DNA of 31,004 nucleotides from a virus. Position numbers and translations under genes: made by a program. The notes below the pieces were generated by a model. That model was not told where the DNA came from. It ran no database searches and saw nothing but the letters and a program-made list of their open reading frames with translations. The stretch lies in the IMG/VR virus record IMGVR_UViG_3300032282_002052, positions 1 through 31,004 of that record, one strand, 5' to 3'. Of the stretch, positions 1 to 31,004 are shown piece after piece. How positions within the stretch are numbered: the stretch's first letter is position 1; each line of letters opens with the position of its first letter.

Positions 1-80
1 CCGAAGCAAACATAAATGGGCAAATTGCAGTTCAAGCAAACCCTGTAACTATATCGCCACCATTACCGTGGAACTCTTAA
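1..80 (+). CDS. C-terminal end of a virion structural protein (partial)
   Basis: The third frame is open from the window edge to a TAA at 78-80 and encodes about 25 residues ending PPLPWNS. The other two forward frames give an immediate stop or an unlikely composition. The Val/Thr/Pro-rich tail and its place just before fibre genes suggest the end of a structural or tail protein. Too little is visible to name it. Confidence 0.45.
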   Translation, partial: EANINGQIAVQANPVTISPPLPWNS

Positions 81-165
81 TGGCCTAATATCCTCGCACA
101 GATTGTGATGGGTTTGTGATTATGGGGAATTTCTGATTCAAAATCCCGCAGTAGGGTAACGATAC

Positions 166-1182
166 ATGAGTGCTTTTAGCCCTATAGCAGGGTCACCAAT
201 AGCGGCTACGGGTTCGACATCTGTATCCGTTTCCCTGACCGGCGTAGTGGGCACCACTGCCGTAGGGTCGGTTGTTGTATCTATCCCATCCTCGTATACC
301 GTTAGCGGGGTTTCGGCCACTGCGTCCATTGGGTCGGTAACCGTTACCGGCACATCCAATTACACCGCAGATGGCGTCTCAGCGACGGCATCCATTGGGT
401 CCGTAACTGTTGCAGCGGCATCTGTTTACACTGTAGATGGCGTATCTGCCACGGCAGATGTTGGTTCTGTAACCGTTACCGGAACGGCCAACTATACACC
501 TGATGGTGTTTCTGCCACGGCCTCAGTCGGCTCTGTCGTTGTATCTATCCCCCTGATCTACACGGTCACCGGGGTTTCTGCCACAACTGCAACCGGATCT
601 GTTACAGTTAATACCGGCACTGGCGTGTCCGTCTATGTCTGGACCGGCGCATTCTACCCCGGCGCATTTAACAACAATGCGTTCGCCACTGGCGGACCCG
701 GGATGGTTGCCTATGAAGGCACCGTCACAGCATCGGTTGCGACAGCCGTTAATGTGACCGGCGTATCGTCTACTGGCGAAGTTGGCTCAGTAGATGTAAC
801 CGGAACGGCAACGGTAACCCTATCCGGCGTCTCTGCTGCCGGTGAGGTTGGCGACGTTTCTGTACTGGTTGTAACCCCGGTATATGTTGACGGGGTTTCT
901 GCAACCGGCAGTACTGGCGATGTTACTGTTGCCATTGCCCAGAATGTCTATCCCGTCGGGGTGTCGGCCACGGGATATATCGGAAATGTACTGGTATGGG
1001 GTATAATCAATACAGATCAAAACCCCGACTGGACTGGCATATCAGACGCCCAGATACCCAATTGGGCCGTCATTAGCGACACCCAGACCCCGGACTGGAC
1101 CCCCGTCTCAGACTCGCAGACGGCAGGGTGGACACCAATCAATGACGCGCAATCTCCAGACTGGACTCCAATTGCAGCTTAG
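166..1182 (+). CDS. Repeat-built tail fibre or structural protein
   Basis: This 338-residue protein is made almost wholly of short repeats. A 22-residue unit of the type GVSATASIGSVTV plus a variable tail occurs about six times from residue 26 and about four times from residue 199. A linker rich in Gly, Asn and Phe (GAFYPGAFNNNAF) separates the two blocks. The C-terminus has five 11-residue Trp repeats of the type DWTxISDxQxP. There is no signal peptide or catalytic motif. Val/Thr/Ser/Gly-rich beta repeats are typical of phage fibre or virion decoration proteins, and similar repeats occur in uncultured phage structural genes. Only a weak ribosome site (GGGT) precedes the ATG. The role in host attachment or virion decoration is inferred from repeats and position. 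Confidence 0.7.
   Translation: MSAFSPIAGSPIAATGSTSVSVSLTGVVGTTAVGSVVVSIPSSYTVSGVSATASIGSVTVTGTSNYTADGVSATASIGSVTVAAASVYTVDGVSATADVGSVTVTGTANYTPDGVSATASVGSVVVSIPLIYTVTGVSATTATGSVTVNTGTGVSVYVWTGAFYPGAFNNNAFATGGPGMVAYEGTVTASVATAVNVTGVSSTGEVGSVDVTGTATVTLSGVSAAGEVGDVSVLVVTPVYVDGVSATGSTGDVTVAIAQNVYPVGVSATGYIGNVLVWGIINTDQNPDWTGISDAQIPNWAVISDTQTPDWTPVSDSQTAGWTPINDAQSPDWTPIAA
241..990 (+). repeat. Coding tandem repeat, 66-bp period, two blocks
   Basis: Units begin near 241, 307, 373, 439, 505 and 571, and again near 760, 826, 892 and 958. Each encodes a 22-residue GVSATxxxGSVxV unit. The DNA copies are diverged, so the repeat is clearer in protein than in DNA. Confidence 0.75.
1027..1179 (+). repeat. 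Coding tandem repeat, 33-bp period
   Basis: Five units of 11 residues, each opening with a Trp-containing pair (DW, NW or GW) followed by a T/V-x-I/V-S/N-D-x-Q core, end the fibre protein. This is a separate repeat family from the 22-residue units upstream. Confidence 0.75.
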
Positions 1183-1190
1183 GAAATAAA

Positions 1191-2324
1191 ATGGCCTCTA
1201 CATTCTCCACCAATCTTCGCATTGAACTCATCGGAGCCGGTGAGCAGTCTGGCGCGTGGAACAACACCACCAACACCAACCTCGGAACCCTGATTGAGCA
1301 GGCCATCAGCGGCGTTGCCTCGGTTTCGATGACAACGGCAGACTATACGCTGACCACTGCCAATGGTGCTACAGACGAAGCACGGCAGATGATCCTTAGC
1401 ATTGGCGGATCTCCGGGCGCTGCCCGTAGTGTCATCGCCCCCAACGTCAACAAGATGTATGTCGTCAAGAACAACACGGCATATGCTCAGACAATCAAGA
1501 CCGCGTCTGTCGCTGGCGTTTCGGTCCCCAATGGATCGCAAGCCATCCTTTTCTGCGACAGCAGCACGGGTACGTTCTACAACGCAGTCAAGGATCTTGC
1601 TGCCGGTGCCACAATTGCCGGTGCCGCAATTGTAGACCTATCATCGGCCCAGACGCTGACCAACAAGACCCTTACTTCACCAACAATCACGACCCCGACC
1701 ATTAACACGGGTGGTACTCTCTCTGGGACGTTTACATCTTCTGCTGCCACATTCTCCAGCCCAACGTTTACAACGCCCGCCTTGGGAACCCCGGCGTCCG
1801 GAACCCTGACAAGTTGCACGGGATTGCCAATCAGCACTGGTGTTTCGGGTCTTGGTGCTGGTGTCGCTACATTCCTTGCAACTCCGTCGAGCGCCAATCT
1901 TGCAACTGCGGTAACAGATGAGACGGGAAGTGGATCTCTTGTCTTCGGTACAAACCCGACCGTTGCTCTTGCCAACGCATCAACAATTAAAGACTCTGCC
2001 GGTAACGCATACTCTATTGGGTATGTAAATATTCCACAATCGGCATCGACAACAACACTCGCCCTAAGCGATAGCGGTAAGTTTATTGCGGCTACTGCCA
2101 ACGTGACAATTCCGGCAAACGGAAGCGTTGCCTTTGCTGTTGGAACCGTGGTTGTTATCTTCAATAACAGCGCATCTTCCATTACCATCGCTATCACCAC
2201 AGATACTCTTAGGCTCGCCGGTACAACCAGCGTCGGAACACGCACGCTTGCCGCCTATGGAACCGCCACTCTTATGAAGGTTGCTTCTACAACTTGGGTC
2301 GCATCAGGCGCGGGGCTTACCTAA
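1191..2324 (+). CDS. Tail fibre protein
   Basis: This is a 377-residue protein. The N-terminal part (MASTFSTNLRIELIGAGEQSG, then AWNNTTNTNLGTLIEQAI) resembles a conserved attachment region seen at the start of many phage fibre proteins. The middle (about residues 150-215) is a Thr/Ser-rich shaft with LTNKTLTSPTI and TFTTPALGTPASGTL motifs, as in many marine and freshwater phage fibres. The C-terminus is a beta-rich domain. It follows the previous fibre gene by eight bases and its stop overlaps the ATG of the next gene (TAATG), so the fibre genes are probably translated together. Host receptor contact is inferred. Confidence 0.75.
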   Translation: MASTFSTNLRIELIGAGEQSGAWNNTTNTNLGTLIEQAISGVASVSMTTADYTLTTANGATDEARQMILSIGGSPGAARSVIAPNVNKMYVVKNNTAYAQTIKTASVAGVSVPNGSQAILFCDSSTGTFYNAVKDLAAGATIAGAAIVDLSSAQTLTNKTLTSPTITTPTINTGGTLSGTFTSSAATFSSPTFTTPALGTPASGTLTSCTGLPISTGVSGLGAGVATFLATPSSANLATAVTDETGSGSLVFGTNPTVALANASTIKDSAGNAYSIGYVNIPQSASTTTLALSDSGKFIAATANVTIPANGSVAFAVGTVVVIFNNSASSITIAITTDTLRLAGTTSVGTRTLAAYGTATLMKVASTTWVASGAGLT

Positions 2325-3607
2325 TGAGTGGCATTCTCTCTGCGCTTGTGGCTGGCTCTGGTGGTGACTCCTCTTTTTGGATACTAACTATCGGGTATAC
2401 GGGCACAACAGATTTTGAACTTTATGATATTGCTCCGGATACAACTGGAAACCTTTACGTTGCCGGAAGAGATGCAGCCAATACCAAAGCATTCTCCTCA
2501 AAAATAACCCAAACAGGGTCTGTTTCTTGGCAAAAAACATATGACTACTCATCTGGACAGTCGTCTTTTAATGGATTGGCTATAGACTCTGCTGGCGATA
2601 TATACCCAGTTGGACTGGCTTGGAACACATCTACCGGCACATATCAATTTTCTACAAACAAAATAACAGCAAGCACTGGTGCTATCTCCTTCCAACGGTT
2701 TTTAACTTCCAACACAAACCCGGCCTCGCTTTATGATTCCGCAATAGATGGCAGCGGAAACATATATGCAATAGGATATAGAAACCCTAGCGCCTTATCG
2801 CCAAGGATGTTTTTGGCGAAATATACGTCTGCGGGAACCATTTCGTCACAAAATCTTTTATCTTCATCGTCGTCATCTGGTGCCTCTGTTAGTGCCGATT
2901 CATCTGACAATGTTTACATTGCTGGTACTGAATCGGGTACAGTTTTCGCAAAACTAAACTCATCTCTAGTATCGCAATGGGGATACAAATTAACAAGAAC
3001 GTCATCCACTGTAGGGGTTGGAACAATCTCCAATGACTCAAGCGGTAACGTCTATGTTTGTGGAGACTACACCGGAACCTTATCAACCGCTTTTATCTTG
3101 AAGTATAATTCTTCTGGGGTTTTTCAGTGGGGAAGAACCGTATCTGGTGCGGTTGATGTTTATGGGTATGCGGCTGCTGTCGATAGCGCAGGAAATGTAT
3201 ACCTAACATGCACAACTAGCGGAGCGGATTGCCTTATTCTTAAATATAATTCATCTGGTTCTATTCAATGGCAGAATAGCATCTCAAATGTTTCTACTTT
3301 ATTCTCAATAACAATTTCCTCTGGTGGGTCTCCTGTGATTTGTGGGTACAGTGCCGAATCATCGCTTCCGGGAATTGTTATAAAGGTTCCATCAAACGGA
3401 TCAAAAACTGGGACATATTCAAACGGAAAAACTGGAGGCTCATATACATATGCCGCATCTTCTTACACCGATGCAGCCGTAACAATTGGAACAACACTGA
3501 CTTCTGCGTCTTGGTCGCCAACGCTTACGTCACAGTCATTGACTGATTCGGCTGGTTCCCTCACTGCCACAACGTCTTCATACACAACAGCGATTGCAAC
3601 GCTATGA
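2324..3607 (+). CDS. Beta-propeller (SBBP-type) adhesin or receptor-binding protein
   Basis: This 427-residue protein carries a recurring D-x-x-G-N-[LIV]-Y-x-x-G motif: DTTGNLYVAG, DSAGDIYPVG, DGSGNIYAIG, DSSDNVYIAG, DSSGNVYVCG and DSAGNVYLTC, plus a degenerate seventh copy (SSGGSPVICG). These are spaced about 50 residues apart and often followed by a KYNSSG-type strand. This is the pattern of SBBP/NHL-like beta-propellers, here enough for seven blades. The C-terminus is Ser/Thr-rich. The start was placed at the ATG that overlaps the stop of the preceding fibre gene (TAATG) rather than 30 bases upstream. The gene looks more AT-rich than its neighbours, as expected of a swappable receptor-binding module. 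No enzyme motif was seen. Confidence 0.7.
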   Translation: MSGILSALVAGSGGDSSFWILTIGYTGTTDFELYDIAPDTTGNLYVAGRDAANTKAFSSKITQTGSVSWQKTYDYSSGQSSFNGLAIDSAGDIYPVGLAWNTSTGTYQFSTNKITASTGAISFQRFLTSNTNPASLYDSAIDGSGNIYAIGYRNPSALSPRMFLAKYTSAGTISSQNLLSSSSSSGASVSADSSDNVYIAGTESGTVFAKLNSSLVSQWGYKLTRTSSTVGVGTISNDSSGNVYVCGDYTGTLSTAFILKYNSSGVFQWGRTVSGAVDVYGYAAAVDSAGNVYLTCTTSGADCLILKYNSSGSIQWQNSISNVSTLFSITISSGGSPVICGYSAESSLPGIVIKVPSNGSKTGTYSNGKTGGSYTYAASSYTDAAVTIGTTLTSASWSPTLTSQSLTDSAGSLTATTSSYTTAIATL

Positions 3608-3966
3608 CAATAGACGAATTTGTTTCACGCATATTTTTATCCAGAAATGCCGCACACCTCGCGCATTGGAGGACGAAGAGTTATGCCCAACATGTCGCCC
3701 TTGGTTCATTCTATGATGACATCATTGATGCCGTTGACAAGTTTGTCGAGGCGTACATGGGTGCTACCGGGAAAGTCATTGGGGACGTTGAGATCCCGGC
3801 TGTTAAACCACCGAAAGATATCCTCAAGCACCTAACAGAAGAGGTGTCTTGGATTGATGAGAACCGCAGCGAAATTGCCAACGGTATCACCGCTTTGGAA
3901 AACATTGTTGACGAAATTACGGGCATATATCTGTCCACAATCTACAAGCTGAAACAGCTTTCTTAA
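3604..3966 (+). CDS. Dps/ferritin-like small protein (DUF5856-type)
   Basis: This is a 120-residue all-helical protein. Residues 18-49 hold an H21-W22 pair, then H30, D45 and E49. The H30-D45-E49 spacing (15 and 4) equals that of the Dps ferroxidase ligands. The step from the HW histidine to the next histidine is 9 rather than the usual 12, consistent with a short loop deletion. The length is shorter than classical Dps (about 150-170). Phage proteins of this type are grouped as DUF5856, which I recall as ferritin-like. The gene overlaps the propeller gene by four bases (ATGA) and lies in the virion module, so it may be packaged or made late. Iron or DNA binding is inferred, not shown. Confidence 0.65.
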   Translation: MTIDEFVSRIFLSRNAAHLAHWRTKSYAQHVALGSFYDDIIDAVDKFVEAYMGATGKVIGDVEIPAVKPPKDILKHLTEEVSWIDENRSEIANGITALENIVDEITGIYLSTIYKLKQLS

Positions 3967-3975
3967 GGTTGAGAG

Positions 3976-6288
3976 ATGCCTCTTTCCAAACTAAAATTTG
4001 CTCCCGGCATTAACCGGGACATGACGGATTACAGCAACACAGGCGGCTGGTACGACTGTGATAAGGTGCGTTTCCGTAATGGACTGCCTGAGAAATTTGG
4101 CGGATGGCAGAAATTCTTAACGTCTACTTTTATGGGCACGGCGCGAGAAATGCTGCGCTGGTCATCTCTTAATGGAACGATCTACACGGCTGTCGGAACA
4201 AACTTAAAAGTCTACATTAACGGTGGATCTCTTGGTGGTTTTTACGATGCTACACCAATTCGTCGCACCGCAACACTCACAAATCCATTCACAACGGTTA
4301 GTGGTTCTGCAACAGTTACGGTTACAGATGCTGGAAACGGAGCGCAGGCTGGTGACTACGTTACATTTTCTGGTGCGTCTGCTGTTGGTGGCATCACTAT
4401 TAGTGGTGAGTACATAGTTGTAACCGTCACAAGTTCGTCAACATATACCATAACTGCTAGTTCCAATGCATCCTCCTCTGCCACTGGCGGCGGAACAGTA
4501 ACCGCTGCCTATCAAGTAAGCGTGGGATTGAACTCGCTTGTGTTTGGAACGGGCTGGGGGTCTGGACCTTGGGGTGGTGCTGATTCTCCGCTCCAAACTT
4601 TATCTCTTGGCGCAAGTCCAATCGCAACAAGCACGGCAACGAATACATCATCTCCATACCTCCGTACAACGATTACAATCACAACTCCGTCTGCTCATGG
4701 GCTTTCCGCTGGTGATGCCGTTGCAATAACTGGGGCTACTTCTGTAGGCGGTATTGATTCCAAGTTTCTCAACGGACCAGACGCAACGCTAAATCCTTAT
4801 CGCGCATTTGAAGTTGTATCCACTCCAACGACAACAACAATTACCGTATACGCTTGGACAAATGCTACATCTTCCACGACCGGAGGTGGAAGTGGCATTA
4901 CCATGAAGACATACAAGAACGCAACGAATGCGGGGACATCTACTGGCTGGGGCAAGTCTCCGGATTCTTCTTCCTTTGCCCTTCAGCTTCGCCTGTGGTC
5001 TTTTGACAATTACGGCGAAGATCTCATTATGAACCCTCGGGATGGAGAGATTTATTATTGGATTGAAAACACCCCGTCCGTTCGTGGTGTCAAATTAAGC
5101 TCCCTGCCAAATGCCTCCCACGTTCCGGGTCAGGCTTCCAGAATAATTGTTACAGAAATTGGTAAGCACGTTATGGCTTTTGGAGCGACCCCGTTTGTTG
5201 CGGGGTCTGCGGCAGAGGATACTGGCGTTCAGAACAAAATGCTTATCCGGTTTTCATCGGATGAGAGGCCGGAGTATTGGGACGAGACTGACACGGCAGA
5301 AAATGCGGGGTCGATCCCGCTTTCGAATGGGTCATTCATTGTGACGGCAGAGCAGACCCGGCAGGAAATTCTCTGCTGGACGGACTCTGCTCTTTATTCA
5401 ATCCAATATCAGGGTGCGCCGTACATCTTCACCGCATCCATGCTCTCATCTGGGACGGATATCCTCGGTCCCAATGTTGTTGCCACTGCCGTTAATACAA
5501 CTTTTTGGATGGGTTCCGACAACTTCTACTACTATGATGGTACGGTCAACCGTATGCCATGCACTGTTCGCGAAAAGGTGTTCCCAAATATCAACTTTGA
5601 GCAGCGGTACAAAGTGTTTGCTGCCATTAATTCCGCATTCAATGAAGTTCTTTGGTTTTACCCATCCGTTGCCGTTGATAATGAGGGCAACAAAAACACA
5701 GAATGTGACAGCTATGTGGCCTATAACTACGCCGAGAAGTGCTGGTACTATGGGTCGCTCAGGCGCACTGCATGGGTAGATCGCGGTTTTGGATCTAATC
5801 CTCTCGGTGCCAGCGATGACCTCTACGTGTATTATCATGAGGTTGGTGCGGATGATGGGTCAACAAACCCGCCCAGCCCGATTACCTCATACATCACATC
5901 AAGCCCGCTTGAAATTGAGGACGGGCAGAACTTTGGATTCATTAACAGAATTATCCCCGACGTTTCCTTTAGGCAAACCGGAGATGAGCCTGTTTACACA
6001 TCCCCGGATCCCAAGGTTACGTTTACGCTCTATCCCCAGAATTACCCCGGAGGCATGCCGCCACTTGACTCAAACGGGGTTCCAGAGAATTACTATGGAA
6101 CTGGGGATGCCAATAATGTGAACTATTCTAAGACCTCAACAAGCCATCCAATTGGCACATTTACCCAGCAAGTGTTTACCAGAATTAGGGGTAGATCTGT
6201 TATACTTAGGGTCGGAAGTGACGGACTTGGCGTCCAATGGCGTTTGGGAACCCCGCGTCTTGACATCCGCACGGATGGCCGGAGATGA
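3976..6288 (+). CDS. P22 gp10-like tail or DNA-stabilisation protein
   Basis: This is a 770-residue protein. Its opening (MPLSKLKFAPGINRDMT, then NTGGWYDCDKVRFRNG) is characteristic of a large family of podovirus tail proteins annotated as P22 gp10-like DNA-stabilisation or tail-accessory proteins. Two inserted beta domains at about residues 95-175 and 225-310 share a pattern with AGDYVTFSGA or HGLSAGDAVAITGA, and end with TTITV/STYTI and a Gly-rich tail. These resemble FCCH-type modules and look like an internal duplication. The rest is beta-rich and Tyr/Trp-rich (WMGSDNFYYYDG). It sits between the Dps-like gene and small tail genes, with its stop overlapping the next start (ATGA). A structural tail-tube or plug role is inferred from the family. 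Confidence 0.75.
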   Translation: MPLSKLKFAPGINRDMTDYSNTGGWYDCDKVRFRNGLPEKFGGWQKFLTSTFMGTAREMLRWSSLNGTIYTAVGTNLKVYINGGSLGGFYDATPIRRTATLTNPFTTVSGSATVTVTDAGNGAQAGDYVTFSGASAVGGITISGEYIVVTVTSSSTYTITASSNASSSATGGGTVTAAYQVSVGLNSLVFGTGWGSGPWGGADSPLQTLSLGASPIATSTATNTSSPYLRTTITITTPSAHGLSAGDAVAITGATSVGGIDSKFLNGPDATLNPYRAFEVVSTPTTTTITVYAWTNATSSTTGGGSGITMKTYKNATNAGTSTGWGKSPDSSSFALQLRLWSFDNYGEDLIMNPRDGEIYYWIENTPSVRGVKLSSLPNASHVPGQASRIIVTEIGKHVMAFGATPFVAGSAAEDTGVQNKMLIRFSSDERPEYWDETDTAENAGSIPLSNGSFIVTAEQTRQEILCWTDSALYSIQYQGAPYIFTASMLSSGTDILGPNVVATAVNTTFWMGSDNFYYYDGTVNRMPCTVREKVFPNINFEQRYKVFAAINSAFNEVLWFYPSVAVDNEGNKNTECDSYVAYNYAEKCWYYGSLRRTAWVDRGFGSNPLGASDDLYVYYHEVGADDGSTNPPSPITSYITSSPLEIEDGQNFGFINRIIPDVSFRQTGDEPVYTSPDPKVTFTLYPQNYPGGMPPLDSNGVPENYYGTGDANNVNYSKTSTSHPIGTFTQQVFTRIRGRSVILRVGSDGLGVQWRLGTPRLDIRTDGRR

Positions 6289-6791
6289 GCGCACCAGCAG
6301 CATCACGGGGTGCATTACCCCTCCCGCCGCCTGAGTATTCTCAGCAATACCTCAATGCGCTTGTCCGGCAGCTTGAGACGATCATCCGGCAGATTACGAA
6401 CCCCGGGCCGTTTATCTGCGCTCCCGACCTATCTGGTGACAGCCGAGCAAATGCTGGCCTCCGCATTCTCAATCCCCCAGTATCGACAACCGGAACCGCC
6501 CCTAGTGGCCTTACATCCGGCGATGTCTGGGCAGATGCCTCCGGATCTGCTACAGCCTTTGTTGGCACGGGGTCGGTATCTGGTGGTACACTAACCATAA
6601 CGGCAGTCACAAGCGGAACATTGGCGGTGGGGCAGGGCATTACCGGAACCAATATCCCAAGAAGCACAAGAGTTAAGGCCTTGGGGACCGGGACCGGTGG
6701 CGCTGGGACATACACCCTAAACGAAACATTCACCGCCACCTCCACGACAATCACTGGTTTTACATCTCCCGTACTTAGGATTCTTCCATGA
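6285..6791 (+). CDS. Small virion protein, fibre- or tail-associated
   Basis: This 168-residue protein has an N-terminal region of about 50 residues with a helix (YLNALVRQLETIIRQI). It is followed by a Pro/Ser/Thr-rich linker and a Gly/Thr-rich beta domain (SVSGGTLTITAVTSGTLAVG ... GTYTLNETFTATSTTI). That beta motif is common in phage structural proteins. It overlaps both neighbours by four bases, so it is coupled in translation to the gp10-like gene and the next tail gene. No enzymatic motif is visible. A minor structural role is inferred. Confidence 0.6.
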   Translation: MSAPAASRGALPLPPPEYSQQYLNALVRQLETIIRQITNPGPFICAPDLSGDSRANAGLRILNPPVSTTGTAPSGLTSGDVWADASGSATAFVGTGSVSGGTLTITAVTSGTLAVGQGITGTNIPRSTRVKALGTGTGGAGTYTLNETFTATSTTITGFTSPVLRILP

Positions 6792-7300
6792 TCCCTCTTA
6801 TCTCAGGCATGCTGTCTTCTCTTCTTATGGGCGGCGTTCGCAGCCTTCTTTCCGGTGGGCAGCAAGGTGGTGGCGGCGTTCAGGCCGCACCAGTGTCGAT
6901 GACCGGAATGCAGATTGGTCAGGCTCCAGTAATGCGGCCACCGATGATGCTCGGTGGCTATTCTTTGGGATACGCAGATGGGGGAATCATGGATATCCCG
7001 CCAGTCCCCCCATATGAAACGCCGGAAATGGCATATGCTATGGATCGTGGCGGTATGATTCGTGGCCCCGGCAGCGGGGTTGACGATCTTGTTCAAGGGT
7101 CAATTGATAACCGGCAGAAAGTTCTTCTCTCTGACGGAGAGTTTGTCGTTCCCGCCCGTGTAGTATCCGCTCTTGGAGATGGTTCTAGCGAGGCTGGTGC
7201 AAAGGTTCTTCACGGAATGCTGGACCGTGTTAAAAGCGAAGCATCTAATAAGCTGAAGGACAATGGCAAGATCAATCTCAAAAAGGTTCTTCCCGCTTGA
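6788..7300 (+). CDS. Conserved phage virion-associated protein, Gly-rich
   Basis: This 170-residue protein opens with a short hydrophobic helix (MIPLISGMLSSLLMGGV) and a Gly/Gln-rich stretch. Its conserved C-terminal half contains RGPGSGVDD, VLLSDGEFVVPARVVSALG and a basic end (KINLKKVLPA). The DGEFVVPA-type motif recurs in phage structural clusters near internal virion proteins. The gene overlaps the previous and the next gene by a few bases. The function is not known. The hydrophobic start could be membrane-active during DNA ejection, but this is conjecture. Confidence 0.6.
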   Translation: MIPLISGMLSSLLMGGVRSLLSGGQQGGGGVQAAPVSMTGMQIGQAPVMRPPMMLGGYSLGYADGGIMDIPPVPPYETPEMAYAMDRGGMIRGPGSGVDDLVQGSIDNRQKVLLSDGEFVVPARVVSALGDGSSEAGAKVLHGMLDRVKSEASNKLKDNGKINLKKVLPA

Positions 7301-7716
7301 TACAGATAAGCGTTGTTCCGACAAACCTAGTAGATGATTACTGGGATATTGCACTACCACTTTTTTCTAAGTCTTTTGAATACACATCCACAAAGGTTCT
7401 GCCGGAGGATGTCTATTCCGATATCATGAAGGGCAACCAAACCCTTTGGATTGTTTTCGAGGAGGAAACATTCCATGTGATTGGTGCCTTTACGATCCGG
7501 GTCAAAAACTATCCCGGAGGTAATGCCCTTTCTGGTGAACACCTTGGTGGCGAGCGGCTTTCTGAATGGGCCGATCTATTGTTTGACACAATGGAGAGAT
7601 ACGCTCGCGATCTTGGTATTAAGAATCTTGAACTAATCGGTCGGCGGGGTTGGGAAAAAATCCTGAAACCAAAGGGCTGGATAGCCAATCTCGTAATCTT
7701 CGAAAAGGAAATATAA
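7297..7716 (+). CDS. GNAT-like phage protein
   Basis: This is a 139-residue protein with a TTG start that overlaps the stop of the preceding gene (TTGA). The alternation of strands and helices, the central strand TLWIVFEEETFHVIGAFTIR, the helix ERLSEWADLLFDTMERYARD and the closing IKNLELIGRRGWEKILKPKG match the late part of a GNAT acetyltransferase fold. Such GNAT-like proteins are frequent next to internal virion proteins in phages. A clear acetyl-CoA loop (Q/RxxGxG/A) is absent, so activity is doubtful. It could be a structural derivative. Confidence 0.55.
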   Translation: MIQISVVPTNLVDDYWDIALPLFSKSFEYTSTKVLPEDVYSDIMKGNQTLWIVFEEETFHVIGAFTIRVKNYPGGNALSGEHLGGERLSEWADLLFDTMERYARDLGIKNLELIGRRGWEKILKPKGWIANLVIFEKEI

Positions 7717-7717
7717 T

Positions 7718-8758
7718 ATGGGCAAGAGTAGCGGCGGCGGTAGTTCTACAACTACGCAGCAGTTGGACCCAACCATTAAGCCATATGTTCAGTATGCGCT
7801 TGAGCAGGGTAAGTCGCAGTATCAGAACAGCCTTGGCTACAAGCCATATAGCGGGCAGACTGTTGCTGGTTTTACACCAGACACTCAGAAATACTTTGCT
7901 GGGGTTCGTGCCCTATCCCCTAACAATGCAGACATGATTGCCGCCTCAAAGCAGGCAAACGCTGCTGGCGTTGGTTACCTTGGTTCTGATGCAAACTTTG
8001 ACCCTACAAAGTTTTCCGGCAATCAGGTAGCTGGTGCAGATATCTCAAAATACATGAACCCATATCTTGATGATGTGGTTTCCAAGCAAATGGCGAGCAT
8101 GGGTCAGCAGCGCGATGAGGCCGCAGCCGCTCTTCGCACCCGTCAGGCTGGCGCTGGCGCTCTCGGTGGATCTAGGGCTGCCGTTGAAACGGTTCTTGCA
8201 AATCAGAAGTACAATCAGACAATGGCCGACACAGAGGCCGAACTTCGCATGCAAGGTTATGACCGCGCAACAGCAACAGCACTTGCACAACAGGCTGCCC
8301 TCAATCAGGCTGAGCGCGACACCGAACAGTCGAAACAGTTTGGCGCAGGGTTTGAGGAAGCTGGAGCGCAGAACCGTGCTGAATATGGTCTGCGCAAGGC
8401 TGCCGAATTGGGACAGCTTTCAGAGGCTGAGCGCGCTCAGGCGATGGATCAGCTTAATGCGCTTAAGGGCATAGGCACGCAGCAGCAGCTTCTGCAACAG
8501 GCGCAGCTTGAAGATGCGTACAAGCGCTACATTGAGCAGCGAGACTGGCAGAAGAACCAGCTTGCTGACTATGCGGCAATTGCATACGGCGCTCCCCACG
8601 GAAGCACACAAACTTCAAGAGAGTCCTCATCCTTCAATCCATTCTCTGCCCTTGGCGGTCTCGCCATGTACGGTCTTGGTGGTGGTTTCAGCGGATTGTT
8701 CAGGGCGGATGGTGGCGTAATTAGTCTTGAGCAGATGATGAAAGACCAAAAGAAATGA
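7718..8758 (+). CDS. Internal virion protein or tail tip protein (gp14-like position)
   Basis: This 346-residue protein starts with MGKSSGGGSSTTTQQLDP and has a long central helical region rich in Ala, Gln and Glu (about residues 130-280), including RDEAAAALRTRQAGAGALGG. It ends with a Gly-rich hydrophobic stretch (LGGLAMYGLGGGFSGLF) and DGGVISLEQMMKDQKK. This profile, followed by a transglycosylase protein and a giant protein, matches the first member of the three-gene ejectosome sets of podoviruses. The sequence also resembles many unnamed phage structural proteins. Membrane association by the C-terminal stretch is inferred. Its stop overlaps the next ATG (ATGA). Confidence 0.6.
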   Translation: MGKSSGGGSSTTTQQLDPTIKPYVQYALEQGKSQYQNSLGYKPYSGQTVAGFTPDTQKYFAGVRALSPNNADMIAASKQANAAGVGYLGSDANFDPTKFSGNQVAGADISKYMNPYLDDVVSKQMASMGQQRDEAAAALRTRQAGAGALGGSRAAVETVLANQKYNQTMADTEAELRMQGYDRATATALAQQAALNQAERDTEQSKQFGAGFEEAGAQNRAEYGLRKAAELGQLSEAERAQAMDQLNALKGIGTQQQLLQQAQLEDAYKRYIEQRDWQKNQLADYAAIAYGAPHGSTQTSRESSSFNPFSALGGLAMYGLGGGFSGLFRADGGVISLEQMMKDQKK

Positions 8759-10914
8759 ACATCGTTCAACTCCAAGATATGCTGAAAAGCATGCCGGACA
8801 ACAGGCTGCAACAGGAGTTGTCTACGCCGACCGGATCTGTGCCGCAGTATCTTGTGTTGTCTGAGGTTGTTCGCCGCGACAAGATTCGCTCTGAGGCGGC
8901 AAGCAAGCCAACGACAACGGTTGCTCAGGATCTCGCGCAGAAGCTATTGCCACAGCCGCCGCAGGCTTTCGCTGGCGGTGGGTTTATTTCTGCGTCTGAG
9001 TCTATGGGCAATGCGGGGTTCTCTGGCTACCCAACACAACAGCCCAAAACCCCGAACCCGATCAGCGCGAATACCGGCATCACAAGCATGTTCGCCCCGA
9101 GCCCGGCACCTAAGCCAGCGGCTCCGCAAACTGTAAACAATGTGCAGGTGAGCCAGCCGCAGCCAAAGTTTGATGATGGGCAGTCCAATAACTTCGACAG
9201 CCCCTCTTACTATGAGCAGGGCGCATATGCGAATGGAGGCTTGGCCTCGTTTGCTGGCGGAGGCATGTCGGGAGACCTACCTTTTTTTATAAAGCGCGAG
9301 GCAGATAGGCTCGGTATCGACCCCGTTGATCTCGCGACTGCTATTTCTTATGAGACTGGCGGAACATTTGACCCGGCAGCAAAGGGACCAAAGACAAAGT
9401 GGGGCAGACATATTGGCCTCATTCAGATGGGAGAACCACAGCGCAAGCAATATGGCTATGATCCCAATGGATCCCTTGATAGCCAGATGTCTGCCGTGGG
9501 TAACTACCTTGCTGACCGTGGCGTTAAGCCGGGCATGAAGTTGCTGGATGTTTACAGCACCATCAATGCTGGAGCGCCCGGTCTTTATAACCGTTCAGAT
9601 GAAAAGGCGGGCGGTGCGCCCGGAACAGTATTGGATAAAGTTCGTGACCAGATGGCTGGTCACAAGGAGAAAGCTATGAATTTGTTTGGTCTATTCCCGC
9701 AAGCGGTAACTGATCTTGTGTACGGAAAGCCGCTTGGCGCAGGGCAGGGCGCTGCGGGGTTTGAGGCCCGCGCAGAAAATGTGCCATCTCCAGATATGGC
9801 AACAAGATCTGGCGGGATCATGGATATGATTGGGCTCAAGGCGGGGACACCGGGCGCGGATCAGCGCCTTGCTGATATGAAGTCCCTTGGGCTCAACATG
9901 ATGCAGCAGAAAAAGAAGCCAATGCAGATCCCTGATATGAGGATGGCACCGGCTGATCTTTCTGGTCTTTCTCGCATGAAGTCGGACCCAAATGAAATCG
10001 CATCAGCCATGCTGAACTATGGGCAGTACATGGGGGCTATGGCCTCTGGCGGTGCGGTCCGTATGGCAGATGGAGATTATGTCCCGTTAGGTGTAAACCA
10101 AAATCCATCCTACACGCCCGAATCAATACTTCCCGATTGGCTTAAAGAAGGTTGGATGACGGGGCAGCAGGCTCAAGAATATAGAAAAAAAATTGAACAG
10201 TCCAAGCCTGACCCCGAGACGAAAGCTTCGGTAGATGAGGCTATAAAACAATATCAGTTGTACCCCCAAACGCGCGCAGCCGTTAATCGGCAGCGGGGTC
10301 CGCTTGGCCCATCTGGCGAATCAACGGGTCACATGACCCCTGATGAGGCTGCGCTTAGTGCAGCCCGCTCCAAGCCATCTCAGTATCAGCTTTCTATGGG
10401 AATGCTTGAGCGTTCTGACAAACGCCAGCAGGAGTATCTTGATAAGCTTGTTGAGATGCAGCGTCGGCAGATGGAAGAGGCTACTGGTGGCAAATCGTTC
10501 CTCCGTCAGCTTGGCCTTGGCATGCTGATGAACCCAACATCTCTTCAAGAGAGTATTGCTTCTGGTGCGCAGAATGCGATACAGAGCAGGGAAGCTGCTC
10601 AATCAGAAGGAACTAACAAGCTTGATCAGTACGATCTTGCCAAGATGAAGCTCGCAAGCGATATGGAGGCTGAGAAGGCCAAGCTGGAAATGAGCAACAT
10701 GTACCCAGAGGGCCTTACAACTCAACAGCAGGCTCAGTATTTGTTCGGTAAGATTGTCGAGCTTCGCAACAAAGCCGCTGATGATCCGACAAAAGAAGCG
10801 GATGTTAAATTGTATGATAGCGTCATTCGTAATATGATGACTAAGTTTGGCATTCCGGCCCTTTCAAACGAGAACTCTGGGCTTACTGATTATTTCAACG
10901 CAGTTGTCAAGTGA
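8755..10914 (+). CDS. Internal virion protein with lytic transglycosylase (SLT) domain
   Basis: This 719-residue protein has a lysozyme-like SLT fold at about residues 178-300. The likely catalytic Glu200 sits in AISYETGGTFDPAAKG, followed by HIGLIQMG (residues 221-224, GLIQ) and a helix DSQMSAVGNYLADRG. This domain would cut peptidoglycan for DNA entry. The N-terminus is a helix plus a long Pro/Gln/Gly-rich linker, and the C-terminal third (about 520-719) is helical and polar. In T7-like phages such activity belongs to gp16; here it lies in the middle member of the set. The gene starts with an ATGA overlap and is 17 bases from the giant gene downstream. Confidence 0.75.
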   Translation: MNIVQLQDMLKSMPDNRLQQELSTPTGSVPQYLVLSEVVRRDKIRSEAASKPTTTVAQDLAQKLLPQPPQAFAGGGFISASESMGNAGFSGYPTQQPKTPNPISANTGITSMFAPSPAPKPAAPQTVNNVQVSQPQPKFDDGQSNNFDSPSYYEQGAYANGGLASFAGGGMSGDLPFFIKREADRLGIDPVDLATAISYETGGTFDPAAKGPKTKWGRHIGLIQMGEPQRKQYGYDPNGSLDSQMSAVGNYLADRGVKPGMKLLDVYSTINAGAPGLYNRSDEKAGGAPGTVLDKVRDQMAGHKEKAMNLFGLFPQAVTDLVYGKPLGAGQGAAGFEARAENVPSPDMATRSGGIMDMIGLKAGTPGADQRLADMKSLGLNMMQQKKKPMQIPDMRMAPADLSGLSRMKSDPNEIASAMLNYGQYMGAMASGGAVRMADGDYVPLGVNQNPSYTPESILPDWLKEGWMTGQQAQEYRKKIEQSKPDPETKASVDEAIKQYQLYPQTRAAVNRQRGPLGPSGESTGHMTPDEAALSAARSKPSQYQLSMGMLERSDKRQQEYLDKLVEMQRRQMEEATGGKSFLRQLGLGMLMNPTSLQESIASGAQNAIQSREAAQSEGTNKLDQYDLAKMKLASDMEAEKAKLEMSNMYPEGLTTQQQAQYLFGKIVELRNKAADDPTKEADVKLYDSVIRNMMTKFGIPALSNENSGLTDYFNAVVK

Positions 10915-10931
10915 CACAGCAAGGATAGTAA

Positions 10932-13900
10932 ATGGCAAAAGAGATCACCGTCCCGGGTATCGGTAACACATTCGTTCCCGATAACGCAACAGACGCAGAG
11001 ATCAACTACTTCGTTAATAAGGTTCAGCAGGCTGGTGGCTTCGAGGCTGCCGCTGAACAGGCGAAGCAAGAAACCCCGGGCCGTTGGGGCGCTGGAGTAA
11101 ATAGATTCCAAGGCGGAATTGAGGCACTCCTCGGCCAATTAGCAGAGGGTGCTGGGGCTCCCGGGGTTGCAAAAAATCTTTATGGTGCGGCTGAAGCGAA
11201 CGTCATTGAAGCCGCTAAGTACAAGCCAGCAGTTCCATCATTCAAAGACATCCGTGGAGCGGGAGACCTAGCGTCTTACTTGGCGGATCAGATTGCCTCG
11301 TCCGCTCCTGACATTGGTGTTGCCGCCGTAGGATCCCTGCCGGGTGTCCTGACCGCGAACCCATATCTTGCCGCCCTTGGTGCGGCTGCCCCAACATATG
11401 CCAGCATGACCGGCCAGAACATCTTGTCTCAGGCAGAGGCACAGAATGTTCCGCTCAGCAAAACAAATCTTTCAACAGCCGCTGCCGCAGCCGTACCTCA
11501 GACTATTCTTCAGTCTGTTACACCAGCGCGGTTCCTTGGCAAGATTGCTCTTCTTCCCGCCGGGCTTCGCAACCTTACAGTTGGGAAGGTGGCGAGGGAG
11601 ATTGCCGTCTCTGGTGCATATGAAGGTCTCACTGAAGGCGCACAGCAGGCGATTCAGATTGCCCAGTCAGACCCAGAGAAGTTCTTTGAGTTTGGGCCCG
11701 ATGTTCAAAATGAAGTCCTTGAGGCTGCCGTTGCCGGTGGTCTGCTTGGTGGCCTTGGCGAGGGTGTCACAACGGGACTGCGCACGCCACTCAAGGCTGT
11801 CTATAAGAACCGCGCAGAAGAGCGTGCCGTAAAAAACACGGTTAATGTGATTCGTGGTCGCGCTCCGGTTGGCGATCTTACTGTTCGGCCAATTGAAATT
11901 GAGAGCCCTGACGGAACCAAGCGCACAATCCACAATGTAGCGGATGGAACTGGCCGCGTGTTTCGGGGTTTTGAAGATCCTGAAACGGCACGGAAGGTTA
12001 TTGACCGCTTCAATCTTCAGCAGAAAAAGGCAGAAGAACTCCGCCAAAAAGCAGCGGAACAGAAGCGGCAGCCCGAACTGGGAACCCCGACACCCCCGGA
12101 GGGGGCTACCCCCGTTGAACCCCCACCGTCTCCTAGCGTCTTACAGCGTTTACTAAAGATCCCGGTCGAGCAGGACCGGCAGAACCCCATTACAAAGAAG
12201 CCAGAGCGGATCAAGTCTGAAACCCCGATCATTGATTACAATGGTCGGAAGATTGCCGTGGTTGATGTGAATGGTACAAAGGTTCCGTTCTATCAAAGCA
12301 CAGGTCTAAGCAAGCGCCCCGAAACCACGGCTGGCAAGTGGTATCCATTCCTTGGCATTGGCCCAGATGGCTGGATGAACAATGCGTCCGGAAAGGATAT
12401 GGCTAACTATTACGGCAGCCCTAAGTTGCGTGATGTAGCCGAGACACTTGACCGCGAGATGGGGGATATCCGCAAGCGCACAGACTTGCCGGTTATGCCA
12501 GCAACGGGCGCGCATGCAGACTTCATTAACGCGGGGTTGGATCCGGTAGAAAATAAGCCTGAGAATCTGGGTCGCCTCAAGAACGCCTTAGATTCGCTTG
12601 TGGGCCGTGTTGAGCGCGGCCCCGCCCCAGCAGAGCCCGCCGCGCCTCCACCGCCTCCACAGCCAATTGTGAGCCCTCCAGAACAACCGGCAGCCGGGCC
12701 CCAGCCGGGCGGTAGTGTTCCGTTTGTGATGACGAACCAGATGCGGCAGGCATTGGCCGCCCTTGGGTACTCGCCAGACGCGATAAAGAACATGACCCCA
12801 ACCGAAGCGTGGGGTATCATAAGTTCCAAAACACCGGCAGCGCTCGTTGCCGAGCCGGTATCTACGCCTGTGGCTGAGCCCGTGCCCGGTGAGCCAGCGC
12901 CCACGCCACCAGTTGAACCGGGACAGGCTCCAATCGAGCCATCTCCTTCGCCGGGTGTGCCCGGGCCAACCCCGGTCATGGGTAAAAAGAAAAAGACAAA
13001 AGCGGGAGAGCAGACACTTCCCCCCGCACTTGAACGTCGCATCTCGCGAGATGAGGCAGAGCTATTTAAGGCGTCAAAACAAGAAGCCCAAAAAAGAATT
13101 AAACGCCCAAACGGCCTCCATACGAAATATATAAATTGGGCAGAAGATTTCCTTGACTTTGGGGCACCATCTTGGCTGCAAGATGTTCAATCTGTGGTCG
13201 ATGAGCTTTCTCTGTCGCTTGGACTTTATGTCATCCCAAGAACTTTTGCCGCAACACCCAAGGACAAAGGGCTTCGCGGAACCGCAGATTCGCGGGACAT
13301 CAATAATCCAATCATATTTATAAACTCATCAATAGACAGAAACGCGGCGCTTGCCGTTGCCCTTCATGAGCTTGGTCACATTGTAGAGAAATCTGCTCTC
13401 TTTAATGCTCCAATGTCAGTACAGTGGGCCATTGAGGATGAGTGGGTAAAGAGTAAAAAGAAGCGCCTTGGGAAGGGAATTAAATACTCATACTTCAAAC
13501 CAATAACAGGCGCTGACCCTAACAGGCCAAACGAACCTGAATATAAAGATTATACTAGGGAGTATAAAGAGTATGTACGAAGTAAGGAAGAATGGTTTGC
13601 AGAACAGGTATCCCGTTTTCTAACCCAAAAAAAGGAACCAATTTCTGTCTCTGAAAAATTCTTCAGCGGAATTGCAGATATTTGGAGAAAAATATATGAT
13701 ACTCTCTCCAAGTACATTCCGCTTTCTAATTCCGTTGACGAGTTTATGCGCGGACGATGGAGACCAGATTTAATTGAAAAAAGGATTTCTGAAAAGACTT
13801 CTGCCGGGAGCCTTGCGCCAGATGAAGGATTGATTGCAAACAGATCAATCCCGGATGGGCAGAAAGACCCGCCGACAGTTGACGAATACGAAATTGAAGT

Positions 13901-16808
13901 GGATTCGCCCGAGAACCAAGACCCCGGCCCCGCTGCGCCCGCCCCAGAAATGCCATACCTTCCCAAGGTAGTGATGGCAACGCCAGAGGCGTACAAGGCA
14001 AGTGAAGGCCACATGGTCTATGGTGCCGCCGCTTATCGTCTCGCGAACTTCCTCGACAAAATCTTTCAGCACAAGTGGGCCAAGAGTTTCATCCCAGAAA
14101 AGCTTACCGGCGAGAAGGCTGCCGACACATTCATGACCGCGCTGACAGACAAAATGCTGCCGGTGGGTAAGGTTGTGGATTATATCCGCGCCGCTGGCGG
14201 AACTGTGCTTGATGCATTTGATCCATACCTGCGCGAAGAGCAGATGTATGGGGTCGTTAATGAGAGGCTTACAGAAGCCGAGGCAAACCTTTACAAGCCA
14301 GTTGCTGACGCTATTAAGCGAAACGGGCTGAAGATTGATGATGTAAATAACTACCTCTACGCGCTTCATGCGCCAGAGCGCAATGCTCTCATGCGTGAAA
14401 TTGGCAACACAGACCCCGAGCGTGGTTCTGGTATGTCTGACAAAGAGGCCGGTGACATTGTCGAAAAAATTCAGGCTGATCCAAAGTTCTCTGCATATGA
14501 AGAGGTTCGGGGTCTTGTTAGAAAGATCATCGACAGCACAAACGCGGCCCGCGTAGAAGCAGGTCTAATTCCAAAGGACATGCCGCCAAGAGTAATCACC
14601 CTTAAGGATGGGACAAAGAAAACCCTGCCTAACTACAAGGACTACGTTCCGCTTCGTGGATTTGCGGATGAAGCTGTCGAGGGTGGCAGCGAACTCTATG
14701 CCAACACCGGCAAGGGCCTAAAGATCCGTGGCAAGGAAGACAAATCAGCCCTTGGCAGAACAAGCAAGGCTGGCGACATTATAACTCATGTCATGCTTCA
14801 GCACACTGAGGCGGTGATCCGCTCTGAAAAGAATAAGGTTGGGCGCGCATTCCATGACCTTATTAAGCAGAACATGTTCCTGCCGAAGTCAGGCTTTGAT
14901 GTGCGCCGTGACTATGGGATTGAGATACTTAAGTCTGCGCCCATGCGGATGACTCTAAACAGGCACGGGGTTCTTCAGTTCGTACCTGATGCTATGTACA
15001 AAAGCCGGGACGATGTCTTCGTGTTTAAGATGGACGGCAAGGAAGTCGCCATCAAGATTGGCGACCCCGCCCTTCGCAAAGCTCTCATCGCCAAGCCATT
15101 CTCTGGCCCGGAGTCGGTCGGGAAACTCATCCGCCTGTTCAGCAAAATGAATCGGTTCCTTGCGGCAGTGAATACTAGTTATAACCCTGAGTTCATGCTT
15201 ACCAACCTACCAAGAGATCTTGAGCAAGCGCTCATCAGCATTGGTCAGTATGATGTCAAGGGGATTGAGGCGAAGGTATTCAAGAATGTCCGCAAGGCAC
15301 TGACGGGCTCCCTCAGAGTTATCCGCGATCAGAATGCCAAGGGCGAGTGGGAAGATGTCTTCCGTGACTTTGCGGCAAACGGCGGCATGACATCTGGCAT
15401 CGCTGGTATTCGCGACTTTGACACTCGCTTTAAGAAGATCCAAGATCTTGTAAAGGATGATCCGAAGACGGCACAAGCCAGATCCCTTGAGGCAATCAAG
15501 TATGTCTTCAAGGGCCTTGAAGACCTAAACTCAGCATTCGAAAACAGCATCCGCGTTTCTGTTTACAAGAGTCTCCTTGACGCCGGTCTGTCAAAGGCCC
15601 GCGCCGCGCAGGCGGCAAAGAACCTTACCGTTAACTTCGACAAGAAGGGTGAGTATGGGCAGTACATTAACTCATTCTACTTGTTCTTCAACGCATCTGC
15701 TCAAGGCATGCTGTCTATGGGCAATGCCCTCGCCCGGTCAAAGAAGGTTCGTCAGCGCGCTGTGGGGCTTCTTGTCCTCGGCATGACGCAGGATGCTCTT
15801 AATTCTCTTTTTGGAGAAGAGGATTCTGACGGAGAAAAGTTCTATGACAAGATCCCTGCGTACAAGCTTGAGCGCAATATTATCCTTATGATGCCGGGCA
15901 CAAAAGATTATATTGCCATCCCGCTTCCTCCGGGGTTCAGCTTTTTCTATAACACTGGCCGACTGTTTACGCGCCGTCTTCGTTTCAAAGACAGCACAAC
16001 GGACACGGCAAAGGGCCTTATCTCAAACTTTGTTGATAACGCGAACCCACTCGGCGGAACGGAAACACTTCTCAACTTCCTTGCGCCGACCTCTCTTGAT
16101 CCGTTGGTTTCTCTTACAGCCAACATTGACTTTACCGGCAAGAAGATTGCTCCCGAAAATTTCCCCGGCGCAACCCCGAGACCAAACAGTCAAATTCATT
16201 GGTCGTCAACCAATCCAGTCTACACCACCATTTCAGACTGGATGAGCAAGCTGACAGGTGGAACGGATTACGTTCCGGGGTTGGTTGAGGTAAAGCCAGA
16301 CCAGATAGAATACTTGGCTGACTTTTTGGGAGGCGGTGTTGCTGCCTTTGCAAAGCGCACCATTGACATGTCAACCCGAGAACTTCCCAAGCTTCTTCGG
16401 GGAGATCTTGAGAACATGGACATCAACAATGTGCCGGTTGTCCGTCGCCTTGTTGGCAATGTCTCTGAGCGCGTACAGACAGAGGACTACATGGATAAGG
16501 TTAACCATGTCCTCCAGCGCGGAATGGAACTGGATGCGGCCCGCAAGGAGGGAGATCTTGCTTCAGTCAAGCGGGCGCAAGAGAACTATGCTGGTGAGTT
16601 GAAGATCTACCATCAGGTAAAGCAACTCAACAACAAGCGTTCGAGGCTTGCTTCTGATCTACGAAAACTCCGCAACAATCCGAAGATCAGTCCGGAACAG
16701 CTTCTTCTCCGCACCCAGCAGATTCAAAAGCAAATGAATTCTGTCATGGATCAGGTGAATACACTTTACGGCAAGAACGTAAAGGAAAACCCGCTTGGGC
16801 TCTTTTAA
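10932..16808 (+). CDS. Giant polyvalent internal virion protein with zincin-type motif and LPD38-like C-terminus
   Basis: This is a 1958-residue protein, the largest in the window. Residues 1-35 (EITVPGIGNTFVPDNATDAE) match the short N-terminal motif of phage polyvalent proteins. Residues about 112-200 are Ala/Gly/Leu-rich and hydrophobic enough to insert in a membrane. Pro-rich linkers lie near 385-405 and 610-720. Residues 812-816 are HELGH, a zinc metallopeptidase motif preceded by a hydrophobic strand (AALAVAL). About residue 1580 lies a FYLFFNASAQG motif typical of large polyvalent protein-associated domain 38. The C-terminus (about 1860-1950) is a helical coiled-coil-like region. It follows the transglycosylase gene with a good ribosome site (AAGGAT). 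The expected role is an ejected channel and processing protein. Its stop overlaps the integrase stop on the other strand by four bases. Confidence 0.75.
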   Translation: MAKEITVPGIGNTFVPDNATDAEINYFVNKVQQAGGFEAAAEQAKQETPGRWGAGVNRFQGGIEALLGQLAEGAGAPGVAKNLYGAAEANVIEAAKYKPAVPSFKDIRGAGDLASYLADQIASSAPDIGVAAVGSLPGVLTANPYLAALGAAAPTYASMTGQNILSQAEAQNVPLSKTNLSTAAAAAVPQTILQSVTPARFLGKIALLPAGLRNLTVGKVAREIAVSGAYEGLTEGAQQAIQIAQSDPEKFFEFGPDVQNEVLEAAVAGGLLGGLGEGVTTGLRTPLKAVYKNRAEERAVKNTVNVIRGRAPVGDLTVRPIEIESPDGTKRTIHNVADGTGRVFRGFEDPETARKVIDRFNLQQKKAEELRQKAAEQKRQPELGTPTPPEGATPVEPPPSPSVLQRLLKIPVEQDRQNPITKKPERIKSETPIIDYNGRKIAVVDVNGTKVPFYQSTGLSKRPETTAGKWYPFLGIGPDGWMNNASGKDMANYYGSPKLRDVAETLDREMGDIRKRTDLPVMPATGAHADFINAGLDPVENKPENLGRLKNALDSLVGRVERGPAPAEPAAPPPPPQPIVSPPEQPAAGPQPGGSVPFVMTNQMRQALAALGYSPDAIKNMTPTEAWGIISSKTPAALVAEPVSTPVAEPVPGEPAPTPPVEPGQAPIEPSPSPGVPGPTPVMGKKKKTKAGEQTLPPALERRISRDEAELFKASKQEAQKRIKRPNGLHTKYINWAEDFLDFGAPSWLQDVQSVVDELSLSLGLYVIPRTFAATPKDKGLRGTADSRDINNPIIFINSSIDRNAALAVALHELGHIVEKSALFNAPMSVQWAIEDEWVKSKKKRLGKGIKYSYFKPITGADPNRPNEPEYKDYTREYKEYVRSKEEWFAEQVSRFLTQKKEPISVSEKFFSGIADIWRKIYDTLSKYIPLSNSVDEFMRGRWRPDLIEKRISEKTSAGSLAPDEGLIANRSIPDGQKDPPTVDEYEIEVDSPENQDPGPAAPAPEMPYLPKVVMATPEAYKASEGHMVYGAAAYRLANFLDKIFQHKWAKSFIPEKLTGEKAADTFMTALTDKMLPVGKVVDYIRAAGGTVLDAFDPYLREEQMYGVVNERLTEAEANLYKPVADAIKRNGLKIDDVNNYLYALHAPERNALMREIGNTDPERGSGMSDKEAGDIVEKIQADPKFSAYEEVRGLVRKIIDSTNAARVEAGLIPKDMPPRVITLKDGTKKTLPNYKDYVPLRGFADEAVEGGSELYANTGKGLKIRGKEDKSALGRTSKAGDIITHVMLQHTEAVIRSEKNKVGRAFHDLIKQNMFLPKSGFDVRRDYGIEILKSAPMRMTLNRHGVLQFVPDAMYKSRDDVFVFKMDGKEVAIKIGDPALRKALIAKPFSGPESVGKLIRLFSKMNRFLAAVNTSYNPEFMLTNLPRDLEQALISIGQYDVKGIEAKVFKNVRKALTGSLRVIRDQNAKGEWEDVFRDFAANGGMTSGIAGIRDFDTRFKKIQDLVKDDPKTAQARSLEAIKYVFKGLEDLNSAFENSIRVSVYKSLLDAGLSKARAAQAAKNLTVNFDKKGEYGQYINSFYLFFNASAQGMLSMGNALARSKKVRQRAVGLLVLGMTQDALNSLFGEEDSDGEKFYDKIPAYKLERNIILMMPGTKDYIAIPLPPGFSFFYNTGRLFTRRLRFKDSTTDTAKGLISNFVDNANPLGGTETLLNFLAPTSLDPLVSLTANIDFTGKKIAPENFPGATPRPNSQIHWSSTNPVYTTISDWMSKLTGGTDYVPGLVEVKPDQIEYLADFLGGGVAAFAKRTIDMSTRELPKLLRGDLENMDINNVPVVRRLVGNVSERVQTEDYMDKVNHVLQRGMELDAARKEGDLASVKRAQENYAGELKIYHQVKQLNNKRSRLASDLRKLRNNPKISPEQLLLRTQQIQKQMNSVMDQVNTLYGKNVKENPLGLF

Positions 16809-17608
16809 TCCATAGAGTCCACGGCAGAAGCAATCATCTTCTTTGCATTGGCATCCTTGGTGTAAAGGGTGACCATAGAAAGAGTGGTGTGACCAAGGAG
16901 AGCGGCGATCTCATTTGCAGATCTGCCGTTTTCCGCAAGGGTTGCTGCCACCGTTTTACGGATCCCGTGGAACGGAAGGTCAATCCCTATCTTCCGGGTG
17001 TGGAGCTTGAAGCAAGAGCGGAATGTTTCCGCATGAATGCGCCTGTCTTTCGACACAATGTATTCGCCCTTGTCCTCAATGGAATCAAGAATTTTCTTGA
17101 GGCTAGGGTGTATCTTTATCTGCATCTTCTGACCAGTCTTTGACTGCACCACATTCAAGGTGTCGCCATCGGTGATGTCACTCCACTTCATAGACAGAAC
17201 ATCTCCCTGCCTCTGACCCGTATACCAAGAAAGGGCAACAGCAGTGCGAACTGTTCTGTGATTTATAGCAATAACTTTCTTTATCTGGTCAACGCTCCAG
17301 CGCGGAATTGGTGTCATCTTTTGCATCTTAATCCGGTAACATGGATTTGCGTGAACAAACTCCATGTCAAGTGCATAGCTAAACAACACGCTCGTTGCCT
17401 TCACAAATTGAAATGCCTTGCCCGGAGAGTCTGCCATCTCATCATTAAAAGAAACAATCTCTGCGCGGCGGATAGACTCAATGTCGCGCCCAGAAAAGCG
17501 GTCCTCAAATGTCTTGAGACCACTTATGTATTGGCTCTGAGATAGGGGCTTGAGCTTTCGAAAGTTTCCGGAGCCCATAAACTTTGTGATAACCTCTTCA
17601 ATCTTCAT
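16805..17608 (-). CDS. int: Tyrosine recombinase / integrase
   Basis: This 267-residue protein has an N-terminal SAM-like DNA-binding domain (residues about 1-95) and a full catalytic domain. The expected residues are present: R133 in YTGQRQGDVL, K157 in SKTGQ, H214 and R217 in FHGIRKT, H240 in LLGHTT and nucleophile Y249 in VTLYTK. It lacks an N-terminal arm-binding domain, so it is a short integrase. The start overlaps the stop of the upstream gene (ATGA), and its stop overlaps that of the giant virion gene on the opposite strand. No non-coding attP-like stretch lies beside it. Site-specific integration or dimer resolution is the expected role. No repressor gene was recognised nearby. Confidence 0.9.
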   Translation of the reverse strand: MKIEEVITKFMGSGNFRKLKPLSQSQYISGLKTFEDRFSGRDIESIRRAEIVSFNDEMADSPGKAFQFVKATSVLFSYALDMEFVHANPCYRIKMQKMTPIPRWSVDQIKKVIAINHRTVRTAVALSWYTGQRQGDVLSMKWSDITDGDTLNVVQSKTGQKMQIKIHPSLKKILDSIEDKGEYIVSKDRRIHAETFRSCFKLHTRKIGIDLPFHGIRKTVAATLAENGRSANEIAALLGHTTLSMVTLYTKDANAKKMIASAVDSMD

Positions 17609-18051
17609 TTGACCTTCCCTTTTTTATAATCGTACTCAAACTGGTCCTTAAGAGCCATGAATTTATTTCTTGCGTTCTCATTTGTTGAGAATTCCGAACG
17701 GGACTTGACCCCGCAGAACTCTCTGACCGCATCCTTGGCGGCAGCCTCACTCGCAATCTCCGCCATGCCTGTCGCCTCAAGCCATTGCTGGAAGCGTTCA
17801 TTGCGACACAGGGCACCAGCAATTGCAATGGCGGTATCAGCCTCTCGCTTCTTCACGCCCTTCACTGGTTCATCCTGATCATTGAGCAGGACGGCAGCAA
17901 TCATATAACGACTGCCAACCGGAGCCACAACGAGATCCTGCGGCGCATCTGCCGGATGAATGGACAGCTTCAAGACAAGCCCGTTCTTGTCCTGTGTCAT
18001 GGCTATTTTGATAGCTTCAAAGTTTATTGCAACGTCACGAATGTCGCTCAT
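17605..18051 (-). CDS. Conserved phage protein, function unknown
   Basis: This is a 148-residue protein. The N-terminal half is beta-rich (FEAIKIAMTQDKNGLVLKLS, then APVGSRYMIAAVLLNDQDEPV), a pattern I recall from many phage early regions next to recombination genes. The C-terminal half is helical with ALCRNERFQQWLEATG and ends very basic (YDYKKGKVK). The start is the ATG overlapping the stop of the HD gene (ATGA). An ATG six bases upstream is possible. It is coupled to int by another ATGA. No catalytic motif was found. Confidence 0.7.
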   Translation of the reverse strand: MSDIRDVAINFEAIKIAMTQDKNGLVLKLSIHPADAPQDLVVAPVGSRYMIAAVLLNDQDEPVKGVKKREADTAIAIAGALCRNERFQQWLEATGMAEIASEAAAKDAVREFCGVKSRSEFSTNENARNKFMALKDQFEYDYKKGKVK

Positions 18052-18611
18052 CACCATCCCGTAATCTCTTGTAACCGCTTGTTTTGACTGTCTAATTCTG
18101 ACCACAGTTCAATAAACTGGCGGGGTTTCCACAGGGCAAACTTAAAATAGTCGTATTCTTGGCTGTACATCGCAGCGTATATTTCGCCATGCTTAATTGA
18201 CCGCGCATGATTGTGGCGGCGGTCACAGAGCTTAATCAGAAGGGCAAGATTATCTTCTCTGATCCGCCAGTAGGTATTCATGTGGCGTTCTTTGCGGCTC
18301 TTGCCGGGCCGATCTGTCACGCGATCAACCGCCCGGATTGTATAGTGTACCTCATCTTGTGCAAACCCCGTCTCAAAAAAGGCAAGCTCAAGATCCTCAA
18401 TCGTCTTGTTGGTGTCTTCGATTACATCGTGCAGCCAAGCGGCAGCAACTACACTGTCATGGTACACATCCATGACGCTATCCTTTCGCGCATGTATAGA
18501 CACATGATTGGCAACATCGGCAAGATGCTCATCAATCTTTAGGCATCCATGATCCTGACTGCCGTGTGCAGCAAGGGCGTAGCCTTTGGCAAATTCAATT
18601 AGCTTGCTCAT
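18051..18611 (-). CDS. HD-domain phosphohydrolase, SpoT/MESH1-like
   Basis: This 186-residue protein has the ordered motifs of the RelA/SpoT hydrolase superfamily. There is an early histidine in ALAAHG, EHLADVANHV near residue 29, the HD pair H61-D62 followed by E65-D66 in AAWLHDVIEDT, and D130 in LLIKLCDRRHN. Single-domain versions (MESH1-type) remove the 3'-pyrophosphate of (p)ppGpp; other HD relatives act on different nucleotides. There is no synthetase or regulatory domain. The ATG chosen overlaps the stop of the 48-residue membrane protein (ATGA) and is preceded by GGGTGG. A role in damping the host alarmone response is inferred. Confidence 0.75.
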   Translation of the reverse strand: MSKLIEFAKGYALAAHGSQDHGCLKIDEHLADVANHVSIHARKDSVMDVYHDSVVAAAWLHDVIEDTNKTIEDLELAFFETGFAQDEVHYTIRAVDRVTDRPGKSRKERHMNTYWRIREDNLALLIKLCDRRHNHARSIKHGEIYAAMYSQEYDYFKFALWKPRQFIELWSELDSQNKRLQEITGW

Positions 18612-18754
18612 TTTACAACCACCCACATCATTGCGATTGAACCGATTGCGCCTGACAAATAGCATATGCTGAGAGCATACTGCTGATTATAGGCAAGTGA
18701 TCCCGCTGCGAATGCGTTCAACGCAGCCATTGCAAACAAAAACCAGCCGCTCAT
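18608..18754 (-). CDS. 48-residue membrane microprotein
   Basis: The ORF begins with MSGWFLFAMAALNAFAAGS and ends with IGSIAMMWVVVK. It has two hydrophobic segments (about residues 4-21 and 28-47) around a short polar turn (YNQQY). Both ends overlap neighbours by the same ATGA arrangement: its ATG overlaps the stop of the upstream gene and its TGA overlaps the ATG of the HD gene. Two such junctions in one short frame argue that it is translated. The two-segment hairpin topology is holin-like, but no lysis cassette surrounds it, so the role is open. Confidence 0.65.
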   Translation of the reverse strand: MSGWFLFAMAALNAFAAGSLAYNQQYALSICYLSGAIGSIAMMWVVVK

Positions 18755-19110
18755 GCTGATGGCCTAAATCTGGCTTCGATGACCTCGTCATAGTCGGGGC
18801 CACCAAGATCATTGATAGCTTCGGCAAGAGCAAAAGCATATCCCTTCGGAAACTCACCGCAAAGAGAACCATCTTTTAGATACGACTCAAGCCTATCAAT
18901 AAGTTTTTCCTTGAGTGTCTTGGGTCGTTCGGGGTTGATTTCCTTCGCTGCATTAACCAATGCCCTTTTGAGGAACCCCGAAAGAATATCCTGCACCGCT
19001 TGTTTGGGGATATCTATTGTAAGATTGATGGACCCATCTTCATTTTCAAAAACCTCAACAATCTCAATGCCATCCGCAAACGGCACAAGTTTTTCTAGGC
19101 TAATGCTCAT
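18751..19110 (-). CDS. Hypothetical phage early protein
   Basis: This is a 119-residue protein I do not recognise. It starts with a strand-rich part (IEIVEVFENEDGSINLTIDI) followed by helices (KQAVQDILSGFLKRALVNAA), then a Lys/Glu-rich helix (KTLKEKLIDRLESYL) and ends EVIEARFRPSA. A strong ribosome site (AAAGGAGAAGAG) sits at the end of the HNH gene, whose stop it overlaps by 11 bases. It lies in the recombination operon between the HNH protein and the membrane microprotein. Confidence 0.65.
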   Translation of the reverse strand: MSISLEKLVPFADGIEIVEVFENEDGSINLTIDIPKQAVQDILSGFLKRALVNAAKEINPERPKTLKEKLIDRLESYLKDGSLCGEFPKGYAFALAEAINDLGGPDYDEVIEARFRPSA

Positions 19111-19399
19111 TCTCTTCTCCTTTAGAAAGTGACCGTGCCAAAGTTACCCCATCAATTCCGTGCATGTCAAGGAATAACTTTTCGTCACCCCAAATATGTA
19201 GTTCGTCATGGTGCTGCCGACAAAGGGGTATCGTCCAGTCATCGCCATTTTTAATTCCAAGTCCACGACTGTGCCCGGCTATTCGAAGATGGTGTGCATC
19301 TGCTGCGGGGTTCCCACAAATGCAACAGCCGCCCTTTCGAGCGGCTGCTAAACGCGACTTGCTGCGAAGCCTCTTAGGTGGCTTCAGATGTGGAGGCAT
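19100..19399 (-). CDS. HNH-type / DUF968-like nuclease
   Basis: This is a 99-residue protein. After a basic N-terminus (KPPKRLRSKSR) comes C25-x-x-C28 in GCCICG, then DAHHLR (H36-H37), GLGIKNGDDWTIPLC (C60) and RQHHDELH (H63, H64, H68). This Cys-His order with a histidine cluster is that of small HNH (DUF968-like) endonucleases of phage recombination regions, probably Holliday-junction or structure-specific. The start was set at the ATG inside the end of the upstream gene (26-base overlap) because a strong AAGGAAGG site lies just before it. A longer ORF start further upstream is less likely. Confidence 0.75.
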   Translation of the reverse strand: MPPHLKPPKRLRSKSRLAAARKGGCCICGNPAADAHHLRIAGHSRGLGIKNGDDWTIPLCRQHHDELHIWGDEKLFLDMHGIDGVTLARSLSKGEENEH

Positions 19400-19598
19400 C
19401 GTTGCCTTCCTTGGGATTGAGTGCTTGGATCTGCCCGCGCAGTTCGCTGAATGCCTGCACAATAGCCTGATTGTTCTGGATCATGTCATTGCGAAGCCCG
19501 CTTGCGAGGCGGTGGGTCCGGTAAACCCAAGCTACCAGAAGCCCGGCCAAGATGATTGGGCTAATGGCAAAGATGATTGTAGTGAATAGGTCGGTCAT
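19374..19598 (-). CDS. Small single-pass membrane protein with helical tail
   Basis: This 74-residue protein has one N-terminal membrane segment (residues about 4-25, TTIIFAISPIILAGLLVAWV) and then a polar helical tail (LASGLRNDMIQNNQAIVQAF, then SELRGQIQAL). It resembles small phage inner-membrane proteins with one segment and a coiled-coil tail, like the gene at 30155-30418. It starts after a good AGAGGAAAAC site and its end is overlapped by the HNH gene. An i-spanin or holin-related role is possible but not supported by neighbouring lysis genes. Confidence 0.6.
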   Translation of the reverse strand: MTDLFTTIIFAISPIILAGLLVAWVYRTHRLASGLRNDMIQNNQAIVQAFSELRGQIQALNPKEGNDASTSEAT

Positions 19599-19607
19599 GT
19601 TTTCCTC

Positions 19608-20114
19608 TTATTTCTGATCGTAGATTTCATTGCAACGAAGCATTTCAATAAGCTCACTCATTGGTCGAAGCTCAGACTGTTCAATGAAATAGGCAGGTCT
19701 ATTCTTCTTCGATGGGTCTGACCAGAATTTATCACTCTTTCCGTCAACCCCCAAAACCCACCCGACAAGCCTCATGCGCGGCGGGTCGCTGGCATCCACC
19801 AAAACATATGGTGCCCAGTCCTTGTCATTTGGGTGAATGATTAGGCTGTGCCAATCTTTTGTTCTGGTCCTGACTTCGACAAGACCACCGACATCAACCG
19901 CCCCGTAATCCCCAACAGATCCAGACCAATAAAGGTTCAGCCCCTTGGCAACCGCCATTTCTCCACGGGTGGAGATAATGTCTAACTCCTCACTGCCGTC
20001 TCCCTCTGGAGCCCCGTAACGCCCAGCCAATCCTTTCCGCATATTCATAATGCGGCGCTGACTGGCAATGTGATAGGCAGTCATCATCTCTGCCCATGTC
20101 AGCGTTATGATCAT
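19608..20114 (-). CDS. PD-(D/E)XK-like phage protein
   Basis: This is a 168-residue protein. The core order (GEMAVAKGLNLYWSG, DYGAVDVGGLVEVRTR, SLIIHPNDKDWAPYVLVDA, RLVGWVLG) gives an early Glu, then D-x(n)-E-x-R strands and a following Asp-rich strand. This fits the restriction-endonuclease-like fold, with Arg in place of the usual Lys of the ExK motif. Similar proteins are widespread in phage recombination regions and are usually left unnamed. The start was placed at the ATG downstream of a GGAG site; a TTG 12 bases upstream is the alternative. That ribosome site lies in a hairpin (see the leader entry). Confidence 0.6.
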   Translation of the reverse strand: MIITLTWAEMMTAYHIASQRRIMNMRKGLAGRYGAPEGDGSEELDIISTRGEMAVAKGLNLYWSGSVGDYGAVDVGGLVEVRTRTKDWHSLIIHPNDKDWAPYVLVDASDPPRMRLVGWVLGVDGKSDKFWSDPSKKNRPAYFIEQSELRPMSELIEMLRCNEIYDQK

Positions 20115-20117
20115 TGT

Positions 20118-20197
20118 TATCTCCAAGAGATAGTGCCGGTCGCGGGGAGGAGGAGGAAAACCCCACCGGCTCTATCGCCAAGTACGTTAGGCGACAG
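20118..20197 (-). promoter_or_regulatory. Three-hairpin leader covering a ribosome binding site
   Basis: Read on the minus strand, the 98-base gap before the 19608-20114 gene folds into three hairpins. The arms are 20190-20197 with 20172-20179 (8 bp, one G-U); 20165-20170 plus 20161-20164 with 20135-20140 plus 20144-20147 (6+4 bp, three-base bulge); and 20127-20132 with 20118-20123 (6 bp, three-base loop). The last hairpin contains the GGAG ribosome site of the next gene, so it could hold translation back. Pairings were read by eye and not folded by program. Confidence 0.5.
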
Positions 20198-20212
20198 CTT
20201 AGTCAAACCGTA

Positions 20213-20479
20213 TCAGAACGGCATGTCATCGTCAAGTGATGCGCTGGCTCGACGTGGCGCTGGCTTTGTCATTGATGCGCCATTGGCAGTCGGCACCCGG
20301 ACATCGCCACGAGCAAGGCGAACATAAGTTTCCCCATCTTCCTTTTTAGCAGACCAGCCACTGAGCCAGTATTCAGTGCCATCAATGTTGATTCGGCCCT
20401 TGAAGTTGGGTTGCTTATCATTCTCGCGGCGGTCGTTCTTATACAAAACCCCGCGATTTGTATTATCGTACTCGGCCAT
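20213..20479 (-). CDS. Small SSB-like OB-fold protein (DUF736-like)
   Basis: This is an 88-residue protein. The start is at the second ATG because AGGAG lies 6 bases before it; the first ATG directly abuts that site. The sequence NRGVLYKNDRR, INIDGTEYWLSGW, TYVRLARGD has the strand pattern of a short OB-fold. The C-terminus is acidic and ends DDDMPF, nearly the tip (DDDIPF) by which bacterial SSB docks its partners. It lies between Erf and the nuclease-like gene in a recombination operon, which supports ssDNA binding or partner docking. It is much shorter than canonical SSB (about 150-180), and DUF736-like proteins of this size are unproven. Confidence 0.65.
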   Translation of the reverse strand: MAEYDNTNRGVLYKNDRRENDKQPNFKGRINIDGTEYWLSGWSAKKEDGETYVRLARGDVRVPTANGASMTKPAPRRASASLDDDMPF

Positions 20480-20780
20480 GTGCATCTCCTGTTACTGCCG
20501 ATTTACGTTTAGCAAAGGCATCTCTTATCCTCTGCCAATGATCTGGTGCTACCTTCTTCGCCCAATCAAGCATGTTGGCATTGTCTTTCCACATGTCGAT
20601 CAGACCATCAACCGAATTATGAACCACGAGAAACTGCACCATTAGTTGCTCGTACATATCCCAGTTGTAGTTCTCTGGATTAAAGGAAGACTCCGTCGTC
20701 TTCCGAGGCAATGGTTTTGGCTGGGGCTCTGGCTGCTTTGCCTGCTCCCCCACCATTGGTAACCTGCGCCGCATTGCCAT
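20463..20780 (-). CDS. Hypothetical protein overlapping the end of erf
   Basis: This 105-residue ORF is in a different frame from erf. The start chosen has GAGGAGG six bases upstream, inside erf, so about 100 bases are shared. The N-terminal 30 residues are Arg/Pro/Gln-rich and low complexity. The C-terminal part (YNWDMYEQLMVQFLVVHNSV, DMWKDNANMLDWAKKV, HWQRIRDAFAKRK) is a plausible helical domain. A shorter form starting at the internal ATG of DMYEQL, after erf ends, is the alternative. Its end overlaps the SSB-like start by 17 bases. Function unknown. Confidence 0.5.
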   Translation of the reverse strand: MAMRRRLPMVGEQAKQPEPQPKPLPRKTTESSFNPENYNWDMYEQLMVQFLVVHNSVDGLIDMWKDNANMLDWAKKVAPDHWQRIRDAFAKRKSAVTGDAHGRVR

Positions 20781-21249
20781 CGTCATCCTCCTCGGCAGTA
20801 ATCCCACAAATCGAGGCCATCATATAGCGTCGAGCATAAGAAATTGCGCTGCCAAGCGCCTGCGGTTTGCTCGTATTCTCTGGCAATGGGTAGCGGCTCT
20901 CAAGGTATTCACCGCTGACGTGCATCAGGCGCGTGACGAGGAAGAACCCCGCATCATTGAACTGTGTGTACTGAGTAAGGGCCAACCCATTCTTTAACAG
21001 CACTGGCATGACCGTGTCGCGGATCTCCGCAAGGTCTGCATACCGGCTCTTAAAATGAGGGTTAGTCTTGTTCAGTGTCGCGTTCTTCATCTGCGACTGT
21101 GCCGTCACCAGAGCCTTTATTAGATTGCTCAAGCCACTGCCTACACCATTGGGAAACGCCGCAGTAATTGCCGGAACAACGGATGGGATCGCCGGGGCGA
21201 TGTTCAATTGTAAGGGCTCCGGAGTCTTCTTGTCTTTCAAGCCAGTCAT
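20680..21249 (-). CDS. erf: Erf-family single-strand annealing protein
   Basis: This is a 189-residue protein. The Erf core is clear: LIKALVTAQSQMKNATLNKT, NPHFKSRYADLAEIRDTV, MPVLLKNGLALTQY, GEYLESRYPLP and SAISYARRYMMASICGI. Erf proteins bind and anneal ssDNA in phage recombination, usually with an exonuclease and SSB, both of which flank it here. A Gly/Ala-rich linker leads to a short acidic C-terminal end (SEDDGVFL). The start is at the ATG six bases after AGGAGG. That places the first ~62 codons in the C-terminal part of the nuclease gene in another frame. A later start would lose little of the core, so the exact overlap is uncertain. Confidence 0.85.
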   Translation of the reverse strand: MTGLKDKKTPEPLQLNIAPAIPSVVPAITAAFPNGVGSGLSNLIKALVTAQSQMKNATLNKTNPHFKSRYADLAEIRDTVMPVLLKNGLALTQYTQFNDAGFFLVTRLMHVSGEYLESRYPLPENTSKPQALGSAISYARRYMMASICGITAEEDDDGNAAQVTNGGGAGKAARAPAKTIASEDDGVFL

Positions 21250-21994
21250 TTGCATCCTCCTTGGTTTCGAATAACTTGACCGCAGTCTTGCGGCCCTTCT
21301 TTACAATGGCCCACTTCTCGCCGCGAAGCCACCGTTCTTGATCTGTACAGTAGTCGATGGGCTCCCCAGCGTCAAGCGATTTCGCATTCCTCTGGTGCAA
21401 AGAAACCCGGCCCTCAATGTATTCTTTCTGCCGGGCGTCATCCCACACTGGAATATCCACCATGACAATCGGGGCCTCTGGGTAGTCAGGTTTGTAGGCC
21501 CCCTGCTTCCGGCTCCAGTCCTTGAGAAGGGCAACAATCTTCATTGAGGAAACGCGCCGACCCACAGCTTCGCGCATCAGGTAGGCGTACATGTTCAACT
21601 GTGATTCCCATTCCCACTTCTCAACCATCACCGAATACACGGAGGTCAACTTGTAATCGTTAATCTCCCAGCTTCCGTCATCCTTCGGGATTTGCAGGTC
21701 AACAGCCCCGCTGATCTTCCACCCAAGGATGTCTAGGAAGAACCTTTCCTCCACAATCTCACCGGGATTTGCCCCTTTTTCCAATACCTTATGCATAGCC
21801 GTCCCCAAAAGGGAAGGGATGCGGTCTACAACGTCTGCCTCCATCTTGTCTTCATTTACACGCTGGAGTATAACGATCCGTGGCGAGTTAAGAAGTTGAG
21901 TGACGGACATGATCGCGTCACCCCTCGAATACTCGTCATTCAATACGTTATTAACGATTGCTGACGGGACGTTGTATCGGTTTGTGTACTTCAT
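21062..21994 (-). CDS. Cas4/RecB-like PD-(D/E)XK exonuclease with cysteine cluster
   Basis: This 310-residue protein opens with a typical phage-nuclease start (NVPSAIVNNVLNDEYSRGDA, then MSVTQLLNSPRI). The nuclease motifs are H68 (LLGTAMHKVLE), D99 in ISGAVDL, D113-x-K115 in INDYKL, and the QLNMYAYL helix near 132. Cysteines C216, C273, C278 and C284 (RCSGNYCGVSQWC) could bind an Fe-S cluster as in Cas4/AddB enzymes. It would make the ssDNA used by Erf, whose gene overlaps its last ~62 codons. There is no ribosome site before the ATG. A promoter candidate at 22002-22029 would start RNA right at it. Confidence 0.8.
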   Translation of the reverse strand: MKYTNRYNVPSAIVNNVLNDEYSRGDAIMSVTQLLNSPRIVILQRVNEDKMEADVVDRIPSLLGTAMHKVLEKGANPGEIVEERFFLDILGWKISGAVDLQIPKDDGSWEINDYKLTSVYSVMVEKWEWESQLNMYAYLMREAVGRRVSSMKIVALLKDWSRKQGAYKPDYPEAPIVMVDIPVWDDARQKEYIEGRVSLHQRNAKSLDAGEPIDYCTDQERWLRGEKWAIVKKGRKTAVKLFETKEDANDWLERQEDSGALTIEHRPGDPIRCSGNYCGVSQWCRQWLEQSNKGSGDGTVADEERDTEQD

Positions 21995-22001
21995 GGAAAG
22001 C

Positions 22002-22029
22002 TACATACGGTTAAAGAATGAAAAGGTCA
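22002..22029 (-). promoter_or_regulatory. Promoter candidate for the recombination operon, leaderless
   Basis: On the minus strand TTGACC (22029-22024) and TATGTA (22007-22002) are 16 bases apart. The expected start of RNA is near 21995, one base before the nuclease ATG at 21994, so the transcript would be leaderless. This fits the absence of a ribosome site. The -35 box lies inside rusA. Confidence 0.5.
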
Positions 22030-22365
22030 ACAAGATTTATTGTCTATGGGGAACCGGCTTCCAAGGCAAACTCCCGGCGATGGACGGGAAAGTTTTTTAT
22101 TAAAAGCCAGAAGGCTTTGGATTATGCAAAGGGATTCGCGCAGCAGTGCCCGGTCCTTGACCCCCTGATTGAGGGGGATGTGCGGGTGACGTTCCATATA
22201 TGGTACGCATCCCGGCGACCAGACCTAGACGAAAGCCTGATCCTCGATCTGATGCAGGACCGAATCTATCTCAACGACCGGCAGGTCAAAGAGCGGCATG
22301 CATACTGGCATTTGGACAAGGAAGAACCCCGCGCCGAGATCGAGGTGGAGCAGATTGATGCTTGA
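22018..22365 (+). CDS. rusA: RusA-like Holliday junction resolvase
   Basis: This 115-residue protein is close to the length of RusA (about 120). It has the N-terminal GEPASKANSRRW motif and the catalytic acidic set D69-L-D71 (RPDLDESLILDLMQDRIYLN) and D87 in LNDRQV. RusA dimers cut Holliday junctions symmetrically and aid late replication or recombination intermediates. Its ATG lies only 23 bases from the divergent nuclease ATG, and no good ribosome site is visible (GGTTAAAGA). The next gene overlaps its end by eight bases. Confidence 0.85.
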   Translation: MKRSTRFIVYGEPASKANSRRWTGKFFIKSQKALDYAKGFAQQCPVLDPLIEGDVRVTFHIWYASRRPDLDESLILDLMQDRIYLNDRQVKERHAYWHLDKEEPRAEIEVEQIDA

Positions 22366-22720
22366 TTCAGATAGCATTTACTCCCCCATCATCAAGCTTC
22401 ATGATGCCACGCTGTCGTCCGAACAACGGCTATGGATATCTGTGGTTATGCAAGCGGCAGTGGATGCCGCATCTACAAACCCCGAAATCAAACTTGAGGT
22501 CATCAATTGGATGGCGAGCGACAACTTTGAGATGGTTTGCGACATGGCAGGTATGTCTATACCGCAGGTCAGGCATGATCTGAATGCAACCCTCGCCGCG
22601 TCTGACCCCAAAAAATCTTTTCGTTTGGCTATGTCATTTAGGTTTTTGGTCCGATCCTTTATTGAGGACAACCTTGGCGAGGTGGACAAGCACCGTGACT
22701 CGGATTCTGACATATTGTAG
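22358..22720 (+). CDS. Small HTH-like phage protein
   Basis: This is a 120-residue protein if started at the ATG overlapping the rusA stop by eight bases; GGTGGAG upstream supports this start. It has a helical N-terminal part (SEQRLWISVVMQAAVDAAS) and then VINWMASDNFEMVCDMAGMS and IPQVRHDL. This reads as a helix-turn-helix pattern that I recall from small conserved phage proteins. DNA binding is inferred. It is the last gene before the non-coding structured region, so it could act there. Confidence 0.6.
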   Translation: MLDSDSIYSPIIKLHDATLSSEQRLWISVVMQAAVDAASTNPEIKLEVINWMASDNFEMVCDMAGMSIPQVRHDLNATLAASDPKKSFRLAMSFRFLVRSFIEDNLGEVDKHRDSDSDIL

Positions 22721-23057
22721 ATCTAGTGCACAGCGTGATACGTTGAAGTGTTGCCTATGCGTTGTCGGTCAAACGGCGGGGCGCATGGGATCTGTCGCTA
22801 CCGTGGGTACTGGCACAGCGACACCCCGAGCCTGCAATCGCGTTGAGGGGCCAGCAGGGAGACACCACTCCTTGAACGAATGACGCGGCGGATCCTTCGG
22901 TGTTTAGGTGGATCTCTTGCTGTCCGACGGCTCGTCTCAAAGAGCAAGATCAGACAGGATGGTAGGCCAACCCTCCGTGAAAGCGGTGGGTTGGTTAGTC
23001 TATCTGCCATCTCTTGCTATCCTCCGGTCTGAACTCAAGAGCAATTAAAAAAATAGA
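22721..23057. ncRNA. Hairpin-dense non-coding region (candidate structured RNA or origin)
   Basis: No convincing CDS lies here on either strand. At least eight helices can be read: 22754-22761/22782-22789 (8 bp); 22793-22799/22817-22823 (7 bp perfect); 22824-22827/22847-22850 crossing 22831-22835/22854-22858 (pseudoknot geometry); 22860-22866/22899-22905 (7 bp); 22916-22921/22943-22948; 22926-22929/22933-22936; 22951-22960 with 23019-23023 plus 23027-23031 (10 bp, three-base bulge); and 22967-22977/22984-22994 (10 of 11 bp, six-base loop). It does not match RNase P, tmRNA, SRP or 6S motifs known to me. Strand and transcription are not established. A replication origin is the main alternative. 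Confidence 0.45.
22912..23044 (+). repeat. Two-copy 36-base hairpin repeat
   Basis: Copies at 22912-22947 and 23009-23044 both begin ATCTCTTGCT, share TCC and CGG inside and end AAGAGCAA, with a more diverged middle. Each can form its own hairpin, and the AGCAAGA of the first copy can also pair with TCTTGCT of the second. Confidence 0.6.
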
Positions 23058-23075
23058 TTGATCTAATCCAATGTT

Positions 23076-23084
23076 TGGTATAGG
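23076..23084 (+). promoter_or_regulatory. Extended -10 promoter candidate for the primase-helicase gene
   Basis: TGGTATAGG at 23076-23084 is an extended -10 pattern, with a weak TTGATC at 23058-23063 (15-base spacer). RNA would start near 23091, giving a short leader that contains the GGAGGAG ribosome site before the ATG at 23106. Confidence 0.4.
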
Positions 23085-23105
23085 CATGTCTTCGGAGGAG
23101 TAGAT

Positions 23106-24911
23106 ATGTTTGCCCAAGCAAAATCTTCAGAAGATCAGGCCATCATTCGGCAAGTCCATAGTTATGGACAGCATCGGATCACTTGTCCGTTCTGTTCCCA
23201 TACTCGGAAGACTGCCAATCGAAAGGAACGGTGCCTGTCTGTCAAGAAAGACGAGCTTGGCATAACCTACAATTGCCAGCATTGTGGACGGACAGGAGGA
23301 ATTTTGGAAAACCGCTCGCCAAATGTTTTGCCAATGGAAAAGCCAGCCCTGAAAAGGGATGTGACAGAAACGTCTCCTCTTGCAGAGGAGCATTTCTCTT
23401 GGCTGATGAAGGAGCGTGGTATCTCAAAGGAGACTGCCACCAGTTTTGGATTGTATGCAGATGAGGCGTTCTTCCCGGCAGTTGGAGAGCGTCATCCGGC
23501 AGTAGCCTTCCCCTACTTCGACAAGAACGGGAAGATTGTCAGCGCAAAAATCAGGTCGATCAGGGGAAAGGCTTTTACATGTTGGCAGTCCCCTCCATCA
23601 TTCTTCGGGATTTCTAAGATGAAACCCGGAGATGACTTTGTCATTGTCGAAGGCGAGATTGATGCGCTTGCAATGGCAGAGGCCGGGATCAAAGCCGTGT
23701 CTGTCCCCAATGGCGCGCCTGTTAAGGTCATTGATGGGAAGATTAGCCCCGAGGAAGATACCAAGTTTAAGTTTCTGTGGGCGGCAAAAGACCTACTTGA
23801 TAAGGCAAAGCGCATTGTCATTGCCGTTGATGGTGATGGTCCCGGCAGTGCCCTCGCTGAAGAGATTGCCCGCCGTGTCGGCAGGGATAAGTGCTGGCGG
23901 GTGAATTGGCCCGAGGGCATCAAGGATGCAGATCAGCTTCTGCTTGAGCATGGCAAAGAGGCATTGGCTGATGCCGTTAAGAAGGCAGAGCCGTGGCCTG
24001 TCGAAGGCATCCATGATGTCAGCTATTTCAAAGATCAGATCGTTGATCTTTACGAGAATGGAATTGGCAGGGGTGCCAGCACCGGGTATGCGAATGTAGA
24101 TGAACTCTACACCATTGTGCCGGGGCAGATGACAGTTGTAACCGGCATCCCCTCCAGCGGCAAGTCAGAGTTCATTGATCAGATCATGGTCAACCTTGCT
24201 GCCGAACATAACTGGTCCTTCGGGGTTTGCTCATTCGAGAATGAACCCCGCCTTCATATTGCAAAGCTCCTGTCGAAGCGGGTCGGCAAGCCGTTCTTTG
24301 ATGGGGCAACCCCGAGGATGAAGAAGGCAGAGCTTGAGGCTGGCCTGTCTTGGATTGGCGACCACTTCACATTTCTCTTTCAAGAGGATGGTGGTCTGGC
24401 TGATCTTGATAGCATCCTCGAGCGTCTGCGGGTGGCAGTCCTGCGGTATGGCATCCGTGGTGCGGTCATTGATCCATACAATTTTATTGAGCGGCCCCGG
24501 GACGTATCTGAGACGGAGTCGATTAGTAACATGCTGACGCGGATCAAGGCTTTTGCGATGGCGCATGGCATACATGTGTGGTTCGTGGCTCACCCTACGA
24601 AGTTGCAGAAGGGTCTTGACGGCAAGTTGCCGGTCCCCAAGGGGTATGATATCTCTGGTTCGGCAGCATGGTTTGCCAAGGCTGACTGTGGTCTAACCGT
24701 CCACCGTCAGCCAGATGTAAACAAATTGGAAGCCCAGATCCATATCTGGAAGTGCCGCTTCAGTTGGGTGGGGCAGCAGGGAGAGACAAGGCTTTATTAC
24801 GATGTCGGAACAACCCGCTACAACGACTACAACCCCCAAGAGGAAGAAGATTCGTTCCTCTCCGAAGCCGTGGATAGCGGTGGTGTGGCACGACGTACTG
24901 GAAGACACTAA
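23106..24911 (+). CDS. Primase-helicase fusion, T7 gp4-like
   Basis: This 601-residue protein has three parts. An N-terminal zinc-binding domain carries C27-x2-C30 and C57-x2-C60. A TOPRIM primase core has VIVEGEIDALAMAEAG (E182, near residues 176-195) and the metal-binding strand RIVIAVDGDGPGS. A DnaB-type helicase domain has Walker A GIPSSGKSE (347-355) and a downstream hydrophobic strand ending in VIDPYNF. It would unwind the fork and make primers. No DNA polymerase is in the window. The start has a strong GGAGGAG site. The gene end is overlapped out of frame by the next ORF. Confidence 0.9.
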   Translation: MFAQAKSSEDQAIIRQVHSYGQHRITCPFCSHTRKTANRKERCLSVKKDELGITYNCQHCGRTGGILENRSPNVLPMEKPALKRDVTETSPLAEEHFSWLMKERGISKETATSFGLYADEAFFPAVGERHPAVAFPYFDKNGKIVSAKIRSIRGKAFTCWQSPPSFFGISKMKPGDDFVIVEGEIDALAMAEAGIKAVSVPNGAPVKVIDGKISPEEDTKFKFLWAAKDLLDKAKRIVIAVDGDGPGSALAEEIARRVGRDKCWRVNWPEGIKDADQLLLEHGKEALADAVKKAEPWPVEGIHDVSYFKDQIVDLYENGIGRGASTGYANVDELYTIVPGQMTVVTGIPSSGKSEFIDQIMVNLAAEHNWSFGVCSFENEPRLHIAKLLSKRVGKPFFDGATPRMKKAELEAGLSWIGDHFTFLFQEDGGLADLDSILERLRVAVLRYGIRGAVIDPYNFIERPRDVSETESISNMLTRIKAFAMAHGIHVWFVAHPTKLQKGLDGKLPVPKGYDISGSAAWFAKADCGLTVHRQPDVNKLEAQIHIWKCRFSWVGQQGETRLYYDVGTTRYNDYNPQEEEDSFLSEAVDSGGVARRTGRH

Positions 24912-25194
24912 TGAGTGGCAGCATGGTGATCCAAAGATCGAGCCAGTCGTTGTCACCACAGTTGGGATTCTGTACGAAAAGAAGAAGAAGCATATTATCG
25001 TGGTCCGGGATTTATACCGGGACGATGATGGGAACCCCGTGACGGGCGGCAGAATAGCCATCCCAACGGGAATGATTGTTAGTATGACAGAACTGGAGAA
25101 GAAGAATGACACGGGACGAAATCTTAAAGACGGCGGGCGATCTGGTAAACGGGGACCGAGCGAAGGATTACGGCCCAGTCCGAAAGAACCATGA
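24802..25194 (+). CDS. Conserved phage protein overlapping genes at both ends
   Basis: This 130-residue ORF is in another frame. It shares 110 bases with the primase-helicase end and 89 with the start of the next gene. The middle part, outside the overlaps, looks conserved: PWIAVVWHDVLEDTNEW, EPVVVTTVGILY, KKHIIVVRDLY and GGRIAIPTGMIVSM. This strand pattern recalls a small phage family of unknown function. The N-terminal 20 residues are Thr/Lys/Arg-rich and the C-terminal 30 are low complexity, so only the middle may be under strong selection. The ATG has no good ribosome site; a later GTG is possible. Confidence 0.55.
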   Translation: MSEQPATTTTTPKRKKIRSSPKPWIAVVWHDVLEDTNEWQHGDPKIEPVVVTTVGILYEKKKKHIIVVRDLYRDDDGNPVTGGRIAIPTGMIVSMTELEKKNDTGRNLKDGGRSGKRGPSEGLRPSPKEP

Positions 25195-25408
25195 GGACAT
25201 TGCCCTTGGCTGGTCTGTCATTCTTGGCTGCCCTGTTAATGCCCATCAGGTCGCGCGCTGCATGGCGTGGTTGAAGATTGCCCGCCTCTCAAAGACAGAC
25301 ACCCACATTGATAGCTATGTGGATGCGGCAGCATACATTGCATTGGCGGGGGAGATTGCGACCGAGCCCCAGATTGATAATGTCACGCCCTTCAAACAAC
25401 AGGCGTAA
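25106..25408 (+). CDS. DUF6378-like phage protein
   Basis: This is a 100-residue helical protein. The sequence RDEILKTAGDLVNGDRAKDYG, then NHEDIALGWSVILG, MAWLKIARLSKTDTHIDSYVD and AAAYIALAGEI matches a small phage family (DUF6378) found near replication genes. The conserved DRxxDYG and HxDSYxDxAAY motifs recall MazG-like helical nucleotide hydrolases, but a function is not proven. A ribosome site (GGAGAAGAAG) precedes the ATG. A strong terminator follows its stop. Confidence 0.7.
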   Translation: MTRDEILKTAGDLVNGDRAKDYGPVRKNHEDIALGWSVILGCPVNAHQVARCMAWLKIARLSKTDTHIDSYVDAAAYIALAGEIATEPQIDNVTPFKQQA

Positions 25409-25413
25409 AAGAA

Positions 25414-25438
25414 AAGGGCCGGAGATTATCCGGCCCTT
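25414..25438. terminator. Bidirectional intrinsic terminator
   Basis: Nine perfect base pairs (AAGGGCCGG / CCGGCCCTT) enclose the seven-base loop AGATTAT. T-rich tracts follow on both strands (TTCTGCTTTATTT on plus, TTTTCTTTT on minus). It lies between the convergent genes ending at 25408 and 25444. Confidence 0.85.
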
Positions 25439-25443
25439 CTGCT

Positions 25444-25641
25444 TTATTTAAGCCACCATCCTCGACCATTATTGGTCTGCTCAATAATCTCCTCCGGCAG
25501 CATGCCATCATCAAGAGCGATCAGCAGCAGCCCCACGTTAAGCTCATGGTTCGTTCGCACGAAGTCACGCAAGCGTGGCGGTAACTGATCGAATAGCTCC
25601 ATCGCATAGCCATGTCTGCCGGGGGAGTAGGTCTTGTTCAT
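25444..25641 (-). CDS. Hypothetical phage accessory protein
   Basis: This is a 65-residue protein. The start was placed at the ATG that overlaps the stop of a possible microprotein (ATGA), after a GGTGA site; an in-frame ORF extends 75 bases upstream but is unlikely. The sequence MELFDQLPPRLRDFVRTNHE, then LLLIALDDGMLPEEIIE is helical and I do not recognise it. It is the last gene of the accessory block before the terminator. Confidence 0.55.
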   Translation of the reverse strand: MNKTYSPGRHGYAMELFDQLPPRLRDFVRTNHELNVGLLLIALDDGMLPEEIIEQTNNGRGWWLK

Positions 25642-25703
25642 CGCTTCACCAGATACATGATGCAGCAGATCGAAAGATACAGGCAGATTGCAGCCCCGAT
25701 CAA
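25638..25703 (-). CDS. Possible 21-residue membrane microprotein
   Basis: A TTG-started frame that overlaps the upstream stop (TTGA) encodes a peptide with one membrane segment, MIGAAICLYLSICCIMYLV, ending KR. Its TGA overlaps the next ATG (ATGA). GAGG lies about 8 bases upstream. Both junctions match the coupling seen elsewhere, but the frame is very short and the start is not ATG, so this is tentative. Confidence 0.35.
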   Translation of the reverse strand: MIGAAICLYLSICCIMYLVKR

Positions 25704-25894
25704 ATCTCGGCCTCAATCATTGACACCTCATCGGTGTCCCAGAATTTTATGATCTTGATCATGCTGATTTTAAGATGCCCGCCAGATGATGTTTCGATAA
25801 CCGGGCCTTCACCCGCCTTATCCTCCCACCATCCAACGACCATAGCCTTGAATAGGTCATGCTTGGTCCTAACAAAGACCTCTCTGCCATTCAT
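25700..25894 (-). CDS. Hypothetical phage protein
   Basis: This 64-residue protein is strand-rich: EVFVRTKHDLFKAMVVGWW, GEGPVIETSSGGHLKISMIK, IIKFWDTDEVSMIEAEI. It starts by an ATGA overlap with the MarR-like gene, with GGAG upstream. It may be a small beta-barrel or SH3-like protein, but no family is recognised. Confidence 0.55.
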   Translation of the reverse strand: MNGREVFVRTKHDLFKAMVVGWWEDKAGEGPVIETSSGGHLKISMIKIIKFWDTDEVSMIEAEI

Positions 25895-26247
25895 AGCCCC
25901 ATCTCCTTCATCATCTGGCTCCCCGCTTCAGTAAGGCAGCATTTCTTAGCGCGAAGATCATCGGGGTCATAGTCTTTTTCGATGAGCCCCATCCTTTCCA
26001 GCAGTTGAATGTGCCGAGTTGTTGCGCTCTTGTCCATCTTCGCCATCTTTTCCAGTTGGTAAACATGGAAGCCGGAGAACCGGGCAATCAGCATCATCAT
26101 CAGGATTGTGCCTGAATTGATCTGATTGTAGGCGCGCCGAAACGCGAACACGACCTCAATCATTTCTTCGAGCTTCTGTTTTCTGCGATAAAGATCATGA
26201 GTAACAACAGAAGCCCCGAAAGATACAGCATTTGAACTCTCCATCAT
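25891..26247 (-). CDS. MarR-like winged-helix regulator
   Basis: This is a 118-residue protein. The core reads as a winged helix: INSGTILMMMLIARFSGF, VYQLEKMAKMDKSATTRHIQ, LLERMGLIEKDYDPDDLRAK and CCLTEAGSQMMKEM. The recognition helix falls in DKSATTRHIQLLERMG and the wing in DYDPDDLRAKKCCLT. MarR proteins are dimeric repressors of nearby genes. The ATG overlaps the upstream stop (ATGA); a GTG 12 bases earlier is possible. Its target is unknown, but the repeated leader elements of this gene block are candidates. Confidence 0.7.
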   Translation of the reverse strand: MMESSNAVSFGASVVTHDLYRRKQKLEEMIEVVFAFRRAYNQINSGTILMMMLIARFSGFHVYQLEKMAKMDKSATTRHIQLLERMGLIEKDYDPDDLRAKKCCLTEAGSQMMKEMGL

Positions 26248-26708
26248 GCGTTTTCCCACTCTTTGTATTCGTTGAGCGCATCTTCGTAGTATTCCGCAAC
26301 ATTGGGTGGTAGGTTTTCAAAGTCACCAGACTCATCGTGAAATCCGTCAGCGTCTCCGTGGCAGTAGCCAGCAAAGCACATACCGGGCTCTATGTAGTAC
26401 ATTGTGATTTGATATCCTTTTTCGGCAAGCGCACGCATTGCCTCAATGGGCGGTCCCCATGCGGAGGCAAAGGAAAACATTGCCTTGTCACCATTTACAA
26501 TGGCTGTGCTATCAGAATGAGAGATATCCCACTTGGTTCCCCAAGTCTGAACGCGCCAATCGTACCACTTCCCGTTTTCGTTAAACTCGGGCGGCATAGG
26601 AACCGCAAAGTTTAACATGCTGTCAGCCAAATATGCATCATACAGGCCGCGAATCATTTGCGGGTCTTTGTGGCTGATATTGAGTGTGTTGCTGCACCAG
26701 TTAGGCAT
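26244..26708 (-). CDS. YubB ferredoxin-like (DUF1281-type) protein
   Basis: This 154-residue protein opens with MPNWCSNTLNISH, the signature of DUF1281/YubB-like proteins carried by plasmids and phages. It continues with WYDWRVQTWGTKWDIS, FSFASAWGPPIEAMRALAEK and MYYIEPGMCFAGYCHGDADG. The fold is ferredoxin-like by family; no Fe-S ligands are implied. Its role is not known. A GGAGG site at the end of the upstream gene precedes the ATG, and the MarR-like gene overlaps its end. Confidence 0.75.
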   Translation of the reverse strand: MPNWCSNTLNISHKDPQMIRGLYDAYLADSMLNFAVPMPPEFNENGKWYDWRVQTWGTKWDISHSDSTAIVNGDKAMFSFASAWGPPIEAMRALAEKGYQITMYYIEPGMCFAGYCHGDADGFHDESGDFENLPPNVAEYYEDALNEYKEWENA

Positions 26709-26885
26709 TTACTTGTCCTCCGTCACATAGCCGTTGCGAATAAGTTCTGCGGCGGTGCGCCCGTAGAAGCCCTGTAGCCGCCATGCCAGCCCGGTATCGA
26801 CAAGACGCTGGAACAGGTCCACCACCTCCTCGAACGTGAGCATGCCATCTTCGAATTCCATCAGCTTTTCTGTAAGTCCAAACAT
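26709..26885 (-). CDS. Small conserved phage protein (DUF7417-like)
   Basis: This is a 58-residue protein with a strong AAGGAGGGTTAA site before the ATG. The sequence LTFEEVVDLFQRLVDTGLAW, then RLQGFYGRTAAELIRNGYV matches a frequent small phage protein, often in accessory regions, of unknown function. It is helical and short enough to be missed by length filters. A promoter candidate lies upstream at 26917-26944. Confidence 0.7.
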   Translation of the reverse strand: MFGLTEKLMEFEDGMLTFEEVVDLFQRLVDTGLAWRLQGFYGRTAAELIRNGYVTEDK

Positions 26886-26916
26886 TTAACCCTCCTTCGT
26901 TGTGTTGACAGTCTCG

Positions 26917-26944
26917 AATGTAAGATGTTCTTGCATGTGGTCAA
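26917..26944 (-). promoter_or_regulatory. Promoter candidate upstream of the DUF7417-like gene
   Basis: On the minus strand TTGACC (26944-26939) and TACATT (26922-26917) are 16 bases apart, the same -35 and spacing as the recombination-operon candidate. RNA would start near 26910, about 25 bases before the ATG at 26885. Confidence 0.45.
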
Positions 26945-26955
26945 TGATGCCGGTT

Positions 26956-26995
26956 CCCAAAATGAGCCCCGGCATTTTGAAACCCCGTTAGCCCC
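26956..26995. repeat. Leader element, copy A
   Basis: It contains CCCAAAATGAGC, GGCATTTTGAAACCCCG and TTAGCCC, closely matching the element at 29251-29290. Arms CAAAATG (26958-26964) and CATTTTG (26973-26979) can pair perfectly. It overlaps the stop codon of the 26988-27164 gene. Confidence 0.55.
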
Positions 26996-27164
26996 CGGCA
27001 GGGGACTCGGCACTCCACAGGTGCTTCATCTCCCAGACAGAGTATGCTTCACCCCGCTCTTTGGCAAGTTGTTCTGCTTCCTCCATTGCGTCACGCAAGT
27101 TGGTGAAGCGATAGCCCCAGATTGTGCGGGGCCCGGCGCTGGTAGGTGCTACATGGTATGACAT
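26988..27164 (-). CDS. Hypothetical phage protein
   Basis: This 58-residue protein starts at the ATG that overlaps the upstream stop (TAATG). It contains RTIWGYRFTNLRDAMEEAEQ and LAKERGEAYSVWEM, an alpha/beta pattern similar to small phage proteins that hold one beta-hairpin plus a helix. It is not recognised. Its end runs into leader element A. Confidence 0.55.
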   Translation of the reverse strand: MSYHVAPTSAGPRTIWGYRFTNLRDAMEEAEQLAKERGEAYSVWEMKHLWSAESPAGG

Positions 27165-27352
27165 TAGTCTGATCCCCACTTCGCACGCTCATTTGCCATG
27201 TCCTGAAAGTACAAAATGTCACGGAAGCCGTAGTTCAGTTTCAGCCTGACCCCCTCAGTAAGGGGTGTTGCAGGCTTGTCATGTGTGGCCTCGTAGATCA
27301 TGCCCAAGAGGGCCACCAGTTCCTCAAGACTCAGTTCAACAGATGCAAACAT
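27164..27352 (-). CDS. Hypothetical phage protein
   Basis: This 62-residue protein has a good AGGAGAGAAGA site before the ATG. The helix MFASVELSLEELVALLGMIY is followed by a polar part (TEGVRLKLNYGFRDILYFQD). No family is recognised. It is the first gene after a GC-rich hairpin leader and is coupled to the next gene by TAATG. Confidence 0.55.
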   Translation of the reverse strand: MFASVELSLEELVALLGMIYEATHDKPATPLTEGVRLKLNYGFRDILYFQDMANERAKWGSD

Positions 27353-27365
27353 TCTTCTCTCCTTT

Positions 27366-27404
27366 GTTTAAACGGGGCGGCTAAAACCCCGCCGCCCCCG
27401 CAGG
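27366..27404. repeat. GC-rich leader hairpins with AAAACCCCG
   Basis: On the minus strand the gap before the 27164-27352 gene holds two alternative stems: CCCC-TGC-GGGG, and GGGGCGGC paired with GCCGCCCC around the loop GGGGTTTTA. The loop contains the CGGGGTT motif found in other leaders. Confidence 0.5.
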
Positions 27405-27407
27405 GGA

Positions 27408-27833
27408 TTACCAGCTTGCCTGATACTCAATAGTCCTGAACTCAGGCATGGTTAATCCCTCGTTATCCTTTGGCGCATCATCCAGCCACTTGAGGGCAGA
27501 CTTGAGGATGACAATGTCTTCGTCCTTTTCTGCCGCAGGGTCGTAGCCCTCATAACCAAAGAAGAAACCATCTGTATCGAGCAACGCACCAGCCTCGACC
27601 GCCCTGATGATTTCAATCAGATCATCCCTGCCAAGAGGGATGCTCTCACAGTTGTCCTCACCTTCGGCAAAGTTCTGCACGATATAGCCATGCAGATTGG
27701 CGTGCTTGCGCCAGTAGCCAAGGCGCAGGTGGACGGCGTCAATGTCGAAGCCGTCCATCTTCTTGTTCTTGTCGGGGTCGGCAAAGTTCCGGAACGGATG
27801 CTTGACACCCGTCAGATACATATCAAGTCCCAT
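27408..27833 (-). CDS. Conserved phage protein, MGLDMYL family
   Basis: This 141-residue protein begins MGLDMYLTGVKH and has LGYWRKHANLHGYIVQNFA, GEDNCESIPLGRDDLIEII and LLDTDGFFFGYEG. These belong to a widespread phage and plasmid family of unknown function. Conserved His, Asp and Cys residues may bind metal, but no activity is known to me. It has a strong GAGGAGG site before the ATG. Confidence 0.75.
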   Translation of the reverse strand: MGLDMYLTGVKHPFRNFADPDKNKKMDGFDIDAVHLRLGYWRKHANLHGYIVQNFAEGEDNCESIPLGRDDLIEIIRAVEAGALLDTDGFFFGYEGYDPAAEKDEDIVILKSALKWLDDAPKDNEGLTMPEFRTIEYQASW

Positions 27834-27845
27834 GTTTAACCCTCC

Positions 27846-28076
27846 TCAATCGCATGATGTAGCGCAAGAGGCGACCACATAGGGTAACCCCTCATCGTTG
27901 ATATGGGCGTGCGCCCTTGGGCTGTAACCCCAGCCGATAGAATCCATCCACCATTGTGCCCAAGCCTCGGCTTGTTCTAATGACTGGAAACCCTCCACCC
28001 GTGTGCCGGATAGGAACGCGCCGGATTGTGGTATAAAAACCAGTTCCAGCCCTTGCGCGGAATAGTCTTTCTGCAT
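27846..28076 (-). CDS. Hypothetical phage protein
   Basis: This 76-residue protein has an AGGAGAGAAAG site before the ATG. It contains LELVFIPQSGAFLSGTRVEG, SLEQAEAWAQWWMDSIGWG and GLPYVVASCATSCD. The helix-strand pattern with Trp and a late Cys pair is not a family I can name. Its leader carries element C. Confidence 0.55.
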   Translation of the reverse strand: MQKDYSAQGLELVFIPQSGAFLSGTRVEGFQSLEQAEAWAQWWMDSIGWGYSPRAHAHINDEGLPYVVASCATSCD

Positions 28077-28091
28077 GTTCTTTCTCTCCTA

Positions 28092-28121
28092 TGTTGAAAC
28101 CCCGAAAGCCCCGCGGCGAGC
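28092..28121. repeat. Leader element, copy C
   Basis: It contains TTGAAACCCCGAAAGCCCC followed by a GC-rich stem (CCCGC / GCGGG around TCGCC on the minus strand). It shares the TGAAACCCCGnnAGCCC core with copies A and D and lies just before the ribosome site of the 27846-28076 gene. Confidence 0.5.
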
Positions 28122-28125
28122 GGGA

Positions 28126-28839
28126 TCAGGCCGCAATAGCCCCAGCCTTAGCCTTAGAAGGCCCATGAGCAGGGAAACCTATGATAGCGTCTCTAAGACG
28201 GGCACAGAGCCCGCAAGAGGCACAGGAAACATCCTCGCGGATAGTAGCAGGACAGATGACAACCTTTCGCCCGGCAGGAGTGACAGTGTTTGCCTTAACA
28301 TCCTGCGGCAGTACAGTCGCGACCGGGGCAATCCCCAAGTCGGCCAGTATATCAGCGTGGCGCAAGTTATTTGCCGATAGATTGATGACGAACCCCTCCC
28401 GCACCGCATCGGCAACCGCATCTCGGTTTGCGGCATTGTTCAGCACATTATGGTGCGTGTAGGTGAACCCGCGCTTGCCCTTGTTCGCCCTTACGAGACG
28501 GGACAGAAACCCTCTATCGATTGTTCCAGTGCCGGGCATAGGAATTAAGTCTCCAGCCTGATTGTGACGCCAAAGTTGCCCTTTTGGCAGTTTGGCGATG
28601 GCGCGCAGCAGCCTATCCGCGCCCCAAGTTTTAACCTTGCCGCGCCCGTTCTGGAACTCGGCCTCGGGTCCGGCTTTAGTGAGCCCGCGCCAAAGCCCGC
28701 CCAATGGTCCGGCCTCGGCATAACAGCCGGAACCTTGAAATGGGCAATCCGTTGGGCAGCTTTCTTTGCTGGTGGTGGTGACCGGAATAGGTCCAGTTTT
28801 TGCGTTGCGTGAAATGGGAGTAAAGATAAAGGCAGCCAT
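28126..28839 (-). CDS. Cysteine-rich phage protein, gp88/DUF7227-like
   Basis: This is a 237-residue protein if started at the ATG after AGGAGAGG. The N-terminal cluster C28, C32 and C39 (CPTDCPFQGSGCYAEAG) and the C-terminal cluster C196, C206, C209 and C212 (CPATIREDVSCASCGLC) flank a conserved core with GQLWRHNQAGDL, GFTYTHHN and INLSANNLRHAD. This is a well-spread phage family (DUF7227, similar to gene product 88) of unknown role. Seven conserved cysteines suggest a metal or Fe-S site. Two perfect or near-perfect hairpins lie in its leader. Confidence 0.75.
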   Translation of the reverse strand: MAAFIFTPISRNAKTGPIPVTTTSKESCPTDCPFQGSGCYAEAGPLGGLWRGLTKAGPEAEFQNGRGKVKTWGADRLLRAIAKLPKGQLWRHNQAGDLIPMPGTGTIDRGFLSRLVRANKGKRGFTYTHHNVLNNAANRDAVADAVREGFVINLSANNLRHADILADLGIAPVATVLPQDVKANTVTPAGRKVVICPATIREDVSCASCGLCARLRDAIIGFPAHGPSKAKAGAIAA

Positions 28840-28858
28840 TTTTTTCCTCTCCTCTTGT

Positions 28859-28902
28859 TCATGCGTGGCGCATGTATATCCACCCGGCGAGCCGGATGGA
28901 TA
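28859..28902 (-). promoter_or_regulatory. Tandem hairpins in the leader of the gp88-like gene
   Basis: Two stems lie between the upstream gene and the ribosome site. One is 12 bp (TATCCATCCGGC with GCCGGGTGGATA, one G-U pair, two-base loop). The other is CATGCG-CCA-CGCATG, perfect with a three-base loop. No T-run follows, so it looks like an mRNA-stability or translation element rather than a terminator. Confidence 0.5.
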
Positions 28903-28910
28903 AGCTTGCG

Positions 28911-29138
28911 TCAAAGCATTGCTTTCAATTCGGCCTTGATACGCTTGGCAGTCTCGCCGCGCCATGCGCTGGCATTGCTTAGGAAATACCGAACAATGCT
29001 ATCTGCGCTGTCGCAGATATAAATATCGGAAATCTTTGTGAGGCAGGACATAGCGTGCAAATAGGGGACCGCGCCGAAATAAGGATTGCGCCAGTCGGTG
29101 CGGATTTCCTCGGCGATATCATAAAGTGGTCGCGTCAT
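28911..29138 (-). CDS. Conserved small phage protein
   Basis: This 75-residue protein, with PLYDIAEEIRTDWRN, FGAVPYLHAMSCLTKISDIY and DSADSIVRYFLSNASAWRGE then TAKRIKAELKAML, matches a frequent phage accessory protein of unknown function. GAGGAG lies 10 bases before the ATG. The leader contains a perfect GCCCAA-CGC-TTGGGC hairpin. It is the first gene of the minus-strand accessory block. Confidence 0.7.
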   Translation of the reverse strand: MTRPLYDIAEEIRTDWRNPYFGAVPYLHAMSCLTKISDIYICDSADSIVRYFLSNASAWRGETAKRIKAELKAML

Positions 29139-29219
29139 GATTTTAGTCTCCTCTTGTCATGCCCAAGCGTTGGGCGGTACACCTAATATCTCACTTGCGA
29201 GACAAATGTTAAAGTGATC

Positions 29220-29240
29220 TAGTGCCCGAAATAGGCACTA
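29220..29240. promoter_or_regulatory. Inverted repeat, operator or terminator candidate
   Basis: Seven-base perfect arms TAGTGCC and GGCACTA are separated by seven bases (CGAAATA). It lies in the divergent gap between the accessory block and the small terminase gene, a likely place for an operator. Confidence 0.45.
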
Positions 29241-29250
29241 AGGTTTAATA

Positions 29251-29290
29251 CCCAAAACGGGCAAAGGCATTTTGAAACCCCGCAAGCCCT
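29251..29290. repeat. Leader element, copy D
   Basis: It contains CCCAAAACGGGC, GGCATTTTGAAACCCCG and CAAGCCC. The 17-base GGCATTTTGAAACCCCG is identical to copy A at 26971-26987, more than 2 kb away. Confidence 0.6.
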
Positions 29291-29298
29291 AGCGGCGT

Positions 29299-29329
29299 TT
29301 GAGCGTGATGCCAGCGCGCGTGCTATACT
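29299..29329 (+). promoter_or_regulatory. Promoter for the small terminase gene
   Basis: An extended -10 (TGCTATACT, box TATACT at 29324-29329) follows a weak -35 TTGAGC (29299-29304, 19-base spacer). RNA would start near 29336, about 25 bases before the ATG. Confidence 0.6.
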
Positions 29330-29359
29330 AAAGACAGAAACCACAAGAGGCAGAGAACA

Positions 29360-29854
29360 ATGAACAAGGATAACGAAACGCCGTTCCGGGTGATCAGTGG
29401 CGGGAAAGATATCAAGCCCGGCAGAGTAGGGAAGGCAGAGTCAGGATTGACTTTGAAACAAGAGGCTTTCGCGCAAGGTCTAGCGGAAGGCAAGACAAAC
29501 TCAGAATCCTACCGCAATGCCTACAACTGTGATGACATGGCGCAAAGCACAGTCCACGAACATGCGTGCCGGCTGGCCGCATCTGACAAGATTAGGACAA
29601 GGGTTGAGGCCCTGTTAGCTGCCAAGGCGGTGAAAACACAGCATGTGGCACTCAAGAACGAGGACCGCGTGTGGAAAGGCATTTGGGAACTAGCAGAAGG
29701 CGAGGACACACCCCCGGCAGTGAAGGCAACCGCTCTTGGTCTAGCTGCCCGCATGTCCGGCCTGTTTAATGATAAATTGACCATCGACGCGCCATCGAGT
29801 GCGTCGGATCTAGAGCGCGAACTAGCCGAACGGCTGGCTAAGTACGCCAAGTGA
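29360..29854 (+). CDS. terS: Small terminase subunit
   Basis: This 164-residue protein has a DNA-binding region SGLTLKQEAFAQGLAEGKTN, SESYRNAYNCDDM, VHEHACRLAAS and KIRTRVEALL, the pattern of Terminase_2-like small subunits. A central helix set is followed by a C-terminal helical tail (SSASDLERELAERLAKYAK). It recognises the packaging site and recruits the large subunit, which is not in the window. It has its own promoter. The following 300 bases have no gene and could hold the site it binds. AGAGGC before the ATG is a modest ribosome site. Confidence 0.8.
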   Translation: MNKDNETPFRVISGGKDIKPGRVGKAESGLTLKQEAFAQGLAEGKTNSESYRNAYNCDDMAQSTVHEHACRLAASDKIRTRVEALLAAKAVKTQHVALKNEDRVWKGIWELAEGEDTPPAVKATALGLAARMSGLFNDKLTIDAPSSASDLERELAERLAKYAK

Positions 29855-30101
29855 TTGATATTATTAGGATTGGCTATAACTCACAGTTATAGAGCGCGCC
29901 GGATCGGGCGCAGTCTATTCCCGGCAGGCAGGCCCTACCGTACCCCCACCCCCCCAAAATCGGTCGGAGTCCCTCCCCCGTACATACATATTATTCCCCA
30001 CACCCGATGACCCAATTTTCCCAGAGCCACCCCCACCCCTGATACCCCACCCCCCTTTCTACAATCGGAGGTAGGAATCCTACCCCCGGGGGGTATATTT
30101 C
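29855..30101. other. C-rich non-coding region with palindromes (packaging-site candidate)
   Basis: No ORF is credible. It holds a perfect hairpin CTATAACT-CAC-AGTTATAG (29874-29892) just after terS, then strongly C-biased plus-strand runs of ACCCCC type (29940-30060). Two overlapping palindromes end it: GGTAGGA/TCCTACC (30070-30084) and TACCCCC/GGGGGTA (30081-30095). They share bases, so only one hairpin can form at a time. Position beside terS suggests a pac or cos site; an origin or operator is the alternative. Confidence 0.45.
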
Positions 30102-30130
30102 TTGACGGCTGCACTTTGTTGGCCTATAGC
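30102..30130 (+). promoter_or_regulatory. Sigma70-type promoter
   Basis: TTGACG (30102-30107) and TATAGC (30125-30130) are separated by exactly 17 bases. RNA would start near 30137 inside GGGGTTTCC, giving a leader of about 20 bases before the ATG at 30155. Confidence 0.75.
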
Positions 30131-30154
30131 GGGGTTTCCATAAGGAGAACTCAC

Positions 30155-30418
30155 ATGGAAATTCTGATTAGTGTGCTTGCTGGTATTGGCGCTTTAGCCA
30201 TTGTGACTGCCGCCTACATTGTCTACAGTTGGCTGCGGAATGTTCGCCGGAAGTTGGACAGCCATGAGGCATGGTTTGAGGTCCAAGATGAGCGCCTTGA
30301 TAACTTCCGGGATCGGTTTTATAAGGTTGATGGCAAGATGGAAGATCTTGAGGATCGGGTTGATGGCCTTGAACACCTCACGTCCGAAAACATCTTAGAC
30401 AAGATCAAGAAGAAATAA
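30155..30418 (+). CDS. Small membrane protein with coiled-coil tail
   Basis: This 87-residue protein is preceded by AAGGAG seven bases before the ATG. One membrane segment (residues about 2-25, EILISVLAGIGALAIVTAAY) is followed by a charged helix with heptad-like spacing (WFEVQDERLDNFRDRFYKVD, then GKMEDLEDRVDGLEHL). This design fits i-spanins and other small phage inner-membrane proteins; no lysis partner is recognised. It has the strongest promoter in the window. Confidence 0.65.
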   Translation: MEILISVLAGIGALAIVTAAYIVYSWLRNVRRKLDSHEAWFEVQDERLDNFRDRFYKVDGKMEDLEDRVDGLEHLTSENILDKIKKK

Positions 30419-30445
30419 CGCTAGACTAGTCCTCTGGCATCTGGT

Positions 30446-30500
30446 AAAACCCCGCTGTAGAAGCCGTAGGCGTATTGCTGAAGGCAACTGGCGGGGTTTT
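30446..30500 (+). terminator. Perfect long-arm hairpin between genes
   Basis: Ten-base arms AAAACCCCGC (30446-30455) and GCGGGGTTTT (30491-30500) pair perfectly. The 35-base interior can form two small hairpins (GCC-GTA-GGC and TTGC-TGAAG-GCAA), giving a three-way junction. The four U at the end fit a weak terminator, but the second arm also abuts the next ATG (30504), so it may control that gene instead. Confidence 0.5.
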
Positions 30501-30503
30501 GCT

Positions 30504-30668
30504 ATGGCGGATGACTGGGCCAACAAAAGCGATGGGAAGAGGTTTAGGGAAGTTCTCTCAGAACTGAAGAAGGACCATAAAGGCCGCTACAAAACAGTTG
30601 ATGTTCTGAGGCTCCTTCGCCGGGAGTGTGAATTGGTGGAAATGCTGAGCAAAGGGAGGACCAAATGA
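30504..30668 (+). CDS. 54-residue helical phage protein
   Basis: The ORF encodes a basic helical protein (FREVLSELKKDHKGRYKTVD, then VLRLLRRECELVEMLSKG). Its TGA overlaps the next ATG (ATGA). There is no classical ribosome site; GGGG of the upstream hairpin arm is seven bases before the ATG. It is short and unnamed, but the overlap and composition support it. Confidence 0.6.
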   Translation: MADDWANKSDGKRFREVLSELKKDHKGRYKTVDVLRLLRRECELVEMLSKGRTK

Positions 30669-30883
30669 CTTGGACTATGCTCACGATTGTGGTCAATCTG
30701 GCTGGCGGCTCGCCAGTTACCATTCCCGGCTACACCTACGGGACTGAGGCAGAATGTAAGGCCCAGATTTACACACCCGTTATTGGGTGGATCAATAAGG
30801 AGCAGTACGCCGACCCGGTCACTATGACCCATGCCGTCTGCGTTCCTATGGATTTCAACATGCAAACCCCGGACGGTGAATAA
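30665..30883 (+). CDS. Small phage protein with hydrophobic N-terminus
   Basis: This 72-residue protein is preceded by GGGAGG. It starts MTWTMLTIVVNLAGGSPVTI, a short hydrophobic strand or weak signal, and has two cysteines (EAEC, HAVC) that could pair. The pattern of YGTEAECKAQ and a closing VCVPMDF recalls small exported phage proteins with a single disulfide. Function unknown. Its stop overlaps the next ATG (TAATG). Confidence 0.55.
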   Translation: MTWTMLTIVVNLAGGSPVTIPGYTYGTEAECKAQIYTPVIGWINKEQYADPVTMTHAVCVPMDFNMQTPDGE

Positions 30884-31004
30884 TGATTAAGCCAGACCAG
30901 ATACCAAATGAGGTTTGCGCTGCCGCAATCCGGCACTGGATGCACGGCGAGAAATTGCACGGAGAACAGCAGACTATGGCGGAGGTCATCGCCGCAGCCC
31001 TCAA
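30883..31004 (+). CDS. Partial CDS cut by the window end
   Basis: An ATG overlapping the preceding stop opens a frame with at least 40 codons to the window edge: MIKPDQIPNEVCAAAIRHWM, then HGEKLHGEQQTMAEVIAAAL. This start resembles small phage proteins of unknown function with one or two helices. It is incomplete, so no name is given. Confidence 0.55.
   Translation, partial: MIKPDQIPNEVCAAAIRHWMHGEKLHGEQQTMAEVIAAAL

What the first reader, a model, noticed from the sequence alone, without database searches (positions are those of the whole stretch)
22721..23057. Hairpin-dense non-coding region next to the primase-helicase: candidate structured RNA
In a genome where most genes overlap or nearly touch, 385 bases have no credible ORF yet contain at least eight readable helices. 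One has 10 of 11 pairs with a six-base loop, one has seven perfect pairs, and one pair of crossing stems could form a pseudoknot. The long helix 22951-22960/23019-23031 encloses the hairpin at 22967-22994, a nested layout typical of folded RNAs. It matches no RNA class I can recognise. The primase promoter candidate lies after it, so it would be a separate transcript or a double-strand origin element.
Basis: partly seen in the sequence, partly recalled or inferred. Interest (0 to 1): 0.7.

Follow-up and report, generated by a model that had tools for sequence, protein, structure and literature searches.

The report
Phage structured RNA with twin repeats
The gap before this phage's primase gene encodes a real, folded non-coding RNA, a distant cousin of a function-unknown family (Betaproteobacteria-1) that is widespread in phage replication regions; most members carry two identical short repeats that change together from phage to phage, as if the RNA offered the same 8-letter word twice to a partner nobody has identified.

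Summary
Confirmed and extended. Window ~22750-23046 (+) is a conserved ~295-nt RNA, not a chance cluster of hairpins. Five phages from other records carry it, four of them directly upstream of the same primase-helicase gene. On five aligned sequences, 45 proposed pairs are 95% paired and 19 pairs show compensatory changes (0 of 500 shuffles match), including a pseudoknot and two covarying hairpins whose conserved loops could kiss. A covariance model built without these sequences still finds the window (E 1e-4, only hit) and links it to Rfam RF02932 "Betaproteobacteria-1"; the window scores below that family's cut-off (28.6 vs 49.4 bits), so it is a divergent, larger variant. About 65 non-redundant relatives lie in phage replication/recombination regions, including Paracoccus phage Shpa and Acidovorax phage AP1; rare chromosomal copies often sit near integrases and defence genes. 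Apparently undescribed: 58 of 104 members (window included) carry twin direct repeats of at least 7 nt near the 3' end that differ between phages but change in concert (55 of 67 changes). No complement was found in the RNA, the phage genomes, or consistently in host rRNA/tRNA. Best reading: a phage RNA presenting two identical single-stranded arms to one partner. Mechanism unproven.

The parts
22750..23046 (+). structured non-coding RNA (ends approximate)
   Evidence: homologues L001, L002, L236, L322, L567; covariation; model R1 hit at 22752-22815
22754..22789 (+). hairpin S1: 22754-22763 with 22780-22789, plus conserved GUCG/CGGC 22764-22767 with 22774-22777
   Evidence: 14 pairs, 100% paired in 5 sequences, 6 with compensatory changes; all six pair types across the family
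22793..22823 (+). helix S2: 22793-22799 with 22817-22823, its loop starting with the family-wide ACYGUGGG motif
22810..22854 (+). pseudoknot helix S3: 22810-22814 (CUGGC) with 22850-22854 (GCCAG); CCUACC/GGUAGG in L002
   Evidence: 5 pairs, 100% paired, 3 compensatory
22856..22873 (+). hairpin S4: 22856-22861 with 22868-22873; invariant loop ACACCA
   Evidence: 4 of 6 pairs with compensatory change
22862..22903 (+). possible kissing contact: 22862-22866 (ACACC) with 22899-22903 (GGUGU)
   Evidence: complementary, almost invariant loops of two covarying hairpins; 92% of cells paired but no covariation to test it
22891..22914 (+). hairpin S5: 22891-22895 with 22910-22914
   Evidence: all 5 pairs with compensatory change
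22929..22947 (+). GGCUCGUC motif followed by direct repeat 1 (AAAGAGCAA, 22939-22947)
   Evidence: repeat pair in W, L001, L236, L322, L567, L002 and in most of the family
22943..23018 (+). tentative stem S6 (22943-22949 with 23012-23018) around hairpin S7 (22967-22973 with 22988-22994)
   Evidence: S7 apical stem rebuilt with different sequence in each relative; S6 complete only in the window
23026..23044 (+). GGUCUGAACUC motif followed by direct repeat 2 (AAGAGCAA, 23037-23044)
23106..24911 (+). primase-helicase gene directly downstream (context, not part of the RNA)
   Evidence: PHROG 239, E 8e-96

Best explanation
SHOWN: the region encodes a conserved, pseudoknotted RNA on the + strand, a divergent relative of Betaproteobacteria-1 RNA (RF02932), found mainly in the replication/recombination regions of tailed phages; near its 3' end it carries two near-identical ~8-nt segments that co-vary as direct repeats. 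INFERRED: it is made during infection, probably early, and works as an RNA. The 5' two thirds form a rigid scaffold that probably binds a widely conserved host factor (invariant GUCGG/ACGGC and ACYGUGGG elements; no single phage gene always lies beside it). The 3' domain holds the two repeats on either side of a hairpin, so both can engage the same partner: a bivalent recogniser whose 'word' is re-set in both copies when the partner changes. The partner is not identified.
For: Covariation in the window's clade and in the core of the RF02932-like class, including a second, 6-bp pseudoknot; homology found by a model lacking the clade; G-U over A-C excess; replication-module context; repeats of 7 nt or more in 58 of 104 members; near-identical scaffolds with different repeats changed in both copies, e.g. 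L284 AAAAGGAA/AAAAGGAA versus L297 AAGAGCAG/AAGAGCAG at 0.96 core similarity; 55 of 67 changes concerted; copies in one genome carry different repeats (G685: GGGGCAU type and GRUGCA type).
Against: No partner was found: no third copy and no consistently enriched complement in the phage genomes, none conserved in the RNA, no consistent site in host rRNA or the tRNA loci examined. The repeats share a loose consensus (NNGRGYAR, my reading), so they are not free to vary like a pure guide. Repeat 2 is mostly A where the copies differ and repeat 1 is G (14:1), so the copies are not equivalent. No expression data.
Confidence: 0.5

Rival explanations
1. Cis-acting leader or antitermination element for the downstream early genes, comparable in role to put or EAR RNAs.
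For: In phages it lies within co-directional early genes; in two chromosomal copies it lies just upstream of co-directional defence operons (L503, L509).
Against: Neighbours differ widely and some chromosomal copies face convergent or unrelated genes (L511, L505); 78 of 78 other primase-helicase relatives lack a hit; it gives no reason for twin repeats.
Confidence: 0.17
2. The repeats exist because one is copied and the copy re-anneals to the other, or because RNA repeat 1 pairs with the DNA template at repeat 2: reiterative copying as in telomerase or rolling-circle reverse transcription, or an R-loop or primer. No third partner would be needed.
For: Identity is kept while the sequence drifts and no complement exists elsewhere; the G (repeat 1)/A (repeat 2) bias fits rG-dT wobble with the template; a primase is often near.
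Against: No reverse transcriptase among the recurrent neighbours listed; the three C/U differences do not fit the wobble model; plain GC-to-AT mutation bias could explain the asymmetry; no consistent skew signature.
Confidence: 0.14
3. A ribozyme that processes itself at the two repeats (cleavage or splicing around the 3' hairpin).
For: Compact double-pseudoknot core with invariant loops in the small class; repeats flank one hairpin.
Against: No conserved internal guide complementary to the repeats; no match to a known ribozyme family.
Confidence: 0.08
4. A DNA element: replication origin with iterons or single-strand hairpins.
For: Close to primase/helicase; direct repeats.
Against: Strand-specific G-U excess; pseudoknots; copies in chromosomal islands; skew extrema not consistently at the RNA.
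Confidence: 0.05
5. Chance hairpins in a decayed or spacer region.
For: Energy z-score only -2.0.
Against: Covariation and distant homologues.
Confidence: 0.01

Closest known systems
Rfam RF02932 Betaproteobacteria-1 RNA
   Same: Same 5' half: S1 hairpin with GUCGG...ACGGC and second hairpin with CYGUGGG; a model made from phage RF02932-like sequences finds the window.
   Different: Window clade scores below the gathering cut-off (28.6 and 31.6 vs 49.4 bits); lacks the GGCGAAG hairpin and its pseudoknot, has hairpins S4/S5 instead; the Rfam model covers 120 nt and not the twin-repeat 3' domain.
IS110 bridge RNA / omega RNA (RNA-guided systems; from memory)
   Same: Conserved scaffold with short exchangeable guide-like segments.
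   Different: The two segments are identical; no recombinase or TnpB/IscB is consistently adjacent; no target seen.
P4 CI / P1 c4 antisense immunity RNAs (from memory)
   Same: Phage RNAs; P4 leader has two identical target sequences.
   Different: No complementary antisense segment found in or near the RNA.
put and EAR antitermination RNAs (from memory)
   Same: Structured RNA in early or long operons without a dedicated protein partner.
   Different: Size, motifs and twin repeats; no conserved cis arrangement.

Membership tests
RF02932 Betaproteobacteria-1 | covariance-model score at or above the gathering cut-off (49.4 bits) | tested here: not met
   window 28.6 bits, L001 31.6 bits; relatives L412, L300, L227, L251, AP1, ctpbd312 do pass
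RF02932 Betaproteobacteria-1 | S1 hairpin with GUCGG/ACGGC and second hairpin with CYGUGGG | tested here: met
RF02932 Betaproteobacteria-1 | third hairpin GGGUGGCGAAG with pseudoknot to ..CUNNCGGGU | tested here: not met
   absent from the window clade (alignments A7, A9)
extended superfamily (this work) | significant hit by a model built without the window clade | tested here: met
   R1: 26.8 bits, E 1e-4 in 314 kb, only hit in the window
extended superfamily (this work) | S2/S3 pseudoknot | tested here: met
   window clade; small class
extended superfamily (this work) | twin direct repeats near the 3' end | tested here: met
   AAGAGCAA twice, 22940-22947 and 23037-23044
cis-regulatory leader | same gene class always downstream | tested here: not met
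   neighbours vary
IS110 bridge RNA / omega RNA | partner recombinase or nuclease gene adjacent | tested here: not met
   no such PHROG among the 25 most recurrent neighbour families on either side
self-cleaving ribozyme | catalysis | not testable with these tools
   needs a biochemical test

The most novel reading that the evidence does not exclude
A widespread class of phage and island RNAs that works by presenting the same re-programmable ~8-nt word twice: a bivalent guide, or a self-templating repeat pair, of a kind not described before.
Probability: 0.3. Interest if true: 0.9.

Novelty: new variant of a known kind. Interest (0 to 1): 0.66.

Why it matters
Phage genomes rarely keep 300 non-coding bases. 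This RNA recurs in replication regions of many different phages and near defence genes in chromosomes, so it probably does something useful in infection or in competition between mobile elements. The Rfam entry gives a name without a function. The twin repeats give a concrete handle: swap the word in one or both copies in an isolated phage such as Shpa or AP1 and see what changes.

Tried and rejected
Nucleotide similarity of the window to annotated phages: none. Rfam at curated cut-offs: none in the window. Third copies of the repeat in phage genomes and G-U tolerant complements compared with other phages' repeats: not consistently enriched; G011 and G012 are high in the G-U count but have G/U-rich repeats. 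Complement inside the RNA: no conserved position. Host rRNA and tRNA as partner: scattered matches only, including the universal tRNA D-arm GGUAGAGCA; not consistent across hosts. Resemblance of AAAGAGCA to the complement of rRNA boxA (from memory) does not hold for the other repeats. A tmRNA-like reading frame after the GCA of the repeats: not conserved on inspection. Reverse-strand RNA: weaker fold. One pattern scan was badly designed and its hits were not followed; later ones gave one new relative, L567. MAFFT misplaced gaps in S1 of the small class, so S1-S3 were also tested by anchored extraction with shuffles; a first structure string had S3 off by one (corrected). Caveat: most members were collected with patterns plus an S1-stem filter, so S1 pairing and its G-U excess are partly pre-selected; S2, S3, the second pseudoknot, and L001/L002 (found through the protein) are not.

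Full report
1. Observation. The 385-base gap between the small gene ending at 22720 and the primase-helicase starting at 23106 holds no conserved ORF. Its + strand folds only modestly better than shuffled sequence (z -2.0; - strand z -0.9). Rfam at curated cut-offs finds nothing in the window; at permissive settings RF02932 Betaproteobacteria-1 appears at 28.6 bits, E 0.0015.

2. Relatives of the window. Searching with the primase protein brought 80 loci. Two of them, L001 (77% DNA identity) and L002, have the same RNA upstream of the primase. Pattern scans added L236, L322 and later L567. In L001, L002, L236 and L567 a primase-helicase follows directly. The other 78 primase relatives have no hit at E 0.1, so the RNA is an accessory of this gene, not a fixed companion. 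In the ten RNA-less relatives I measured, the gap before the primase is about 100-200 bases.

3. Structure. On W, L001, L236, L322 and L002 a structure of 45 pairs is 95% paired; 19 pairs have changes on both sides, against 7.9 +/- 1.9 in shuffles, and the structure far exceeds slid versions. S1 keeps 14 of 14 pairs in all five sequences with six compensatory pairs. S3, the pseudoknot between the S2 loop (22810-22814) and 22850-22854, keeps all pairs with three compensatory. S5 has five of five compensatory. S4 and S5 are hairpins whose nearly invariant loops, ACACCA and (C/U)GGUG(U/C), could kiss; that contact hardly varies and so is untested. The hairpin between the repeats (22967-22994) is present in every relative with different sequence.

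4. A larger family. Patterns built on GUCGG...ACGGC and ACYGUGGG returned many phage contigs; a stem filter left 104 believable members, about 65 non-redundant. In the small class the core has S1, S2, a pseudoknot S3 and a third hairpin whose loop forms a second, 6-bp pseudoknot; S2, S3 and this pseudoknot beat shuffles strongly (z 12.7, 9.6, 6.3). Several small-class members pass the RF02932 cut-off. A covariance model made only from the small class finds the window (E 1e-4 in 314 kb), its clade, and the named phages AP1, ctpbd312 and, weakly, Shpa. So the window RNA is homologous to RF02932 but outside its curated bounds. In variable helices G-U outnumbers A-C (127:4 in S1, 11:2 in S2), which indicates RNA of the + strand; S1 is partly pre-selected.

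5. Where it lives. Recurrent neighbours are exonuclease, Erf, methyltransferase, helicase, primase, RecE and ParB families. In Paracoccus phage Shpa and Acidovorax phage AP1 it follows the helicase-primase pair. A copy also sits on a small Agrobacterium plasmid beside a methyltransferase gene. With the model, 3 of 385 genomes of the class of Kordiimonas and 6 of 399 of the order of Caballeronia have it. Chromosomal copies lie near integrases (L507, L509), a type I restriction system (L509), Hma genes (L511), a ZacB-like gene and a caspase (L503), WYL/MkoA-like genes (L507), but also near ordinary genes. That fits mobile elements and defence islands; it does not show that the RNA is a defence component.

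6. Twin direct repeats. Near the 3' end most members read ...GGCUCCG[repeat]...hairpin...CACCA[repeat]; in the window clade the lead-ins are GGCUCGUC and GGUCUGAACUC. The repeat differs between phages: AAGAGCAA, AUGAGCAA, GGGUAAGAUA, AAAGUGCAG, UCCAGCAU, UCCGAGUA, GAGUCUAAU and others. Among pairs of members with similar cores but different repeats, 55 of 67 changes in repeat 1 occur identically in repeat 2 (the pairs are not independent). Mismatches between copies are mostly G in repeat 1 with A in repeat 2 (14 versus 1 the other way). No complement is conserved in the RNA, no third copy or consistent excess of complements is in the phage genomes, and host rRNA/tRNA give no consistent site. 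Different copies within one genome carry different repeats, which argues against one fixed host target.

7. Interpretation. That this is a functional RNA is shown by sequence evolution. What it does is inferred: direct repeats that must match each other, on a scaffold that stays the same, mean either that both bind one thing or that one is matched to (a copy of) the other. I favour the first (bivalent presentation to one partner) and hold the second (copying or RNA-DNA hybrid) as the main mechanistic rival, because it alone needs no third partner. Cis-regulation, ribozyme and DNA-origin readings are less likely for the reasons listed.

8. Known or new. The papers searched hold nothing on RF02932 or this RNA by name; the library lacks many subscription journals. 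The family is known by name; the divergent window clade, the two pseudoknots, the phage-wide distribution and the co-varying direct repeats are, as far as I could search, undescribed.

Noticed in passing
L505:6608-6726 and contig G043:C28:19633-19751: Caballeronia temeraria carries two copies of the RNA 13 kb apart with the same repeat word (AGGGGCAU); another genome of its order (G685) carries three copies, one lacking its second repeat and one with a different word.
   Followed up: partly
L507, L509, L503, L511: Chromosomal copies of the RNA lie beside integrases and defence genes (type I restriction, Hma, ZacB-like, caspase, WYL/MkoA-like).
   Followed up: partly
L512:6230-6560: Agrobacterium pusense plasmid pC (32 kb) holds an unannotated copy of the RNA with repeats AAGAGCAG, between a hypothetical gene and a DNA methyltransferase gene.
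   Followed up: partly
L484 (Paracoccus phage Shpa) 6019-6198 and 6238-6414: Two small annotated 'hypothetical proteins' (gp47, gp48) overlap the RNA and may be mis-annotated non-coding sequence.
   Followed up: no
L486:3189-3670: Siphoviridae ctpbd312 carries five tRNA genes directly upstream of its copy of the RNA.
   Followed up: no
window 20680-22365: Recombination module next to the RNA: Erf-like annealing protein, PHROG 2139 exonuclease, RusA-like resolvase.
   Followed up: no
family alignment: Where the copies differ by G/A, repeat 1 has G and repeat 2 has A in 14 of 15 cases; the same is seen in the lead-in (CUCCG versus CACCA).
   Followed up: partly
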